A stretch of 64,000 bases of DNA from Arthrobacter stackebrandtii (lineage in GTDB: Bacteria > Actinomycetota > Actinomycetes > Actinomycetales > Micrococcaceae). The notes beneath the pieces were generated by a model, which saw nothing but the letters and a program-made list of their open reading frames with translations, searched no databases and was not told where the DNA came from. The DNA is taken from NCBI RefSeq assembly GCF_017876675.1, contig NZ_JAGIOI010000001.1:2666001-2730000 (forward strand), read 5' to 3'. Positions 1 to 64,000 of this stretch are shown here, piece after piece. Every line of letters starts with the position of its first letter. Within the stretch, counting starts at the first letter, position 1. The translations under genes and the position numbers were made by a program.

Positions 1-189
1 CGGAAGCTCGAGCTGATCCATGCGGCGCAGGATGTCGAAGACCTCAGGGTCCCGCCGGGCAACCGCCTGGAGCGGCTGGTGGGTAATCGACGCGGGCAGC
101 ACAGCATCCGCGTGAACGCGCAATGGCGTCTCTGCTTCGTCTGGAGAGAGGGAGGTGCGGACAATGTCGAATTCGTCGACTACCACTGA
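1..189 (+). CDS. higB: HigB-type RelE-fold toxin, 5' end outside window
   Basis: This is the last 62 codons of a RelE/ParE-superfamily toxin of the HigB group; the start lies left of the window. Known HigB toxins are ribosome-dependent mRNA interferases neutralised by the HigA encoded just downstream. The visible part has the family's core: PPGNRLERL, then RRGQHSIRVNAQWRLCFVW and the final DYH strand. It is nearly identical to the C-terminal two-thirds of a complete 93-residue copy at 5430-5711, which shows how much is missing (about 31 residues). The stop overlaps the start of the antitoxin gene, as in many HigBA operons where toxin precedes antitoxin. Activity is inferred from family only. 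Confidence 0.85.
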   Translation, partial: RKLELIHAAQDVEDLRVPPGNRLERLVGNRRGQHSIRVNAQWRLCFVWREGGADNVEFVDYH

Positions 190-484
190 GGCCGGCCTGA
201 TCGAGCCGATCCACCCGGGAGAGATCCTGATGGAGGATTTCATTGAGGGCTTCGGGATCACGCAGAACAAGCTTGCCGTGTCCATCGGTGTGCCGCCGCG
301 CCGGGTCAACGAGATTGTGCACGGCAAGCGGGGGATCACCGCAGACACGGCGATCCGTCTGGCGCGCTATTTCGGGACCTCCGAGGAGTTCTGGATGAAC
401 CTGCAGTCGAACTACGAGCTGCGGCTCGAGCGCCGTGCACTGCGCGACAAGGTTGCCGCGATCACGCCGTTGCAGGTCGCATGA
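164..484 (+). CDS. higA: HigA-type antitoxin, XRE helix-turn-helix
   Basis: A 106-residue HigA-family antitoxin. It should bind and neutralise the preceding HigB and repress the operon through its XRE helix-turn-helix. The N-terminal signature IEPIHPGEILMEDFIEGFGI is typical of HigA, followed by TQNKLAVSIGVPPRRVNEIV (HTH helices) and the family motif ARYFGTSEEFWMNLQ. I chose ATG 164 because a GGAGG at 151-155 lies 8 nt upstream; an in-frame GTG at 155 is the alternative. It overlaps the toxin gene by 26 nt and the next gene by 4 nt (ATGA), so all three are probably translated as one operon. This copy keeps the full C-terminal region that the second copy (5686-5931) has lost. Confidence 0.88.
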   Translation: MSNSSTTTEAGLIEPIHPGEILMEDFIEGFGITQNKLAVSIGVPPRRVNEIVHGKRGITADTAIRLARYFGTSEEFWMNLQSNYELRLERRALRDKVAAITPLQVA

Positions 485-1026
485 CCTCTGGGGTGACCGG
501 CTCTGAGAGTTCTCGTCTGATCATCATCCGCGGGAACTCGGGCAGCGGGAAGTCGCATTTGGCGCAGGCGATCCGAGCTGCGCGTCCGCGCGGCGTGGCG
601 ATCATCGGCCATGACGTGCTTCGGCGAGAGATCCTCCACGTTCGCGATCATCCGGGTGCGTTGAGCGTGCCGTACATCGATCTGTCGGCGCGGTTCGCGC
701 TCGACAACGGTCTCGACGTCGTGATCGAAGGCATCCTGCATTCCGAGAGCTATGGCGAGATGCTCGCTCAGCTGCGAAAAGATCATGCTGGTCTGACTCG
801 CTGCTACTGCTATGAACTCGACCTCGACGAGACGCTCGAACGGCATCGAACGAAGGCATTGGCCGATGAGGTGTCGGAGGCCGATGTCGCGTCCTGGTAC
901 CGCAGTGCGGACCGGGTCCCCGCCCTGGATGAGTCAGTATTCGATGCCACAGTCAGCGCTGCTGACGCTCTGCAGCGGGTCCTCGTGGACGCGGGGTGGG
1001 GCGAGACGCCCGACATCGGTTCATGA
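481..1026 (+). CDS. Zeta-toxin-like / AAA P-loop kinase
   Basis: A 181-residue P-loop kinase of the zeta toxin / chloramphenicol-phosphotransferase-like group. Walker A is GNSGSGKS (residues 18-25), followed by an H-D-V-L-R-R segment after strand 2 (IIGHDVLRREIL) and a lid region rich in R and E (ERHRTKALADEVSEAD), all usual for this group. The start ATG overlaps the higA stop (ATGA), so it is translationally coupled to the HigBA pair. Zeta toxins phosphorylate UDP-GlcNAc, but related kinases modify antibiotics or nucleotides; the substrate cannot be read from sequence. No epsilon-type antitoxin is seen. It may be a third component of the module or an unrelated cargo gene. Confidence 0.75.
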   Translation: MTSGVTGSESSRLIIIRGNSGSGKSHLAQAIRAARPRGVAIIGHDVLRREILHVRDHPGALSVPYIDLSARFALDNGLDVVIEGILHSESYGEMLAQLRKDHAGLTRCYCYELDLDETLERHRTKALADEVSEADVASWYRSADRVPALDESVFDATVSAADALQRVLVDAGWGETPDIGS

Positions 1027-1080
1027 CTGACGCTTGTGCTGCCCTTCCCCTACATGGTGCGGTCGAGCCGAACTACATCA

Positions 1081-1128
1081 CAGGTTGCTCTGTACCGGAA
1101 TTAGGTGGAGTTTCGGTTTAACGTCTAA
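1081..1128 (+). repeat. 48-bp direct repeat, copy A (relic of a gene 3' end)
   Basis: First of five colinear 48-nt copies in the left 8 kb (others at 1785, 5349, 6695, 7745). In frame it reads ...Y-R-N-stop-V-E-F-R-F-N-V-stop, ending with TAA at 1126-1128. It shares the core GGTGGAGTTTCG with the other copies. It sits between the kinase gene and the GNAT pseudogene and is followed at once by a hairpin. It is a remnant, because the reading frame is interrupted by TAG at 1102. Confidence 0.75.
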
Positions 1129-1151
1129 AAGCGCTGGTCAAGCGCGGTTTT
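1127..1151 (+). terminator. Hairpin after repeat A
   Basis: GCGCT (1131-1135) pairs with AGCGC (1140-1144) across a 4-nt loop, preceded by AAAA and followed by GGTTTTC. It looks like a short bidirectional rho-independent terminator immediately after the stop codon of repeat A. Stem of only five pairs, so moderate confidence. Confidence 0.45.
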
Positions 1152-1280
1152 CAGAGAATGGCGTCGGTCTCGTGCTGTTCCGGTTCAAGGCCTCAACTCA
1201 CGAGTAGGACGCACTCTAGGATTGAGACAGACGGCCGACATTGACGACGTTGTACCCCGCTGAACGACGAAGAGGTGCAG

Positions 1281-1784
1281 ATGGAAGCGCGACCTATCGA
1301 TCCGACTCAGGCCATGGCTGTGCAACGCATCATGGAGTCCAACGCTGAGTAATCGCGTCGCGTTGAAGGAGCTGCGCCGAAGCCAACCGCTGCTGACGAA
1401 GCACTGTCCGCCCTCCCGCCTGGCGTGCCGGTCTCGCAGAAGATCGATCTCGGACTGTGGGACGGGCAAGAGCTCGTCGCCGTTGCTGACGTGATCATTG
1501 GATGGCCCGCCGAATCTGTTGCTCATATCGGCCTGCTGATGACGGACAGTGCTTGTCAAGGTGCGGGCCTCGGCCGGCTGATCCATGAGGCTGTGATCGA
1601 ACTGGCGCGTCGGGTGCCGAGCATCCATACGCTCCGGCTGTCGATCGTGGAGACGAACGCCGATCTGGTCGCGCCGTTCTGGACGAAGATCGGTTACGAG
1701 CACACAGGGGAAGCGGTCCCGTACATTTCGGGCAGTGTGGAGTCGGTTGCTCGAATCTGGACGCGGTCGGTGGCCGCCGCATAG
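1281..1784 (+). pseudogene. GNAT-family acetyltransferase, broken by one in-frame stop
   Basis: Read from ATG 1281, one frame gives a GNAT N-acetyltransferase of 167 residues interrupted only by TAA at 1350-1352, exactly where related GNAT proteins have Tyr (N-A-E-Y-x-R-R-V pattern), so a single substitution from TAC/TAT explains it. After the stop the frame continues SRRVEGAAPKPTAADEAL, then the acetyl-CoA-binding motif QGAGLGRLIHEA and the C-terminal FWTKIGYEHTGE. A GTG at 1425 could restart translation, but would lack the first strand and helix of the fold. GNAT enzymes transfer acetyl from acetyl-CoA to an amine; the substrate is unknown. It lies between repeat copies A and B, whose ATG immediately follows its TAG stop. 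A sequencing error is possible. Confidence 0.78.
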
Positions 1785-1832
1785 ATGTTCCGCAAGTGAC
1801 GAAACTCGGTGGAGTTTAGATTTTCAAACTAA
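1785..1832 (+). repeat. 48-bp direct repeat, copy B
   Basis: Begins right after the GNAT stop. In frame: M-F-R-K-stop-R-N-S-V-E-F-R-F-S-N-stop. It is closest to copy C (shared GATGTTCCGCAAG, then CGAAACTCGGTGGAGTTT). The segment CGAAACTC-GGTG-GAGTTT can also fold into a hairpin. The stop codon of the MerR gene on the opposite strand (CTA at 1829-1831) lies inside this repeat. Confidence 0.72.
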
Positions 1833-2623
1833 CCTCTGAGATCATCTGCAGAAGAGGGCTCTAGCCTTCGCACGCGAAGTCGCAACGCGCTTGCGGCGAA
1901 CCTTGCGGCCTCCTGGGTTCCGAAGGCGACATGGAAGTCGGGGTTCGTTTCGTACTGGTCCGCGAGACCTCGGATCATGTCGACGGACTTCGCCGTATCT
2001 CCTGCATGGGTAGGAGTTCCCGGAATCTCCTTGAACCACTCCACATGGACAGCCGCGTGCTCCTGCGCTTTGGCGGAGTCCATTTCATGCCCATCTTGCA
2101 GGATCTCACGCCACCGGGCGAGTAGGGCGTCGGCTCTGGCTTTCCATTCCTTCTGCTGCTGGACCGATTTCCCGTGCCACCACTGATTCGATGCGTCGAA
2201 TGCGTCCCGACCCCAGCGCTCGACAACCTCTTCCTCATATCGGTCGTTGAATCCCTCGAGCATGACATCCATGCGAGGTTCGCGGCCCTGACGACGCATG
2301 GACAAAGTGTGCTCGACCGCTTTGATGCGTCGATCCAAAGCAGCGCGTTCCTGAGCGAGATGCTCCAAGTGCCCGGTGAGTGCTTCGGTTTCCGCTGCAG
2401 GAGTTGTGGTCGCATCCAATACACCGGCGATATCCGCCAGTGGCATGCCTGTTTCGCGCAACAGCAGGATTCGCTGCAGGCGGGAGACCGCGTCGGCCCC
2501 GTAATAGCGATAGCCGTTGGATCCGACGCGGTCTGGTTCGAGTAACCCGATCTGGTGGTAGTGGCGCAGCGTGCGCCCGCTGATGCCCGCACGCTCTGCG
2601 AGCTCCTGCACGGTCCACTCCAC
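1829..2623 (-). CDS. MerR-family regulator with TipAS effector domain
   Basis: A 264-residue transcription activator of the TipAL type: N-terminal MerR winged helix (VEWTVQELAERAGISGRTLR, then HYHQIGLLEPDR), a coiled-coil dimer helix (about residues 75-115), and a C-terminal TipAS domain (MDVMLEGFNDRYEEEVVERW, WFKEIPGTPTHAGD). TipAS domains bind thiopeptides or other drugs, and the regulator then activates its own and resistance promoters. I chose GTG 2623 because GGAGG precedes it by 6 nt; longer upstream frames lack a MerR start. It follows the DUF2268 gene by 29 nt, so the two form one operon. The last dozen residues (RLEPSSADDLRG region) run into repeat B and look like junction sequence rather than the native family end. 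Confidence 0.85.
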   Translation of the reverse strand: MEWTVQELAERAGISGRTLRHYHQIGLLEPDRVGSNGYRYYGADAVSRLQRILLLRETGMPLADIAGVLDATTTPAAETEALTGHLEHLAQERAALDRRIKAVEHTLSMRRQGREPRMDVMLEGFNDRYEEEVVERWGRDAFDASNQWWHGKSVQQQKEWKARADALLARWREILQDGHEMDSAKAQEHAAVHVEWFKEIPGTPTHAGDTAKSVDMIRGLADQYETNPDFHVAFGTQEAARFAASALRLRVRRLEPSSADDLRG

Positions 2624-2652
2624 GGACTGCCTCCTGTTGCTTGTTGTCGTTC

Positions 2653-3561
2653 TCAGTATTCCTGATTGAGGCGCAGGCCCAATTGAGGCGCGGCGATGCG
2701 CAGAACCTCGTCCACAGGCACGGCAATGCTCTGAGCCGAGGTGGTTGCCGTGGCGTCGAGATAGGCGCGAACTAGCCGCGTGCCGGCCGCGTAGCCAGCA
2801 CCAGTGGGTAGACCAACTGGCTCTGCGCCCAGGAGACGTGCGCTCGCGTCCCCATGCACCCAAGCTGTGAAGTTCTGCATGCCTGTGATGTGCAGTCCGC
2901 TTGCGACCTTCGTAAGGACGTCGTCGTCATTGTGGGTGCTTTCACTGACGAAGTGCGTGTACCCGCGGTCGCCGTACAGCTCGGCAGCGAAGACGTCAGC
3001 AAGCCCTTCCGAGATCACCTGTTCGCCTAGGCTGACCGTCATCGGATCCCACACAACACCGCCCGGCGAGTACCGCACGTTGTGGTGCAGTTCATGTACG
3101 GCAATTGCTTCGAGACGTCCCAAGACCTGAGGCGTCGGCCAGACGGTGATGGTGATGTAGCCGCTGATTCCGCCGAATGCAGACAGCCCCTGGATCTCGT
3201 CAACGAAGTGCTTGTTTGCGGGATCGCCCAGGACTAGGATGACCTGCAGATCGGGCACCTCGATCCCCGGGTTGGCTGACCGCAGGGCATCGACTCCGGA
3301 CTCGAGCGCCTTGGTGATGCGGCTCCAGGCGTCTGCCTCGACGAGACGCTCGAGGGCTTCCTGTATCGGTTCGGTTGCGCCCTCCCAGTCGAAGCCGAAA
3401 TTCTGTTGGTGCACGGTGGCCATGTCCACCCCTCCCGGGATGAAGTGGTACATCCCAGCCAGGGGGAACCACATCTCACGGACCAGTTCGGCGCGGTCAT
3501 CGGGTGTCGCTGCGAGCAGTCGGCGCATGCGCGACGCGCTGTCAATCACTGAAATAGTCAT
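2653..3561 (-). CDS. DUF2268 putative zinc-dependent protease
   Basis: A 302-residue cytoplasmic protein of the DUF2268 family, a predicted zincin. The metal site is visible as AVHELHHNVRYS, where H156-E157-x-x-H160 is the HExxH motif, with a downstream E in VISEGLADVFAAELYGD as the likely third ligand. No signal peptide. The start ATG fits the family's conserved N-terminus. It is the first gene of an operon with the TipAS-type MerR regulator 29 nt downstream, so it may be induced by whatever that regulator senses. The substrate of DUF2268 proteins is not known to me; the pairing with a drug-sensing regulator is an inference from position only. Confidence 0.8.
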   Translation of the reverse strand: MTISVIDSASRMRRLLAATPDDRAELVREMWFPLAGMYHFIPGGVDMATVHQQNFGFDWEGATEPIQEALERLVEADAWSRITKALESGVDALRSANPGIEVPDLQVILVLGDPANKHFVDEIQGLSAFGGISGYITITVWPTPQVLGRLEAIAVHELHHNVRYSPGGVVWDPMTVSLGEQVISEGLADVFAAELYGDRGYTHFVSESTHNDDDVLTKVASGLHITGMQNFTAWVHGDASARLLGAEPVGLPTGAGYAAGTRLVRAYLDATATTSAQSIAVPVDEVLRIAAPQLGLRLNQEY

Positions 3562-3771
3562 AGCAAGAGACGATAGACCTTGCCGTTACGACAAAGTCAA
3601 ACTTGAGGCGTAGCGAACTTCGTTTGAGGTGTAGTACTGAGATGAGACAGTTCCTGAAAGGATTGTTCCTATGTTTTCTCGACCAACCTACTCTGAGGAT
3701 CTGCTGTGCACGCTCACGTGGGCTTGGGGAATTTGGCGTGAGTTCGAGTCCCCTGTGAGTGCTCGAGGTTA

Positions 3772-4851
3772 TTAGCGCTTGGCAGCTTGCTGCCAACTCT
3801 GCACCATGTAGTAAAGCGTTCCGGTGAGCAGTAAAGCAAAGATCGCTGCTTGCCACGTCAAGGGAGAGTCCGCATTGATGATCGAGAAAGTGAGAAGGGC
3901 GGCTACGAGCGAGCTGCCTGCCGTCCAACCCCAAGCCGCTCGACGCGCGCGATAGGCGGTATTCGGGGCAAAGCTGGCCGCATAACTCTCGGACGTGCCG
4001 AACTCCCCGTTCAGCGATGTGCCAGCCTCTTTGGCGTACGCGCAAGTTTCATCGATAATTACACGAATCTGTCGGTCGCTCAGATCGTTGCGAAGGCGGA
4101 GATGCTCGCCGAGCTGACGGATCCACTCGCCTTCTGTTGGTTCCCCGGCATCTGATGAATAGCGCTGAGGGCGCTTCGTGGTGTCCTTCAGCACGATGCC
4201 GCTCACCCAGTACAAGAGAGCGTAAATCGGTGCCGGCGTAAGATACCAGAGCGCCGACCCTGTGCCAGCTGATCCATCTATGACAGTTGCAAGGCCCGCT
4301 GCGGCGAACGCAACTCCGATGATGAACGCTGCCGTCCAGATAACTGCGGTGACGTGCGCGGACGTGCGCGCGGCCTTACTCCAGACCTGCTGTACGCCGA
4401 TGGCTGCCGCCGAGATGACGAGCGGTAGTGAGAACATTGTCCAGCGCAGATTTGTTGTCCATCCATCGCTGAACAGGGTGACGATTGCCATTGCCACAGT
4501 GACCCAGAATGCGCCGAAGAAGGTGTAGTGCAAGAATCGCCCGGCCGAGAGAAGTTCGGGTCGTTCATAGGCTTGAATCCCAGACTCGTGCCAGCGCTCT
4601 TGTTGTTCCCGCGCCCACAAGACAGGGTCTCCGAACAGGTCTTTTGCGGGCTCGTGGGCATCCTCAAGAACTGGCAAGAGCGCGAGGAGGGCATCCGTCG
4701 CATCGGAAAGCTTGACTCCATCAAGCATGAGTCTGCCTTCAACCGTACGTGCCCAGTCGGCGTCTCGCTCGTCGCCGCGGGTGGCCTGAAAAAGTTTATT
4801 GACTTGCGTGAGATCTACGATTTCTTGTGTCTCAGATGTACGTTCAGTCAT
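3772..4851 (-). CDS. HAAS-like multi-pass membrane protein partnered with PadR
   Basis: A 359-residue membrane protein. The N-terminal 100 residues are soluble and helical; several hydrophobic spans follow from about residue 106 (FLHYTFFGAFWVTVAMAI) through 225 and again near the C-terminus (LVAALLTF, IFALLLTGTLYYMV). A soluble segment around residues 240-290 (LGEHLRLRNDLSDRQIRVII) resembles the HAAS-type helical region that often accompanies PadR regulators. I chose ATG 4851 since it overlaps the PadR stop (ATGA) and has an AAGGAAG upstream. The PadR/membrane pair is a common two-gene unit whose target is usually unknown; no transport motif is visible. GC content is lower than in the flanking conserved DNA. 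Confidence 0.7.
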   Translation of the reverse strand: MTERTSETQEIVDLTQVNKLFQATRGDERDADWARTVEGRLMLDGVKLSDATDALLALLPVLEDAHEPAKDLFGDPVLWAREQQERWHESGIQAYERPELLSAGRFLHYTFFGAFWVTVAMAIVTLFSDGWTTNLRWTMFSLPLVISAAAIGVQQVWSKAARTSAHVTAVIWTAAFIIGVAFAAAGLATVIDGSAGTGSALWYLTPAPIYALLYWVSGIVLKDTTKRPQRYSSDAGEPTEGEWIRQLGEHLRLRNDLSDRQIRVIIDETCAYAKEAGTSLNGEFGTSESYAASFAPNTAYRARRAAWGWTAGSSLVAALLTFSIINADSPLTWQAAIFALLLTGTLYYMVQSWQQAAKR

Positions 4852-5225
4852 GGCTTCTTCCTTTGGGTGTTCGAGACGCTGATGGAAATCGGCATCGGTG
4901 CGTCCAGTGATTTGACCAGGTCGTGCCATATGCGGCGTTCCTCAATGAGTCTTGCCTGACCCTGCGCGGTCAGCACGTAGTTGCGTTTTCCGGGGCCGTT
5001 CTGTCCCTCCTCCCATTGAGCGATTACTGCATTCTCGTTTTCCAGGGATGTCAGAAGTGGGTATAAGGACCCGCCTTTCGGCCGCCCGAATCCGCGCTCG
5101 CTGACGGCGTGGGCGATTCCGTACCCGTGAAGCGGGCCGCCCTCAAGGCTGGCGAGTACAGCGGTTCCTAGCGCGGCGCGTGCCCACGCAGGGGGCCACG
5201 TTGGTTTCAGGTCTTCTGTGGTCAT
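4848..5225 (-). CDS. PadR-family transcriptional regulator
   Basis: A 125-residue PadR regulator. The winged helix is clear: ALGTAVLASLEGGPLHGYGI, then GRPKGGSLYPLLTSLENENA (recognition helix and start of wing) and KRNYVLTAQGQARL. PadR proteins are usually repressors of their own operon, released by a small ligand. The gene is first of a two-gene operon and overlaps the membrane-protein gene by 4 nt. Two TATCTA-containing half-palindromes lie directly upstream and are the probable operator. The C-terminal dimerisation helix is present but short. Confidence 0.88.
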   Translation of the reverse strand: MTTEDLKPTWPPAWARAALGTAVLASLEGGPLHGYGIAHAVSERGFGRPKGGSLYPLLTSLENENAVIAQWEEGQNGPGKRNYVLTAQGQARLIEERRIWHDLVKSLDAPMPISISVSNTQRKKP

Positions 5226-5226
5226 G

Positions 5227-5253
5227 TATCTAAGTATGGATCGTATCTAGATA
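5227..5253 (-). promoter_or_regulatory. Probable PadR operator
   Basis: TATCTAAGTA (5227-5236) and the perfect palindrome TATCTAGATA (5244-5253) are spaced 17 nt apart just upstream of the padR start. TATCTAGATA-like sites are typical for PadR regulators, so this is a likely autorepression site. Binding is inferred. Confidence 0.55.
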
Positions 5254-5348
5254 TCCAGTCAAGATCGCGACAGTTATCATCGTCCGCGTCAGTGAGCATT
5301 GGTTTTTCGCCTCCCAGGATCCCGTCCGCGGATGAGTACATGAACTTG

Positions 5349-5396
5349 ATGTTCCGCAAGCAACGAAACTCGGTGGAGTTTCGTTTTAACGTATAG
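5349..5396 (+). repeat. 48-bp direct repeat, copy C
   Basis: The only copy with an uninterrupted frame from an ATG: M-F-R-K-Q-R-N-S-V-E-F-R-F-N-V-stop (TAG 5394-5396). AACGAAACT (5362-5370) and AGTTTCGTT (5377-5385) form a 9-bp inverted repeat within it. It stands between the PadR operon and the second HigBA module. Confidence 0.75.
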
Positions 5397-5429
5397 CGTT
5401 AATGACGGTGTCCGTCATGCCCTGGATTC

Positions 5430-5711
5430 GTGATCAGATCGTTCGGCAGCAATGACACCGAGCGCATCTGGCATGAGCAGTACGTCAAGCTCGTTGAGCG
5501 GACGGCGCAGCGGGCGACCTTGCGGAAGCTCGAGCTAATCCATGCGGCGAAGGATGCCGAGGACCTCAGGGTCCCGCCAGGCAACCGCCTGGAGCGTCTG
5601 GTCGGCGACCGACGCGGGCAGCACAGCATCCGCGTGAACGCGCAATGGCGTCTCTGCTTCGTCTGGAGAGATGGAGGTGCGGACAATGTCGAACTCGTCG
5701 ACTACCACTGA
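5430..5711 (+). CDS. higB: HigB-type toxin, complete second copy
   Basis: A complete 93-residue HigB toxin starting at GTG 5430 with the family N-terminus MIRSFGSNDTERIWHEQYVK. The part shared with the truncated copy at 1-189 differs at only a few positions (for example HAAKDAED against HAAQDVED), so the two modules are recent duplicates or close relatives. Key basic and aromatic residues of the RelE fold (R in RRGQHSIRVN, W in NAQWRLCFVW) are intact. No clear Shine-Dalgarno precedes the GTG. Its partner antitoxin downstream is damaged, so either the toxin is weak, the shortened antitoxin still works, or the intact HigA at 164-484 cross-neutralises it. Confidence 0.85.
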   Translation: MIRSFGSNDTERIWHEQYVKLVERTAQRATLRKLELIHAAKDAEDLRVPPGNRLERLVGDRRGQHSIRVNAQWRLCFVWRDGGADNVELVDYH

Positions 5712-5931
5712 GAGCGACCTGATCGAGCCGATCCACCCGGGAGAGATCCTGATGGAGGATTTCATCGAGGGCTTCGGGATCACGCAGAACGAGCTGGTCG
5801 TGTCCATCGGTGCGCCGCCGCGCCGGATCAACGAAATCGTGCACGGCAAGCGGGGGATCACCGTTGATACGGCGATCCGTCGGGCGCTGTGTGACAGGGT
5901 CGCCGCGATCAAGCCGTTGCGGGTGGCCTGA
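5686..5931 (+). CDS. higA: HigA-type antitoxin with 25-residue internal deletion
   Basis: Copy of HigA beginning MSNSSTTTESDLIEPIHPGE; ATG 5686 follows a GGAGG, as in the first copy. It matches the intact HigA through DTAIR and then jumps straight to RALCDRVAAIKPLRVA, so 25 residues (the segment from LARYFGTSEEFW to ELRLER) are missing by an in-frame 75-nt deletion. The XRE helix-turn-helix is kept, but the last helices, which in HigA proteins support dimerisation, are gone. The protein is 81 residues against a usual 95-110. It overlaps its toxin gene as in the first module. It may be a degraded antitoxin or one that only represses. Confidence 0.8.
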   Translation: MSNSSTTTESDLIEPIHPGEILMEDFIEGFGITQNELVVSIGAPPRRINEIVHGKRGITVDTAIRRALCDRVAAIKPLRVA

Positions 5932-5933
5932 GT

Positions 5934-6644
5934 TTGTCTGGCCAGGCAGACCTGTTCGGCCAACGCCGGTACTTTGTGCGCTTCGACTGGGGGGCCTCGA
6001 GGTGCGCGGACTGTCGGCGTTGACGTGAATGTCATCGTCGACGTGTTGAGCTTCTCGACGTCTGTGTGCGTGGCTGTCGCACGCGGGATGAGCGTTATTC
6101 CATACCGGTGGAAGGGTGTGTACGCCGAAGCGTTCGCCCGGGAGCGCGACGCCGTACTGGCCGTTGGGCGGCTGGAGGCCGCTGCCCCAGGTTTGCCGTC
6201 GGCGCTCTCGTTGTCGCCGTCGACGCTCCTCGTGAGGTCGGGAGCATCCGTCGTCGCGGGGTTCTTGCGGAATGCGACCGCCGTGTCTGACTGGCTGGCG
6301 ATCCGGATGGAACGGGGCGACTCCGTTGCCATCGTCGCAGCGGGGAACGATGGCGGGACGACGGCTCGCTGCGTCCGGCACTCGAGGATCACCTTGGCGC
6401 TGGAGCGATCCTCTCGGCACTGTCAGCTCTCGGCTACCGGAGTGCGATGAGCCCTGAAGCCTCGTCTGCCGCCGATCTCGTCGATTTCGTGCGCCCATGT
6501 TTGCATCGAGCGATGCGTGATTGCGTCGGCGCGCGAGAATTGGAAGCCATGGGGTTCGGCTCTGATGTTGAGGTCGCACGTTTGCTGGATGCCTCCCGAG
6601 TCGTGCCGTTGCTGACCGAAGGGGCTTTTTGGGCTGCCTCGTAG
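5934..6644 (+). pseudogene. ComB-like 2-phosphosulfolactate phosphatase family gene, two frameshifts
   Basis: Three frames join into one ComB-family protein of about 235 residues: QADLFGQRRYFVRFDWG, then PRGARTVGVDVNVIVDVLSF through GDSVAIVAAG, then ERWRDDGSLRPALEDHLGAG to the end TEGAFWAAS. The joints are G homopolymers: one extra G in the run at 5989-5994 and one G too few at 6350-6353. ComB hydrolyses 2-phosphosulfolactate in coenzyme M synthesis, but bacterial family members occur outside that pathway with unknown roles. A TTG at 5934 just after the higA stop is a possible start. Because both lesions are in G runs, sequencing error is a real alternative to pseudogenisation. Repeat D follows 50 nt after its stop. 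Confidence 0.75.
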
Positions 6645-6694
6645 GTGGGGGTCACTGGAAGATCATCGATATCCGCGCCCTTCCATGCGTGGCA

Positions 6695-6742
6695 GAGGAT
6701 GGTATTTACCGGAATGCGGTGGAGTTTCGCTTCCACGTTTAG
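6695..6742 (+). repeat. 48-bp direct repeat, copy D
   Basis: In frame: E-D-G-I-Y-R-N-A-V-E-F-R-F-H-V-stop (TAG 6740-6742), with the frame open further upstream to about 6641 (...HWKIIDIRALPCVAEDGIY), the longest coding-like stretch attached to any copy. It therefore looks like the real 3' tail of a truncated gene. Followed at 6765 by a strong hairpin. Confidence 0.75.
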
Positions 6743-6764
6743 AACCGCTTTGCTCTAAACCGTA

Positions 6765-6802
6765 AGAAATGCCCGGACTACTTTTGCATGCCGGGCATTT
6801 CT
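6765..6802. terminator. 12-bp perfect hairpin after repeat D
   Basis: AGAAATGCCCGG (6765-6776) pairs perfectly with CCGGGCATTTCT (6791-6802) across 14 nt. The A/T-rich outer stem can act as a terminator in both directions, between repeat D and the convergent gene at 6954-7574. The rest of 6645-6953 shows no supportable gene; short frames there have no family resemblance. Confidence 0.55.
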
Positions 6803-6953
6803 GTACCCGGCGTCAGATCATGCTCAACCAATGTTCAAGGAGCGATGAGGATCAGGGATCTCCCTTGAATCTGGGCTGATGGCCATCGGAGGTCTTCGCC
6901 TTTCGGGAGATCCCGCGCGATCACCTCGAGTTCGGCACGTTCGAAGACGTTGG

Positions 6954-7574
6954 CTACGTCTCTTTCGTCTTCCGCTTCATATCGACGGAAATGCCCCTTC
7001 GTTCGAACTCGGCGATAACCCACTCATACAGGGGCTTGTAGTCGACGGCAGGATAACGAAACACATTGATCTTCAGCTGAGGTGCGCCGTCCTTCGTTTT
7101 GAGTCTCGAAATGTCCAAGGGCTCCTTGAAGTGGACCACTAAGGCGCAATTCAGATCAGCCCGATCCCACATGGCCTGGATTGCGGCCCAGTTGTAGTAC
7201 TGGATGCTGGTGACATGGGAAATGGAATCCCAGGGGATCTCGTCACCTCCTCGCACCGTGAGCCCCTTCGCAGAAATCTTCAGGTCAATCGCGTTCTTTC
7301 CCTTGCGTACTGTGCCCTTCAAACCAATCGCAAACCCGATGCAGCCGAAGACGATGAGGATTCCGCCAACCACCATGGGGGTCCCGCTGACCCTGATCTG
7401 CGCAAGGTAACTCGGCGTGCCGGGAAGGTCAATGCTGGCCAAATACAGGCCTGGAAAGAACATGATAAGGCCGAAGAAGAGGTTTTTGAAGGCCCTATCC
7501 AGCGTGGGCCAGTAGTGCGGACTCGAACTGATGAAGTCTCTGATGGCATATTTGCCCGATCTCACGTTTTTCAA
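6954..7574 (-). CDS. Uncharacterised membrane protein
   Basis: A protein of about 206 residues that I do not recognise. Two membrane spans lie at about residues 30-50 (NLFFGLIMFFPGLYLASI) and 66-86 (MVVGGILIVFGCIGFAIGL); the remaining C-terminal 115 residues are soluble and mixed alpha/beta (KGLTVRGGDEIPWDSISHV resembles a PH-like or YdbT-type strand pattern). The start is uncertain: TTG 7574 gives the longest frame, but neither it nor the GTG nine bases inside has a clear Shine-Dalgarno. The gene sits alone between repeats D and E and has lower GC than the core genome, consistent with island cargo. Confidence 0.6.
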   Translation of the reverse strand: MKNVRSGKYAIRDFISSSPHYWPTLDRAFKNLFFGLIMFFPGLYLASIDLPGTPSYLAQIRVSGTPMVVGGILIVFGCIGFAIGLKGTVRKGKNAIDLKISAKGLTVRGGDEIPWDSISHVTSIQYYNWAAIQAMWDRADLNCALVVHFKEPLDISRLKTKDGAPQLKINVFRYPAVDYKPLYEWVIAEFERRGISVDMKRKTKET

Positions 7575-7744
7575 GGGGTAAATGTCTCGATTTCCTTAGT
7601 ACCACGCCAACCAGCTGGGCCGTTGCGCTTTCAACCTCGGTCCGGCGCGCCCGTCCCGCAGGCGGCGAGACCCCTCTTCCCTATTGTTGCAGGTTCCGTC
7701 TCAGCGGGTACGTCCTGTCTCGCTTCGGGACGGTGCTGAGCTCA

Positions 7745-7792
7745 GAGGTTGTTCCGTGCCGGAACGTGGTGGAGTTCCGCTTCAACGTCTAG
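7745..7792 (+). repeat. 48-bp direct repeat, copy E
   Basis: In frame: E-V-V-P-C-R-N-V-V-E-F-R-F-N-V-stop (TAG 7790-7792). It differs from copies A and D largely at third codon positions in the conserved block. It marks the right edge of the accessory zone; the conserved gene set starts just beyond. The remainder of 7575-7871 shows no other gene. Confidence 0.75.
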
Positions 7793-7803
7793 GCTCCAGC
7801 GCG

Positions 7804-7842
7804 AGGAAAACCCCGGCATCATTCAGAGGCCGGGGATTTCCT
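7804..7842. terminator. Hairpin after repeat E
   Basis: AGGAAAACCCCGGC (7804-7817) pairs with GCCGGGGATTTCCT (7829-7842) with one mismatch. Its A-rich 5' arm and T-containing 3' arm suit a bidirectional terminator, here also downstream of the minus-strand nitrobindin-like gene. Confidence 0.6.
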
Positions 7843-7871
7843 GTGTTAATGGCTTGCCAGCAGCAGGGGAT

Positions 7872-8369
7872 TCATCCCTGTTGTGCCTCCGCGGCGGGGG
7901 TGCTTCTGAGCAGTCTTGATGTCAGGTGGTGCGTCATCGGCAGGCCCACGGCGGCCATCGCAAAATGGGTGGTGAGGACATCTGCGGCGAGGTCCAGGCG
8001 CCGCTCGGTTGCGTCAACCTGCTTGGCGCTTGCCGAGTTCACCAACCGCGATTCAAGGGTGCAGGTGAACCCGTCGACAGTGGCAATGAGCGGGCCCTCC
8101 GCCAACTCCGTCTGTCCCGTGGGCTGCGCCAGCACGAACTCCATGGACGTTCCCCCGACAACCCGGAGATATCCGGTTTCGGTGTGCATGGGAGCCCCGG
8201 CCGGCGACCACGTGCGCTGGATGTAGTGGAGGAAGGGCTTGCCCACATCCGTAAACGTGACCTCTTCGGTGTACTGGAACGAGTCGATCGTTGGGTACTG
8301 GCCGGAGCCTTCGCCCCGCCACGTGCCGATGAGACTGGCGACTGCCGCCAGTCCAGGATGCAGTGTCAT
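7872..8369 (-). CDS. Nitrobindin-like heme-binding beta-barrel (DUF1794/THAP4 domain)
   Basis: A 165-residue lipocalin-like beta-barrel protein of the nitrobindin group. The N-terminal LIGTWRGEGSGQYP carries the family's G-x-W-x-G-x-G motif, and MTHHLTSRL near the C-terminus holds the histidine that ligates ferric heme in nitrobindins. Homologues bind heme and react with NO or peroxynitrite. An AAAGGAA lies upstream of the ATG at 8369. It is separate from the operon upstream on the same strand (75-nt gap) and ends near the terminator shared with repeat E. Function is from family membership. Confidence 0.85.
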   Translation of the reverse strand: MTLHPGLAAVASLIGTWRGEGSGQYPTIDSFQYTEEVTFTDVGKPFLHYIQRTWSPAGAPMHTETGYLRVVGGTSMEFVLAQPTGQTELAEGPLIATVDGFTCTLESRLVNSASAKQVDATERRLDLAADVLTTHFAMAAVGLPMTHHLTSRLLRSTPAAEAQQG

Positions 8370-8444
8370 AAGTATTCCTTTCGATATTTCTCGCGCAGAA
8401 CGCGACGTGCCGCCACGCAGGCAGCGAAGCCGGCAGCAATCCTT

Positions 8445-9212
8445 TCAGAACAGCGGCCAGGGCACCGCCGGCATGTCGCCGCTCGGACCCGGAAACCGCC
8501 CTGCCAGGCGCAGCTGCCCGCAGCGCGCGGCGAGCGAGGCAATTTCTTCGCCACTGAGCAGGTCCGCCAAGTCTTGGCCCAGCTTGCCGTCCAATCCGGC
8601 GTTGACCCGGGCAACGCCGTCGAGCTCTTCCTCAGAGAGAGCCTCTCCCTGCCACCCCCACAGCACGGTGCGCAGTTTGTGGTCACGGTGAAACGTGAGC
8701 CCGTGGTCCACGCCATGTCGATGCCCGCCAGGCATGGCAAGGATGTGGTCGCCCTTGCGGTCGGCATTGTTGACGACGACGTCGAACACCGCCATGCGCC
8801 GCAGCGCCGCCGAGTCTTCGTGAATGAGGGCAACGGTCCGTCCGTCTTGGTCCTGCCCAGTCAGCACCTGTTTCCAGCCCGTCTCCGGCACGCTGTCCGC
8901 TGCCACCAGGTCCACCGCGTCCTGGGTGGGGTCCTGCTCCTGCCAGAGCTGCACCATTCCCTCGCCCAACGGGCCGTCGCGCAGCCAGGTGTGCGGAACG
9001 ACGTCCCAGCCAAGAAACTGCGAGACCAGGTATGCGGCCACCTCCCGGTGGGCCAGTGTGCCCTCGGGAAAATCCCACAACGGACTCTCTCCCGCCATTG
9101 GCTTGTAGACAACCGTCAGGTCGCCGATCCTGCCAAGGAATGTAGCGTTGGATGCCGTCGTGATGCGGCCGGTGAGTGTCAGCTCGGCGGTGGCGAGGTC
9201 CGGCGTCGGCAT
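8445..9212 (-). CDS. SCO1664 family protein (PI3K/4K-like kinase fold)
   Basis: A 255-residue protein of the conserved actinobacterial SCO1664 family, related to phosphatidylinositol 3-/4-kinase-like folds. Visible kinase-like elements are LTVVYKPMAGE (lysine strand), LAHREVAAYLVS, VFDVVVNNADRKGDHIL (catalytic-loop-like N-x-D) and HGVDHGLTFHRDHKLRTVLW (metal-binding-like). The biochemical role is not established to my knowledge. It starts within the stop of the DUF3090 gene (TGATG), so the two are co-translated. Histidine phosphatase, DUF3090 and SCO1664 genes occur together in many actinobacteria, often next to mshC, which is not in the window. Confidence 0.88.
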   Translation of the reverse strand: MPTPDLATAELTLTGRITTASNATFLGRIGDLTVVYKPMAGESPLWDFPEGTLAHREVAAYLVSQFLGWDVVPHTWLRDGPLGEGMVQLWQEQDPTQDAVDLVAADSVPETGWKQVLTGQDQDGRTVALIHEDSAALRRMAVFDVVVNNADRKGDHILAMPGGHRHGVDHGLTFHRDHKLRTVLWGWQGEALSEEELDGVARVNAGLDGKLGQDLADLLSGEEIASLAARCGQLRLAGRFPGPSGDMPAVPWPLF

Positions 9213-9763
9213 CAGGGCTCGGGAATGATGCAGGTGTGGCCGTCGGCATCGATGGGATAACCGCAGAGCGGGCAGATCGGGCGCCCGGCACCCACAACCT
9301 CCCGGGTGCGCTTGGTGAATGCGCGGGCGGTGCCGACCGGTATTCGCACGCGCAGCATTTCGGACTCGTCAGAGCCGTCCTCATGAAGCGATTCGTCGTC
9401 ATCGGGATCGTCAATGGTGAGGGGAAGTGCCTCAATGACCACCTGGGCCGTGGTTGGGTCCCACCCCAAGCTCATGGCCCCTGTACGAAACTGTTCCTGG
9501 ACGGCGTCGAGCGGGTCATTGTCAACAAGTTCAAGAGGGGTGCCAGTGGGAACGCTGAAGGGGTTGCCCTCGACGGCCATGAGCTGGTCAAGAATCTCGT
9601 CGATCTTCTCCGCCAGCAGGGCCGACTGCTCCTTCTCCATGGCGATACTGACGAGCTCCGTCCCTGCGCGCACCTGGAGGTAGAACGTGCGCGCTCCAGG
9701 AAGTCCGAGGGTGCCAACGACTACCCGGTCGGGCCAGACAAACTCGTGAACACGTGTAGGCAT
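9212..9763 (-). CDS. DUF3090 family protein with C-terminal zinc finger
   Basis: A 183-residue protein of the actinobacterial DUF3090 family. N-terminal MPTRVHEFVWPDRVVVGTLG and AMEKEQSALLAEKIDEILDQ are characteristic. The C-terminus has C-P-L-C-G-Y-P-I-D and a later C (HTCIIP), likely a zinc knuckle. The role is unknown. A perfect TAGAAT lies 6 nt before the ATG (9770-9775 on the plus strand), so it is probably leaderless despite following the phosphatase gene by 24 nt. The stop overlaps the SCO1664 start. Confidence 0.9.
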   Translation of the reverse strand: MPTRVHEFVWPDRVVVGTLGLPGARTFYLQVRAGTELVSIAMEKEQSALLAEKIDEILDQLMAVEGNPFSVPTGTPLELVDNDPLDAVQEQFRTGAMSLGWDPTTAQVVIEALPLTIDDPDDDESLHEDGSDESEMLRVRIPVGTARAFTKRTREVVGAGRPICPLCGYPIDADGHTCIIPEP

Positions 9764-9775
9764 GTCAGTATTCTA
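9764..9775 (-). promoter_or_regulatory. -10 element of leaderless DUF3090 transcript
   Basis: TAGAAT (minus strand, 9775-9770) is followed by six bases and then the ATG at 9763, which puts the transcription start on or next to the start codon. No Shine-Dalgarno is present. Confidence 0.5.
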
Positions 9776-9787
9776 GGCCAATGAGGT

Positions 9788-10480
9788 TCACGGGACTTTT
9801 TGCCCGGCCCCGCCGCCCACGGGCGCGTCACCGGAGTTGATTCCGTTCGCCAGCCACGACAAATCACCTGCATCAGTGTTGGTCGCGTAGACGCCCGGCC
9901 GGCTGCCGCCGTAGTGCACGATCGACAGGGAGGCGGGGCCCACGTTGATGCGCTGGAACAGGTCAAGGTGCATGCCGAGCGCGTCGGCGAGGATTGACTT
10001 GATGATGTCACCGTGGCTCACTGCCGCCCACACAGCCCCTGCCCCGTACTCGGCTTCGAACGCTGCATCGTGGCGCCGGACTGCAGCCACCGACCGGGCC
10101 TGCATGGCGGCCATGGATTCACCGCCGGGAAAGACGACGGCGGATGGTTGGGTCTGCACGACCGGCCACAACGCCTCGGTTGCGAGATCGGTGAGCATGC
10201 GGCCCTGCCACTGGCCGTAATCGCACTCCGTGAGTTCGGGATCAACGGGCGCGTACGGCGCTCCAGCCTGGCGGTCGAGAATGAACTGGGCGGTCTGCAG
10301 GCAACGCTCAAGGGGGCTCGACACCACCCCGACCAAAGGCACGGGCGCCAGCCGCTCCCCGGCCATGGCCGCCTGGTCCTGCCCGGTTTGGTCCAGGCCG
10401 ACGCCGGCCGCCCGGCCGGCCAGCACCCCAGTGGCATTTGCCGTGGTGCGGCCGTGCCGCACAAGAATAACTGTAGCCAT
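9788..10480 (-). CDS. Histidine phosphatase family protein (MSMEG_4193-like)
   Basis: A 230-residue histidine phosphatase (phosphoglycerate-mutase-like). The catalytic motif V-R-H-G-R-T is at residues 7-12 (H9 phosphorylated), with the second histidine in AAVSHGDIIKSI and the acid in the ECDYGQW segment. The real substrate of this actinobacterial subgroup is unknown. The start ATG at 10480 is preceded by TAGGCT and six bases, so it looks leaderless. It leads the three-gene run with DUF3090 and SCO1664. Confidence 0.9.
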   Translation of the reverse strand: MATVILVRHGRTTANATGVLAGRAAGVGLDQTGQDQAAMAGERLAPVPLVGVVSSPLERCLQTAQFILDRQAGAPYAPVDPELTECDYGQWQGRMLTDLATEALWPVVQTQPSAVVFPGGESMAAMQARSVAAVRRHDAAFEAEYGAGAVWAAVSHGDIIKSILADALGMHLDLFQRINVGPASLSIVHYGGSRPGVYATNTDAGDLSWLANGINSGDAPVGGGAGQKVP

Positions 10481-10492
10481 CCACCCAGCCTA
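10481..10492 (-). promoter_or_regulatory. -10 element of leaderless histidine phosphatase transcript
   Basis: TAGGCT (10492-10487) then GGGTGG then ATG: the usual geometry of actinobacterial leaderless promoters. Confidence 0.45.
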
Positions 10493-10577
10493 GCCGCCCG
10501 CCGTCGACGAACCTAGGATGCGGGCCGAGGCCGGTGCCAGCTCCCGAGCCGCCGGCCGGCCGTGAGCGGTTGAGGAG

Positions 10578-10610
10578 CATCGGAATGTGGTGGAACTGGC
10601 GCGTAACGTC
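10578..10610 (+). repeat. Degenerate copy F of the 48-bp repeat family
   Basis: CGGAATGTGGTGGA followed by nine diverged bases and AACGTC aligns without gaps to copies A, D and E and reads R-N-V-V-E-(L-A-R)-N-V in the same frame. The block V-E-F-R-F is destroyed and no stop follows, so it may be an old relic or chance. It lies between the conserved phosphatase operon and the GH5 operon. Confidence 0.35.
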
Positions 10611-10621
10611 CAACCCGGTGC

Positions 10622-10652
10622 TTGACGGCACCGCCTTGGGACTGCTTACACT
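10622..10652 (+). promoter_or_regulatory. Putative promoter of the GH5-symporter operon
   Basis: TTGACG (10622-10627) and TACACT (10647-10652) with a 19-bp spacer, 45 nt before the GH5 start. The -35 is near consensus; the spacer is slightly long. Confidence 0.45.
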
Positions 10653-10662
10653 GTGGCAACCT

Positions 10663-10676
10663 TTGTACTAGTGCAA
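10663..10676 (+). promoter_or_regulatory. GntR/LacI-like operator upstream of GH5
   Basis: TTGTACTAGTGCAA is a 14-bp palindrome with one mismatched pair, located just downstream of the putative transcription start. Palindromes of the form TTGTACTAGTACAA are typical GntR-family sites, so substrate-responsive repression is likely. No GntR gene is adjacent; the cognate regulator would be elsewhere. Confidence 0.5.
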
Positions 10677-10697
10677 TGAAGCACATGAACGGATGCC

Positions 10698-12140
10698 ATG
10701 CAGATCATCACTGATGGAACCCGGTTGCGGGATGAGCACGGCCGGGAACGGGTTTTTCACGGCATCAACTTGGTAGCCAAGGGAAACCACGAACCTCACG
10801 GCTCGTTCATTGAGCGGGGGTTCAAGGGAGCCTGGACCAAACATGACCTCGAGGATCTTGCCGCGCGAGGATTCACCCTGGTCAGGCTGGGAGTCATGTG
10901 GGCCGCCGTGGAGCCTGCGCCGGGCAACTACGACCAGGACTACCTCGACTGGATCGTGGAGCAGCTGGACCTCATCCACGACGCAGGAATGGCGGCGCTC
11001 CTGGACTCGCATCAAGATCTCTACTCACAGGGTTTCGGGGATGGGGCGCCCCGTTGGGCCACCCTTGGCAGCCAGCAATTTGATGCCACAGAGCTGTGGA
11101 GTGATGCGTACTTGACCAGTCCCGCGTTGCATGAGGCCCTTGACGCCTTCTGGGCCAATGCGCCCGGCCCTGGCGGTGTTGGTCTGCAGGATCGCTTTGC
11201 GGCCATGTGGGCACACGTCGCCGCAGGGATCGGCGGGCATCCGGCCGTCGTTGGTTTCGACATTCTCAACGAGCCGGCCCCCGGATCCTCGGCCCCGGGC
11301 ATCTTTGAGGCGCTGATCGGCACGTTCGCGGCGGTCACGGGCCAGGACCCGCACCAGGTCTTTGCCGACTTCGACGAACCGGAGGCCAAATTGGCCCAGC
11401 TGGCCCGGCTCGAGGACGAGGAAGTCTACCGGCAGGTTGGCGATGCGATCTTCCCGCTGGTTCAAGCCTTTGAAAATGAAGCAGTGGCGCCCATGATGGA
11501 GCGCGTGGCCGCCGCGGTCCGCGCTGTCGATGGCCAGACCCTGTTGGCCCGCGAACACTCCTACTTCGCCAACATGGGGGTGCCGTCCGGGCAGCCGGCG
11601 TTGGCCGATCCTGCCTGGGTGTACTCGCCACACGGCTATGACCTGACGGTCGACACCCCCGCCATCGCCCTGTCCTCCAATATCCGGGCAGGAGTCATCT
11701 TCTCCCGGCACAAGGAGACCCAGGACAGGCTTCAGGTCCCGGTCATCGTGGGGGAGTGGGGTGCCCTGAGCCTCGGTGAGGGCGTGCGGGCCCATGGCGA
11801 GTTCCTCATGGACCTTTTTGACTCATACAGCTGGTCCTGGACTTACTGGGTGTGGGAGCCGGGCTTCGCCGGGTCGGAGGCTGCTGCGACGCTGACCAGG
11901 CCCCGCCCCATAGCCTTCGCCGGGACCGCACGGAGTTGGCGGGTCGAGGGCAGTGCGCTGCACGCTGCTTGGGAGGGGCAGGAAGGCGGGCAGCCATCTG
12001 TGTTCTTCGTCCCCGGGGGCGCTGAAACCCATTCTGTCTCCGTTCTGCGTGACGGGATTGAGATTGACGTGAGGCAGGACGGCCCCTGGATTTCGGTGGA
12101 CCCAGGACCCGGGTACTTTGAGTTAAGCCCGGCCCGGTAA
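10698..12140 (+). CDS. GH5 glycoside hydrolase, endoglycoceramidase-like
   Basis: A 480-residue retaining glycoside hydrolase of family 5. The catalytic pair is visible: acid/base E192 in FDILNEPAPG and nucleophile E353 in IVGEWGALSL; VFHGINLVAK near the N-terminus and SHQDLYSQGFGDGAPRW are characteristic of the endoglycoceramidase-related subgroup. A C-terminal beta-sandwich of about 90 residues follows the barrel. There is no signal peptide, so it should act in the cytoplasm on an imported glycoside rather than on extracellular glycolipid. The sugar symporter gene starts 8 nt downstream. Steryl glucosides or other beta-glucosides with hydrophobic aglycones are possible substrates; this is inference. 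Confidence 0.82.
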   Translation: MQIITDGTRLRDEHGRERVFHGINLVAKGNHEPHGSFIERGFKGAWTKHDLEDLAARGFTLVRLGVMWAAVEPAPGNYDQDYLDWIVEQLDLIHDAGMAALLDSHQDLYSQGFGDGAPRWATLGSQQFDATELWSDAYLTSPALHEALDAFWANAPGPGGVGLQDRFAAMWAHVAAGIGGHPAVVGFDILNEPAPGSSAPGIFEALIGTFAAVTGQDPHQVFADFDEPEAKLAQLARLEDEEVYRQVGDAIFPLVQAFENEAVAPMMERVAAAVRAVDGQTLLAREHSYFANMGVPSGQPALADPAWVYSPHGYDLTVDTPAIALSSNIRAGVIFSRHKETQDRLQVPVIVGEWGALSLGEGVRAHGEFLMDLFDSYSWSWTYWVWEPGFAGSEAAATLTRPRPIAFAGTARSWRVEGSALHAAWEGQEGGQPSVFFVPGGAETHSVSVLRDGIEIDVRQDGPWISVDPGPGYFELSPAR

Positions 12141-12148
12141 GCCCGGCC

Positions 12149-13615
12149 ATGGCGCTGTCGTTCAAACACAAGCTGCTCCTGGCGACGCCTGTGCCGGCGA
12201 CGTGGATGTCGAACGTCATCATCCACAACGTCTACATCAAGTTCTATACGGACGTCATTGGGCTCTCGCCCGAGTACGTGGGCTGGGTGTACCTGATCTT
12301 CAACCTCTGGAACATCCTGAACGACCCGGTCTTCGGGTTCATGCTCGACAAGATGAAGTACCGCCCTGGGCGCGGCAAGTTCCTGCTGGTCATGCGGCGC
12401 ACCATTCCGTTCATGCTGGTCGGCTTGGCAGCCATGGCATGGAGCAGCCCGTCCTGGCCGGAATGGGTGATTTTTACCGTCTTCCTCCTGCAGCTCTTCC
12501 TCTTCGACGTCGCATCCACGTTCTACCTGATTTCCGCCATCAGTTACGGGTTTTTGGCCGCCCCCACCCGCGAAGACCGGATCGACGTCGAGGTAGTCAA
12601 AACCTGGGTCGGGAACATCTCCTCAGCATTTGCGACCATCCTCGCAACCCAACTGCTGGTGGGCGACGCGATCACGGAGCACACCACCATGGCGACCTTG
12701 CTCATGGGGGTGGTGCTCCTCAACGCCGCGCTCTACGTGATTCCCGCGATCAAGCTCAAGGACCCTCCCGAGTTGTATGAACGTGGAGACGCCGGCGAGG
12801 AGTCTGTCACCTGGACACAGCTGAAGAAGGACGCGAAATCCATCATGTCGATGCGGGCATTCTGGGCCTGGTTCGCCTTTGGAACCACCGCATTGGCCCC
12901 CATGGGCATGTACTTCACGGCCTTTCTCTATCTCATGGACCACGTCATCCGAAGCAGCGGAACGGAGGCGACCATCGCGGATACCGGCTCCATGGTGGTG
13001 GTCCTGGTGCTGCTTCCACTGCTGGCACGGGCGATCAAGAGGCTGGGCAGCCGCACCGCCATTTACCTCGCCTTCGTGCCGTACCTTGGCGGGCTCTGCG
13101 CACTGTTCTTCGTGACGCAGTGGTGGCAGGTGCTCATCGCCTACATGTTCATCATGAGCGGGCGGTACATGATGTCGACGGCGGGCGTCGCACTGGAGGG
13201 GGCCCTCATCGATGACAACGAGCGGCTCACTGGCACACGTAAAACTGGTTCGTTTGCTTCCCTGCGCGCCCTGATGTCGGCGCCGGTCACCGGCACCCAG
13301 ACCACCATCTTCATGTGGATCATCGCGGCTTATGGATACGAGCAGAGCTCCGAGGTCCAGTCTGCAGCGGCACAGTGGGGCATCCGGATTGCAACCGCAG
13401 GGGTGCCAATCCTCTTTGGCGTCCTGGGCCTCGTGGCATTGCTGTTCCTTCCGTACAACAAGAAGATCGAGGCGGAGATCAGCGAGTTCTCGGGTGCAAG
13501 CCGTGGCGAGGGGACGGCCTTCAATTCGACCGGAGTGAAGCCTGGTGCCGCGTCGCCGATGAACGAGTTGGACCAGCCGGGCGAGTCCATGGAACGGGAT
13601 CGTGCCGCAGAATGA
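12149..13615 (+). CDS. GPH-family (MFS) glycoside symporter
   Basis: A 488-residue inner-membrane transporter of the glycoside-pentoside-hexuronide:cation symporter family (MelB relatives), with about 12 hydrophobic spans. Typical marks are IIHNVYIKFYTDVIGLSP in helix 1-2, NDPVFGFMLDKMKYRPGRGK (the D-P-x-x-G-x-x-x-D-x-x-x-x-R-G-x-x-R loop) and YGFLAAPTREDRID. It follows the GH5 gene by 8 nt and should import the glycoside that enzyme cleaves. The C-terminal 45 residues are a soluble tail without recognised motif. Confidence 0.85.
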   Translation: MALSFKHKLLLATPVPATWMSNVIIHNVYIKFYTDVIGLSPEYVGWVYLIFNLWNILNDPVFGFMLDKMKYRPGRGKFLLVMRRTIPFMLVGLAAMAWSSPSWPEWVIFTVFLLQLFLFDVASTFYLISAISYGFLAAPTREDRIDVEVVKTWVGNISSAFATILATQLLVGDAITEHTTMATLLMGVVLLNAALYVIPAIKLKDPPELYERGDAGEESVTWTQLKKDAKSIMSMRAFWAWFAFGTTALAPMGMYFTAFLYLMDHVIRSSGTEATIADTGSMVVVLVLLPLLARAIKRLGSRTAIYLAFVPYLGGLCALFFVTQWWQVLIAYMFIMSGRYMMSTAGVALEGALIDDNERLTGTRKTGSFASLRALMSAPVTGTQTTIFMWIIAAYGYEQSSEVQSAAAQWGIRIATAGVPILFGVLGLVALLFLPYNKKIEAEISEFSGASRGEGTAFNSTGVKPGAASPMNELDQPGESMERDRAAE

Positions 13616-13705
13616 TGCTCCCGCCGGCACCCGAGCGAATCGAACCGGAAAAGTCGGGCGGAACCCCTGTGCTGTGGGCCAGAGTGGATGGTGAAGGGAG
13701 CCACC

Positions 13706-14572
13706 ATGATTGACATGCTGAACCGCCTCGTGGACGCCGTCGAGAAAAACCTCGGCGACGAGCTCGACGTCGACCGACTCGCCGCAGCGCTGGGGACCAC
13801 GGGCTACCACGCCCGCCGCATGTTCTCATCACTGGCCGGCATGCCGGTCTCCGAGTACGTCCGGCGGCGCCGCATGACGGTGGCCGCGGCCGACGTCGTC
13901 GGCGGCGAGGACCTGCTCACGGTCGCCGTGCGCTACGGCTACGGTTCGGTCGAGGCCTTTGGCCGGGCGTTCCGCTCCGTGCACGGCACCAGCCACGGCG
14001 ACGTCCGCCGCCATGGCGGCCCCCTTCGCAGCCAACCACAAATCAGGTTCCGCCTGACCGTCGAAGGGAGCACCCCCATGGATGCCCGAATTATTGAACG
14101 ACCCGACTTCCGCCTGATCGGCCACGCCGCCCGCGTGCCGCTCGTTCATGAAGGAATCAACCCGCACATCCAGGCGCACATCGAGTCCCTGCCCGTTGCG
14201 GAACATGCCCGGCTCAAGCAGCTCAGCTCCACCGAGCCGCACGGGCTGTTGCAGGTCAGCGACGGCGTCGACCCCGACGCCGCGGAGGGCAGCGAACTGA
14301 CATACCTGCACGGCGTGGCGGTTGCGGCCGGCACCGAGGTGCCCGGTGACTTGGACACGATCGACGTCGGGCCCGGAGCCTGGGTGGTTTTCCGCACCTC
14401 GGGCGCCCACCCGGCAGCGCTGCAGCAGGCCTACGCGGCGAGTGCCACTGAATGGTTCCCGTCCAACCCATGGCGCCTGCGCCCGGGACCGTCGATAGTC
14501 TCCGTGATTGACCGCGCACCGGATTTCAGCACGGCGACATGCGAACTCTGGTTTCCCATCGAGCGGTCCTGA
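13706..14572 (+). CDS. AraC-family regulator with GyrI-like effector domain
   Basis: A 288-residue regulator with an N-terminal double AraC helix-turn-helix (DVDRLAAALGTTGYHARRMF, LLTVAVRYGYGSVEAFGRAF) and a C-terminal GyrI-like / effector-binding domain from about residue 118 (DARIIERPDFRLIGHAARVP to the end CELWFPIERS). This arrangement is that of Rob- and SbmC-related multidrug regulators. ATG 13706 is preferred to ATG 13688 because GAAGGGAG lies 6 nt upstream. It is 90 nt downstream of the symporter gene and could be transcribed from its own promoter; a link with the GH5 genes is not evident. Confidence 0.83.
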   Translation: MIDMLNRLVDAVEKNLGDELDVDRLAAALGTTGYHARRMFSSLAGMPVSEYVRRRRMTVAAADVVGGEDLLTVAVRYGYGSVEAFGRAFRSVHGTSHGDVRRHGGPLRSQPQIRFRLTVEGSTPMDARIIERPDFRLIGHAARVPLVHEGINPHIQAHIESLPVAEHARLKQLSSTEPHGLLQVSDGVDPDAAEGSELTYLHGVAVAAGTEVPGDLDTIDVGPGAWVVFRTSGAHPAALQQAYAASATEWFPSNPWRLRPGPSIVSVIDRAPDFSTATCELWFPIERS

Positions 14573-14652
14573 TTGCTCAGCGGCCTGTCCAGTGGCGGGG
14601 GACAGGCCGCCGGCCCCTTGAATGGCAGCCGGGGAGGAGGGATGATTGCGCC

Positions 14653-15066
14653 ATGGATCCTCGCCTGAGTTTCGTCACCCTAGTTGTCCGCGACCTTCGC
14701 GCCAGCAGGCAGTTCTATATTGACGGCCTCGGCTGGCCGGTCGAGTTCGAGGAGGAAGGCGACGTTGTCATGGTGCGTGTCGCAGACAAGCTCATCTTGT
14801 CCCTGTGGCAGGAGGACAAGGCCGAAGCTGAGCTTGGCCCGATCGGCAGGGCAGCCGGAGCGATGCCTTTCACGCTGGCGCACAATGTTGGGACCGAGCC
14901 GGAGGTTGAGCGGGTGATTGCTGAAGCCAAACAAGCAGGTGCCACGGTCACTTCGGAGCCAGTCAAGCGTGAATGGGGCGGGTACTCAGGGTACTTTGCG
15001 GATCCCGACGGCTTCAGGTGGGAAGTTGCCTGCAATCCCGGGCCACTGGGGGAGTCGGTTCTCTGA
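14653..15066 (+). CDS. VOC-family protein (glyoxalase/bleomycin-resistance fold)
   Basis: A 137-residue vicinal-oxygen-chelate protein: paired beta-alpha-beta-beta-beta units with LSFVTLVVRDLRASRQFYID at the start and GYSGYFADPDGFRWEVACNP at the end, the latter holding the usual metal-site E and the D-P-D-G-x-x-x-E motif. Members include glyoxalases, dioxygenases and drug-binding proteins; the substrate is unknown. ATG 14653 is the first start consistent with the domain boundary. It stands 80 nt after the AraC-type gene. Confidence 0.82.
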   Translation: MDPRLSFVTLVVRDLRASRQFYIDGLGWPVEFEEEGDVVMVRVADKLILSLWQEDKAEAELGPIGRAAGAMPFTLAHNVGTEPEVERVIAEAKQAGATVTSEPVKREWGGYSGYFADPDGFRWEVACNPGPLGESVL

Positions 15067-15132
15067 GGGGTGCCTTTGCTAGAGGGCTGCTCCAACGAAT
15101 GCGGCGCCGCGCCGGGAGGCAGGTCCCCCTGC

Positions 15133-15615
15133 TCAGCGGATTGAATAGACCATGCCCATGCCCTCCGAGGCTACGGAGTTGCTGAAAGCTGCCGCGGCAC
15201 CCAGGTAGTGCTCAACGTAGCCGCGCCGGCCGTCCATGATGGTGGCCCAGTCGGGGGAGTGCAGGGGCAGGCAGTGCTGGTACAGCTCATGCAGGTCCGT
15301 TCCGGCCAGGTCGCCGGCGATGGCGCACACCTGCAGCGGGTCCAGCACCCGGTTGTACGGGCAAATCTCCCCATTGGCATATGTTGCAGCGCCACGCACC
15401 AGCTCAAAGGCGGGGCGTGGCGGGTCCTGGCCGTTCTCTCCCAGCAGCATCTGCAGGTCACGCCAGGCCTCGTCAAGGACCAGCGCTGTGGGGCAGCCGC
15501 CGGAAGGAACCCAAGACTCCCACAATTTTCCGTCATCCAGCAGCGCCCCCGGATTCACCAAGGCGTTTCCCACCATCAGCGCCGGCAGCGGCCGCGCAAA
15601 GTACCTGATTTTCAT
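15133..15615 (-). CDS. DUF1877-like protein
   Basis: A 160-residue protein resembling the YfbM/DUF1877 family: LVLDEAWRDLQMLLGE, then CPYNRVLDPLQVCAIAGDLA and a C-terminal helix ending in EGMGMVYSIR. Family function is unknown. It is a single gene transcribed opposite to both neighbours. Confidence 0.65.
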   Translation of the reverse strand: MKIRYFARPLPALMVGNALVNPGALLDDGKLWESWVPSGGCPTALVLDEAWRDLQMLLGENGQDPPRPAFELVRGAATYANGEICPYNRVLDPLQVCAIAGDLAGTDLHELYQHCLPLHSPDWATIMDGRRGYVEHYLGAAAAFSNSVASEGMGMVYSIR

Positions 15616-15707
15616 GAACCCATTTTTCCAGCGAACCGGAATTCCCGCTCAAAGTTATCCACAGCCCCGGAGGGGTATGCTCGCAACAGGAAACCCCTGG
15701 AGGAACC

Positions 15708-16220
15708 ATGCTTGGCCACGATGAAATTCCGCTGCCGCCAACAGCAGTTCTAGCCGCGGCACTGCTGCAGCGGCTCGCCCCGGAGACTGCCACGGCGGTG
15801 CCGCAGCGCCGGGCCGGGGCGGCGCTGCTGGCCGCAGGGTCCGGCGCGCTCCTGATGGGCACGCTGGCAGCCTTCCGGGGAGAAGGCACCACGGTGGATC
15901 CGACGGCGCCGCAACAGTCCAGCACCCTTGTCACCGCCGGTGCCAACCGCTTCACGCGCAACCCCATGTACCTGGGGATGGCGGGGCTGCTGGCCGCGCA
16001 CGCCGCGTGGCGGGGGTCGTGGCAGGCGTGGCTGCCGGTGGCCGCCTTCGTCGCAACCATGGACAGGTTCCAGATCCCGCGGGAGGAACGTGCCCTGCAG
16101 GAAAGATTCGGCAGGAGCTACACCGATTACTGCTCGGCGGTGCCGCGCTGGCTGGGGCCCGGCAAGACTAAGGCGGCCGGTCACGGGGCCATTCCGCAGC
16201 CGCTCAGCCAGGCCAGTTGA
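15708..16220 (+). CDS. Isoprenylcysteine carboxyl methyltransferase (ICMT)-family membrane protein
   Basis: A 170-residue polytopic protein with the ICMT/PEMT-type C-terminal core: TLVTAGANRFTRNPMYLGMA (cofactor loop R-N-P-x-Y) and EERALQERFGRSYTDYC (E-E-x-x-L-x-x-x-F-G-x-x-Y). Bacterial members bind S-adenosylmethionine and methylate unknown small substrates in the membrane. A GGAGG precedes ATG 15708. Its 3' end overlaps that of the convergent SDR gene by 17 nt. Confidence 0.85.
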   Translation: MLGHDEIPLPPTAVLAAALLQRLAPETATAVPQRRAGAALLAAGSGALLMGTLAAFRGEGTTVDPTAPQQSSTLVTAGANRFTRNPMYLGMAGLLAAHAAWRGSWQAWLPVAAFVATMDRFQIPREERALQERFGRSYTDYCSAVPRWLGPGKTKAAGHGAIPQPLSQAS

Positions 16221-17061
16221 AGTCCGTTCCCCGGCCATAGGAATCCCGTCGTGCCGCGTACGCCATGGCAGCATGCTCCGGGGCATCGCCGCCGATCAGC
16301 ACCCTCAGGGGGTGGCTGGGATCTGCCAGGTGCGCGATCAGCGCGTCTGCCGCCTCTCGCGGATCAGCATCGGTTGATGCAGCTTCGGGATCGGTGGCGG
16401 GCCAAGGGATCGCCGGGGTGCCGAACACTGCTGTGCGGAGCTCGTCGTACTCTGCCTTCGGGGCCGCAAACTGCATGCTCGATCCCGCCCAGTCTGTTGC
16501 GAATCCGCCAAGTTGGGCGATGGTCACGCGGATGCCGAACTGTGCGACCTCGGCAGACAGGGCTTCACTGAAACCTTCGAGTGCCCACTTGCCTGCGTTG
16601 TACAGCCCGAACGCCGGCATCGAGCCGATGGCGCCGACTGTCGAAACCTGGACGATGTCGCCTCCGCCCCGGGCCCGCAGGTGGGGGATTGCGGCTTGGG
16701 AAACCCACATGGCACCAAACAAGTTCAGGTCGAGATGGTCGCGTGCCTGTTGCTCGCTGACCTCTTCGAGAGCCCCGACGAAACCGGCGCCAGCGTTGTT
16801 GACCACAATGTCGAGTCCGTCGAAGGCCCGTGCCGCATCGTCGACCGCCGAGGCGACCGCGCCGGCATCCCGGACATCGAGCAGGATCTCCCGAACTGAG
16901 TTGGGGTATGCACGCTGCAGCTTCGCCATCGCTCCTGCCCGGCGGACCGTTCCCACGACGCGATCTCCATGCTCCAGGGCGGCCTGCGCAAATGCCCTGC
17001 CGAGCCCGCGGCCGGCGCCGGTGATGAGCCAGGTGCGGGAGGGGCGTGATGTATGGGTCAT
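16204..17061 (-). CDS. SDR-family oxidoreductase
   Basis: A 285-residue classical short-chain dehydrogenase/reductase. Visible are the NAD(P)-binding TGAGRGLG near residue 14, NNAG, the catalytic S in VSTVGAIGS and Y-x-x-x-K in LYNAGKWALEGF. Substrate unknown. ATG 17061 is chosen because it has GGAGGG upstream and places the nucleotide-binding motif at the expected position. It is divergent from a TetR gene 105 nt away, which probably controls it. Confidence 0.88.
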   Translation of the reverse strand: MTHTSRPSRTWLITGAGRGLGRAFAQAALEHGDRVVGTVRRAGAMAKLQRAYPNSVREILLDVRDAGAVASAVDDAARAFDGLDIVVNNAGAGFVGALEEVSEQQARDHLDLNLFGAMWVSQAAIPHLRARGGGDIVQVSTVGAIGSMPAFGLYNAGKWALEGFSEALSAEVAQFGIRVTIAQLGGFATDWAGSSMQFAAPKAEYDELRTAVFGTPAIPWPATDPEAASTDADPREAADALIAHLADPSHPLRVLIGGDAPEHAAMAYAARRDSYGRGTDFNWPG

Positions 17062-17123
17062 GCTCGGATTCCCTCCAATAAATACGGTTCGTTTCGTGAT
17101 CTTACTGCGGAATGGAAGGCTCC

Positions 17124-17155
17124 ACAAGACGGAGCGTCTCGTCTCGCTGTCTTGT
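17124..17155 (+). promoter_or_regulatory. Inverted-repeat operator in SDR-TetR divergent promoter
   Basis: ACAAGAC (17124-17130) and GTCTTGT (17149-17155) form a perfect inverted repeat, with the interior partly palindromic. It overlaps the -35/spacer zone of the tetR promoter (-10 TAAGCT at 17155-17160), so TetR autorepression and co-control of the SDR gene are likely. Confidence 0.5.
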
Positions 17156-17166
17156 AAGCTGGCACC

Positions 17167-17802
17167 ATGAATCACCTGAACTCCATGGAACCGGGACCCC
17201 GGCCTGTCACGCCGCCGGGCCCCGACGTGTCCCGGCGCAGCGGTCGAGCCCACAAGGCAATTCTTGCCGCCACACGCGAGCTGGTCGCAGAGGTGGGGTA
17301 CCAGCGGTTGACCATCGAGGGCATTGCGAGCGCCGCCGGCGTCGGAAAACAGACGATCTATCGCTGGTGGAGATCAAAGGCGGCCATACTTTTTGATGCG
17401 GTCCTTGACGCCAACTCCCAGGAGGACGGCTCCGTTGAACTGCCCAACACCGGAGACGTTGAGGCGGACCTGCGCCTGGTGCTCCGCGAGTCCGTCGCCG
17501 CAATGGTCGATCCGGACAACGACCGACTGCAGCGCGCGATCACCGCAGAGATACAGACGGACCTGGCAGTCGCCGGTGAACTGGTGCGCAGGCTGCTCCG
17601 GCCGCAGCTCGATGCGACGCAGGCACGCATTGCGGCAGGCATCCGTGACGGCCAGGTGGACGGTTCCGTGGATCCGGGGATGGTGGCCGAGTTGCTGTTC
17701 GGGCCGGTTTTTCACCGATGGCTGCTGCGAACTGGCGACTTGGACGATGCCTTTGCCGATGGCGTGCTCGACCTGGTGTTGACGGGAATCAGGCCCCGCT
17801 GA
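17167..17802 (+). CDS. TetR/AcrR-family regulator
   Basis: A 211-residue TetR-family repressor. The N-terminal HTH is HKAILAATRELVAEVGYQRL, TIEGIASAAGVGKQTIYRWW; the C-terminal ligand domain is of the TetR_C_16/33 type (QTDLAVAGELVRRLLRPQLD). The ATG follows a TAAGCT -10 by six bases, so translation is probably leaderless. Divergent from the SDR gene across a shared operator. Confidence 0.88.
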   Translation: MNHLNSMEPGPRPVTPPGPDVSRRSGRAHKAILAATRELVAEVGYQRLTIEGIASAAGVGKQTIYRWWRSKAAILFDAVLDANSQEDGSVELPNTGDVEADLRLVLRESVAAMVDPDNDRLQRAITAEIQTDLAVAGELVRRLLRPQLDATQARIAAGIRDGQVDGSVDPGMVAELLFGPVFHRWLLRTGDLDDAFADGVLDLVLTGIRPR

Positions 17803-18046
17803 CAAGTGGCCGGTTCCGCCGTGGGACCCAGCCGCTGGGCATGTCAAGGCTCTCAACCAATCGAGGGGATGAGCCCCAATCCCTTGGCGGCTGTTTTGGT
17901 GCCGAGGCCTGCCACGCCCGCCGGACGGGGCTCGACGGCGCCGCGGTGTCCGTCCACGACTGCCAAGGCAGCGCGCCATCCAGAAATGTGCTCCGATGGA
18001 TTTTGGCGGTATCCGCCAACCCTGCCGGGGCCGCGCCGCGGAATTC

Positions 18047-18421
18047 CTAGGCCTGCAGCGTCCGGAGCACGCAGAATTCGTTGCCTTCAGGATCGGCCAT
18101 GACCACCCAGGTCACGCCGTCGCCCTGGCCGATGTCCACGCGGGTGGCGCCAAGGGCTTCAAGCCGTGCCACCTCGGCGTCCTGGTCCTCGGGTCGCAGG
18201 TCAAGGTGGAGCCTGTTCTTCACGGCCTTTTCTTCGGGAACCCGCAGGAACAGGAGGTCCGGCAGGACCCCGAATTCGGGGCTGCCGGCAGGCGGCTGCA
18301 GTGCCACCTCGTCATCGTCGTCGTCCTCGACCACCTGCCAACCCAGGGCCTGGGCCCAAAATTCGGCGGTTTCCGCGGGCGTAAGGGAATCTACGGAGAC
18401 GTTTTCAATTCTCATGGCCAT
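18047..18421 (-). CDS. VOC-family protein (glyoxalase-like)
   Basis: A 124-residue single-domain VOC protein of the Glyoxalase_6 type: MRIENVSVDSLTPAETAEFW, LHLDLRPEDQDAEVARLEAL, and VMADPEGNEFCVL with the metal-site glutamate. Related to proteins of unknown substrate. ATG 18421 is preceded by CAGAAT and six bases, suggesting a leaderless start; an internal ATG lies two codons in. The 245 nt between tetR and this gene hold no recognisable feature. Confidence 0.83.
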   Translation of the reverse strand: MAMRIENVSVDSLTPAETAEFWAQALGWQVVEDDDDDEVALQPPAGSPEFGVLPDLLFLRVPEEKAVKNRLHLDLRPEDQDAEVARLEALGATRVDIGQGDGVTWVVMADPEGNEFCVLRTLQA

Positions 18422-18520
18422 TGGGCCATTCTGCCCCCCGGACCATCTCGTGGCCAGAGGCTGGGAGGGAAAATTGCCGTGTCAGGTGCCGCCGAGCCAA
18501 GCATGTGGAAGAGTTGCGCC

Positions 18521-19057
18521 ATGGACAAGAATGAAGCATCCACCCCCGAAGTCGCCGATGACCGGACGGGGCCGCCGTTCATGGGCGGGGACCGGGACTC
18601 CCTGGAAACGTGGCTGGAGTTCTACCGCCAGACACTGCCGTGGAAGGTGGGCGGGCTGGACGCCGAACAGTTGTGCCGTGCCGCCGTCCCGCCGTCCACC
18701 CTGACCCTGGCCGGGATCGTCCGACACCTGACCGACGTGGAACGCTACTGGTTTTCCAATGTAGTTGCGGGGACGCAGGAACCTGCCCGCTACCGGTCAG
18801 GGGACCCCGATGCTGATTTCACCGAATCCAGCGAGGCCACTGCCCTTGCCGATGTGCAGGCCTACACGGAAGAGCTTGACCGGGTTCGCGCCCACGCCGC
18901 CGGCGTGTTGGACCTGGATGCGCCGCTGGCCGGGCTCCGGCACGGGCAGGAAATCAACTTGCGCTGGGTGTACACGCACATGATCGAGGAGTACGCCCGC
19001 CATCTGGGGCATGCCGACCTGCTGCGCGAATGCATCGACGGGACCACCGGCTACTGA
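18521..19057 (+). CDS. DinB-fold DUF664 family protein
   Basis: A 178-residue four-helix-bundle protein of the DinB/DUF664 (mycothiol-dependent enzyme-like) group: LETWLEFYRQTLPWKVGGLD, LTLAGIVRHLTDVERYWFSN and WVYTHMIEEYARHLGHADLL carry the three histidines (H in RHL, THM, RHLGH) that bind a metal in DinB proteins. In actinobacteria such proteins include mycothiol-dependent isomerases and transferases; the reaction here is unknown. ATG 18521 has GGAAGAG upstream and is preferred to ATG 18503. Confidence 0.83.
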   Translation: MDKNEASTPEVADDRTGPPFMGGDRDSLETWLEFYRQTLPWKVGGLDAEQLCRAAVPPSTLTLAGIVRHLTDVERYWFSNVVAGTQEPARYRSGDPDADFTESSEATALADVQAYTEELDRVRAHAAGVLDLDAPLAGLRHGQEINLRWVYTHMIEEYARHLGHADLLRECIDGTTGY

Positions 19058-19350
19058 AGGAACACAGGAAAGCGGCGGGGCTGCATGCCATGGCCTGCAG
19101 AACTGCCGGCCAACGGCGCAACGGCGCAACGGCGGGAGCCGCCGTCGTGCATGGGATAAGGAAAGTCCCCATGGGCCGCGGAACAGGTGAGGCACCAGCC
19201 ACATTCATCCGTAAGGACAGGGACTTTTTCAGTTGGGCAGGGGTGCGCTGCGGTACTGTGGACAACAGACTTTTTTGCCGGGACAGCCGGGACGTGCAGG
19301 ACGCCGTCGACGTTCCGATACCCATTGACGCTTGAGAACCTGGAGGTGGA
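19058..19350. other. Intergenic region without gene
   Basis: 293 nt between the DinB-like gene and the binding-protein gene. Contains a short tandem GGCGCAAC repeat near 19108-19127. I see no convincing ORF, tRNA or terminator; the downstream gene's promoter must lie here but no good -35/-10 pair stands out. Confidence 0.5.
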
Positions 19351-21171
19351 ATGCGCCGCGGTCGCATTTCCAAAGTAGTGGCCACGGCCGTGGCAGCAGC
19401 ACTGGCCCTGGCGGCCTGCACGGGGACGCCCCCGGGACCGGACAAGAGCGCAACGGCTTCCGCAACAGCGTCCGGCGGCAACGTCACGGTGTTGGAATCG
19501 GCGCCGTTCACCTCCTTCAACGATGCCAGCGTCACGGGGAAATCGCTGACCAACACGCGCATCGCCTGGGCCACGCACACGGGGTTCAACACGGTGGATG
19601 ACGAATTGAAGATCGTCAAAAATGAGGACTTTGGCCGGTATGAAAAGGTCAAGGACGATCCGCTGACCATCAAGTACACGGTCAACGACGGCGTCCTGTG
19701 GTCCGACGGCGCACCGGTCACCGCCGATGACCTGCTCCTGCAGTGGGCGGCCATGTCCGGCTATTTCAACGATGCGACCCTGGATGAAAAGTTTGCCGTC
19801 ACGAGCGGCACCGCCTATTTCCACGTTGCGGGCGACACCGCCGGACTGGCCAAAACCGAACTGCCGGTCATCAGCAACGACCGCAAGACACTCACCCTGA
19901 CCTACACCACGCCGTTCTCCGACTGGGAAACCGCGCTGGGCTCCACCGTCACCATCCCCGCCCATATCGTGGCCGCCCGAGCCGGCCTGCCGGATGCCCC
20001 CGCCCTCAGCGCCCTGTTCGAGGAACTGCCCAAGGGGGACCCGGCCAAACCGGCCCCGCCGAACCCCACGCTGCGCAAGGTCGCCAATTTTTGGAACACC
20101 GGCTTCGACACCAACACCATGCCCGACCCCTCGCTGGCGCTGTCCAACGGCCCGTACCTGGTCAAGGGCATCACCGCCGGGAAGGAACTGGTGTTGACCC
20201 GCAACATGGACTTCGCCTGGGGCCCGGCACCCAAGCTGGACACGCTGACGGTCCACTATGAGGCAGACCCGGACAAGCAGGTGGCGGCGCTGAAGGACCA
20301 GACCGCGGACATCATCTCGCCCACGCCCTCCGCGGACAGGCTCACGGCGCTGTCGGAGCTCTCATCCAGCGGCGTACAGGTCCAGGAAAGCCTGGGCCTG
20401 GCCTTTGACCAGCTCGTGCTGAACTTCCAGGGCGTCCTTGCCGAGCAGGACCTGCGCACTGCGTTCCTCTACACAGTGCCCCGGCAGAAGATCGCCGAGG
20501 AGGTGGCCGTGCCGCTGGACCCCAACGCCCAGGTGCTCAATTCCTTCATGTTCCGGCCCGCCCAGGTCCCTTACAAGGAATCCGCAGGCAGCAACGGCAG
20601 CAACCAGTTCCCGGCAGACGGTGCCGCGGACGCCGCACCCGGCAAGACCAGCATGGACAAGGCAAAGAAGCTGCTCGACGGCGCCCGCCCCACCGTGCGC
20701 ATTCTCTACAACAAGGACGACGCCGACCGGGTCGCCGAATACTCCCTCATCGCCGCCGCGGCCACTGAAGCCGGCTTCAGTGTCACCGATGCCGGACGCG
20801 ACGCCACCCAATGGCTTTCGGCGCTGCACGACGGGGCGTTCGATGTTGCCCTGTACGGCTGGACGGCCCAGGCCTCCGGCTCCAGCCAGGTGCCGCAGAT
20901 CTACCGGACCGGGGCGGTCTCCAACCTCAACAACTTTTCCAACCCCGTGGTCGACCAGCTGACAGACGAGCTGGCCGTCAACCCCGACACCGCCAAGCAG
21001 AACGCGCTGAAAATGCAGCTGGACAAGCTGGTGTTTGAGGCTGGGTACGGCCTGCCGCTGTTCCAGCGTTCCGTCCTGAGCGCCACCGGAAAGCATGTTT
21101 CAGGTGTGGCTCCCTCGCCCCTGGAACTGGGACCGTGGCACAGCGTGTCGCAGTGGCAATACGCGGGATAG
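19351..21171 (+). CDS. ABC transporter family-5 substrate-binding lipoprotein (LpqW-like)
   Basis: A 606-residue secreted lipoprotein. The signal peptide ends in the lipobox LAAC (cysteine about residue 24), so it is anchored outside the membrane. The body is an SBP_bac_5 fold (VNDGVLWSDGAPVTADDLLL, then FRPAQVPYKESAG, VALYGWTAQASGS). There are no permease or ATPase genes next to it. It resembles the actinobacterial LpqW-type subgroup, which in mycobacteria influences lipoglycan synthesis rather than peptide uptake, so solute transport should not be assumed. GGAGGT lies upstream of the ATG. Confidence 0.82.
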   Translation: MRRGRISKVVATAVAAALALAACTGTPPGPDKSATASATASGGNVTVLESAPFTSFNDASVTGKSLTNTRIAWATHTGFNTVDDELKIVKNEDFGRYEKVKDDPLTIKYTVNDGVLWSDGAPVTADDLLLQWAAMSGYFNDATLDEKFAVTSGTAYFHVAGDTAGLAKTELPVISNDRKTLTLTYTTPFSDWETALGSTVTIPAHIVAARAGLPDAPALSALFEELPKGDPAKPAPPNPTLRKVANFWNTGFDTNTMPDPSLALSNGPYLVKGITAGKELVLTRNMDFAWGPAPKLDTLTVHYEADPDKQVAALKDQTADIISPTPSADRLTALSELSSSGVQVQESLGLAFDQLVLNFQGVLAEQDLRTAFLYTVPRQKIAEEVAVPLDPNAQVLNSFMFRPAQVPYKESAGSNGSNQFPADGAADAAPGKTSMDKAKKLLDGARPTVRILYNKDDADRVAEYSLIAAAATEAGFSVTDAGRDATQWLSALHDGAFDVALYGWTAQASGSSQVPQIYRTGAVSNLNNFSNPVVDQLTDELAVNPDTAKQNALKMQLDKLVFEAGYGLPLFQRSVLSATGKHVSGVAPSPLELGPWHSVSQWQYAG

Positions 21172-21323
21172 CCGCAGGGGCCGGACTGCCGGGGAGTTGT
21201 CCCCATGGCCGGGCCTGTGAATTCCCCGTAGCTTAAGGCTAAACAGCCACGGGCCTGACTGGGCTATGCATCGGTGTAGCCGGCCGGCAGGGACCGGGCC
21301 GCTGAGTGAATAGGAATCTTTGT

Positions 21324-22289
21324 GTGAACAACGGAATGCTTGGGGCCGATCCGGAACAGCTGCGTGACCTGGCCATGACGATGAGCCTGTCCGGCGAGGA
21401 CCTGTCCGGCACGGCCACAAACCTGCAGGAAGTTGTCTCTCGCCTGCGGTGGGTGGGCCACGACGCCGACAGCTTCCGGAACCGGTGGTCCTCCTACATG
21501 CGGCCCACGCTCCGCGCAGCCGGCGACGAGCTGGACCGGGTGTCCCGCAGGCTCATTGCCCAGGCTGAAGAACAGGAACGTGCCAGTTCCGACACCGGCG
21601 GGGGAGGCGCGCCCGCCGGCCCCGGCGGCGGGGGACCGCAGATCAGCAACCCGGACGACGGCGGCGGTGGGGACGGCTCAGGCGGTCCTGGCACCGATTC
21701 CGGCGGAGGCCCCCAAATCAGCAACCCGGGAGATTCGCCGACTGGCGAATCCCTGGACAATGCCTTCACCGATCCCGAGTATGTACCCGCGCCCGGCGGG
21801 ATCGAATGGCTCATGGACGACGTCCTGGGCTTCGGCGGCGGATCAGAAGCCCAGAATGCTGTGAACCAATCGAAGTTCGTGGCCGATGGTTTCTCCTTTG
21901 CGGATGAGTATTCAACTGCGGCCGGCGCCGCGGATGACGTCCTTGGCATGGGGGCGGACGTTGCAGGACAGGCATCCAAGTTCAGCAACGTGATGGACAT
22001 GGGCGGAAATGCCCTCAGCGTGGTGGGCGTCGGCCTGGGCGTGGCCGACATGGCATCAGGGATTGCATACGGAGACGGATTCCGGGTTGCAGACGGCGCC
22101 ATTTCCACGGCGCTGTCCGCCGCCGCCATTGCAGCCACAGCCACGGGCGTCGGCGCACCGGTGGGCATTGCCATTGGAGCAGTTGGACTCCTGTGGGGTG
22201 CGGCCTCCATGATCTCCGGCGACATTCCCGTGACCAAGCGCATCGCGGACGGAATAGGCTGGCTGGGAGGCCTGGTTGGCATCAAGTAA
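21324..22289 (+). CDS. WXG100-like protein with Gly-rich linker and hydrophobic C-terminus
   Basis: A 321-residue protein. The first 85 residues are helical with a W-x-G motif (RLRWVGHDADSFRNRW) as in WXG100 substrates of type VII secretion. A low-complexity Gly/Pro/Ser linker (about 90-150) contains a repeated GGGPQISNP. The C-terminal 100 residues are hydrophobic and alanine/glycine rich (LSVVGVGLGVADMASGIAYG, SAAAIAATATGVGAPVGIAI), possibly membrane-inserting. I chose GTG 21324 with AGGAA 7 nt upstream; GTG 21306 is the alternative. The layout (WXG head, linker, variable tail) resembles secreted polymorphic toxins, but no known toxin domain is recognised. The next two genes are likely partners. 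Confidence 0.7.
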   Translation: MNNGMLGADPEQLRDLAMTMSLSGEDLSGTATNLQEVVSRLRWVGHDADSFRNRWSSYMRPTLRAAGDELDRVSRRLIAQAEEQERASSDTGGGGAPAGPGGGGPQISNPDDGGGGDGSGGPGTDSGGGPQISNPGDSPTGESLDNAFTDPEYVPAPGGIEWLMDDVLGFGGGSEAQNAVNQSKFVADGFSFADEYSTAAGAADDVLGMGADVAGQASKFSNVMDMGGNALSVVGVGLGVADMASGIAYGDGFRVADGAISTALSAAAIAATATGVGAPVGIAIGAVGLLWGAASMISGDIPVTKRIADGIGWLGGLVGIK

Positions 22290-22362
22290 CCGCGGCCCGC
22301 AGCATCGGCACGCCGTCCCCATGAATCGCACAGCACAACACCCCAAGAACCTTGAGGAACCC

Positions 22363-23010
22363 ATGACCACTCCAGAACTCCCCGCCAGCGCCTACCGCAT
22401 CACCAGCCACGAAATCCTGGCGCTGCTCTCCTTCAACTCCGGCAACGAGATTGACCTCAGCCGCAAGGTCCTGAACCTGGCCGACCTCCCGGATGACAGC
22501 GACCTGGTGCGCGCAGGCATCAGCACCCTGAACGTCCGCGGGTCCGTCCGCCGTGACGGGGAAGAGATTGCGCTGCAGGGTGATGCCGAGATCATCGCCC
22601 GGATCCTCGCCAGCGGACACACCTGGTACCAGGTTGCCCGGGTGGGGCAGGACCAGTCGGCGCTGCCCACCTATGTGGTGGAATCCGTGGGTGCCAAGGC
22701 AGCCCTTCTGCTCCAGCCGCTGAGCGAGTACATCTGCGTGCCCCTGCGCGAAGACGCCGAGCTGCTCGAATTTGTCGGCCAGGTGGTTGACGGCACCGTG
22801 GCGGACGCCGAGAAGGTTGGCGGCGGCCTGGTGGTCTCCCAAAAGTGGGTCCTGGATGCCGAGCCCGTCGTCGCCAACCTCAAGGTGGAGCAGGGCAAGC
22901 CGACCCTCCTCGCGGCACTGCCCCTGGCCGACGACGGCCAGCTGACCGTGCGCGAACTTGAGGGCAGTCCCAGCGCGGCAGTCACGGCGGCCCTCAGCGG
23001 ACAGAATTGA
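22363..23010 (+). CDS. Uncharacterised protein in WXG module
   Basis: A 215-residue soluble protein that I do not recognise, beginning MTTPELPASAYRITSHEILA after GAGGAA. Predicted as mixed alpha/beta with no signal peptide or membrane segment. Its position between a WXG100-like protein and a small membrane protein suggests a chaperone (EspG-like), an immunity protein or a secretion accessory; sequence resemblance to EspG is too weak to claim. It overlaps the next gene by 4 nt. Confidence 0.65.
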   Translation: MTTPELPASAYRITSHEILALLSFNSGNEIDLSRKVLNLADLPDDSDLVRAGISTLNVRGSVRRDGEEIALQGDAEIIARILASGHTWYQVARVGQDQSALPTYVVESVGAKAALLLQPLSEYICVPLREDAELLEFVGQVVDGTVADAEKVGGGLVVSQKWVLDAEPVVANLKVEQGKPTLLAALPLADDGQLTVRELEGSPSAAVTAALSGQN

Positions 23011-23531
23011 GCCACCCGGTCCACCCCGGAGGCGGGCCGGGTGATTTCGACCGGCTCGCGCTCGGCTATGCGCAACGCAGGGTCGTCCTGGTTGCGGCGC
23101 TCCTTGGCGGGCTGTGCATCACCGTGGCCGGCGCAACGTGGGCGCTCAGTTCCGCAGCCTTGGGGGAGCCCCCCGGAAACGGGCTCACCATGGCACTTGT
23201 GGGACTCGGTGCAACCGCCCTCGGCTGGCTGGCAACAGCCGGGCTGCGGTTCACCGGCAAGGAGCCCAAGACAGTCGACGGCAACGCCCGGGCGGACCGT
23301 ATGTCCGGCAACCGGGTCATCAGCGGCTGGATCGCGTTCGGACTGGTCTTTGCAGCGTGCCTGGCAGCCTTCTTCCTTGCCCCGCGTGGTCAGGAACCAG
23401 ACGTTGTGGCCCTGCTCCTGATGATGGCATCATTCCCTGTGGTCCTCCTCCTGGGGTTCTACCGGATCCGTTGGATCATGCGCAGCCGCAGTGAACTGTA
23501 TGCGCGCTGGCTGGCGAAGCACCCCGGCTGA
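23007..23531 (+). CDS. Small four-span membrane protein in WXG module
   Basis: A 174-residue membrane protein starting at TTG 23007, which overlaps the preceding stop (TTGA). Hydrophobic spans are at about residues 26-50 (VVLVAALLGGLCITVAGATW), 62-82, 105-127 (VISGWIAFGLVFAACLAAFF) and 134-154. No known domain. Translational coupling puts it in the same operon as the two upstream genes. It could be an immunity or anchoring component. A strong terminator follows at 23540. Confidence 0.65.
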   Translation: MSHPVHPGGGPGDFDRLALGYAQRRVVLVAALLGGLCITVAGATWALSSAALGEPPGNGLTMALVGLGATALGWLATAGLRFTGKEPKTVDGNARADRMSGNRVISGWIAFGLVFAACLAAFFLAPRGQEPDVVALLLMMASFPVVLLLGFYRIRWIMRSRSELYARWLAKHPG

Positions 23532-23539
23532 CTCTCCCC

Positions 23540-23597
23540 AAGTTCGACGGCGGCAGGTGACCTTTGCGGCGAAGGTACCTGTTGCCGTCGTACTTTT
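23540..23597 (+). terminator. Rho-independent terminator, CGACGGCGGCAGG family
   Basis: Arms CGACGGCGGCAGGT (23545-23558) and ACCTGTTGCCGTCG (23577-23590) followed by TACTTTT. It ends the WXG module. The sequence belongs to a recurring hairpin family also seen at 27226, 40651 and 60641. Confidence 0.75.
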
Positions 23598-23673
23598 CGG
23601 TGCAGGGCCGGCTCTGCCCCAACCATGACATTTTGCACTTCCGGCGCCGGCGCCAGGCGAGCAGACTTGAATC

Positions 23674-24633
23674 ATGGAAACCACGATTCAACAGCAGCGG
23701 GCCCAAAGCGGCCCGGGCCGGGCCGAGCCTGCGCTCGCCATGGAGGCCGTCAGGAAGACTTTTCGCACCGCACAGGGGCCGCTCGAGGCGGTGGCGGGGA
23801 TCGACCTCCGTGTGGGTGCGGGCGAGATCGTGGCCTTTCTGGGGCCCAATGGCGCAGGGAAAACCACCTCAATTGACATGATGTTGGGGCTGGCAGTGCC
23901 CACGTCCGGACGCGTCAGCGTATTCGGCAAGGATCCCCGGGAGGCAGTTGCGGCGGGGGAGGTGTCCGCTGTTCTCCAGACCGGCGGGCTCCTGCGGGAC
24001 TTGACGGTGCGCGAAACCGTGACAGCCATCGCCGCACTCCACGGGGCCAAGGACCGCGTGGACGCCGTCATGGAGCGCACCGACATCAGCGGGCTGGCCA
24101 AACGCAAAGTCTCAAAGTGTTCCGGGGGCGAGCAGCAGCGGCTAAAGTTTGCGCTGGCACTGCTGCCGGACCCCCGCCTGCTGGTCCTCGACGAGCCGAC
24201 TGCAGGCATGGATGTTTCGGCGCGGCACGCTTTCTGGGACACCATGCGGGCCGACGCCCTGGAGGGGCGGACCGTGCTGTTCGCGACGCACTACCTGGAG
24301 GAGGCCCAGGACTTTGCCGAACGGACGGTGCTGATCGGTGCAGGCAAGGTCCTCGCCGACGGACCCACCGCGAAATTGCGGGAGATGACAGGCGGCCGGG
24401 TTGTCAGCGCCACGCTCCCTGAAGGCCGGCCGGTCGCAGCCGCAGTGGCTGAGCTGGAGCTGCTGGAGCGCGTCGCCTCGGTGCGGCTGTCGGGACGGCG
24501 GGTCCACGTGACCGGGCCCGATTCCGATGCCGCCGCCCGCCTGCTGCTGGGGCCGCTGGGCGCCACAGACCTGGAAATTGCCGCACCCACACTGGACGCC
24601 GCATTCATGGAACTGACCGGAGCCGCATCATGA
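23674..24633 (+). CDS. ABC-2 exporter ATP-binding protein
   Basis: A 319-residue ABC ATPase of the DrrA/CcmA type. Walker A GPNGAGKTT (about residues 57-65), signature SGGEQQRLKF, Walker B LLVLDEPTAGMD and the H-loop FATHYLEEA are all present. The C-terminal extension fits drug or lipid exporters. Its stop overlaps the permease start (ATGA). With the permease, sensor kinase and response regulator it forms a four-gene operon likely sensing and exporting an envelope-active compound. Confidence 0.92.
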   Translation: METTIQQQRAQSGPGRAEPALAMEAVRKTFRTAQGPLEAVAGIDLRVGAGEIVAFLGPNGAGKTTSIDMMLGLAVPTSGRVSVFGKDPREAVAAGEVSAVLQTGGLLRDLTVRETVTAIAALHGAKDRVDAVMERTDISGLAKRKVSKCSGGEQQRLKFALALLPDPRLLVLDEPTAGMDVSARHAFWDTMRADALEGRTVLFATHYLEEAQDFAERTVLIGAGKVLADGPTAKLREMTGGRVVSATLPEGRPVAAAVAELELLERVASVRLSGRRVHVTGPDSDAAARLLLGPLGATDLEIAAPTLDAAFMELTGAAS

Positions 24634-25385
24634 ACCCCACCTATGTCCGCATTGAACTCGCGCGCCAGAGCCGGGACATCGGCAACCTGATGTTCACGGT
24701 GGGCCTGCCCGCCGTCATGTACCTGCTCTTTGGGAACATGTTCGGCGGCGGGTCGGCACAGGCCGGCAGCGGCAACGTGAAGTTTTACATCATGGTCTCC
24801 ATGGCCGCCTATGGCGCGGCCGTCGCCACCACAGGAATCGCCGGGACGGCCGCCGCGGAAAACATGCTGGGCTGGGGGAGGCAGATTGCGCTGACACCCA
24901 TGAAGCCGAGCGGCTTCATCCAGTCCAAGGTGGCCGTGGCACTCACCATTGCCGCCGCGGCGGCCGGGGTGGTCTTCATCGTGGGCGCCGCCACGGGTGC
25001 GCAGGCGGACAGCTGGTCCGTGTGGGTCCTGAGCTATGCCATCGCGGTGGCAGGCTCCGCCGTGTTCGCACTCTATGGCATGGGAGTGGGGATGAGCTTC
25101 AAGTCAGAGACGGCCATCAACGTGGCCGGCGGGGTGCTCGTGTTCTTTGCGTTCTTCGGCAACGTGTTCCTGCCGTTGAGCGGCACCATGCTGGAGATTG
25201 CCCGCTTTACGCCCATGTACGGCTTCGTGGGGCTGGCCCGCTGGCCCCTGTTGGAAGGTGCAGTTGCAACTCCCGGGGCCCCGGCCGATTCATTCTGGTG
25301 GCTTGTGGCTAACCTTGTTGGATGGGCACTGATCTTTATGGCACTGGCACTTTGGGCGATGCGGAGAACCCGGTCACGCCAGTGA
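24630..25385 (+). CDS. ABC-2 type permease
   Basis: A 251-residue ABC-2 permease with six hydrophobic spans (LMFTVGLPAVMYLLFGNMF, then YIMVSMAAYGAAVATTGIAG, a long pair near 100-150, GGVLVFFAFFGNVFLPLSGT and the last near 225-245). It pairs with the ATPase encoded immediately upstream and is coupled to it by a 4-nt overlap. Substrate unknown. The stop lies inside GTGA shared with the kinase start. Confidence 0.88.
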   Translation: MNPTYVRIELARQSRDIGNLMFTVGLPAVMYLLFGNMFGGGSAQAGSGNVKFYIMVSMAAYGAAVATTGIAGTAAAENMLGWGRQIALTPMKPSGFIQSKVAVALTIAAAAAGVVFIVGAATGAQADSWSVWVLSYAIAVAGSAVFALYGMGVGMSFKSETAINVAGGVLVFFAFFGNVFLPLSGTMLEIARFTPMYGFVGLARWPLLEGAVATPGAPADSFWWLVANLVGWALIFMALALWAMRRTRSRQ

Positions 25386-26578
25386 ACGGGTCCGTGCCGG
25401 CGTACGCGCCTTTGCACTCGAAGGCAGCTCCGGACGGCGGGGCACTGCCAGGTGCAGGCCCGGCCCCGGCCGAACCCGGCCCGGCAGCCCCTGCCGGGGG
25501 AGTCGGCGAATGGCGCTTTTGGACGGACTACGGCTTCCTGCTGTCCGCGTTCTGGGTGGTGTTCCTGGTCTTCCCTGTTCTGGCCGTTGCACTCTCCGGC
25601 CTGCCGCCGGGGCTCTCCATCCTCGGATATGCCCTCATTGCAGCCTTCGGCTCAACCTATCTCTACGCGTTTTACCGCGACCGCAGCGACCTGGGATCCT
25701 GCCTCCACGGGACCCCCACGGCACAGCGCTGCTTCTGGATCCTGTTGGGAGTCAGCGCCGCCGGGATTCCCTTGCTGGGCGTCAACACCCTGGGCTATTC
25801 GCCGTTCATCATCAGCTATGCGGCATACCTGCTGTCGCGGCGGACCATGTGGTGGACCACCTCCACCACCTTGGTGGCCTCAGTGGCGGTGGCTGTCGGC
25901 ACCGGGCAGGTCCAGGGGTTCGCCTTTCTGCTGGGCATCCTGTTCGTCCTGGCCATCGTCAACGCCCTCACCACCACGCTGATCAGGCGCGGCACCACCG
26001 AGGCTCAACTGCAGATGGAGAACCTGAAGCTGATGGAACAGGAACGCATGGCACGGGACGTCCACGACGCCCTGGGCCACTCGCTGACCGCCGTGGGCCT
26101 CAAGGCGCAGCTGGCCCAACGGCTCCTCGACACGGACATCGAGGCCGCGCGGGCAGAGCTGGAGCAGATCCGCGCCCTGACGGTTGATGCGATGGACTCC
26201 ATCCGGGCCACGGTGGGCGGCACCCGCCGGACAACCCCGGAGGAGGAACTGGCGGCGGTCCGGTCCGCCCTGGACGACGCCGGCGTGCGGACAGTCACCA
26301 CCGGAACGCCCGTGGACTGCGCCCCAGAGCACGCCACGGCACTGTCCTGGATCCTCCGGGAAGCCGTGACCAACGTGGTGCGCCACGCCCATGCCACCAC
26401 CTGCTGGATTACCTTCGGCCCCACAAGCCTCAGCATTGAGGACGACGGCGACTCCCTCACCGGTGCGCCGGAAGGCAACGGCATCCGCGGCATGCGCGAA
26501 CGGGCCCGGCTGCACGGGGCCCGGTGCGACTTCGGCGTCTCCGGGCACGGCGGCGCCAGGGTGGAGCTCTCATGGTGA
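25382..26578 (+). CDS. Sensor histidine kinase (NarL/DesK type)
   Basis: A membrane histidine kinase of about 398 residues. After a proline-rich N-terminal tail come five to six hydrophobic spans (residues 45-200) with almost no extracellular loop, then the HisKA_3 box MARDVHDALGHSLTAVGLKA with phosphoacceptor H228, and a HATPase (LREAVTNVVRHAHAT N-box, GNGIRGMRERARLHGA G-box). GTG 25382 overlaps the permease stop by 4 nt and fits the coupling seen throughout this operon; ATG 25322 would give 60 bp of overlap. Kinases of this build usually sense membrane stress or the bound exporter itself. Confidence 0.87.
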   Translation: MNGSVPAYAPLHSKAAPDGGALPGAGPAPAEPGPAAPAGGVGEWRFWTDYGFLLSAFWVVFLVFPVLAVALSGLPPGLSILGYALIAAFGSTYLYAFYRDRSDLGSCLHGTPTAQRCFWILLGVSAAGIPLLGVNTLGYSPFIISYAAYLLSRRTMWWTTSTTLVASVAVAVGTGQVQGFAFLLGILFVLAIVNALTTTLIRRGTTEAQLQMENLKLMEQERMARDVHDALGHSLTAVGLKAQLAQRLLDTDIEAARAELEQIRALTVDAMDSIRATVGGTRRTTPEEELAAVRSALDDAGVRTVTTGTPVDCAPEHATALSWILREAVTNVVRHAHATTCWITFGPTSLSIEDDGDSLTGAPEGNGIRGMRERARLHGARCDFGVSGHGGARVELSW

Positions 26579-27198
26579 GCTCACCGGAGACGCCAATCCG
26601 CGTGCTGCTCGCCGACGACCAGGCCCTGGTCCGGGGCGCGCTCGCAGCCCTGCTGAACCTGGAACCGGACATCAGGGTGGTGGCTCAGGCCGGCAGCGGG
26701 GCGGAGGTGCTCGCACTGGCCATGGAACACCAGGTGGATGTGGCACTGCTGGACGTCCAGATGCCCGAAATGGACGGATTGCAGGCTGCCGCGCAGCTGA
26801 GGGAGGGACTTCCCGGCTGCAAGGTTCTGATGGTGACCACCTTTGACCGGCCCGGATACCTGCGTGCCGCCCTCGACGCCGGGGCCTGCGGCTTCCTGGT
26901 CAAGGACGCCCCGTCGGAGGAACTCGCCGCCGCCGTGCGCAGCGTCCACTCCGGAGGCCGTGTGGTGGACCCGCAACTTGCCGCCCGTTCGCGGGGCCAG
27001 GGAGCCAACCCGCTGACCGAACGCGAACGCCAGGTGCTCAGCCGCGCCCGGGCCGGCACCCCCGTGGCCCAAATTGCGGCCGGGTTGTTTCTCAGCGTGG
27101 GCACGGTGCGCAACCACCTCTCCAGCGCCATCGGCAAGACCGGCGCCGCCAACCGGATTGAGGCGGCCCACGTGGCGCACGCACAGGGCTGGATCTGA
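26572..27198 (+). CDS. NarL/LuxR-family response regulator
   Basis: A 208-residue two-component regulator. The receiver domain shows D15-D16, phosphoacceptor D61 (VALLDVQMPEMDG) and the conserved K in LVKDAPSEEL; the C-terminal LuxR HTH is NPLTERERQVLSRARAGTPV, IAAGLFLSVGTVRNHLSSAI. It overlaps the kinase gene by 7 nt. It should activate the ABC transporter operon in response to the kinase. A strong terminator follows. Confidence 0.92.
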   Translation: MVSSPETPIRVLLADDQALVRGALAALLNLEPDIRVVAQAGSGAEVLALAMEHQVDVALLDVQMPEMDGLQAAAQLREGLPGCKVLMVTTFDRPGYLRAALDAGACGFLVKDAPSEELAAAVRSVHSGGRVVDPQLAARSRGQGANPLTERERQVLSRARAGTPVAQIAAGLFLSVGTVRNHLSSAIGKTGAANRIEAAHVAHAQGWI

Positions 27199-27225
27199 GT
27201 GCCGCATCAGCGTATTCCCGTTCCC

Positions 27226-27285
27226 AAGCACGACGGCGGCCGGTGACGTTCGTCACGTAAGGCGCCTGCCGCCGTCGTACTTTTT
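27226..27285 (+). terminator. Rho-independent terminator, CGACGGCGGCAGG family
   Basis: ACGACGGCGGC (27230-27240) pairs with GCCGCCGTCGT (27268-27278), followed by ACTTTTT; a nested GTGACG-TT-CGTCAC hairpin fills the loop. It closes the ABC/two-component operon. The remaining sequence up to typA holds only its promoter. Confidence 0.8.
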
Positions 27286-27381
27286 GGGGAAAAACCGCAG
27301 GTGAGGGCCGCCTTGGCGCCATGCGAACGTGCAAAGGGGAAGAAAAATTGATCCGCATGGGATAAAGTGACTAGGCCGTAT

Positions 27382-27410
27382 TTGTCGGTGCGACTAGAAT
27401 AGTGTTATCT
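27382..27410 (+). promoter_or_regulatory. Putative typA promoter
   Basis: TTGTCG (27382-27387), 17-bp spacer, TTATCT (27405-27410); predicted start about 83 nt before the typA ATG. Confidence 0.45.
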
Positions 27411-27499
27411 GCCGATTCTTCACGGCCAACCATCAATGTGACTTTCTGCTTTGCCCTTTCGGGCCTGCAGCCGGGCCCAACTGAAACGAGTCTTCACGC

Positions 27500-29416
<1,917 letters not shown>

Positions 29417-29440
29417 CAACACCCGGCAAACCGCCGCGAG

Positions 29441-29477
29441 AGCCCGTCCCGACACCTGTGTCGGGGCGGGCTTTTTT
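29441..29477 (+). terminator. typA terminator
   Basis: AGCCCGTCCCGACA, loop CCTG, TGTCGGGGCGGGCT, then TTTTTT: a textbook rho-independent terminator 24 nt after the typA stop. Confidence 0.92.
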
Positions 29478-29936
29478 GCGCCCGAAAATGTGTCGTGCGG
29501 CTTCTGGGAATGTGTCAGCGGGAAACTTGGCAAGGAAGCCCCGGGCGCTGCTTCCTGCACTGGGACGGCGGCGGCAGGCCCGCCAGCCGTTTCCGGAGAA
29601 CGGGCGCCATGGTTGCCGGGGCTCGGTACGGGCGCCTATCTTGGCCGCTCCGCCGTGGTTCTGTCAACACTATTCGTCACAGGGGCGGGTGGCTCCGTCG
29701 AGGGACGTCACATGGCGTGGTGGGCCCGTCGCGGGGCGTCACGGGACGCAATTAAGTTGCAGATCTATTAAGATCCATGAAAAATGTGTCCCCGATTACT
29801 TGCAGGTAACAAAACCGGCTAGCCTATCTTTGTATGAGTTGAAGCACACCGCGTCCAACGACGAACGCGGCTCCAGTGAAAAACCACCGTTTTCCACAGG
29901 GTTCGACTCCGTCCATTCAAATATCAAGGAGGCGGA
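29478..29936. other. Long leader/intergenic region before the oligopeptide operon
   Basis: About 460 nt without a supportable gene. Near the 3' end, TTGCAG (29800-29805) and CCTATC/TATCTT (29823-29830) may be the promoter, and CCGCGT (29849-29854) can pair with ACGCGG (29865-29870) in the transcribed leader. Small plus-strand frames here have no homology or good start. Confidence 0.45.
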
Positions 29937-31577
29937 ATGCGTTTCTCGCGCACTTCCAAAGCACTGGGTGTGGCAGCAGTAGTTGCCATGGCCCTCACCG
30001 CCTGTGGCGGCGACACCGGCAATGGCGGGGGATCCAGCGCTGCCGGCGACACCACCAAGGTCATCACCGCCAACAGCACAGAGCCGCAGAACGGTCTTCT
30101 GCCCGCCAACACCAACGAAGTTGGTGGTGGTCGCGTAATGGACCTGATCTTCAGCGGCCTCGTTAGCTATGACGCCAAGGGCGCCATCCAGAACGAACTC
30201 GCGGAGTCCATCGAGACCTCGGATTCGCAGAACTACACCATCAAGATCAAGTCCGGAGAGACCTTCTCGGATGGCAGTGCCATCACGGCCAAGAACTTCG
30301 TGGATGCCTGGAACTTCGGTGCAGCAGCCAAGAACGCCCAGCTGAACTCCTACTTCTTCGAGTCCATCAAGGGCTACGACAAGGTGTCCGCCGAGGGTTC
30401 AACCGAGGACAAGATGGAAGGCCTGAAGGTTGTCGATGACACCACCTTCACCGTTGAGCTTGCCCAGCCGGAGTCTGACTTCCCGCTGCGCCTCGGCTAC
30501 ACCGCCTTCTACCCGCTGCCCGAGTCCACCTACAAGGATGCCAAGGCATTCGGCGAGAACCCTGTGGGCAACGGCCCGTACAAGCTGGCTGAAGGCGGCT
30601 GGAAGCACGACGTTTCCGTCCAGCTCGTCCCCAACGACAAGTACAACGGACCCCGCAAGGCCAAGAATGGCGGCGTGACGTTCACCCTGTACTCCAGCCC
30701 GGATGCAGCCTACACGGACGTTCAGTCGAACAACCTTGACGTCCTGGACCAGGTGCCGCCGAGCAGCCTGCAGAACTTCACCACGGACTTCGAAGGCCGC
30801 TACGTCAACCAGCCCTACGCGGGCAACGCGACCATGACCATCCCGTCCTACCTGCCTGAATTCCAGGGCGAAGAGGGCCAGCTGCGACGTGCCGCCATCT
30901 CCCAGGCCATCGACCGCCAGCAGATCATCGACAAGATCTTCTACGGCAACAAGAAGGCCGCCGTGGACTTCACCTCACCGGTCATTGACGGCTACGACGC
31001 CAACCTGCCCGGCTCCGAGGTGTTGAAGTTCGACGCTGCCAAGGCCAAGGCCGATTGGGAAGCCGCCAACAAGATCAACCCGTGGCCGGCCGACAAGGTC
31101 TTCACCATCACCTCCAACATTGATGGTGCAGGCAACAAGGAATACATCACGGCCATGGCCAACCAGATTGCCACCAACCTGGGCATCAAGGCTGAGCTGA
31201 ACCCGATCGCCACCTTCAAGCAGTCGCGTGACCTGATCAACTCCAAGAAGCTCACCGGTGCCTCACGCGCCGGCTGGCAGGCCGACTACCCGTCGCTGTA
31301 CAACTTCCTCGGCCCGCTCTACGGCACCGGTGCAGGTTCCAACGACGGCGACTACTCCAACCCGGCATTCGATGCCAAGTTGAAGGAAGGCCTCTCCGCC
31401 AAGACCGTTGAAGAGGGCAACAAGCTCTTCAACGAAGCCCAGGAAATCCTCCTGAAGGACCTGCCGGTTGTGCCCCTGTGGTACCAGGCAGCCCAGGGCG
31501 TGTGGAGCGAGAACGTCACCAACGTGCAGTTCGGTTGGAACGGCGTGCCGCTGTACTACGAAATTACCGCAAAGTAA
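29937..31577 (+). CDS. Oligopeptide ABC transporter binding lipoprotein (OppA-like)
   Basis: A 546-residue family-5 solute-binding protein. The signal peptide ends in the lipobox LTAC (cysteine about 22), giving a membrane-anchored external receptor. The SBP_bac_5 fold is complete (IKSGETFSDGSAITAKNFVD, ENPVGNGPYKLAEGGWKHDV, C-terminal PVVPLWYQAAQGVWS). GGAGG precedes the ATG. It heads an operon with two permeases and a double ATPase; a partial terminator after it would let the receptor be made in excess over the membrane parts. Peptides are the likely ligand. Confidence 0.93.
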   Translation: MRFSRTSKALGVAAVVAMALTACGGDTGNGGGSSAAGDTTKVITANSTEPQNGLLPANTNEVGGGRVMDLIFSGLVSYDAKGAIQNELAESIETSDSQNYTIKIKSGETFSDGSAITAKNFVDAWNFGAAAKNAQLNSYFFESIKGYDKVSAEGSTEDKMEGLKVVDDTTFTVELAQPESDFPLRLGYTAFYPLPESTYKDAKAFGENPVGNGPYKLAEGGWKHDVSVQLVPNDKYNGPRKAKNGGVTFTLYSSPDAAYTDVQSNNLDVLDQVPPSSLQNFTTDFEGRYVNQPYAGNATMTIPSYLPEFQGEEGQLRRAAISQAIDRQQIIDKIFYGNKKAAVDFTSPVIDGYDANLPGSEVLKFDAAKAKADWEAANKINPWPADKVFTITSNIDGAGNKEYITAMANQIATNLGIKAELNPIATFKQSRDLINSKKLTGASRAGWQADYPSLYNFLGPLYGTGAGSNDGDYSNPAFDAKLKEGLSAKTVEEGNKLFNEAQEILLKDLPVVPLWYQAAQGVWSENVTNVQFGWNGVPLYYEITAK

Positions 31578-31612
31578 TTTTCAACTTTTGATGTGAAGTG
31601 ACAAGGGGGATC

Positions 31613-31648
31613 CGGCCTTGGGGCCGGGTCCCTTTTGTTCGCAACACG
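31613..31648 (+). terminator. Intercistronic terminator/attenuator in peptide operon
   Basis: AAGGGGGATCCGGCC pairs with GGCCGGGTCCCTT across TTGG, followed by TTGTT. Located between the binding-protein gene and the first permease, so it probably reduces read-through rather than ending the operon, as is common for binding-protein operons. Confidence 0.75.
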
Positions 31649-31777
31649 CAACCCATGTGTGCCGATACGTGCAGATCCTGAGGCGAACCCGTATGTTGAT
31701 CTGTACGGCCATCTATTTTGAACAGGTAATTTCATGAACGATTTGCGATTAGGGGCATCGCGCAGGGGGACGCCAGC

Positions 31778-32704
31778 ATGCTGATGTTCACCTTCCGCCG
31801 CTTCCTGCAGCTGATTCCCGTATTCTTCGGGGCCACTCTGCTCGTGTACTTCCTGGTATTTGCGACTCCTGGAGACCCCATCGCGGCCCTCTCCGGAGGC
31901 AAGCCAATGGCCCCCGCTGTCGAGGCAGCCCTGCGGGCCCAGTACAACCTCGACCAGCCCTTCTGGGTGCAGTACGGCCTGTACCTTAAAAATCTTGTAA
32001 CCCTGAACCTTGGCCAGACCTTCTCCGGCCAGGATGTTTCCGCCGTCATTGCGCGTGCGTACCCGGTTACTGCCCGCCTCGCCATCATGGCACTGACCTT
32101 TGAAGCCGTTTTTGGCATTCTTTTCGGTGTCATCGCCGGCCTCCGCAAGGGCAAGCTTTTTGATTCAACCGTCCTGGTTGCCTCACTCGTTGTTATTGCA
32201 GTCCCCACCTTCGTGCTCGGCTTTGTGCTGCAGCTGGTGGTCGGTGTCAAGCTCGGCTGGGCCCGTCCCACCGTCAGCGGCTCCGCACCCTGGAACGAGC
32301 TCATCCTGCCGGCGCTGGTCCTCGGCCTGGTCTCCCTGGCCTACGTCATCCGCCTGACGCGTACGTCCGTTGGCGAAAACATGAACGCCGACTATGTGCG
32401 AACGGCTACGGCCAAGGGCCTGTCGCGCCGCCGCGTGGTGGTGGTCCACATCCTGCGCAACTCATTGATTCCCGTGGTCACCTTCCTCGGTGCCGACCTG
32501 GGTGCACTCATGGGCGGCGCCATTGTCACCGAAGGCATCTTCAACGTCCCCGGCATTGGCAACCTGCTTTACAAGGCCATCCAAAAGGGTGAGAGTGCCA
32601 CCGTCGTTGCCGTGGTTGGCATCCTGGTCATTGTCTTCGTGGTGGCCAACCTCGTTGTGGACCTTCTATACGCCTGGCTCGACCCAAGGATTCGCTATGT
32701 CTGA
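31778..32704 (+). CDS. Oligopeptide ABC permease, OppB/DppB type
   Basis: A 308-residue permease with six membrane spans and the N-terminal DppB signature (FRRFLQLIPVFFGATLLVYF, ATPGDPI). The EAA loop that contacts the ATPase is YVRTATAKGLSRRRVVVVHI. Together with OppC it forms the channel. Its stop lies 8 nt inside the OppC gene. Confidence 0.94.
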   Translation: MLMFTFRRFLQLIPVFFGATLLVYFLVFATPGDPIAALSGGKPMAPAVEAALRAQYNLDQPFWVQYGLYLKNLVTLNLGQTFSGQDVSAVIARAYPVTARLAIMALTFEAVFGILFGVIAGLRKGKLFDSTVLVASLVVIAVPTFVLGFVLQLVVGVKLGWARPTVSGSAPWNELILPALVLGLVSLAYVIRLTRTSVGENMNADYVRTATAKGLSRRRVVVVHILRNSLIPVVTFLGADLGALMGGAIVTEGIFNVPGIGNLLYKAIQKGESATVVAVVGILVIVFVVANLVVDLLYAWLDPRIRYV

Positions 32705-33719
32705 GAACCTGACTCCTGAAAAAGACCTGGCAGCCGCCGCCACCCCGGCCGCCCGCCAGGGCAAAACCTCCCGCCACCACATTGAGCACTTCGTGGCCCC
32801 TCTCGAGGAGACCCCTCTTGCGGCCATTGACAATGTGGATGAGACGGCAGCCCCGCTGAGCCTGTGGGCCGACGCATGGCGCAACCTGCGCCGCCAGCCG
32901 CTGTTCATCATTTCCGCGCTGCTGATCCTGGCCGTGCTGATCGTGGCGATCTTCCCGCAATGGTTCAGCAACATTGACCCCCGCATCCAGTCGACCTGCA
33001 ACTTGGCAGACTCGGGAGAGCCGGCACGTTCTGGCCACCCGCTGGGCTTCACCCTGCAGGGCTGCGACGTGTATGCCCGCATGATCTATGGCACGCGCGC
33101 CTCCCTCATGGTGGGCGTGTTCACCACACTCGGTGTCCTCATCCTTGGCGGCACCATGGGCGCACTTGCCGGCTACTACGGCGGCTGGATGGATGCCATC
33201 CTCGCACGCCTGGGCGACATCTTCTTCGCCCTGCCGCTGATCCTCGGCGCCATCGTCATCATGCAGCTCCCGGCCTTCCGCGACAACCGCAGCGTGTGGG
33301 TCGTGGTCGCCACCCTGGTGATCTTTGGTTGGCCCCAGATCGCCCGCATCACCCGGGGCGCGGTCATTGAAAACCGCAACTCGGACTACGTCACGGCCTC
33401 CAAGGCACTGGGCCTGTCCCCGTTCCGGGCACTCATCAAGCATGTGCTGCCGAACTCCCTGGCACCGATCATCGTCGTCGCCAGCATCTCGCTGGGCACG
33501 TTCATCGTTGCCGAGGCGACGCTGTCATTCCTCGGCATCGGCCTGCCACAGTCGATCATGTCGTGGGGCAATGACATTGCCAATGCCCAGTCGCAGGTGC
33601 GCAACAACCCGGGCGTCCTGCTCTGGCCGGCACTCGCCCTGTCCATCACGGTGTTGAGCTTCATCATGCTCGGCGACGCCCTGCGCGACGCCCTCGACCC
33701 CAAAGCAAGGAAGCGGTGA
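32697..33719 (+). CDS. Oligopeptide ABC permease, OppC/DppC type
   Basis: A 340-residue permease. After about 70 polar residues there are six spans (LFIISALLILAVLIVAIFPQ, TRASLMVGVFTTLGVLILGG, etc.); the EAA loop is YVTASKALGLSPFRALIKHV and the C-terminal FIMLGDALRDALDP is typical of DppC. ATG 32697 overlaps the OppB gene; no upstream alternative begins with this family's N-terminus. Its stop shares GTGA with the region before the ATPase gene. Confidence 0.94.
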   Translation: MSENLTPEKDLAAAATPAARQGKTSRHHIEHFVAPLEETPLAAIDNVDETAAPLSLWADAWRNLRRQPLFIISALLILAVLIVAIFPQWFSNIDPRIQSTCNLADSGEPARSGHPLGFTLQGCDVYARMIYGTRASLMVGVFTTLGVLILGGTMGALAGYYGGWMDAILARLGDIFFALPLILGAIVIMQLPAFRDNRSVWVVVATLVIFGWPQIARITRGAVIENRNSDYVTASKALGLSPFRALIKHVLPNSLAPIIVVASISLGTFIVAEATLSFLGIGLPQSIMSWGNDIANAQSQVRNNPGVLLWPALALSITVLSFIMLGDALRDALDPKARKR

Positions 33720-33724
33720 CCCCC

Positions 33725-35530
<1,806 letters not shown>

Positions 35531-35554
35531 CGCGTTTCCGGTCTGGCACCCCAC

Positions 35555-35596
35555 AGGGCCGGCCCACCTGATTCGTTCAGGCGGGCCGGCCCTTTG
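35555..35596 (+). terminator. Terminator of peptide transporter operon
   Basis: AGGGCCGGCCCACCTGA pairs with TCAGGCGGGCCGGCCCT around a TTCG-type loop, followed by TTT. Strong stem; short T tract. Confidence 0.8.
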
Positions 35597-35647
35597 CGTT
35601 GCTCTGCCGGCAGCGTTTCGCGTTGGGGTTCGGCGCACGCCTGCGAG

Positions 35648-35653
35648 TAGATT
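35648..35653 (+). promoter_or_regulatory. -10 element of leaderless mshB transcript
   Basis: TAGATT is followed by seven bases and then the mshB ATG at 35661, with no Shine-Dalgarno, so the message probably begins at the start codon. Confidence 0.5.
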
Positions 35654-35660
35654 GGACACC

Positions 35661-36650
35661 ATGGACTTTCCCGCCCTGCTGCCCCGCGCAGACGCCACGA
35701 TCCTTTTTGTGCACGCCCACCCAGACGATGAAACCATCGTCACCGGCGCCGCCATGGCTGCCTGCTCCGCCGCCGGTGCACGCGTGGTGCTGGTGACGTG
35801 CACGCGCGGCGAGCTGGGCGAGGTCATCCCGCCGGAGCTGGGCCACCTTGAAGTGGGGCGTGCGCTGCGCCTGCCCCACGAGGCTTCCGTTCACCAAGCA
35901 CCGGTGGCGCCCCGGACGCCGGTGAATGACGACGCCGGACACCCCCTTGAGAGGGAGGCGTCGCCGGGAGCCGGGCTCGCTGCGGAACGCGAGCGGGAAC
36001 TTGCCGCCGCGCTGGCGGCCCTCGGCGTGCGAGAACACATCTGGCTGGGGCAGGGGCTGACCGCGCCGGCTTCCGGACCCGTGGTGTTCCGCGACTCCGG
36101 CATGCAATGGGGCCCGGACGGCCGGGCCACGGCGGCCGCCACGGTTTTGCCGGGATCATTCTCGCGGGTGCCGCTGGGCGAGACGGCGCCGCTGCTTGCC
36201 GCCGCCATCCGCGAACTGAGGCCCGACGTGGTGGTGACGTATGCCTCCGACGGCGGATACGGCCACCCCGACCACGTCCGGGCCCACCAACTCACCATGG
36301 CAGCACTGGCGCAGGCGGCCGCTGCGCCACGATCCCGTGGTGCGGCCGGGGACCGCGAAAGCGAGGCCGGTGCAGGAGAGGGCTGGGTGGTTCCCGCCGT
36401 ATACACAATTGTCAGCGACCGGCCCGAGCGGCCGCTGGAAGAGGGTGCCCCGCGCATCGCCGTGGCCGGGGATCTGGCGGCCAAGACCGCTGCCATGGCC
36501 GCACACCGCACCCAGATCACCGTTGACGGGGAGCATTTCGCGCTCTCGGACGGCGTGTGGCGGGACATCAGTGCAGTGGAGGAGTTCATGGCACTGGATG
36601 CCGCGTCAGCCGCCGGTTCCACACTGCTCACCGTGGAAGGGACCCCGTGA
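35661..36650 (+). CDS. mshB: GlcNAc-inositol deacetylase MshB (mycothiol synthesis)
   Basis: A 329-residue zinc deacetylase that removes acetate from N-acetyl-glucosaminyl-inositol, the second step of mycothiol synthesis. The metal motif HAHPDDE is at residues 18-24 and the third ligand in GYGHPDHVRAH. Length and end match the family; an insertion of about 30 residues (ASVHQAPVAPRTPVN to AGLAAERE) is somewhat Pro/Ala-rich. The LmbE/PIG-L family is broad, but the position between typA-linked transport genes and fdxA-dapC matches mshB in actinobacteria. The next gene starts inside its stop (TGATG). Confidence 0.9.
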   Translation: MDFPALLPRADATILFVHAHPDDETIVTGAAMAACSAAGARVVLVTCTRGELGEVIPPELGHLEVGRALRLPHEASVHQAPVAPRTPVNDDAGHPLEREASPGAGLAAERERELAAALAALGVREHIWLGQGLTAPASGPVVFRDSGMQWGPDGRATAAATVLPGSFSRVPLGETAPLLAAAIRELRPDVVVTYASDGGYGHPDHVRAHQLTMAALAQAAAAPRSRGAAGDRESEAGAGEGWVVPAVYTIVSDRPERPLEEGAPRIAVAGDLAAKTAAMAAHRTQITVDGEHFALSDGVWRDISAVEEFMALDAASAAGSTLLTVEGTP

Positions 36651-37150
36651 TGGGCGCCAACTACGGCAGCGGCCCTTCTGTTCCCGGCAGCCATCCCGGT
36701 CCCGGGGAAACAGCTGATCCCGCACCTGAGCTCGGCGGGAAGTCCCACGCGGCGGCGCCAAGGAAGATGCAGCCGCAGCCGAAGAAGTGGTCTGTGGTGG
36801 CTGCGGCGTTGGGTGCGGGCGTGGGCGCCGGTCTGCTTGGTACATCCCTGCACGGGCACGCATGGTTTGTGGGCACATCCGTCGTTCCCTATGGTGCGGC
36901 CCTGGCGCTGTTGTTGTTGGCAGCGGTCGGCATGTTCGTTGGCCTGTGGAGCAGAAGCTCGTGGATGGTTGTCTGGTGCGGGGCTGCCGCCTACGCCACG
37001 GCCGGGCTGCTGTCCCTGCAGCTGTCCACGTTCGGCCTGATCTTCGACAACCTCCAGGGCAGGGTCTGGCTGTACGGAATTGCCGTGGTGACGTTGCTGA
37101 TGTCCCTGGTTGTCTGGCGGTTGCTGCGGGTGAAGGTCGAGCGCAAGTAA
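36650..37150 (+). CDS. Conserved membrane protein downstream of mshB
   Basis: A 166-residue protein with a 50-residue hydrophilic N-terminus and four membrane spans (WSVVAAALGAGVGAGLLGTS, YGAALALLLLAAVGMFVGLW, WMVVWCGAAAYATAGLLSLQ, VWLYGIAVVTLLMSLVVWRL). Overlap TGATG with mshB indicates co-translation. A small membrane protein is found at this place in many actinobacteria; its role is unknown. Confidence 0.78.
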   Translation: MGANYGSGPSVPGSHPGPGETADPAPELGGKSHAAAPRKMQPQPKKWSVVAAALGAGVGAGLLGTSLHGHAWFVGTSVVPYGAALALLLLAAVGMFVGLWSRSSWMVVWCGAAAYATAGLLSLQLSTFGLIFDNLQGRVWLYGIAVVTLLMSLVVWRLLRVKVERK

Positions 37151-37302
37151 CCCGCCTGCTCCCGGCGGCCTGAACCGGTGACCGCTGGGCTGCGCGGAGG
37201 TGGTTGTTAAGATTGGATGCCGGTCGACAGCCCGCCGATCCCGATATGGGCCTCCTGGCGCGGATCCAGTGCCCCGTCGTCGCCTTGGAATGGCCCGGCT
37301 CC

Positions 37303-37536
37303 CTACCCTTGGATCCGCCGCGCCCGCGGCGCCGGTGCCGGGGGAACCGCCTTGGCGAGCTGGACGTCGTCGAACTTGACCTGGACCGGACCAGAGCGGG
37401 TGGTGATGGTGCACGAGTGCGAATCCCGGGCGGTGAGTTCCCCGAGCGCGTCGGTCAACCCGCCCTCGATTCGGTGCCGGACCACCATGCGCGTGCCGAG
37501 GGGAAGCTGCGTGAGTCGCTCGATTGCACTGTTCAT
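37303..37536 (-). CDS. Small conserved actinobacterial protein
   Basis: A 77-residue protein beginning MNSAIERLTQLPLGTRMVVR, with an Sm/SH3-like beta pattern (RHRIEGGLTDALGELTARDS, then SGPVQVKFDDVQLAKAVPP). The start ATG is preceded by TAGTAT and six bases on its own strand, i.e. a leaderless promoter, which supports it as a real gene. It resembles the N-terminal domain found fused to GNAT acetyltransferases upstream of fdxA in some actinobacteria; here no acetyltransferase follows. Divergent from ferredoxin. Confidence 0.7.
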   Translation of the reverse strand: MNSAIERLTQLPLGTRMVVRHRIEGGLTDALGELTARDSHSCTITTRSGPVQVKFDDVQLAKAVPPAPAPRARRIQG

Positions 37537-37548
37537 CAGTTCATACTA
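37537..37548 (-). promoter_or_regulatory. -10 element of leaderless small-protein gene
   Basis: TAGTAT (37548-37543) then GAACTG then ATG at 37536. On the other strand GATAAT at 37584-37589 is the likely -10 for fdxA. Confidence 0.5.
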
Positions 37549-37648
37549 AGACTCTTTGATGTGCGGCTGCGGCGCGGGTGGGGGATAATGGGAGCGCCGG
37601 GACGCGAAATGCACCGGGTGAAAATCGTTTTGAGGAAGGTTGGGGTTC

Positions 37649-37972
37649 GTGACGTACGTAATTGCGCAGCCGTGCGTGGATGTCAAGGACAAGGCATGTG
37701 TTGAGGAGTGCCCTGTTGACTGTATCTACGAGGGTGAACGCTCGCTCTACATCCACCCTGACGAGTGTGTTGACTGTGGCGCCTGTGAACCGGTGTGCCC
37801 GGTCGAGGCCATCTACTACGAGGACGACACCCCGGACGAGTGGGCGGAATACTACAAGGCCAACGTCGAGTTCTTTGACGTGCTGGGCTCCCCGGGCGGT
37901 GCCGCCAAGATTGGCAACACGCACACCGACCACCCGCTGATCGCAGCACTTCCGCCGCAAAACCAGGACTGA
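37649..37972 (+). CDS. fdxA: Ferredoxin (FdxA/FdxC, 7Fe type)
   Basis: A 107-residue bacterial ferredoxin. N-terminal cluster motif CVDVKDKACVEECPVDCIYE (C-x7-C-x3-C-P layout of the 3Fe-4S site) and second motif CVDCGACEPVCPVEAIY (4Fe-4S). The long C-terminal tail from residue 60 is normal for FdxA. GTG 37649 follows GAGGAAGG. It lies 8 nt before dapC, an arrangement conserved in actinobacteria. Confidence 0.95.
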   Translation: MTYVIAQPCVDVKDKACVEECPVDCIYEGERSLYIHPDECVDCGACEPVCPVEAIYYEDDTPDEWAEYYKANVEFFDVLGSPGGAAKIGNTHTDHPLIAALPPQNQD

Positions 37973-37980
37973 CGCACTCC

Positions 37981-39138
37981 ATGACTTTGGCCCCTGCCAA
38001 CGGCAAACCCTTTGGCCTGCAGCTGCCCGACTACCCGTGGGATGCGCTGGCGCCGTACCTGAAGACCGCCTCGGAGCATCCGGACGGCGTGGTAAACCTG
38101 TCCATTGGCACGCCCGTGGACCCCACCCCGGCCCTGATCAAGGACGCCCTCGTCGCGGCGGCGGACGCCCCCGGATACCCCACCACCCACGGCACCTTGG
38201 CGCTGCGCCAGGCCGTGGTGGACTGGTTCGCCCGGCGCCGCAACGTGCCCGGGCTGTCGCCTGAGGATGTCATGCCCACGGTGGGTTCCAAGGAACTGGT
38301 GGCCTGGCTGCCGCTGCTGCTGGGCCTGGGCCCGGGGGATGTTGTGGTGCGGCCCACCGTCGCCTACCCCACCTACGACATGGGCGCCGTGTTTGCCGGC
38401 GCAACCTCGGTGGCGGCTGATTCCCTTGACGAACTCGACGCCGGGACGCTCGCCCGGGTGCGCCTGGTGTGGGTCAACTCGCCGGGCAACCCCACCGGCA
38501 TAGTCCGTTCCGTGGCGGAACTGCGCGGGCTGGTCGAAGCGGCCCGCAAGCTGGGCGCCGTCGTGGCTTCCGATGAGTGCTACGGCGAGCTGGGCTGGGG
38601 AGAATGGGATGCCCAACGCGGCGGCGAACCCGTCCCGAGCATCCTGGACCCGAGGGTGTCAGGCGGCTCCAATGAGGGGCTGCTGGCCGTCTATTCCTTG
38701 AGCAAGCAGTCCAACCTGGCCGGCTACCGGGCGGCGTTTGTGGCGGGGGATTCCGCCATCGTGGCCAACCTGGTCAACAGCCGCAAGCATGCCGGCATGA
38801 TCGTCCCGGCGCCCGTCCAGGAAGCCATGCGCGTTGCGCTGGGCGACGATGCGCACGTGCAGGCACAAAAGGACCTGTACCGGAAGCGCCGGGAGCAGCT
38901 GGTGGGTGCCCTGGAAGCTTTTGGGCTGACCATCCACCACTCCGAGGCCGGGCTGTACCTGTGGTGCACGGCGGGCGAGGACACCTGGACCACCATCGGC
39001 AGGCTCGCAGGGCTGGGCATTGTGGCAGGTCCCGGCACTTTTTACGGTGAGGCCGGCAACGGATTCGTTCGTGTCGCCCTGACGGGGAGTGACGAACGGA
39101 TCGCCGCAGCAGCGTCGCGGCTGAACGCAAATTCATAA
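37981..39138 (+). CDS. dapC: N-succinyldiaminopimelate aminotransferase
   Basis: A 385-residue PLP-dependent aminotransferase of class I, converting N-succinyl-2-amino-6-oxopimelate to N-succinyl-LL-diaminopimelate for lysine and peptidoglycan. Seen: NLSIGTPVDPTP, the substrate-pocket NSPGNPTG, D-E-C-Y-G-E (PLP aspartate) and the Schiff-base lysine in SLSKQSNLAGYRA; FVRVALTGSDE holds the carboxylate-binding Arg. Transcribed with fdxA. dapD and dapE of the same branch lie 5 and 8 kb further on. Confidence 0.93.
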   Translation: MTLAPANGKPFGLQLPDYPWDALAPYLKTASEHPDGVVNLSIGTPVDPTPALIKDALVAAADAPGYPTTHGTLALRQAVVDWFARRRNVPGLSPEDVMPTVGSKELVAWLPLLLGLGPGDVVVRPTVAYPTYDMGAVFAGATSVAADSLDELDAGTLARVRLVWVNSPGNPTGIVRSVAELRGLVEAARKLGAVVASDECYGELGWGEWDAQRGGEPVPSILDPRVSGGSNEGLLAVYSLSKQSNLAGYRAAFVAGDSAIVANLVNSRKHAGMIVPAPVQEAMRVALGDDAHVQAQKDLYRKRREQLVGALEAFGLTIHHSEAGLYLWCTAGEDTWTTIGRLAGLGIVAGPGTFYGEAGNGFVRVALTGSDERIAAAASRLNANS

Positions 39139-39210
39139 CGGTTTCCCGCAAAATCGGCCTGAACTCCACTCTGGATTAGTGTTGAAGGCCCTTAAAGCGG
39201 TAGTTTCATA

Positions 39211-39229
39211 GGTGACCGTTTAGGTCACC
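39211..39229 (+). promoter_or_regulatory. Perfect inverted repeat upstream of citrate synthase
   Basis: GGTGACC-GTTTA-GGTCACC, 125 nt before the gltA start. The symmetric 7-bp arms suggest an operator. A candidate promoter TTGACG (39268-39273) with GTTAGA (39292-39297) lies between it and the gene. The binding protein is unknown. Confidence 0.5.
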
Positions 39230-39353
39230 GGACGCATCATGCGCTTTTAGTTTTCTTGCGAATTACCTTGACGTGCGCGGGTGTCCCGCGGGTTAGAAAA
39301 CGTGCATTGAACCAACCAAAGGCTTTTGAAGGCCACCTCATGAAGGGGACTCC

Positions 39354-40637
39354 ATGACTGATTCCACGAGCGCATCGCTGCGCTACGACGGCGGAGAGCT
39401 TGAACTCCCGCGCATTGAAGCAGTAGAAGGCAACGCCGGGTATGACGTTTCCAAGCTCCTGAAGACCACCGGTGCGGTCACCTACGACCCCGGTTTCGTC
39501 AACACAGCTGCAACCTCTTCCGCCATCACCTACATCGACGGCGACAAGGGCATCCTGCGCTACCGCGGATACCCCATCGAAGAACTGGCCGAGCACTCCA
39601 GCTTCCTGGAAGTCTCCTACCTGCTCATTTACGGCAACCTGCCCACCCCGGCAGAACTGGACGCCTTCGACCAGCGCATCCGCCGCCACACCATGCTGCA
39701 CGAAGACCTCAAGGGCTTCTTCGGCGGCTTCCCGCGCGACGCGCACCCCATGCCCGTGCTGTCCTCGGCCGTCTCGGCGCTGTCCACGTTCTACCAGGAC
39801 TCCCTTGACCCGTTCGACGACGAGCAGGTTGAGATGGCCACCATCCGCCTCATGGCCAAGATGCCAGTCATCGCCGCCTACGCGTACAAGAAGTCCATCG
39901 GCCAGCCCATGCTGTACCCGGACAACTCCATGAACCTGGTGGAGAACTACCTGCGCCTGAGCTTCGGCCTGCCGGCCGAGCCCTACGAGCTGGATCCCGT
40001 AGTGGTCAAGGCCCTGGACCTGCTGCTCATCCTGCACGCAGACCACGAGCAGAACTGCTCCACCTCCACCGTCCGCCTGGTCGGTTCGGCAAACGCCAAC
40101 ATGTTTGCCTCGGTTTCCGCCGGCATCAACGCACTCTTCGGCCCGCTGCACGGCGGTGCCAACGAGGCAGTGCTGAACATGCTCCGCCAGATCCAGGACA
40201 GCGGCGAGCCCGTTGAAAAGTTCGTGGAGCGCGTGAAGAACAAGGAAGACGGCGTGAAGCTCATGGGCTTCGGGCACCGCGTCTACAAGAACTACGACCC
40301 CCGCGCCAAGATCGTCAAGGCCACGGCCCACGAAATCCTGGAAAAGCTCGGCGGCAACGACGAACTCCTCGAGATCGCCATGCGCCTGGAAGAAGTTGCG
40401 CTCACGGATGAGTACTTCATCTCCCGCAAGCTCTACCCGAACGTGGACTTCTACACCGGCCTGATCTACAAGGCCATGGGCTTCCCCGAGAAGATGTTCA
40501 CGGTGCTCTTCGCCATTGGCCGCCTGCCGGGCTGGATTGCCCAGTGGCGCGAAATGATGAAGGACCCCGAGACCAAGATCGGCCGCCCCCGCCAGCTGTA
40601 CACGGGTGAGCCTGAGCGCATGTACCCCTCGCGCTAA
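39354..40637 (+). CDS. gltA: Citrate synthase
   Basis: A 427-residue hexameric-type citrate synthase joining oxaloacetate and acetyl-CoA at the entry of the TCA cycle. The catalytic triad is H266 (GPLHGGANEAV), H308 (GFGHRVYKNYDPRA) and D365 (PNVDFYTG). The N-terminal beta-rich region (residues 1-50, GNAGYDVSKLLKTTGAVTYD) is the type II bacterial form. Single gene with its own promoter region and terminator. Confidence 0.97.
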   Translation: MTDSTSASLRYDGGELELPRIEAVEGNAGYDVSKLLKTTGAVTYDPGFVNTAATSSAITYIDGDKGILRYRGYPIEELAEHSSFLEVSYLLIYGNLPTPAELDAFDQRIRRHTMLHEDLKGFFGGFPRDAHPMPVLSSAVSALSTFYQDSLDPFDDEQVEMATIRLMAKMPVIAAYAYKKSIGQPMLYPDNSMNLVENYLRLSFGLPAEPYELDPVVVKALDLLLILHADHEQNCSTSTVRLVGSANANMFASVSAGINALFGPLHGGANEAVLNMLRQIQDSGEPVEKFVERVKNKEDGVKLMGFGHRVYKNYDPRAKIVKATAHEILEKLGGNDELLEIAMRLEEVALTDEYFISRKLYPNVDFYTGLIYKAMGFPEKMFTVLFAIGRLPGWIAQWREMMKDPETKIGRPRQLYTGEPERMYPSR

Positions 40638-40656
40638 CAGCTTATTAAGCACGACG

Positions 40657-40702
40657 GCGGCAGGCGGCTTTCCCACGGAGAGTCGCCTGCCGCTTTTCCT
40701 TT
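40657..40702 (+). terminator. gltA terminator, CGACGGCGGCAGG family
   Basis: GCGGCAGGCGGCT pairs with AGTCGCCTGCCGC across 11 nt, followed by TTTTCCTTT. The 5' flank AAGCACGACGGCGGCAGG matches the family hairpin seen at 23540 and 27226, but the outer GTCGT part of the 3' arm is missing. Confidence 0.8.
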
Positions 40703-40728
40703 GCCAAACCTTGACGAAAGTAAGAATC

Positions 40729-40917
40729 ATGAAAATGTCGACTCTGTTGCTGCACACTTTCTCCATGGCGTTCCCCATCGTTGTGGTGGTGCTGGGGATC
40801 ATGGTGCTGGTGGGCAAGTCTGTGTTCCTGCCCTGGTTCATTGGCGCCCTGGTCATCATGGTCGTGCTGCTGGTGCTGCTCTACCTGGACAAGAAGAAGG
40901 ACTCGGCCGCCAAATAG
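40729..40917 (+). CDS. Small two-span membrane protein
   Basis: A 62-residue protein: MKMSTLLLHTFSMAFPIVVV starts the first span (to about residue 28) and FIGALVIMVVLLVLLYLDKK is the second, with a basic C-terminal tail. I do not recognise a family. Start ATG 40729 has ACGAAAGTAAG upstream. It follows the gltA terminator, so it probably has its own promoter. Confidence 0.6.
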   Translation: MKMSTLLLHTFSMAFPIVVVVLGIMVLVGKSVFLPWFIGALVIMVVLLVLLYLDKKKDSAAK

Positions 40918-40988
40918 GCCGGGCCGAGCCGGCCGTTCATGAAGCCGCCCGATGGGCATTGCTGAAACATGTGTGCTAAAACAGATGG

Positions 40989-41612
40989 GTGCCCAAAATT
41001 GTAAACGCCGATGACCGCCGAGAGCTCGTTGCGGATGCCGTATTTCAAGTCATTGCAGAGCGTGGTCTGACACAAGCATCGCTACGTAACGTGGCCGCGC
41101 AGGCGGCCTTGGCGCTGGGGTCGGTGAGGCACTATTTTGAGAACCAGGCGGAGCTCATGGAGTTCGCCTTCCGCGTCAATTCCGAGCGGATCCACCTTCG
41201 GGCACTCGACGTCCTGGAAACCCTGGAACAGGACGGCCTGGCAGCCACCCGCAACGGCCTGCTGGACCAATGCGCCGGTGTCCTCGAAGAACTGCTGCCG
41301 TTGGACGACGAACGGCGTGCCGACGCCGTGGTCCACATGGAGTTCATGCTCGACGCACGGACCAACACGGAACTGCTCGATGCAGCCCAGGACGACTACC
41401 GGGCAACGGGCGCCATCGTTGGCCGCGTGCTGCTGGCACTGATGGAAAGCCCCCTCGCCGTCCCCAACCTGGTTCCCGTGGATGAAGCCGAACGGCTGAT
41501 CGCACTGCTCGACGGGCTGAGCCTGCGCATGGTGCTCCAGCCCGCGTGGGCGGCACCGGAACAAGGGCAGGCCACCCTTCGCCGCCACCTGGCCGCACTC
41601 CTCACCCCCTAG
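40989..41612 (+). CDS. TetR/AcrR-family regulator (BetI-like C-terminal domain)
   Basis: A 207-residue TetR regulator starting at GTG 40989. HTH: RRELVADAVFQVIAERGLTQ, ASLRNVAAQAALALGSVRHY. The C-terminal helices (residues 80-200) match the BetI/TetR_C_6 type. It has no obvious target next to it, and the ligand is unknown. Confidence 0.87.
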   Translation: MPKIVNADDRRELVADAVFQVIAERGLTQASLRNVAAQAALALGSVRHYFENQAELMEFAFRVNSERIHLRALDVLETLEQDGLAATRNGLLDQCAGVLEELLPLDDERRADAVVHMEFMLDARTNTELLDAAQDDYRATGAIVGRVLLALMESPLAVPNLVPVDEAERLIALLDGLSLRMVLQPAWAAPEQGQATLRRHLAALLTP

Positions 41613-41770
41613 CCGCCACAGCATCATCCCCACGCCTTGACCCCATCCAGGAGCCCCGCGCCGGGATACGGGGCAGTCTTTGTACCACTGGGTGCCTTGG
41701 ACGGCGCTTGCGGGTAATCTTGGACTTGTGATTGCAGCAACATTTTTTGCAGCGGTTGGAGGCGGGAGAA

Positions 41771-42382
41771 ATGCATCATACCGGCGGCCCTGGCTGGCGA
41801 ATCACCATGGACACCTGCCAGCCCATGCTCATGGCGCTGTACCTGCGGGACGTCTCAGGACTGGTGGGCGCCGGCACCCCCGCACTCTCCCACGTGGCGC
41901 CCTCCGTCAGGGCTGCGGACCACACCATGCTGACGGCCGGGGTGGGCGGAACGGACGCGCTGCGGGACCAGTGGGAGGTTTGGTGGGGCCGGCTGCTGGC
42001 AAACTTCCCCAACCCCGGGCAGGATCTCACTCCGCCGGAATTCCCTGAATTGGCAGGGATGCCAGCCTTGCAAAGGGTGGCCCACGCCCACTACGGCTCG
42101 GCGCTGACCTGGTCCAGGGAGCAGTCGCAGCTGTACAACATGATGGCGGCCCAGCGGGAGACCCTGGGCGGGCACAAGATCCTGGCGGACCTGGTGCAAA
42201 ACCGCGAAATGGAGCTGGGCCGCAGTGCCCGCGACTTTACCCTGACGATTGTGGAGGTGCCGCTGGCGGAACAGCGCGCCTGGTTCATTGAGCCGGACAG
42301 GCTCATCATGAGCTCCCACCTGCTGGACAACCAGGAGGTCTTCCGCAGCTACGTCCAGCCTGTGGTGGAACTGCTGGTGTAG
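41771..42382 (+). CDS. Uncharacterised actinobacterial protein
   Basis: A 203-residue soluble protein that I do not assign. Starting at ATG 41771 (GGAGG 8 nt upstream), it reads MHHTGGPGWRITMDTCQPML, with WSREQSQLYNMMAAQRETLG and a hydrophobic C-terminus RSYVQPVVELLV. Mostly alpha-helical with a strand pair near DFTLTIVEVPLAEQRAWFIE. The codon use matches its neighbours. It lies between a tetR gene and a convergent lysozyme-fold gene. Confidence 0.65.
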   Translation: MHHTGGPGWRITMDTCQPMLMALYLRDVSGLVGAGTPALSHVAPSVRAADHTMLTAGVGGTDALRDQWEVWWGRLLANFPNPGQDLTPPEFPELAGMPALQRVAHAHYGSALTWSREQSQLYNMMAAQRETLGGHKILADLVQNREMELGRSARDFTLTIVEVPLAEQRAWFIEPDRLIMSSHLLDNQEVFRSYVQPVVELLV

Positions 42383-42436
42383 GCCACGGCCAATCCGGGC
42401 AGCCCGCACGGAAGCGCAGCACGGCGCCGGCCGGGG

Positions 42437-43318
42437 TCAGGAACCGCCCGCCACCGTGATGACCACCTGCCCTGCCGTGGCGATGTCGCTGGGCTGCCAG
42501 CCCACGTTGGTTCCGGCCTTGTTCTCGTTGCGGTCCCAGGTATTGCCGGCGTGGCTGACCTCCACGATGCCAAGCTCCAGGGCGTTCGCCACGGCCCAGT
42601 GCGCCAACATCCAGCCGTGCACCCCGGGAACGTCAAACGTCATCACAGTGCCGCTCTCGCCCGGAAGAACGTCCGGGGCGAGCACCGCGAGGCCGCCCAT
42701 GGCCTCCTGCGCCCCCGCGGTCACGTCACCAGGGAGCCCGGCCGCCACTGCCTCAGGCAGGGTGCAGGAGAGCCCGCCGGCTGTTTCGCCCGTCAACGCC
42801 GACGCGAACGCGCGCGCCAGCGCCTCATGTTGTGCGTAGGCCTCGGGGAAGCCGGAACGCTGGACGGTCTGGGCGGCGTCGTTCACGGACATGTCCAGGT
42901 AGCCCGGCACCTTTTCCAGCACGTTGTAGAACGCATTCGCCGAATACACGGGGTCCATGATCTGCTCCACCGTGCCCCAGTCCTGTGACGGGCGCTGCTG
43001 GAACAGCCCCACGGAGTCGAGGTCGCCGTACTCGATGTTCCGCAGCGCCGACTCCTGCAGCGCCGTCGCCAGCGCAATGGACGCCGCCCGCGCCGGCATG
43101 CCCCGCTGCACCGAAATCTCGGAAATCAGCGCCGCGTTCCGAGCCTGCTCCGTGGCCATGCTGTAGCTGGAACCGGCCACGGTGGCGGTGCAGCCCACGG
43201 CAAGCCGCGGCTCCAGTGCGTTGTTGAGCGTGCGCGCCAGCCACACGCCGGCACCGGCCAGCAGGGCAATCAGGATGAGAATTGAAATTAAAAGTCCGAC
43301 GGCGCTGCGGGCCTTCAT
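42437..43318 (-). CDS. Membrane-anchored lysozyme-fold (transglycosylase-like) protein
   Basis: A 293-residue protein with one N-terminal membrane anchor (VGLLISILILIALLAGAGVW) and an extracytoplasmic domain resembling lysozyme-like cores: ALATALQESALRNIEYGDLD with the probable catalytic E, SVGLFQQRPSQDWGT, and YSANAFYNVLEKVPGYLDM. The C-terminal 90 residues form a second domain (VHGWMLAHWAVANALELGIV). Relatives are often labelled heavy metal transporter in error. A role in cell-wall turnover is probable but unproven. Confidence 0.75.
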   Translation of the reverse strand: MKARSAVGLLISILILIALLAGAGVWLARTLNNALEPRLAVGCTATVAGSSYSMATEQARNAALISEISVQRGMPARAASIALATALQESALRNIEYGDLDSVGLFQQRPSQDWGTVEQIMDPVYSANAFYNVLEKVPGYLDMSVNDAAQTVQRSGFPEAYAQHEALARAFASALTGETAGGLSCTLPEAVAAGLPGDVTAGAQEAMGGLAVLAPDVLPGESGTVMTFDVPGVHGWMLAHWAVANALELGIVEVSHAGNTWDRNENKAGTNVGWQPSDIATAGQVVITVAGGS

Positions 43319-43366
43319 GCGGCATCCCCGGCTTTCGCCGGGGCCGGGCAGCCGCCGGGGTGAGGA

Positions 43367-44356
43367 TTAGTTGGCATGCAGGCTTTCGTTCAGTGCCACC
43401 GATGCGCCCTTGCGGGGCAGCACCTCGACCTCGCCGGAGGTGGAGTTGCGGCGGAACAGCAGGTTGGGCACGCCCGAAAGCTCACTGGCCTTGACGATCA
43501 CGGTGGTGTCCTCGCCGTCGTCGTTCTTGGGCCCCAGAACCCGCACCCGGGTGCCGGCGGTGACGTACAGTCCGGCCTCCACCACGGAGTCGTCGCCAAT
43601 GCTGATGCCCACACCTGAGTTGGCGCCGAGGAGCACGCGCTCGCCCAGCGCCACGCGCTGGAGCCCGCCGCCGGAGAGGGTGCCCATGATGGAGGCGCCG
43701 CCGCCCACATCGGTGCCGTTGCCCACCACGACGCCGGCCGAGATGCGGCCCTCAACCATGGAGGTGCCCAGCGTTCCGGCGTTGAAGTTCACAAAGCCCT
43801 CATGCATCACAGTGGTGCCTTCGGCCAGGTGGGCACCCAGGCGCACCCGGTCGGCGTCGGCCACGCGGACGCCCGAGGGGACCACATAGTCCACCATGCG
43901 CGGGAACTTGTCCACGGAGTAGACGGTGACCTGGCCGCGGCGGCGCAGGCGGGCCCGGGTCAGTTCAAAACCGTCGACGGAGGCGGGGCCGAAGTTGGTC
44001 CACACCACATTGTTGAGCGTGCCAAAGATGCCGTCGAGGTTGATGCTGTTGGGGGCGGCGAGGCGGTGCGAGAGCAGGTGCAGGCGCAGGTAGGTGTCCA
44101 CGGCGTCGGCGGGCGCCTCGTCGAGGTCGATCTGGACGAACACAACCTTCTGGTCCACCTGGCGGTCCGCGTCGGTGCCGGCGGCGGCAAGCGCGGCCAG
44201 CTCCGGGGCGGCCTCCGGGGCGCCGCCGAGCGTGTCCGAGGCCAGGCCCAGGGCGGGGGCCGGGAACCACACGTCGAGCACCTCCCCGCCGGTGGTGACC
44301 GTGGCAATGCCGTGGCCGTGGGCGGAACGGTTGCGCGGGGCTGGGGTTGCAGTCAT
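43367..44356 (-). CDS. dapD: Tetrahydrodipicolinate N-succinyltransferase
   Basis: A 329-residue succinyltransferase that uses succinyl-CoA in the branch toward LL-diaminopimelate. The N-terminal domain is of the actinobacterial DapD type; the C-terminal half is a left-handed beta-helix of hexapeptide repeats (HLAEGTTVMHEGFVNFNAGT, GRISAGVVVGNGTDVGGGAS, GISIGDDSVVEAGLYVTAGT). The start is ATG 44356, two codons inside a longer frame. dapE is divergent beyond one gene. Confidence 0.92.
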   Translation of the reverse strand: MTATPAPRNRSAHGHGIATVTTGGEVLDVWFPAPALGLASDTLGGAPEAAPELAALAAAGTDADRQVDQKVVFVQIDLDEAPADAVDTYLRLHLLSHRLAAPNSINLDGIFGTLNNVVWTNFGPASVDGFELTRARLRRRGQVTVYSVDKFPRMVDYVVPSGVRVADADRVRLGAHLAEGTTVMHEGFVNFNAGTLGTSMVEGRISAGVVVGNGTDVGGGASIMGTLSGGGLQRVALGERVLLGANSGVGISIGDDSVVEAGLYVTAGTRVRVLGPKNDDGEDTTVIVKASELSGVPNLLFRRNSTSGEVEVLPRKGASVALNESLHAN

Positions 44357-44473
44357 GCACACAGTTTATCCGCACCTTCCTGGGTGTTTTCTGCAGGTGC
44401 CGAAACATTGCGGCGCAAGCGGTGCTGCCCGCGCGCGGTTGTCCCGGCCACACCGCCGGCGGACCTGGGCAGG

Positions 44474-46057
44474 CTACGCCACCGTGAAGCCGACGCTGTG
44501 CCATCCCGTGGCCCCGTCGGGTGCGGGCGGCGCATCTGCGGAAACCTGCAGCGCACCTGCGCTGTCGTAGGCCCGGACCCTGGCAGTGTGGCTGCCGGCG
44601 GTGGCGCCGTCCCAGATGAAGGACCACTGCCGCCACGTATCCAGCGACGCCTCGGCGGCGAGCTGCGCACCGAGCCAGGGTCCGCCGTCGAGCTGCACTT
44701 CAACCTTGGAAATGCCGCGGTGCTGGGCCCAGGCGCTGCCGCCCAGCGCCACCTTCCCGGCCGGGACCTGGGCACCGCCGCGGGGGACCTCGATCCGCGA
44801 CGCCGTCTTGACCGGCCCGTGCGACGACCAGCCGCGCGACGTCCAGTACGCGGTCTGCTGCGCGAACGTGGTGACCTCCAGCTCCACCACCCACTTGGTC
44901 GCGGAGACGTAGCCGTACAGCCCCGGCACCACCATGCGCACCGGAAAACCGTGCTCCACGGGCAGCGGCTCCCCGTTCATGCCCACCGCCAGCAGGGCGT
45001 TGCGCCCGTCCTGCAGTACCGGCAGGGGAGTGGAGGCGGTGAACCCGTCCACGCTGGTGGAGAGCACCATGTCGGCCCCGGGCAGCGGCCGGGCGCGCGC
45101 CAGCACCTCCCGCAGCGGCAGCCCCAGCCACGTGGCGTTGCCCACCAGGTTCCCGCCCACCTCGTTGGACACGCACGCCAGTGTCACCTGGGCCTCCGTG
45201 AGCTCCTGTGCCAGCAGCTCGTCAAACCCCATGGTGAATTCCTGTTCCACCATGCCGTGCACCCGCAGCTCCCACGTCCCGGGGTCCACCTCCGGTGGCA
45301 CGAGTGCGGTGTCGATCCGGTAAAAATCGCCGTTCGGGGTCGTGAACGGGACCACCCCGGCCACGGGCGACTGCACCCCTTCCGGCAGCGCCGGCGCAGT
45401 GGTGTGCGGGGCGGGCAGCCTGAGCGAGGCCCGGACATTGTTCACCACGGTCCTCGTGCGGTTGAGCAGCGTCCCTGCCAGGCCAAGCACGACGGCGGCA
45501 CCCGCCACCGCGGCCGAGCCCGCCAAAAATGCGCGCCGGCTGGGGTTCCCCGGCTGCTGCGCCTGGTCGGCGCGCGCAGCGGGCCCCGGCCTGGCGGCCT
45601 CCACGGCCTGTTCCGTGAGCATGCGCAGCGCCCACAGTGCTGCTGCGGTGCCGACGGCCAGGGGCAGGATGTCCAGGGGGCCGGCGCCGCTGCGGGTCAG
45701 GATGCAGGCCGCCATGGCGACTGCGGCAGCCAGCACCAGGACGTTGGCGGTGCGCGGCCGCTTGAGGGCGAGCACTCCAAGGGCTGCCGAGGCCGCGGCG
45801 GCCACGACGGCCATGGCCACGAGCAGCGCCGTCTTGTCATTGGTGCCGAAGGCGGCGATCGCAAAGTCCTTCAGCCACGCAGGGGTGAAGTCGATGAACG
45901 TCGAGCCCACCGCCGCAAAGGGAGTGGATGCGGGGCCGAAGAAGATGGACAGCAGCTGGGCTGTGCCGAACAGCAGCGCAGCGGAAGCAATCCCTGCGAG
46001 GGCGCCGCGCCAGGCAGCGCCCCGAGCCCCCCGCGATGACTCATCCCGTGCGGACAT
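44474..46057 (-). CDS. Membrane-anchored sulfite-oxidase-like molybdoprotein
   Basis: A 527-residue protein. The N-terminal part has about four to five membrane spans (residues 20-140) followed by a twin-arginine-like SRRAFLAGSAAVAGAAVVLG span. The periplasmic-side domain is the oxidoreductase molybdopterin-binding fold, with the Mo-ligating cysteine in TLACVSNEVGGNLVGNATW and GYVSATKWVVELEVTTF; a Mo-co dimerisation-type immunoglobulin domain ends the chain (HTARVRAYDSAGALQVSADA). It may oxidise or reduce sulfur or other oxo compounds outside the membrane. The electron partner is not in the window. Confidence 0.85.
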   Translation of the reverse strand: MSARDESSRGARGAAWRGALAGIASAALLFGTAQLLSIFFGPASTPFAAVGSTFIDFTPAWLKDFAIAAFGTNDKTALLVAMAVVAAAASAALGVLALKRPRTANVLVLAAAVAMAACILTRSGAGPLDILPLAVGTAAALWALRMLTEQAVEAARPGPAARADQAQQPGNPSRRAFLAGSAAVAGAAVVLGLAGTLLNRTRTVVNNVRASLRLPAPHTTAPALPEGVQSPVAGVVPFTTPNGDFYRIDTALVPPEVDPGTWELRVHGMVEQEFTMGFDELLAQELTEAQVTLACVSNEVGGNLVGNATWLGLPLREVLARARPLPGADMVLSTSVDGFTASTPLPVLQDGRNALLAVGMNGEPLPVEHGFPVRMVVPGLYGYVSATKWVVELEVTTFAQQTAYWTSRGWSSHGPVKTASRIEVPRGGAQVPAGKVALGGSAWAQHRGISKVEVQLDGGPWLGAQLAAEASLDTWRQWSFIWDGATAGSHTARVRAYDSAGALQVSADAPPAPDGATGWHSVGFTVA

Positions 46058-46137
46058 GGCCGGTGCTTCCTGTCTCCTGTGAACTACTCCTGCCTCTACG
46101 CTACTGCGCCGCCGCCGCTGCGGCACCCCCGGCCGCC

Positions 46138-46143
46138 TATAAA
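46138..46143 (+). promoter_or_regulatory. -10 element of leaderless dapE transcript
   Basis: TATAAA sits 8 bases before the dapE ATG at 46152 with no Shine-Dalgarno, so transcription probably starts at the initiation codon. Confidence 0.5.
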
Positions 46144-46151
46144 CTGGCTGG

Positions 46152-47312
46152 ATGACCCCAACAAGCGATCCCACGCCCGCCTTCCGCCCCGCAGCCCCCG
46201 CCGACCATGGCGGCGCAGGCAACGGCGGCCCGGACGCCGTCGTGCTTGACGTGCACGGGGACGTGGCCGGGCTGACGGCAGCGATCATGGACATCGAGTC
46301 GGTCTCCGGCAACGAGCGGGCGCTGGCCGATGCCGTGGAGGGTGCGCTGCGGGCGCTGCCGCACCTGTCGGTGGTGCGCAACGGCGATTCAATCGTGGCG
46401 CGGACGGAGCTGGGCCGGGCCGAGCGGATCATCCTGGCCGGCCATTTGGACACCGTGCCGCTGCCCACCACAGAGGGGGCCCGCGGGACGGTGCCCAGCT
46501 CGTGGGTCGGAGAGGTGCTCTACGGGCGCGGCGCCACCGACATGAAGGGCGGAGTGGCGGTGCAGCTGGCCATCGCGGCAACCCTGCCCGAGCCCACGAA
46601 GGACATCACCTTCATCTTCTACGACCACGAGGAAGTGGCCGCCGCCAAGAGCGGGCTGGGCCGGCTGGTGCGCGAGAACCGCGAGCTGCTGGACGCAGAC
46701 TTCGGCATCCTGCTCGAGCCCACCAACGGCACCGTGGAGGGCGGCTGCAACGGCACCATCCGCTTCGAGGCCACCACGCGCGGGTTGGCTGCGCATTCGG
46801 CGCGCGCATGGATGGGGGAGAATGCCATCCACGCCGCAGCCCCCATCCTGACCCGGCTCGCCGTGTACGAACCGGCCACCGTCACCGTTGACGGGCTGGA
46901 TTACCGGGAGTCGCTCAACGCGGTGAAGATCCACGGCGGCACGGCCGGGAACGTCATCCCGGACGGCTGCGTGGTGGAGATCAACTACCGCTATGCGCCG
47001 GACAAGTCGCCCGCCCAGGCCGAGGCGCACGTGCGGAGCCTGCTGGACGGCTTCGACCTTGTCCGCACCGACTCCTCCGCCGGTGCGCGGCCCGGCTTGA
47101 ATGCGCCGGCTGCGGCGTCGTTCGTGGCCGCTGTGGGGCGCGAGCCACTGCCCAAGTACGGCTGGACGGATGTGGCGCGGCTGAGCGAGATGGGGATTCC
47201 GGCCGTGAACTTCGGTCCGGGCGACGCCCTGCTGGCCCATTCCGACGACGAGCACGTCACCGCCGCGGCCATCCGGGAATGCCTGGCGGCCCTGACCCGC
47301 TGGCTCAGCTGA
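46152..47312 (+). CDS. dapE: Succinyl-diaminopimelate desuccinylase
   Basis: A 386-residue M20 metallohydrolase that releases succinate from N-succinyl-LL-diaminopimelate. Metal-site motifs are ILAGHLDTVPLP, GATDMKGGVAV, YDHEEVAAAKSG (catalytic E pair), LEPTNGTVEGGCNG and FGPGDALLAHSDDE. The N-terminal 35 residues are a Pro/Ala/Gly-rich extension, longer than usual. Divergent from the molybdoprotein gene, near dapD. The strong bidirectional terminator at 47381 separates it from the glutamate operon. Confidence 0.92.
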   Translation: MTPTSDPTPAFRPAAPADHGGAGNGGPDAVVLDVHGDVAGLTAAIMDIESVSGNERALADAVEGALRALPHLSVVRNGDSIVARTELGRAERIILAGHLDTVPLPTTEGARGTVPSSWVGEVLYGRGATDMKGGVAVQLAIAATLPEPTKDITFIFYDHEEVAAAKSGLGRLVRENRELLDADFGILLEPTNGTVEGGCNGTIRFEATTRGLAAHSARAWMGENAIHAAAPILTRLAVYEPATVTVDGLDYRESLNAVKIHGGTAGNVIPDGCVVEINYRYAPDKSPAQAEAHVRSLLDGFDLVRTDSSAGARPGLNAPAAASFVAAVGREPLPKYGWTDVARLSEMGIPAVNFGPGDALLAHSDDEHVTAAAIRECLAALTRWLS

Positions 47313-47380
47313 CACCTCGTCCACTTCCTGCCCGGCGGCGGCCAGCCCACCTTGGGCGGGCCGGGCGCCGTCGGGCACAC

Positions 47381-47420
47381 AACAGCCCCGGTGCGAAGAC
47401 TCGCGCCGGGGCTGTTGTTT
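47381..47420. terminator. Bidirectional terminator between dapE and gluD
   Basis: AACAGCCCCGGTGCG pairs with CGCGCCGGGGCTGTT, followed by GTTTT on the plus strand. Lies between the convergent ends of dapE and the glutamate operon. Confidence 0.85.
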
Positions 47421-47447
47421 TCGTGGTGCCGTGCTGGGTGAAAAGGA

Positions 47448-48290
47448 TCAGCCGGCCATGCCCACCTTGGTCTTGAGGACCTTGAGGCGCGAGGACATCT
47501 TGAACTCCGTGTATTTTGCCAGACCCGAGAGGATCAAGCAGAGGCCTACGTAGACCACGGCCGTGACCATGTAGGCCGGGAGGATGGGCGAGCCGTACTG
47601 GCCCTGGGAGCCGAGGACGCCTGCGTAGTACAGGATCTCGTTGTAGGTGATCAGGAAGCCCAGCGAGGTGTCCTTCATGATGACCACCAGCTGGGAAATG
47701 ATGACCGGCAGCATGGCCCGGACGGCCTGGGGCAGCAGGATGGACCGGAGCACCTGGCCCTTGGTCAGGCCAATGGCGAGGCCGGCCTCGCCCTGCCCCT
47801 TGGGCAGGGACTCAATGCCCGCGCGGAACACCTCTGCCAGGACCGAACCGTTGTACAGGATCAGGCCGGCGACGACGGCGATGAACGGCGTCATGCCTTC
47901 GACGCCCACGGACGGGAGACCGTAGTACATGATCATCATCAGGATCAGCAGTGGCACAGCCCGGAACGCCTCGGTGAACCAGTAGCACGGCACGCTCAGC
48001 CACTTGGTGTCGGCCAGGCGGCCGAAGGCAAGGACAACGCCCAGTATCAGGCTGCCGACGGCGGCGACGCCAAAGGCACTGATGGTCGCCCAGATGGCCT
48101 CCAGGAATTTTTCCTGGACCCTGGGGAACGTGAATATTTCCCACTTCTTGGCCGTGAATTGCCCGGATTCGTAGAACTTGTACACGATGAAGGCGATGAT
48201 TGCCGCCACCACAAGCACCGTGATGACGTTCAAGTATTTGTTGCGTGTGCGGGCCTTGGGCCCGGGCACATCAAAGAGTACCGAGCTCAT
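47448..48290 (-). CDS. gluD: Glutamate ABC transporter permease GluD
   Basis: A 280-residue polar amino acid permease (HisM/GlnP family) with five to six spans. The family hallmark is FTEAFRAVPLLILMMIMYYG and the EAA loop EAGLAIGLTKGQVLRSILLP. ATG 48290 overlaps gluC by 4 nt (ATGA). It forms a heterodimeric channel with GluC. The four genes are ordered gluABCD as in Corynebacterium glutamicum. Confidence 0.93.
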   Translation of the reverse strand: MSSVLFDVPGPKARTRNKYLNVITVLVVAAIIAFIVYKFYESGQFTAKKWEIFTFPRVQEKFLEAIWATISAFGVAAVGSLILGVVLAFGRLADTKWLSVPCYWFTEAFRAVPLLILMMIMYYGLPSVGVEGMTPFIAVVAGLILYNGSVLAEVFRAGIESLPKGQGEAGLAIGLTKGQVLRSILLPQAVRAMLPVIISQLVVIMKDTSLGFLITYNEILYYAGVLGSQGQYGSPILPAYMVTAVVYVGLCLILSGLAKYTEFKMSSRLKVLKTKVGMAG

Positions 48291-48937
48291 CGGGCAACCC
48301 TCCATTTCTTCTCGAGGTAGCGTTGCAGCGGGGTCAGGATGCCCAGCACCAGCACCATAAAGATCAAGGCAACCCACAACAGGCCCGGCAGCAGCGGCTC
48401 ACCGCGTTCACTGAGGTAGGCGCGGATGGCGCCGGCCTCGAGGACGGAGAAGCCTGCCGCGACAGTGGTGTTTTTCAGGAGGGCGATGAAGACGCTGAAC
48501 AGCGGCGGCACCACGGAACGGAACGCCTGGGGCAGCACAATCAGCGTCAGGGTTTGCATGAACGGCAACCCGATGGCGCGGGCTGCTTCCGACTGTCCGA
48601 CCGAAACGGTGTTGATGCCGGACCGAATGGCCTCCGAAACGTAGGTGGCCGTGTAGAGCGAAAGGCCCACGATGGCGGCAGCCATGAAGCTGAGGTCGGG
48701 CAGTCCCAGCTGGGGGTATCCGAGGGCGAAGAACGCCAGAATCAGGGTCAACGGGGTGTTGCGGACGGCGTTGACGTAGAAGGTGCCAGTGGCCTGCATG
48801 GCAGGCACCGGGGAAACCCGCATGCCGGCAACGATGGTGCCCAGGATCAGGGCAAAAAAGGCGGAAAAGACAAACAGGATGCCGGTGTTTTTGAACCCCG
48901 TAAGGAACAGTTCGGCGTTGTCAGTTAGAACATTCAC
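48287..48937 (-). CDS. gluC: Glutamate ABC transporter permease GluC
   Basis: A 216-residue amino acid ABC permease: FSAFFALILGTIVAGMRVSP, NAVRNTPLTLILAFFALGYP (family motif), and the EAA loop EAARAIGLPFMQTLTLIVLP. Last residues are basic (RYLEKKWRVAR). Coupled to gluD by overlap, 89 nt after gluB. Confidence 0.93.
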   Translation of the reverse strand: MNVLTDNAELFLTGFKNTGILFVFSAFFALILGTIVAGMRVSPVPAMQATGTFYVNAVRNTPLTLILAFFALGYPQLGLPDLSFMAAAIVGLSLYTATYVSEAIRSGINTVSVGQSEAARAIGLPFMQTLTLIVLPQAFRSVVPPLFSVFIALLKNTTVAAGFSVLEAGAIRAYLSERGEPLLPGLLWVALIFMVLVLGILTPLQRYLEKKWRVAR

Positions 48938-49026
48938 AGGGCAGCGTCGCTTTCAGTGAATTCGAGTGGGCGAAGAGTTGGTGCCGCACCGGCCGCGGCC
49001 GCTGCGGCACCAACAATCAGGGACGG

Positions 49027-49932
49027 TCAGTACTGGTCAACCGCAGGCTGCTCAACCTTGGTGCCGGACGCCCCCAGCGTCGCGTCGTAGATCTTGGTCC
49101 ACGTGGCGTTGCCGTCGGTCAGCGTCGTGTTCAGGAAGGTGCGCAGTGCCGTGTCGCCCAGGGGCAGGCCGATGCCGTACTTCTCCACCGTGAACGGCTC
49201 ACCCACAACCTTCAGGTTGTCCGGGTCCTGTGAGGCATAGCCCAGGAGGATGGCCTGGTCAGTGGTCACCGCGTCAACCTGGCCGGTCTTGAGGTTCTCC
49301 ACGCACTTGGAGTAGAGGTCGTACTCAACCGGGGTGGCCTCCGGGAAGTTCTCGCGGATGTTCTGGATGGGAGTTGAACCGGTGGCGGAGCAGACCTTCT
49401 TGCCGGCGAGGTCCTTTTCGCTCTTGATGTCCGTGTTGTCCTTGGCCACCAGCAGGCCCTGGCCCGTGATGAAGTAGGGGCCGGCAAAGTCCACGAGCTT
49501 CTTGCGCTTGTCCGTGATGGAGTACGTGCCCACGTAGAGGTCGACGTCGCCGTTGGCCAGTGCAGTCTCGCGGTTGGCGGACGGGATCGGCTTGAACTCA
49601 ATCTTGTCCGCCGGAACGCCCAGCGATGCCGCCATCCAGCGGGCAATTTCAATGTCGAAACCGCTGCGCTCACCTGTGGCTGCATCGAGGTAGCCCAGAC
49701 CGGGCTGGTCCTCCTTGACGCCGATGCGGATCTTGCCGGAGGACTTGATCGCATCAAACGTGGGGCTGCCGGTCAGGGCAACGTCCTTCGCCACCTCATA
49801 TGTCAGGCCGGCTTCGCCGCCGCCTTCCGTGCTGCCACCGCCCGTGTCTCCGCCACAGCCGCTCAAGGCCAGGGCAGCTGCAGTGAAGACAGCCGCTACG
49901 CCGAGGCTCTTCTTGCTAAAAAACTTTTTCAA
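49027..49932 (-). CDS. gluB: Glutamate-binding lipoprotein GluB
   Basis: A 301-residue family-3 binding lipoprotein with lipobox LSGC (cysteine about 26) and a Gly/Ser-rich linker. The ligand fold includes SGKIRIGVKEDQPGLGYLDA, GFDIEIARWMAASLGVPADK, DVDLYVGTYSITDKRKKLVD and GLPLGDTALRTFLN. It delivers glutamate (or related amino acids) to GluCD. Confidence 0.92.
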   Translation of the reverse strand: MKKFFSKKSLGVAAVFTAAALALSGCGGDTGGGSTEGGGEAGLTYEVAKDVALTGSPTFDAIKSSGKIRIGVKEDQPGLGYLDAATGERSGFDIEIARWMAASLGVPADKIEFKPIPSANRETALANGDVDLYVGTYSITDKRKKLVDFAGPYFITGQGLLVAKDNTDIKSEKDLAGKKVCSATGSTPIQNIRENFPEATPVEYDLYSKCVENLKTGQVDAVTTDQAILLGYASQDPDNLKVVGEPFTVEKYGIGLPLGDTALRTFLNTTLTDGNATWTKIYDATLGASGTKVEQPAVDQY

Positions 49933-50002
49933 GGTATTTCCTTTCTTAGTCGGCCACAGGGGCCGGGAACAAAAGTGGCCCGATGGGCCAAAACTGGGGG
50001 TG

Positions 50003-50761
50003 CTATCCGTTGGTCAGGATCTTGGACAGGAAATCCTTGGCCCTGTCTGTCTGCGGATTGGTGAAGAATTCCTCGGGTGAGGCTTCTTCAACAATCTGGC
50101 CGTCCGCCATGAAGATGACCCTGTCCGCGGCTTTGCGGGCAAACCCCATCTCGTGCGTGACAACCACCATGGTCATGCCATCCTTGGCCAGCTCCACCAT
50201 GACATCCAGGACCTCGTTGATCATTTCCGGGTCGAGGGCACTGGTGGGTTCGTCAAACAGCATGACCTTTGGCTTCATTGCCAAGGCACGCGCAATGGCC
50301 ACGCGCTGCTGCTGGCCACCCGAGAGCTGGGCCGGCAGCTTCGCCGACTGGTGCCCCACGCCGACACGCTCCAACAGCGAAAAGGCGAGCTTCTCGGCGT
50401 CGGGCTTGCTCATGCCCTTGACCTTGATGGGGCCAAGGGTGACGTTTTCCAGGATGGTCTTGTGGGCGAACAGGTTGAAGGACTGGAAGACCATTCCGAC
50501 GTCGGCACGCAGGTTGGCCAGGGCCCGCCCTTCCTTGGGCAGTTCCTTGCCTTCAATGGTGATGGAGCCGTTGTCAATGGTTTCCAGCCGGTTGATGGTG
50601 CGGCACAGTGTTGACTTTCCGGAGCCCGAAGGCCCCAGCACTACCAGGACTTCACCCTTGGCGACACTGAGATTAATATCCTGCAGCACGTGGAGGGAGC
50701 TGTAGTGCTTGTTGACAGCTTTGAGCTCCACGAGGGCAGGAGCAGGTGCGGGATTTGTCAT
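50003..50761 (-). CDS. gluA: Glutamate ABC transporter ATPase GluA
   Basis: A 252-residue ABC ATPase of the polar amino acid group: Walker [12 protein letters not shown]-loop [11 protein letters not shown], signature [11 protein letters not shown], Walker [17 protein letters not shown]-loop [10 protein letters not shown]. First gene of the operon. ATG 50761 is preceded on its strand by TACATT and six bases, so it is likely leaderless. The upstream longer frame is not supported. Confidence 0.94.
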
Positions 50762-50773
50762 GCAATGAATGTA
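50762..50773 (-). promoter_or_regulatory. -10 element of leaderless gluA transcript
   Basis: TACATT (50773-50768), then CATTGC, then ATG: promoter of the gluABCD operon. Confidence 0.45.
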
Positions 50774-50882
50774 TCGAGAATCACAGCGGGGGGTAAAGGA
50801 TTTGGCCATGTCGGTGCGGATCGTAACGCTAACGAGACAATGTGATGCGTGCCACCGCCGCCGGGCCGCTGCCCCCGTGCCG

Positions 50883-50888
50883 TAGCCT
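50883..50888 (+). promoter_or_regulatory. -10 element of leaderless LOG-family gene
   Basis: TAGCCT followed by seven bases and the ATG at 50896; no Shine-Dalgarno. Confidence 0.4.
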
Positions 50889-50895
50889 AGGTGCC

Positions 50896-51675
50896 ATGAG
50901 TTCACCAACAGGATCCAGCCGCCCCGTCCGACCCGAGCTGCGCAGGTTTGGCATCTGGCGCAAAAACGGTGCCGGCCTGGAGACCGCCGACGCCCGGCTC
51001 CTGGAAACCCCGCCCAGCAGCGACTTCACCCACACGGACCCGTGGCGCGTCATGCGGATCCAGAGTGAGTTTGTCCAGGGCTTTGATGCGCTGGCCGAGA
51101 TTGGCCCGGCCATCAGCGTGTTCGGCTCTGCCCGCACCAAGCCGGAATCCCCGTACTACGCCACGGGCGTGGAGGTGGGCCGCCGGCTGGTCGAGGCCGG
51201 GGTGGCCGTCATCACCGGCGGCGGGCCCGGTTCCATGGAGGCCGCCAACCGCGGCGCCGCAGAGGCCGGCGGGCTGTCCATCGGCCTGGGCATCGAGCTG
51301 CCCTTCGAGACCGGCATGAACCAGTGGGTTGGGCTGGGCGTGGACTTCCGCTACTTCTTTGCCCGCAAGACCATGTTTGTGAAGTACGCGCAGGGCTTTG
51401 TGGTGCTGCCCGGCGGCCTCGGCACCCTCGACGAGCTCTTCGAGGCCATGGTCCTGGTGCAGACCAGCAAGGTCAGCCAGTTCCCCATTGTCCTGGTGGA
51501 CAAGGCATTCTGGGGCCCGCTCATGGACTGGCTGCGGGACACCATGGTGGAACAGGGACTCGTTTCGCCTGGCGACCTGGACATTGTGCAGCTCGTGGAC
51601 ACGGCCGAAGAAGCCGTGGAACTGGTCATGGCCGGCCAGGCCGGCGCCAAGGTTGCCGCCCGCGAAAAGGATTGA
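50896..51675 (+). CDS. TIGR00730 family Rossmann-fold protein (LOG-like)
   Basis: A 259-residue protein with the lysine-decarboxylase-like Rossmann fold of LOG cytokinin riboside phosphoribohydrolases: [40 protein letters not shown] and the signature [14 protein letters not shown]. Homologues hydrolyse nucleoside 5'-monophosphates to free the base. In actinobacteria it lies close to dapE, as here. Start ATG 50896 is supported by the leaderless promoter geometry. Confidence 0.9.
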
Positions 51676-51705
51676 GTTGTCCGGCGCATCTGGCACCATG
51701 GTCTT

Positions 51706-52194
51706 GTGACCTATTTCCTGATCTTCCTTGCCATCATTGTGGGCGCCGCCGCGGTGTTCTATGTGGTGGGCCTGAACCGGCTGGACGCTGACGCCACCGT
51801 CTACGAGGACGCCCTCGGCGCGCCCGTGGCCAGCCTGCCCCCGGTGTTGCTGCCGGCCGCGCCAGCCCCTGCCGACGTCGACCGGCTGCGCTTCTCCCTT
51901 GGCCTCCGCGGCTACCGCATGGACCAGGTGGATGAGGTGCTGGACCGGCTGCGCGACGAGCTGGCGCTCAAGGACGCGGAGATCGCCCGGCTGGAATCAG
52001 CGGCCCGGCCGGACTCGGCACTGCCCGCCCCGGTGTCTGCCGCCCGGGTTGCCGCCTCGCCGACAACCGCGGCGCCGGTTGCCAAGGCGCCTGTTCCCGC
52101 CGCCTTGAAGCACGACGGCGGTGCGCCGGCTGCCGCTGGGCCGGACGGTTCCGCCGGTGCCGGTGTGGAGACGGGCCCCGATGGCGGCCGGTAG
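51706..52194 (+). CDS. DivIVA-domain membrane-anchored protein
   Basis: A 162-residue protein with one N-terminal membrane span (YFLIFLAIIVGAAAVFYVVG) and a short DivIVA-like region (DVDRLRFSLGLRGYRMDQVD, EVLDRLRDELALKDAEIARL coiled coil), followed by a Pro/Ala-rich tail. DivIVA (Wag31) domain proteins localise to curved membranes and guide polar growth. Start GTG 51706. It overlaps the tag gene by 14 nt, so they are co-transcribed. Confidence 0.8.
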   Translation: MTYFLIFLAIIVGAAAVFYVVGLNRLDADATVYEDALGAPVASLPPVLLPAAPAPADVDRLRFSLGLRGYRMDQVDEVLDRLRDELALKDAEIARLESAARPDSALPAPVSAARVAASPTTAAPVAKAPVPAALKHDGGAPAAAGPDGSAGAGVETGPDGGR

Positions 52195-52753
52195 CGACGG
52201 CCGGTCCCGCTGCAGCTGGGCCGGGATTGAGAGCGACGAAGCCTACCAGCGCTACCACGACGAGGAGTGGGGCCGCCCCGTGGACGGCGAGGCGGAGCTG
52301 TTTGAACGGCTCAGCCTGGAAGCCTTCCAGTCGGGGCTCAGCTGGCTGACCATCCTGCGAAAGCGCGAATCGTTCAGGGAGGCCTTTGCCGGATTCGACC
52401 CGGCCGCCGTGGCCGCCTTCGACGAATCCGATGTGGCCCGGCTGCTGGCCGACGCCGCCATTGTCCGCAACCGGCTGAAGATCAACGCCACGATTGCCAA
52501 CGCCCGCGCCCTGCTGGCGCTGCCTGCCGGAACCACGCTGGGCTCCATCATTGCCGCCCACGCCCCACAGCTGCCGCGTCCCGCCGGGGACCCCGTTCCC
52601 GCCCAGACTGCGGAGTCCGCCCTGTTGGCCAAGGCATTGAAGAAGCAGGGATTCTCCTTCGTGGGGCCAACCACCGCCTACGCAATGATGCAGGCCATTG
52701 GCGTGGTGAATGACCACCAGCCGGGATGCTGGCTGGCACCGGACCCGGCGTGA
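52181..52753 (+). CDS. tag: DNA-3-methyladenine glycosylase I
   Basis: A 190-residue Tag glycosylase that removes 3-methyladenine from alkylated DNA. Signature CSWAGIESDEAYQRYHDEEW, then LFERLSLEAFQSGLSWLTIL (catalytic E), and a C-terminal zinc site made of the early C, the late H and C (VVNDHQPGCW). Length is normal. Its stop overlaps the next start (GTGA). Confidence 0.92.
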   Translation: MAAGSDGRSRCSWAGIESDEAYQRYHDEEWGRPVDGEAELFERLSLEAFQSGLSWLTILRKRESFREAFAGFDPAAVAAFDESDVARLLADAAIVRNRLKINATIANARALLALPAGTTLGSIIAAHAPQLPRPAGDPVPAQTAESALLAKALKKQGFSFVGPTTAYAMMQAIGVVNDHQPGCWLAPDPA

Positions 52754-54063
52754 GCGCCACGGAGGGGCCGGTGTCCGGCGAGGTCCCCGGCGCCCGTGCC
52801 GCGCCTGAAAGTGTACGACCCCCGGTCGTGGCCATGCCCGGTCACGCCAGCCCAACCGTCAACGACATGCTGTTCCTTGCACTGCGCCGCGTCCTGGCGC
52901 CGCTTCGGCACGCACCCTGGTGGCTGAAAGTTACGCTGGTCTACGCCGCCGCAAGGGTCACCAGCTTTGTCATCTTCGCCGCAGCCGCTTGGCAGTCCGA
53001 CGCCACACCCTGGTACGGGCAGCAGCCCGGATATCTCGAGTTCATCGACAGCTGGGACGCCGGCTGGTACGAGAAAATCTTCAACCAAGGCTATCCGTCG
53101 GTGATTCCAAGGAACGCGGACGGATCGGCGCAGCCCAACGAGTGGGCGTTCTACCCGGTGCTGCCGCTGCTGGCCCGCGGCGTGCACTCCGTCACCGGCA
53201 TGGGCTGGGCCGGGTCGGGCGCACTGGTGGCAACACTGGCAGGTTTTGCCGCGGCCCTTGTGGTGCACCAGCTCTTCCGGCACTATGCCGGCCCGGCGAC
53301 GGCGCTGTGGGGCGTGGCGTTCTTTGCCTTCTTCCCGGTGTCGGCGGTGCTGCAGGTGCCCTACGCCGAATCGCTTGGCATTCTGTTCCTGGCGGCGGCG
53401 CTGCTCCTGCTCATCCGTGGCAACTACTGGGGGGCCGTCCCCCTGGTGATTCTGCTGTGCCTCTCGCGGCCGGCCGGGGTGCCGTTTGCCGCCGTCGTGC
53501 TTCTTCATCTTTTCCTGCGCTGGCGCAACCGCGGCGCCGTGCCGTTCCCGTGGACCCAGCGGCTGGCCGGGGCGGTGCTGCTGGCGGTCAGCGCCATCAT
53601 GGCGTTCGCCTGGATGCTGGTGGCGTGGTGGGTGACAGGGGACCGCAGCACGTACACCGACACCGAAACGTCGTGGCGCGGGACGGGCCTGGTGCTGTTC
53701 AAGCCCTGGTTTGAGGTGGGCGTGCAGCTGGCCGGGCCGTTCTGGGGGCCGCTGCTGCCGGTGCTGTTCGCGGCGCTGGCGGGGCTGTACCTGTCGTCGC
53801 GGGCGGTGCGCCGGATCGGGCCCGAGCTGCGGGTGTGGTGTGCCATGTACCTGCTGTACCTGCTCGCGGTGCTGCACCCGCAGTCGAGCACTTTCCGGAT
53901 GCTGCTGCCGCTGTTCCCGCTGGCACTCGCCGCGGCGTTCATTTCGCGGTCGCGGGCGTACCGGTGGGCGGTGCTGGTGATGTTCACCGTGCTGCAGGTT
54001 GTGTGGGTTGTGTGGCTGTGGCAGTTTGCCGCGATCAGCCGCGGTGTGGGGTGGCCGCCGTAA
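52750..54063 (+). CDS. PIG-V-like membrane mannosyltransferase
   Basis: A 437-residue polytopic GT-C-type protein resembling PIG-V mannosyltransferases: an N-terminal soluble stretch of 45 residues, then about nine spans. The first external loop has DSWDAGWYEKIFNQGYPS with the acidic D-x-x-W-Y catalytic-type motif, and EWAFYPVLPLLARGV. It probably transfers a mannose from a polyprenyl carrier to a surface glycan or lipoglycan. GTG 52750 overlaps the tag stop and is preferred to the ATG 24 nt upstream. Confidence 0.8.
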   Translation: MSATEGPVSGEVPGARAAPESVRPPVVAMPGHASPTVNDMLFLALRRVLAPLRHAPWWLKVTLVYAAARVTSFVIFAAAAWQSDATPWYGQQPGYLEFIDSWDAGWYEKIFNQGYPSVIPRNADGSAQPNEWAFYPVLPLLARGVHSVTGMGWAGSGALVATLAGFAAALVVHQLFRHYAGPATALWGVAFFAFFPVSAVLQVPYAESLGILFLAAALLLLIRGNYWGAVPLVILLCLSRPAGVPFAAVVLLHLFLRWRNRGAVPFPWTQRLAGAVLLAVSAIMAFAWMLVAWWVTGDRSTYTDTETSWRGTGLVLFKPWFEVGVQLAGPFWGPLLPVLFAALAGLYLSSRAVRRIGPELRVWCAMYLLYLLAVLHPQSSTFRMLLPLFPLALAAAFISRSRAYRWAVLVMFTVLQVVWVVWLWQFAAISRGVGWPP

Positions 54064-54255
54064 CATGCCCGGCCCCTGCTGTAGGTGCTTGGACGGGGAT
54101 TGTCAAAGGTGCCGCGGGTGTCGCGGCACGGCCGCGCCGATTAGCACCCGGGCCCCGAAGTGCGGAATAATGGGTTGTGAGCAGTACAACAGAAACGACA
54201 TGCCGGGGAAACCTCCGGTGGTGTTGTGTATGCACTACGAAAAGGGGAACTCCTG

Positions 54256-54423
54256 ATGGCGGCCATGAAACCCAGAACCGGTGACGGTCCAATGGAAGTG
54301 ACTAAAGAAGGTCGGAGCCTGATCCTGCGGCTGCCGCTGGAAGGCGGAGGTCGTCTCGTTGTTGAGATGAACGCCGACGAGGCTGTCAGCCTCAAGGAAT
54401 GCCTGGTTGGCGTCACTGAATAA
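54256..54423 (+). CDS. DUF3117 family small protein
   Basis: A 55-residue actinobacterial protein, MAAMKPRTGDGPMEVTKEGR to a final VGVTE, matching DUF3117 along its whole length. The function is unknown. AAGGGGA lies upstream of ATG 54256. It is conserved in this neighbourhood next to tag and O-methyltransferase genes. Confidence 0.92.
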   Translation: MAAMKPRTGDGPMEVTKEGRSLILRLPLEGGGRLVVEMNADEAVSLKECLVGVTE

Positions 54424-54436
54424 GAATTCTTAAGCA

Positions 54437-54480
54437 CGAAAGTGGCGGGGCGGCGTGAGCTGCCCCGCCACTTTCGGCTT
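54437..54480. terminator. Bidirectional terminator after DUF3117 gene
   Basis: CGAAAGTGGCGGGGC (54437-54451) pairs perfectly with GCCCCGCCACTTTCG (54462-54476), followed by GCTTT. Serves both DUF3117 and the convergent O-methyltransferase gene. Confidence 0.88.
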
Positions 54481-54497
54481 TAACAGTTGTTGCGCGT

Positions 54498-55130
54498 TCA
54501 GCGCTTGACGGCCAGCAGCAGCCCGTCGCCGGTGGGCAGGATGGTGCTGGTGAGGGCTTCATTGTCCCGGATCATCCTGCCCACACGGCGCAGCGTGGCG
54601 GTGCCGGCCTCGCGGATGGCCGGATCCGACACCCGGTCCTTGTCCAGGGCGTCGTTGATGATCAGCAGCCCGCCCTGCTTCAGGAGCCTGACGGCCTGCT
54701 CCACATACTCCGGGAAACTTGGCTTGTCGGCGTCGATGAACACGAGGTCGTAGGCGCCGTCGGTCAGGCGGGGCAGCACATCCTGCGCCCGCCCCGAGAT
54801 GGTCCTGGTCCGGTTGGCCGGGGAGCCCGATTCCGAGAAGGCCTCGCGCGCGGCCTTGAGATGGTCGACGTCGGGATCAATGGTTGTCAGGACGGCGCGC
54901 GGTCCCAGCCCGCGCAGGATGCTGACGCCGGAGACGCCGGCCCCCGTGCCCACTTCGACCGCCGTCTGTGCCTTGGAAGCGGCCGCAAGCACCGTCAGCG
55001 CGGCGGCAACGCCGGGGCTCACGGGGAACAGCCCCAGTTCATGCGAACGCTCCCGGGCGCGTCGCAGGACAAGGTCTTCCACGGGCAGGGCCTCCGTATA
55101 GGACCAGCTGGTGGATTTATCGGCACTCAT
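54498..55130 (-). CDS. Class I O-methyltransferase
   Basis: A 210-residue SAM-dependent O-methyltransferase of the catechol type (Methyltransf_3/24): [20 protein letters not shown] (motif I), [20 protein letters not shown] (metal-binding D-A-D-K) and [17 protein letters not shown] (second metal site). Acts in the cytoplasm; substrate unknown. Divergent from sigE, a pairing conserved in actinobacteria (Rv1220c-sigE). Confidence 0.9.
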
Positions 55131-55251
55131 GGCTTGCGTTTCCTAAACTGTTGCATTGGACAGCTCTAGCCTACTGCCTGCCGAACGGGCGCATTCTCCG
55201 GGATCGTTCAGCAAAATGCCAGCAAAGTTTGGCAGACTGTGGGAACTATTG

Positions 55252-55277
55252 GGAACCCCTCCCATGGCTGCACCGTT
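55252..55277 (+). promoter_or_regulatory. ECF-type promoter of sigE (autoregulation)
   Basis: GGAACC (55252-55257), 16-bp spacer, CGTT (55274-55277): the classic GGAAC-N16/17-CGTT recognised by group-4 sigma factors. Its place 42 nt before the sigE start points to autoactivation. Confidence 0.7.
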
Positions 55278-55318
55278 GCACCGGGCGCGGCCGGGATCCA
55301 CTGAAGCGAGGTGCAGCG

Positions 55319-55957
55319 ATGAACACCATGGCCAGTCCTGCAAGCAGTCCTGTCGAAGCCGCTTTTCCGGAGGTACAGGAATGGGTCACGCCGTCGTGGG
55401 ATGAGGTGGTAGCCAACCACTCCGCCAAGGTTTTCCGGCTTGCCTTCCGCCTGACCGGCAACAAGTACGACGCCGAGGACCTCACCCAGGAGGTTTTTGT
55501 CCGCGTGTTCAAGTCACTGGCAAACTTCAAGCCCGGCACCCTGGACGGCTGGCTGCACCGCATCACCACCAACCTGTTTCTGGACCAGGCCCGGCGCAAG
55601 CAGCGGATCCGCTTTGACGGGCTCACCGAAGACGCCGAAGCGCGCCTGCCGGGCAACGACCCCGGCCCCGAACGCAGCTTTGAATTCAACAACCTGGACA
55701 TTGACATTGCCGCCGCGCTGGAAGCGCTGCCGCCCGACTTTCGTGCCGCCGTCGTGCTTTGTGACATGGAGGGCCTCTCCTATGACGAGGTGGCGCATGC
55801 ACTGAACATCAAGCTTGGCACCGTGCGTTCGCGCATCCACCGGGGGCGAGCCATGCTGCGTGAGTCGCTGGCCGACCGTGCCCCGGGACGTACGCGGGAC
55901 GTCCGCCCTGCGCGCAAACCGCTGCTGTCGCTGCCGCGCATCGCCGGGGCACGCTAG
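55319..55957 (+). CDS. sigE: ECF RNA polymerase sigma factor SigE
   Basis: A 212-residue ECF sigma factor. Region 2: [33 protein letters not shown]; region 4: [40 protein letters not shown]. The gene's position (O-methyltransferase upstream, tatB and mrp downstream) fits SigE, which in mycobacteria responds to envelope stress. Unusually, no anti-sigma factor or htrA gene follows; tatB comes next after 110 nt. The basic C-terminal tail ([20 protein letters not shown]) extends past region 4. GCGAGG precedes the ATG. Confidence 0.9.
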
Positions 55958-56067
55958 ACTTTCCCGGTAGCAGTTGTCCAAAAGAGTGCAAGTGAAGCCA
56001 AGATCATCCTCCCGCGTAAACGCTAAGGAATCGTTGCTTTGAGTGTTGAGAGGGTAATCTTCCTAAC

Positions 56068-56487
56068 GTGTTTGGTATCAATACCCCCGAGCTGATCATC
56101 ATTGTCGTCTTGGCAGTGCTCGTCATTGGCCCCACCCGGCTTCCCGGCTACCTGGATAAGCTGAAGAACCTCATCCGCGAGGTGCGCAGGATGGCTTCCG
56201 GCGCGCGTGAAACCATCAAGGAAGAAGCCGGGGTCGATATCGATGACATCGACTGGAAGAAATACGACCCCCGCCAGTACGACCCCCGCCGCATCATCCG
56301 CGAGGCGCTCCTGGACGACGACGACGTAGACGCACTCAACTCGCTAAAGACGGCCCCTGCCGCCGCGATCGCCTCGATGATGGGCAAGGACGGGGACAAG
56401 CAGGACCACTCGCCTGTTGCGGTCGAACCAGACCCCGTCCGGCTGGCCGAAGGCCAGAGGGCCCCGTTCGACGTCGAAGCCACCTAA
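56068..56487 (+). CDS. tatB: Twin-arginine translocase subunit TatB
   Basis: A 139-residue TatA/B-family protein beginning MFGINTPELIIIVVLAVLVI with the conserved N-terminal helix, the F-G hinge (here GPTRLPGYLDKLKNLIREVR) and an amphipathic helix; the long acidic C-terminal part is typical of TatB. It pairs with TatA and TatC, encoded elsewhere, to export folded proteins. Start GTG 56068. Two DPRQYDPRR repeats lie in the tail. Confidence 0.87.
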   Translation: MFGINTPELIIIVVLAVLVIGPTRLPGYLDKLKNLIREVRRMASGARETIKEEAGVDIDDIDWKKYDPRQYDPRRIIREALLDDDDVDALNSLKTAPAAAIASMMGKDGDKQDHSPVAVEPDPVRLAEGQRAPFDVEAT

Positions 56488-56525
56488 CCCTTCAGACGCC
56501 GCATCAGATAAGACGGCATTTTCCT

Positions 56526-56556
56526 GAACGCCGCATCACTCACTGATGCGGCGTTC
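56526..56556. terminator. 13-bp hairpin after tatB
   Basis: GAACGCCGCATCA (56526-56538) pairs perfectly with TGATGCGGCGTTC (56544-56556). A second GCCGCATCAG copy lies just before at 56498. The T tract is weak (TGGTTTAAAT). Confidence 0.65.
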
Positions 56557-56566
56557 TGGTTTAAAT

Positions 56567-56660
56567 GCGCCGATCTGATGCGGCGTTGGGAAATAAGGCC
56601 GATTATCTGATGCGGCGTTGGGAATTAAGGCCGATTATCTGATGCGGCGTTGGGAAAGGA
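56567..56660 (+). repeat. Three tandem ~32-bp repeats in tatB-mrp intergenic region
   Basis: Units at 56567-56596 (30 bp), 56597-56628 and 56629-56660 (32 bp each), all containing CTGATGCGGCGTTGGGAA, preceded by GGCCGATTAT in the last two. The shared TGATGCGGCGTT is also the 3' arm of the adjacent terminator, so the array looks like expansion of a hairpin arm. Confidence 0.8.
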
Positions 56661-56679
56661 AAGATTGGGGCGGGCCGGG

Positions 56680-57810
56680 TCAATCGGCCAGTGTGACGCC
56701 GAGCTTCAGGCCGGCCAGGCCGCGAGGGCGCACGGCCAGCTTTGCCGCGATTGCGGTCAGGGCCTGCGCCGCGGCAGATGAGGGTTCCGAGAGCACGATC
56801 GGCAGGCCCGCGTCACCGCCTTCGCGCAGCGCAACATCGAGCGGGATCTGCCCCAGCAGGTCCACGGGTGCATTGACGGTCTGGGTCAGCCGCTTGGCCA
56901 GGATCTCCCCGCCGCCGGAACCGAAGACCTCCATGGTGCTGCCGTCCGGCAGTGTCAGGAAAGACATGTTCTCAATGACCCCGGCAACCTTCTGGCCGGT
57001 CTGCACGGCGATCGCGCCGGCACGTTCCGCCACGTCGGCAGCAGCCGCCTGCGGCGTGGACACCACCAGGATCTCCGCCTTGGGCAGCAGCTGCGCCACG
57101 GAGATCGCCACATCGCCCGTGCCCGGGGGCAGGTCCAGCAGCAGGATGTCGAGGTCGCCAAAGTAGACGTCTGTCAGGAACTGCTCCAGCGCCCGGTGCA
57201 GCATGGGCCCGCGCCAGGCCACGGGCTGGTTGCCCGCCACAAACATGCCGATTGAAATGACCTTCACGTCGTGCGCCACAGGCGGCAGGATCATCTCATC
57301 GACGCGGGTGGGGTTCTGTGTGATCCCCATGAGCCCCGGCACCGAGAAGCCGTAGATGTCGGCATCGACAATGCCCACCCGCAGCCCCCGCGCCGCCAGT
57401 GCACACGCCAGGTTCACGGTCACCGACGACTTGCCCACGCCGCCCTTCCCGCTGGCCACGGCGTACACGCGGGTCAGGGAATTCTCATCATTGAACGGAA
57501 TCCCGCGCTCCGGTGAGCCGCCCTTGAGCCGTTCCTTCAGCTCGGCGCGCTGCTCCGCCGTCATGACGGTGAGCTCGACGCTGGCGTCGGTGACGCCGTC
57601 GACCTTCATCAGGGCGGCGGTGGCATCCTTGGTGATGGTTTCGCGCAGGGGGCAGCCCGCAATGGTGAGGCGGACGACGGCGCGTACCCGGCCGCCGTCG
57701 AGCGCCTCCACCGTCTCCACCATGCCAAGGTCCGTGATGGGCCGGCGCAGCTCGGGGTCGATGACCGTGGCGAGGGCGGCAAGGAGGGCTTGCTGGGACG
57801 GGGCGTTCAT
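56680..57810 (-). CDS. mrp: Mrp/NBP35-family P-loop ATPase (Fe-S carrier)
   Basis: A 376-residue protein: N-terminal MIP18/DUF59-like domain (LATVIDPELRRPITDLGMVE, TIAGCPLRETI) and a C-terminal Mrp ATPase with deviant Walker A ASGKGGVGKSS and IVDADIYGFSVPGLMGI, LLLDLPPGTGD. Mrp/ApbC proteins carry Fe-S clusters to target apoproteins. The usual C-x-x-C pair near the C-terminus is not obvious here, which is common in the actinobacterial forms. Syntenic with tatB in other actinobacteria. Confidence 0.93.
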   Translation of the reverse strand: MNAPSQQALLAALATVIDPELRRPITDLGMVETVEALDGGRVRAVVRLTIAGCPLRETITKDATAALMKVDGVTDASVELTVMTAEQRAELKERLKGGSPERGIPFNDENSLTRVYAVASGKGGVGKSSVTVNLACALAARGLRVGIVDADIYGFSVPGLMGITQNPTRVDEMILPPVAHDVKVISIGMFVAGNQPVAWRGPMLHRALEQFLTDVYFGDLDILLLDLPPGTGDVAISVAQLLPKAEILVVSTPQAAAADVAERAGAIAVQTGQKVAGVIENMSFLTLPDGSTMEVFGSGGGEILAKRLTQTVNAPVDLLGQIPLDVALREGGDAGLPIVLSEPSSAAAQALTAIAAKLAVRPRGLAGLKLGVTLAD

Positions 57811-57819
57811 GGTGCTGCC

Positions 57820-58368
57820 TTAGGGGTTGAGGGGTGTTTCCGGCGCAGTGCGCTTGCCTTTCAGCGTATCCTCTTCTTCCTGCAGGGCGATCAATTCCTC
57901 GAGCAGGCTGCGCAGCTCCGAGCGGACAAAGTCGCGCGTGGCGACCTCTCGGAGGGAAATGCGCAGGGCGGCGACCTCGCGGGTGAGGTATTCGGTGTCG
58001 GCGAGGTTGCGCTCGTTGCGGGATCGGTCCTGCTCAATTTGCACGCGGTCGCGGTCATCCTGGCGGTTTTGGGCCAGCAGAATGAGCGGGGCGGCGTAGG
58101 AGGCCTGGGTGGAGAAGAACAGGTTGAGCAGGATGAAGGGATAAGGATCCCACTTGAGGCCGAACAGGCCGATCACGTTCAACGCGATCCACACGACGAC
58201 AAAAATCGTCATATAGAGCAGGAAGTTGGCGGTGCCCATGTAGCGGGCAAAGCGTTCGGCGAAACGGCCGAAGAGGTCCGGGTCGCTGGCGAGGTTGGGC
58301 AGGAGCCGGGACTTCAGCTCCATGGGGGTGTCCAGTCCGCCGCCCTTGGTGTGGTGCCGCTCAGCCAA
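57820..58368 (-). CDS. DUF1003 membrane protein
   Basis: A 182-residue protein with two central membrane spans (TANFLLYMTIFVVVWIALNV; ILLNLFFSTQASYAAPLILL) and the family motif W-D-P-Y-P-F-I-L-L-N-L. The C-terminal part is a coiled coil (EYLTREVAALRISLREVATR, LLEELIALQEEEDTLK). TTG 58368 has an ideal GGGAGG and overlaps the preceding gene's stop by 8 nt; an ATG at 58407 is the alternative. Function unknown. Confidence 0.82.
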   Translation of the reverse strand: MAERHHTKGGGLDTPMELKSRLLPNLASDPDLFGRFAERFARYMGTANFLLYMTIFVVVWIALNVIGLFGLKWDPYPFILLNLFFSTQASYAAPLILLAQNRQDDRDRVQIEQDRSRNERNLADTEYLTREVAALRISLREVATRDFVRSELRSLLEELIALQEEEDTLKGKRTAPETPLNP

Positions 58369-59644
58369 TGCGTCCTCCCAGCTTCCTGAACGGTGCGCCG
58401 TCCTCATGGGTGCGCCAGTCCTCAGGCAGCAGATGGTCCAACAGGTCATCAACGGTCACGGCGCCCACGAGTCGGCCCTCCTTGCTGACCACCGGCAGGG
58501 AGTTCAGGTTATAGGAGGCCATGATGTGGCTGACGGTGCTGATGTCGTCCTGGTCGGAGACGGGCTCCAGGTTCTTGTCCACGAGGGTGCCCAGCAGTTC
58601 CGGCGGTGCGCTGCGCAGCAGCTGCTGGATGTGGACCACGCCCAGGAAACGTCCCGTGGGTGTTTCCAGCGGCGGGCGGCAGATGAAGATGGCCGAGGCA
58701 AGGGCAGGGGAGAGGTCTTCACTGCGGACGTGGGCCAGGGCTTCGGCAACGGTGGCTTCCGGGGGCAGGATCACCGGCACCGGGGTCATGAGCGCCCCGG
58801 CCGTGCCTTCGGCATATTGGAGCAGGCGCCGGACATCCTTGGCCTCGTCCGGCTCCATCAGCAGCAGCAGCTCCTCGGCCTTGGCCTTGGGCAGGTCCGC
58901 GAGGAGGTCGGCGGCGTCGTCGGGGTCCATCTCCTCCAGCACGTCGGCGGCGCGCTCATTGTCCAGGGCGGAGAGGAGGGTGACCTGGTCGTCCTCCGGC
59001 AGCTCGGACATGATGTCGGCCAGGCGCTCATCCTGGAGCTCGCCGGCCACCTCCACGCGGCGCTTGTCTGTCATGTCCTGCAGGGCGTCGGCGAAGTCAG
59101 CAGGCTTGAGGTCCTCATGGGTGGCCACGAAGTGGGAGGCGCTTTGCGGGGCGGCGGCGTCCTCGGTCTGGGCGTCGGCCCAGTCGATCAGCATGGTGTG
59201 GCCCCGGCGCAGCCCGCGCAGCCGTGAGGTGTTTGAGCCGCGGCGAACAAAAAGCTTCGTCACCAGCCAGTCGCCGTTGCGTTGCTGGTCCATGGCGATG
59301 TCTTCAATGACGGCGAATCCGCTGCCGTCCACGAGCGTGACCTTGCGGTCAAAGATGCCGCCGACCACCAGCTGCTCCGCGCCGCGCTGTTCAAAGCGGC
59401 GCAGGTTGACCAGTCCGGTGCAGATGATTTGCGACTGGTCCATGGACGTCAGCCGGGTCATGGGCACGAACACCCGCTTCTTGCCGGGCACCTCCACCAC
59501 AATGCCGACGGCGTGCGGAGCGGAGTTGGCGCCGCGGCCCACCACAACGACGTCGCGCAGCTTGCCGAGCCTGTCTCCGATGGGGTCGAAGACGTCCAGG
59601 CCCAGGAGCCGGGCAACAAAGATGCGGGTGGGTTGTGTGCTCAC
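58361..59644 (-). CDS. MgtE-N/CBS-domain protein (PRC barrel)
   Basis: A 427-residue cytoplasmic protein. Residues 1-150 contain two PRC-barrel-like beta units (DPIGDRLGKLRDVVVVGRGA); 170-290 an MgtE N-terminal superhelix (LADIMSELPEDDQVTLLSAL, AADVLEEMDPDDAADLLADL); 290-420 two CBS domains (MTPVPVILPPEATVAEALAH, LNSLPVVSKEGRLVGAVTVD). The MgtE channel part is missing, as in related actinobacterial proteins, so it is a soluble Mg or nucleotide sensor-like protein rather than a transporter. Precedes the DUF1003 gene in an operon. Confidence 0.85.
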   Translation of the reverse strand: MSTQPTRIFVARLLGLDVFDPIGDRLGKLRDVVVVGRGANSAPHAVGIVVEVPGKKRVFVPMTRLTSMDQSQIICTGLVNLRRFEQRGAEQLVVGGIFDRKVTLVDGSGFAVIEDIAMDQQRNGDWLVTKLFVRRGSNTSRLRGLRRGHTMLIDWADAQTEDAAAPQSASHFVATHEDLKPADFADALQDMTDKRRVEVAGELQDERLADIMSELPEDDQVTLLSALDNERAADVLEEMDPDDAADLLADLPKAKAEELLLLMEPDEAKDVRRLLQYAEGTAGALMTPVPVILPPEATVAEALAHVRSEDLSPALASAIFICRPPLETPTGRFLGVVHIQQLLRSAPPELLGTLVDKNLEPVSDQDDISTVSHIMASYNLNSLPVVSKEGRLVGAVTVDDLLDHLLPEDWRTHEDGAPFRKLGGRIG

Positions 59645-59770
59645 AGTTACAGGCTACTTCCCCGCGCGGGCAATATCCCAAACTTCAGGACAGCGGCTGC
59701 GGGGGATGTCAGGGTTTGATCGTTTCACTGCCAGCGATACCTCAGCCAACATGCACGATTATGGTGAACA

Positions 59771-60604
59771 ATGGAAGGCATGGCAAACCTTTTTGGACGC
59801 ACCAGACCCATGAATGAGGCCCGCGCCGTTCCCACCGGGGAAACGATCGGTTCCTACATCTCCTACTTGGATGCGCAAAAGGCGGTTGATTATCTGGCGG
59901 ATGAGAAGTTCCCCGTCCAGCACGTCTCCATCGTGGGCAACGACCTCAAGATCGTCGAGCGGGTGACCGGCAAGCTGAGCTATCCGCGTGTCGCCATGAC
60001 CGGCGCCATGACGGGCGCCTGGTTTGGCCTGTTCATCGGGGTCATGCTCTCCTTCTTTGACTCATCCAGCAACGCCGGGGCGCCGTATTCCAATATTTTC
60101 ACTGCTGTCCTCCTGGGTGCGGCGCTGTGGATGCTGTTTGCGATCATCGGATACGCCGCCCAGCGCGGCAAGCGGGACTTCACGTCCACCAACCAGGTGC
60201 TGGCCACCAGTTACGATGTCATCGTCTCGGTGGACGTCGCCCACGAGGCACGCCGCCTGCTGGCCCAGCTGCCCATGAATTCCACCGCCCCGCGCCCGCA
60301 GCCGACGCCGGGCCAGGGCTACCAGGGCCAGGGTTACCAGCCCCCGGTCCAGCCGCCCGCGCAGCCCCCGGCACCGTCCGGTCCGGCCCCTGCCCGGCCC
60401 GAAGGCTGGCACGACCCCTACGGCCCGGCAGCCCCCGCCCCTGCACAGGATGCCCCCGGGCAGGGTGCGCCGGAACGCGCGCCCGAGGAAAATCCCCGCC
60501 GCGGCCAGTTCCCGGACCTTCCCGACGGCCGGCCGCAGTACGGCATCCGCGTTGAGCCCACGGAGCAGCCTGTGCCCAAGGACCCCAACGCACCCCAGCA
60601 GTAG
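59771..60604 (+). CDS. General-stress-protein-17M-like membrane protein
   Basis: A 277-residue protein. Residues 25-70 form a ferredoxin-like general stress protein fold (IGSYISYLDAQKAVDYLADE, VQHVSIVGNDLKIVERVTG); two membrane spans follow (MTGAWFGLFIGVMLSFF; IFTAVLLGAALWMLFAIIGY); the last 120 residues are Pro/Gln-rich (YQGQGYQPPVQPPAQPP). The start could be ATG 59771 or 59780. Conserved next to the MgtE-N/CBS gene in actinobacteria; role unknown. Confidence 0.8.
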   Translation: MEGMANLFGRTRPMNEARAVPTGETIGSYISYLDAQKAVDYLADEKFPVQHVSIVGNDLKIVERVTGKLSYPRVAMTGAMTGAWFGLFIGVMLSFFDSSSNAGAPYSNIFTAVLLGAALWMLFAIIGYAAQRGKRDFTSTNQVLATSYDVIVSVDVAHEARRLLAQLPMNSTAPRPQPTPGQGYQGQGYQPPVQPPAQPPAPSGPAPARPEGWHDPYGPAAPAPAQDAPGQGAPERAPEENPRRGQFPDLPDGRPQYGIRVEPTEQPVPKDPNAPQQ

Positions 60605-60645
60605 CGCCACCGGCAGCAGTTGCTTGCCCTTTTAGCGGGGGCACG

Positions 60646-60689
60646 ACGGCGGGAGGTTCCCCCTTCAACGCGAGGGAACCTCCCGCCGT
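60646..60689. terminator. 16-bp hairpin after stress-protein gene
   Basis: ACGGCGGGAGGTTCCC (60646-60661) pairs perfectly with GGGAACCTCCCGCCGT (60674-60689). The 5' flank GCACGACGGCGG belongs to the recurrent terminator family, though no T run follows. Confidence 0.65.
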
Positions 60690-60716
60690 TGGCCGTTAAG
60701 GTCCCCTTCAGGGGAT

Positions 60717-60771
60717 CGATAACGTAGTTGTTGGGCGAAAGTGGCGAATCGGTCCAACAACTGCGTCATCG
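60717..60771. repeat. Inverted repeat, left flank of membrane/HTH module
   Basis: CGATAACGTAGTTGTTGG (60717-60734) pairs with CCAACAACTGCGTCATCG (60754-60771), two mismatches, 19-nt loop. The arm sequence AACTGCGTCAT is shared with the inverted repeat at 61708-61780. No gene is seen in 60605-60929. Confidence 0.7.
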
Positions 60772-60895
60772 AAGCGGTGGGGCGAGGATGTGCGGGAGAA
60801 GCCCGTGACCGGTCCGGGCGGGGGAGAAGCTGGTGGGACGGCTGCGTTGGATGGGGCCGGCGGGACGGCTGCACCGGATGTGTCACCAGCTATTG

Positions 60896-60938
60896 ACTTT
60901 CCATAATGGAAAGTGATTGACTTTCCATTATGGAAAAC
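60896..60938 (+). promoter_or_regulatory. Double palindromic operator of membrane/HTH operon
   Basis: ACTTTCCATAATGGAAAGT (60896-60914) is a perfect 19-bp palindrome; CTTTCCATTATGGAAAA (60921-60937) is a near-identical second site, centres 24 bp apart. Each is preceded by TTGACT-like sequence, and the second site contains the start codon of the first gene, so repressor bound here would block both transcription and access to the start. The winged-helix protein encoded second in the operon is the likely binder. Confidence 0.7.
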
Positions 60939-61394
60939 GAACAGCTTGAAAATGAGCAAGACGCCCGTGCGGCCCTCGCCGCCGTGGACGAAGCCCGTGC
61001 CAGTGCCGCCGGCCTGCTGGTGACGCCGTGGTGGTACCACGTGGTCCTGGGACTTCTGGTATCCGGACTGGTGGCACTCTTGGGGCTGGCCTCGTTGCCC
61101 GTTCTGTTGGTGGGGCTTGTCCTGTACTTCGTTGGACTGTTTGGTCTGGTGCAGGCGTACAAGAAAAAGTATGGCGTCTGGAAGTCCGGGTTGAGCGGCG
61201 GCAAAGGGACTGTCGTGGCCTACCGCCTGATGGGGGTCTACTTTGCGGCCGCCGCAGTGGCTGCAGGCTTCGGCAGGTTGACCGATCTGGTCTGGCCGGT
61301 GTGGCTGGTCGTCGCTGTCATGTTCGGGGCAACGGTGGTCCTGGGCCGGCAATACGACGTTGCGCTGCGGGACGAATTGCGGAACGCACCGTGA
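60930..61394 (+). CDS. Small membrane protein in HTH operon
   Basis: A 154-residue protein with a polar N-terminus (25 residues) and four membrane spans (WYHVVLGLLVSGLVALLGLA, LPVLLVGLVLYFVGLFGLVQ, MGVYFAAAAVAAGFG, LVWPVWLVVAVMFGATVVLG). I recognise no family beyond a loose likeness to small proteins paired with ArsR/MarR-type regulators. ATG 60930 lies in the second operator palindrome without a Shine-Dalgarno. The stop overlaps the regulator start (GTGA). Confidence 0.7.
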   Translation: MENEQLENEQDARAALAAVDEARASAAGLLVTPWWYHVVLGLLVSGLVALLGLASLPVLLVGLVLYFVGLFGLVQAYKKKYGVWKSGLSGGKGTVVAYRLMGVYFAAAAVAAGFGRLTDLVWPVWLVVAVMFGATVVLGRQYDVALRDELRNAP

Positions 61395-61675
61395 GCGGAT
61401 TGAACGAGGTGATCCACGCGCCCAACAGGCTGCGGATCTGTGCGTTCCTCAGCACGGTGGACCAGGCGGAGTTCGGTGTCATTCGGGACATGCTGGGAGT
61501 GGCCGACTCCGTGGCCAGCAAGCAGCTGAAAGTGCTTGAGGATGCCGGCTACGTGGCACTGGCCAAGCCCACGGGCCGCGGCAGGGTCAAGACCTGGGCG
61601 TCCCTGACGCCGGCAGGGCGGGCAGCCTACCGGGAGCACGTGGCGGCGCTCCAGGCCCTCATCGCCGCCGAATAG
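61391..61675 (+). CDS. Winged-helix transcriptional regulator (MarR/ArsR-like)
   Basis: A 94-residue single-domain winged-helix protein: EVIHAPNRLRICAFLSTVDQ, VIRDMLGVADSVASKQLKVL (recognition helix), EDAGYVALAKPTGRGRVKTW (wing) and SLTPAGRAAYREHV. It matches the short regulators that sit beside small membrane proteins in many actinobacteria. GTG 61391 overlaps the upstream stop by 4 nt. Probably represses its own operon through the palindromes at 60896-60938; the signal is unknown. Confidence 0.85.
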   Translation: MSGLNEVIHAPNRLRICAFLSTVDQAEFGVIRDMLGVADSVASKQLKVLEDAGYVALAKPTGRGRVKTWASLTPAGRAAYREHVAALQALIAAE

Positions 61676-61707
61676 CCGCAACCTGGCCTCCGCCGTCGCC
61701 CCTAAAA

Positions 61708-61780
61708 CATCTATGACGCAGCAGATGCACTCGGAAAGCGTGTTCCATGGGAATTTGGTGCAACTACTGCGTCATAGACG
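61708..61780. repeat. Inverted repeat, right flank of membrane/HTH module
   Basis: CATCTATGACGCAGCAGATGCAC (first 20 bases and three more, 61708-61730) pairs with the segment 61758-61780 (GTGCAACTACTGCGTCATAG and three more), three mismatches, 27-nt loop. It shares the CTGCGTCAT arm with the left-flank repeat at 60717-60771, and could also terminate the convergent genes. Confidence 0.7.
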
Positions 61781-61791
61781 TAAGGGTGGGG

Positions 61792-63366
61792 CTACTTGGA
61801 GAGGCCGGCCATCCAAGCCTCGACGTCCTGCGGGGTGCGCGGGAGGGCGGCGCTGAGGTTGACCGGGCCGTTGGCGGTGATCAGAATGTCGTCCTCGATG
61901 CGCACGCCGATGCCGCGGTACTCGGCGGGGATGGCCAGGTCCTCTTCCTTGAAGTAGAGGCCGGGCTCAATGGTGAAGACCATGCCTTCGGTGATGATGC
62001 CGTCAACGTACATTTCGGCACGGGCCTGCGCGCAGTCGTGCACGTCCAGGCCCAGGTGGTGGCTGGTCCCGTGCGGCATCCACCGGCGGTGCTGCTGGCC
62101 CTCGGGGGAGAGCGCCTCTTCCGCCGACACGGGCAGCAGGCCCCAGGCGGCGAGGCGGTCGGCCAGCACCTCCATGGCTGCGGCGTGGACCTCGCGGAAC
62201 TTGCGGCCCGGAACAGCCACGGCGAAGGCGGCGTCGGCGGCATCCAGGACGGCCTGGTAGATCTTGCGCTGGACGTCGGAGAACGTGCCGTTGACGGGGA
62301 TGGTGCGGGTGATGTCCGCGGTGTACAGTGACTCGGCCTCAACGCCCGCATCGACCAGCAGCAGTTCGCCGGCGTCAACTGTGCCGGTGTTGCGGTTCCA
62401 GTGCAGCACGGTGGCGTTGTTGCCGCCTGCGGCGATGGTGTCGTAGCCGAGTTCGTTGCCTTCCTCGCGGGCGCGGGCAAAGAATGCACCCTCCACAACG
62501 CGCTCGCCGCGCTTGTGGGCCACTGCGCGCGGCAGTGCCTTCACAATGTCCTCGAAGCCATTGACGGTGGCGGCAACGGCAACCTTCATCTGCTCAATTT
62601 CCCAGTCGTCCTTGACCAGGCGCAGCTCGGACAGTGCCTCGGTGAGTTTGCCGTCGAGGTCGTCCAGGGCGCTGAAGTCCATGGAGTCCGGGTCCTTGGC
62701 CGTGTTGTAGCGGGCGGTGTCCACGAGGGCGTCAATGTTCTCGTCGACCTTGCGCACCAGGCGGATGGAGATGCCGCCAACGGAGGGCTCGCCAACGTTC
62801 TTGGTGACGGCCACCTCCAGGCCGGTGAGGTCCGCGGTGGGCAGGCCCAGCTTCGCCTCGAACTCGGGCAGCGTGGGGCGGGCACCAATCCAGAACTCGC
62901 CGCTGCGGGCGTCGGCGTAGAATTCCTTGGTGTCCCGGCCCGCCATGGGACGGAAGTAGAGGGTGGCGAGGTGGTTGCCGCCGTCGTCCCCGGCGCCTTC
63001 GGCAACGGGATCCATGACCAGCACGGCGTCCGGCTCGTGGTCAACGCCCAGCCCGGTCAGGTGCGCGAACGCGGAGTGCGGGCGGAAGCGGTAGTCGCAG
63101 TCGTTGGAGCGGACTTTCAGCGGACCGGCGGGGATGACCAGGCGCTCGCCGGGGAACTGGGCGGAAATGGCCCGACGGCGGCGCGCGGCATGGTCAGCCA
63201 CGGCATCGCGGGCGGGAAGCCCGGCGGTGGACGGCGCCCAATTGGCGGCCATGAAGGTGCGGAAGGCGTCCGAGGAGGGGCGCTGCGAACGGTTGTTCAC
63301 TCGGTCCTCAAGGGGCTGCTCGCTCGAAGGGGAGGTGTTCACGGAGGTTTGCTCTGTCTGGTTCAC
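61792..63366 (-). CDS. pepP: Aminopeptidase P family metallopeptidase
   Basis: A 524-residue Xaa-Pro aminopeptidase. The N-terminal aminopeptidase-P domain (RLVIPAGPLKVRSNDCDYRF) is followed by the pita-bread M24 fold: LLLVDAGVEAESLYTADITR (two metal aspartates), GTSHHLGLDVHD (catalytic H), MVFTIEPGLYF (metal E) and GIGVRIEDDILITANGPVNL (metal E). It removes N-terminal residues before proline. GTG 63366 has AAGGGG upstream. The first 30 residues are polar and variable. Divergent from the PHP gene across 92 nt. Confidence 0.92.
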   Translation of the reverse strand: MNQTEQTSVNTSPSSEQPLEDRVNNRSQRPSSDAFRTFMAANWAPSTAGLPARDAVADHAARRRRAISAQFPGERLVIPAGPLKVRSNDCDYRFRPHSAFAHLTGLGVDHEPDAVLVMDPVAEGAGDDGGNHLATLYFRPMAGRDTKEFYADARSGEFWIGARPTLPEFEAKLGLPTADLTGLEVAVTKNVGEPSVGGISIRLVRKVDENIDALVDTARYNTAKDPDSMDFSALDDLDGKLTEALSELRLVKDDWEIEQMKVAVAATVNGFEDIVKALPRAVAHKRGERVVEGAFFARAREEGNELGYDTIAAGGNNATVLHWNRNTGTVDAGELLLVDAGVEAESLYTADITRTIPVNGTFSDVQRKIYQAVLDAADAAFAVAVPGRKFREVHAAAMEVLADRLAAWGLLPVSAEEALSPEGQQHRRWMPHGTSHHLGLDVHDCAQARAEMYVDGIITEGMVFTIEPGLYFKEEDLAIPAEYRGIGVRIEDDILITANGPVNLSAALPRTPQDVEAWMAGLSK

Positions 63367-63446
63367 CCCTTAAGTCTCCCACCGCTGGCGCAAAGGGACA
63401 AAGGAACCGGCGTGCGGCGCGGCACTGGCGCGGCGGGGAACGGACG

Positions 63447-63452
63447 TAGGGT
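63447..63452 (+). promoter_or_regulatory. -10 element of leaderless PHP-domain gene
   Basis: TAGGGT, then GGGAGG, then GTG at 63459. The GGGAGG is too close to serve as a ribosome-binding site, which favours leaderless initiation. Confidence 0.35.
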
Positions 63453-63458
63453 GGGAGG

Positions 63459-64000
63459 GTGAGGATCGATCTGCATGCCCATTCCAATGTTTCCGACGGC
63501 ACCCAGCCCCCGGCGGACCTGGTGGCCGCCGCCGCGCAGGCGCGGCTGGACGTGCTGGCGCTGACGGACCATGACACCACGGACGGCTGGGCCGAGGCCC
63601 TCGGTGCCGCCCGCCGCCATGGCGTGGGCCTGGTCCCGGGCATGGAGATTTCCTGCAAGACAGACCGCGGCGTCAGTGTCCACCTGCTCTGCTACCTCCA
63701 CGACCCCCTCAACCAGGGGCTGCTCGAGGAGATCACCAAGGCCAAGGACGCCCGGATGACCCGCGCCGAACGCATGGTTGAGCGCCTGGCCGAGGACTAC
63801 CCGCTGAACTGGGACGACGTCAGCGCACACCTGGTCCCCGGCGCCACGGTGGGCCGGCCCCACATTGCCGACGCACTGGTTGCCGCCGGCATTGTTGCGG
63901 ACCGGAACGAGGCCTTCGCCAACATTCTCACCTCGCACTCGCGCTACTTTGTCAGCCACTACGCTGTGGACCCGGTGCTGGCCGTGGAACTGGTCCGTGC
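63459..64000 (+). CDS. PHP-domain phosphoesterase, 3' end outside window
   Basis: The first 180 codons of a PHP-domain protein of the TrpH/RNase AM group. Metal-binding motifs: IDLHAHSNVSDGTQPPADLV (H-x-H and D), ALTDHDTTDGWAEA (D-H-D), and GMEISCKTDRGVSVHLLCYL. RAERMVERLAEDYPLNWDDV and GRPHIADALVAAGIV match the family's helical insert. Such proteins are 3',5'-nucleotide phosphatases or 5'-3' exonucleases. GTG 63459 places the first H-x-H at residues 6-8, as usual. Confidence 0.9.
   Translation, partial: MRIDLHAHSNVSDGTQPPADLVAAAAQARLDVLALTDHDTTDGWAEALGAARRHGVGLVPGMEISCKTDRGVSVHLLCYLHDPLNQGLLEEITKAKDARMTRAERMVERLAEDYPLNWDDVSAHLVPGATVGRPHIADALVAAGIVADRNEAFANILTSHSRYFVSHYAVDPVLAVELVR

Follow-up and report, generated by a model that had tools for sequence, protein, structure and literature searches.

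Five copies of a 48-bp repeat lie in the same direction at the left end of a 64-kb window of the Arthrobacter stackebrandtii genome (the window is the whole stretch of DNA analysed), raising the question of what these repeats are and how the small groups of genes between them arrived. Here, we describe the repeats, their counterparts in related genomes and the recombination that could have produced them.

Repeat copies and the 3' end of ychF

In a 54-bp frame, the five copies begin at 1079, 1783, 5347, 6693 and 7743, all on the + strand. A consensus search tolerating up to 3 mismatches recovers four of the five in the window and none in 100 dinucleotide shuffles. The remaining copy, at 1783, is more diverged and scores 25.1 bits on a site matrix that was built from all sites, this copy included; across 2.16 million positions of reversed sequence, the matrix gives no match above 16 bits. 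Two extra copies lie left of the window, at genome position 2665825 and at the end of ychF (genome 2662171-2663256), whose intact 3' end (…VEFRFNV*) is itself a copy. An earlier note had described the five repeats and predicted a target gene, to be found just beyond the left edge of the window and ending V-E-F-R-F-N-V-stop, with insertion at its 3' end; ychF is that gene. Judging from sequence, recombination at the end of this housekeeping gene left the repeats as scars.

Each copy has the layout P.GT.B', with outer and inner motifs about a central GT. Copy A (1079..1132, GT 1105-1106, 61.9 bits) is the right end of a HigBA and kinase cassette, and copy B (1783..1836, GT 1809-1810) has a diverged right half containing AACCTCTG. 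Copy C (5347..5400, GT 5373-5374, 41.8 bits) is followed by copies D (6693..6746, GT 6719-6720, 50.8 bits) and E (7743..7796, GT 7769-7770, 73.3 bits). Terminator-like hairpins, strong in comparison with shuffles, follow D (z -4.2) and E (z -4.55); the earlier note had also placed one after A, but that hairpin is no stronger than shuffles (z -0.05). Copy E is the final good copy ahead of conserved genes. A degenerate sixth copy (10564..10617, +, 2.5 bits, the sixth-best score on either strand) comes after the conserved block THAP4 / PI3K-like / DUF3090 / His_Phos.

In its anatomy, the cassette site resembles those of large serine integrases. The ychF half fits the outer motif of the P half only with a 5-nt shift (3.4 versus -10.6 or less for other insertions; insertions of 0 to 8 were tried on one ychF end, with inserted bases scored 0), so that the outer motif lies 5 bp nearer the centre in attB than in attP. 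Such a 5-bp rule for attP and attB is described for a serine integrase in passages of PMC3783163.

Cassettes and their mobility among relatives

Pfam matches support most gene labels of the earlier note (HigB, HTH antitoxin, AAA/Zeta-like kinase, GNAT, MerR-TipAS, DUF2268 and PadR). The HigB-HigA and AAA/Zeta-like kinase cassette (1..1026, +) extends at its left beyond the window edge; its first ~630 bp, beginning 2 bp from the core, are found in three relatives (G003, G006 and G015) at 72-88% identity. It is followed by a GNAT acetyltransferase cassette (1425..1784, +) and by a MerR-TipAS regulator with a DUF2268 putative protease (1829..3561, -), which also occur together in G053 (83.5% over 1733 of 1836 bp) and G246. 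Next are a PadR regulator with a protein lacking a Pfam match (3772..5225, -), and a second HigB with a shortened HigA and a frame-split ComB-like gene (5430..6644, +), the ComB-like match being below cut-off; a counterpart of this cassette in G015 is 80% identical, with its left edge 2 bp from the core. The last cassette (6954..7574, -) encodes the protein called a membrane orphan in the earlier note, for which Pfam gives no match, and corresponds to 57% of one G001 module at 82% identity, again with its left edge 2 bp from the core. The genes of TipAS/DUF2268/PadR had been read as one module; they are probably two cassettes, because the TipAS/DUF2268 cassette ends with a recognisable site near 3590-3650 in two other genomes, G053 (locus L135) and G246 (locus L048). 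We infer this decayed boundary (3590..3650, +) from relatives, since the matrix finds no site in the window itself (-38.5).

Of 46 pattern matches across 23 genomes of the genus, 44 either form the 3' end of ychF or follow it downstream on the ychF strand (reversed-pattern control, 0). Within the family, 124 of 295 genomes have copies, spread over 27 of 32 genera; within the order, 39 of 159 do. In total, 249 sites are distributed over 63 loci, on a single strand per locus (reversed control, 0), and arrays reach 11 sites including the ychF end (L045 and L048). The median interval between array sites is 1.7 kb, and the modules are recombinase-free. Neither of the two outcomes that the earlier note named as refuting its reading applies, since the copies are not scattered and module junctions in relatives fall at repeat copies. 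In three relatives of the genus, G010, G013 and G017, ychF directly adjoins the conserved flank genes.

Full-length cassettes form 31 pairs of 84.9-99.9% identity, 11 of them between genera. Junctions were compared only where neighbours differ (14 left and 18 right, not independent of one another). Mean identity rises from 0.28 outside to 0.85-0.91 inside at left junctions, and falls from 0.93-0.95 inside to 0.33 outside at right junctions; identity is 1.0 at the GT, and the switch occurs at this central non-palindromic dinucleotide in the 14 + 18 junctions. Cassettes of nearly the same sequence turn up in different genera and contexts, with identity switching at GT; on these comparisons they are site-specifically mobile. 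Ordinary homologous recombination between flanks, for which conserved flanking genes could support whole-array swaps and some cassettes have neighbours in common, is a very improbable cause of array shuffling, given that single cassettes occur in differing contexts and that the break falls at one dinucleotide and is not distributed across the ~50-bp site.

Mobilisation of cassettes by a tyrosine recombinase is also improbable. Phages in which a long 3' end of ychF adjoins a tyrosine integrase do exist, and at L031/L032 the tyrosine integrase has 250 aa and the ychF 3' end is about 54 bp long, but the left half-site there is unlike the cassette P half (score -33), a home-built profile finds no tyrosine integrase in modules beyond a 92-93-aa fragment, and a half-site shift of 5 bp is characteristic of serine integrases. 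The fragment comes after the last site of L059. No PF00589 domain lies near ychF among the matches listed for the 23 genus genomes.

Integrase elements and the tail of YchF

The earlier note expected a recombinase adjacent to the target gene; no integrase adjoins ychF in this genome, no ychF-type integrase was found near its array, and the nearest large serine recombinase is about 300 kb off. Of the 23 genus genomes, 7 have PF07508 matches, but not at ychF. In relatives, 18 loci were read together with their ychF, nearly all of them retrieved by searching for the integrase itself, and in all 18 a full-length integrase occupies the first position behind the gene. The L121 integrase has Resolvase and Recombinase domains, and a scan of genome contigs with the L030 integrase yielded one distinct locus, in Mycobacterium sp.

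These elements rewrite the YchF tail, mostly to …KK. The 26 rewritten ychF ends all have the GT, and 23 hold a mirror-image half matching the cassette P half at p<0.01 (13 below 1e-4; 21 distinct sequences). Among 60 loci with normal tails, none has the mirror-image half at the ychF end, and none has a full-length integrase within the stretches fetched. In a sample picked on ychF alone, an integrase lies within 25 kb of 8/15 rewritten versus 1/133 other tails (p=1.2e-8). Six of the 26 rewritten tails have no integrase in the stretch fetched (fragments only: 2). A strict link of tail to integrase was rejected: of 8 genomes with an unusual ychF alignment end, 6 have a rewritten tail, and only one of these has an integrase fragment. 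In G137, a serine recombinase lies 20 kb behind a near-normal (FAI) tail, past the final listed site. Three of eight integrase-element attR outer halves tested match the cassette P half weakly (p about 0.015), namely those of L107, L108 and L123.

The earlier note inferred repeated island insertion at the target gene; on this reading, autonomous islands would each later have lost their integrase by decay. Integrase-bearing elements do insert at ychF, and traces of decay exist, as a 155-aa serine-recombinase fragment remaining in an array module of G002 and a stop-broken one behind ychF in G062. Such a pile-up should leave buried integrases deeper in arrays, where only fragments were found in the stretches fetched; across 63 loci of up to 24 kb, a full-length integrase never occurs beyond the first position. 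Because integrase elements are found only first and alter the YchF tail, while cassette-first arrays keep a normal tail, simple island pile-up fits poorly; the modules are also small, and different genomes share them almost unchanged with no integrase. They are recombinase-free cassettes and do not look like islands integrating by themselves. The earlier interpretation is partly supported, and its account of their origin is unlikely.

Cassettes probably hitchhike on integrase elements that afterwards excise, with the ychF end as attB. The repeats would be P.GT.B' (attR-type) products of large serine integrases. What lies between two copies would be a mobile cassette that encodes no recombinase; a substitute 3' end for ychF (B' half) would form its left edge, and an attP-type half-site (P) its right edge. 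Activity would be supplied in trans by integrase elements now absent near the array. We infer the excision and hitchhiking step as follows: an element in first position behind ychF (B.GT.P' ... P.GT.B') would use, in place of its own right end, a copy lying further to the right when it excises, so that cassettes join a circle with a proper attP; the circle would integrate at ychF of a new host, and the element would then excise with the proximal copy, so that the cassettes stay behind and YchF regains its normal tail. The array would grow as such visits recur. The model leaves the origin of a cassette's B' left edge unexplained. P.GT.P' sites within arrays were not found above the scan threshold. 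By eye, G020 shows a second, degenerate P'-type end ~1.2 kb behind ychF, under that threshold, so arrays may contain some P' halves after all. A plasmid-like replicon of G001 was rejected as a carrier, as it shows just a captured ychF end and a cassette start.

Identical junctions would result if cassettes moved singly, a relaxed-pairing serine integrase inserting a P.GT.B' circle into B.GT.B' at ychF much as Ccr recombinases act with attSCC, making a composite circle unnecessary. We consider this doubtful, since passages of PMC3783163 report that serine integrases without a directionality factor recombine attP x attB only and that attR x attR is then antiparallel, and the integrase elements read have ordinary P' ends at ychF.

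Taking hitchhiking further, the ychF 3' end might be an order-wide, integron-like platform, a proposal that we hold at a little under even chances, where serine-integrase elements visit, collect cassettes by excision with a distal repeat, deliver them and leave, carrying recombinase-free cassettes (some with toxin-antitoxin or anti-phage genes) to new genera. The YchF tail would report the state of the locus, a normal FNV indicating cassettes or an empty locus and a rewritten tail, mostly ...KK, an integrase element present or recently so. At a single, predictable chromosomal position behind ychF, many actinobacteria swap small cassettes, some with defence/anti-phage and toxin-antitoxin genes, and new systems may consequently be found by reading past the gene. 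The locus also provides a large natural collection of att sequences and integrases that share one target, and suggests a route by which cassettes lacking a recombinase could spread through ordinary serine-integrase chemistry, which bears on SCC arrays. The two forms of the YchF C-terminus pose the question of whether mobile elements tune a conserved ATPase.

Comparison with known systems

In the portions of the literature consulted, no report of ychF as attB in actinobacteria was found, and ychF appeared with integration in pneumococcal work only. Like integrons, the locus has one fixed chromosomal site and a one-orientation array of small, promiscuous cassettes. The attC box order of integrons is absent from the ychF-array site when compared by eye, and an integron reading was set aside on site layout; arrays also contain no full-length tyrosine integrase (home-built profile, stretches fetched), and the recombinase is not resident in them.

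Large serine integrases of actinobacterial phages and elements share the Resolvase and Recombinase domains, the motif halves, the central GT and the 5-bp attB shift. They differ in that the attR-type site here marks a long series of integrase-free cassettes, and the integrase gene is absent from this array and found in relatives at the same site.

The closest known system is that of the SCC/ECC islands at rlmH, which likewise use a serine recombinase and an attB located at the 3' end of a conserved gene. Their ~50-bp direct repeats, with inverted repeats in attR and possibly several copies, have counterparts here. Passages of PMC6222049 and PMC10434264 describe several attR copies in one locus for 16/32 ECCs and, for one CRISPR-Cas-bearing SCCmec, measured circles formed via a near or far repeat. 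In contrast to SCC/ECC, the target here is ychF in another phylum, this array has no ccrA/ccrB/ccrC recombinase, and 10 integrases of relatives score far under the cut-offs of the CcrA/B/C models, the best CcrB-model score being 80.8 bits against a cut-off of 900. The cassettes here are ~1-3 kb without a recombinase, in arrays of up to 11 sites, and the integrase elements rewrite the tail of the target protein.

A cassette system behind ychF

We describe a family-wide, and probably order-wide, cassette system at the 3' end of ychF, a larger finding than the earlier note had stated, in which the mobilising integrase is usually absent from the array. The five direct repeats claimed in that note are real, all on the same strand and above chance expectation, and its observation is sound; the target gene that it predicted left of the window is an intact ychF (genome 2662171-2663256; 361 aa; Pfam YchF C-terminal domain) ending in ...GDVVEFRFNV and a stop. 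Two further copies lie left of the window in the source genome (one contig, 4.43 Mb), at 2665825 and at the ychF 3' end, with an MFS transporter, a serine hydrolase and a MerR regulator occupying the interval from ychF to the copy at 2665825. A matrix scan adds a degenerate copy at window 10564, past a conserved four-gene block. Behind this copy (region 10564-13600) come a GH5 glycosidase and a second reading frame (488 aa); this pair is a module within the array of a genus relative (G011, locus L016), and therefore may formerly have moved as a cassette. Within the window, the second HigA (5671-5931) is internally shortened and the ComB-like gene (5974-6644) is divided between reading frames.

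Searching 23 genus genomes with the consensus pattern (up to 3 mismatches) yields 46 matches, and reversed-pattern controls none. The copies are not scattered: 44 of 46 either form the end of ychF itself or follow it downstream on the same strand. Of the remaining two, one belongs to a ychF fragment carried by a second replicon (G001:C2); the other is in draft genome G021, whose ychF contig breaks off in the gene end, and lies there on a different contig. On that second replicon (L028, about 4680-4980), a 94-aa ychF 3' end is followed by the apparent start of a HigB-type cassette. At family level (up to 2 mismatches), 124 of 295 genomes and 27 of 32 genera have at least one match; among the positions listed, a few genomes have matches on two contigs. 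In the order, a slightly wider pattern matches 39 of 159 genomes, counted anywhere in the genome and including some matches that resemble ychF ends themselves.

A position matrix finds 249 sites in 63 loci (23 from the genus and 40 stretches picked from family genomes with matches), on a single strand in each locus; reversed sequence (2.16 million positions) yields none above 16 bits. ychF lies within the stretch in 51 loci, and its end is the first site in 49 of these; of the other two, G020 has a rewritten end and the contig of G021 is cut. The median interval between sites is 1.7 kb (187 intervals, from fetches that overlap in part with their neighbours). Conserved flank genes directly adjoin ychF in three genus genomes (G010, G013 and G017). 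Several genus loci have an extra att-like site right of the conserved THAP4-to-His_Phos block (e.g. G001 8010, G007 3558, G022 5857), and the block may itself be an old fixed cassette.

Cassette cargo and exchange

The cargo scan covered 94 of the 119 reading frames listed as module candidates in 18 genus genomes, the omitted frames being mostly short. Matches (Pfam, PADLOC; tallied by family) include the TIR/ThsB, SLATT, Fic, Abi_2/AbiD, AbiEi, Zeta, ParD, type I restriction and GmrSD families, and likewise metabolic enzymes and transposases. Parts of the window cassettes recur elsewhere: the orphan module in G001, HigBA2 with ComB in G015, and TipAS/DUF2268 in G053 and G246. All-against-all module comparison gives 31 full-length pairs with 84.9-99.9% identity, 11 of them between genera; a 2760-bp cassette is >99% identical between genera g6 and g13, lying first behind ychF in one locus (L065) and behind a different neighbour in the other (L035). 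Among pairs whose neighbours differ (14 left and 18 right junctions, not independent), mean identity along left junctions rises from 0.28 beyond the site to 0.47 in the site's outer left half and 1.0 at the central GT, and is then 0.91 and 0.85 on the inner side. Along right junctions it starts at 0.95 and 0.93 on the inner side, reaches 1.0 at GT, and falls to 0.79 in the conserved right half and to 0.33 beyond the site. Because identity switches at the central GT, these alignments point to movement by site-specific recombination rather than homologous exchange.

Integrases, YchF tails and site halves

The earlier note expected a recombinase adjacent to the target gene; within the arrays, we found none besides two fragments, a 155-aa serine recombinase (G002) and a 92-93-aa tyrosine integrase past the final site of L059. 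Elements using ychF came to light through two viral-collection searches: L030, with a large serine integrase directly adjoining the ychF-end site, and L096 (Mycobacterium sp.), with both junctions present. The searches also led to phages (L031 8554, L032 7598) whose tyrosine integrase (250 aa) adjoins a long ychF 3' end; here another class of recombinase shares the target. In the family, a search with the L030 integrase, scoring five candidates or fewer per genome, revealed relatives located behind ychF; three more integrase loci (G188, G257, G209) lie near sites, with ychF outside the stretch. In 18 of 18 loci, the interval from ychF to the integrase has no P.GT.B' site of at least 15 bits (for L096, judged by its four best site scores), placing the integrase element in first position.

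Wherever the integrase is full-length and the ychF end can be read (18 loci), the YchF tail is rewritten (e.g. VEFRHGITSASQGKK-stop versus VEFRFNV-stop). Classed by tail, 93 locus groups comprise 60 normal (FNV, FAV or FAI), 26 rewritten, one with another ending (G136) and 6 unreadable. A full-length integrase was found in 0 of 60 normal groups within fetched stretches of 5 to about 34 kb (one fragment); of the rewritten groups, 18 have one, 2 have a fragment and 6 have none within the stretch. Because the integrase itself had been the route to most integrase loci, a second sample of 148 family genomes was drawn without regard to it, with rewritten tails called by short alignment and then sequence reading, so that a fully aligning rewritten tail would escape the count of 15. 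An integrase lies within 25 kb downstream of ychF in 8 of these 15 versus 1 of 133 others (p = 1.2e-8, positions compared by eye; 5.6e-8 if a broken copy in G062, left out, is counted). The single other genome, G137, has its integrase 20 kb from ychF, past its last site.

Cassette sites read CAGAGGTT-9-CGGAAC-8-GTTYCG, with GT central, and rewritten ychF ends show the cassette half-site mirrored (e.g. GTTCCG-9-AACCTCTG). With a matrix from cassette P halves only (outer 17 positions), the mirror half is found at p<0.01 in 23 of 26 rewritten ends (13 below 1e-4; all but L123, L137 and L150; near-identical ones occur among the 21 distinct sequences), against 0 of 60 normal ends; the central GT is present in 26 of 26 rewritten ends. 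The attR outer halves of eight integrase elements match the P-half motif with p from 4e-5 to 0.015. A normal ychF end fits this motif only after a 5-nt move (score 3.4, versus at most -10.6 for eight other insertions), and one report describes a 5-nt shift between attP and attB for a serine integrase (PMC3783163). Scanning the 63 loci and 23 further stretches gives eight P' halves with GT, seven of them at rewritten ychF ends; the eighth, P'-like and near 10730 in L109, just upstream of the integrase gene start, is perhaps an internal or regulatory site. G020 (L025) has, by eye, a second degenerate rewritten-type ychF end about 1.2 kb behind ychF (GAGTTCC...CAGGGCAAAAAATGA; below the P' scan threshold), hinting at stacked P'-type cassettes. 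Four loci with FRFAV or FRFAI tails (L044, L057, L065, L071) have an AACCTCT motif 11 nt, not 9 nt, past the inner motif; their right half-site may be an intermediate form.

Proposed mechanism and known systems

An integrase-bearing element at ychF would have the structure B.GT.P'[element]P.GT.B' and, with a directionality factor, would be expected to excise by attL x attR. Excision with a copy further right would instead release a circle of element plus cassettes, whose attP would be complete, combining the cassette's P with the element's P'. After integration of this circle at ychF of a new host, the element would excise with its own proximal right end; the cassette would then stand first behind ychF, with P.GT.B' on its right, and the YchF tail would be normal. 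This distal-excision model needs canonical reactions only, and would account for integrases being found in first position alone, for the P.GT.B' form of inner junctions, for the conservation of P halves and for the two states of the YchF tail. In a rival model, a relaxed recombinase inserts a P.GT.B' circle directly, as happens in SCC; the end products are the same. Distal excision has a precedent in the alternative near and far repeats of SCCmec V, for which circles of 59 kb and 38 kb were both measured, at about 10^-1 and 10^-7 (PMC10434264). The origin of a cassette's first B' left edge lies outside the distal-excision model; capture of native downstream DNA is possible, as several cassettes start, by eye, like the DNA behind ychF in other genomes.

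Our searches of the open-licence literature turned up no description of ychF serving as a site of this kind in actinobacteria; a prophage attB adjacent to ychF is known from pneumococcus (PMC8637289). The system works somewhat like an integron and is no member of that class, no IntI having been found. It is likewise no member of SCC/ECC, from which it differs in target gene and in integrases far below the Ccr model cut-offs, but it works alike.
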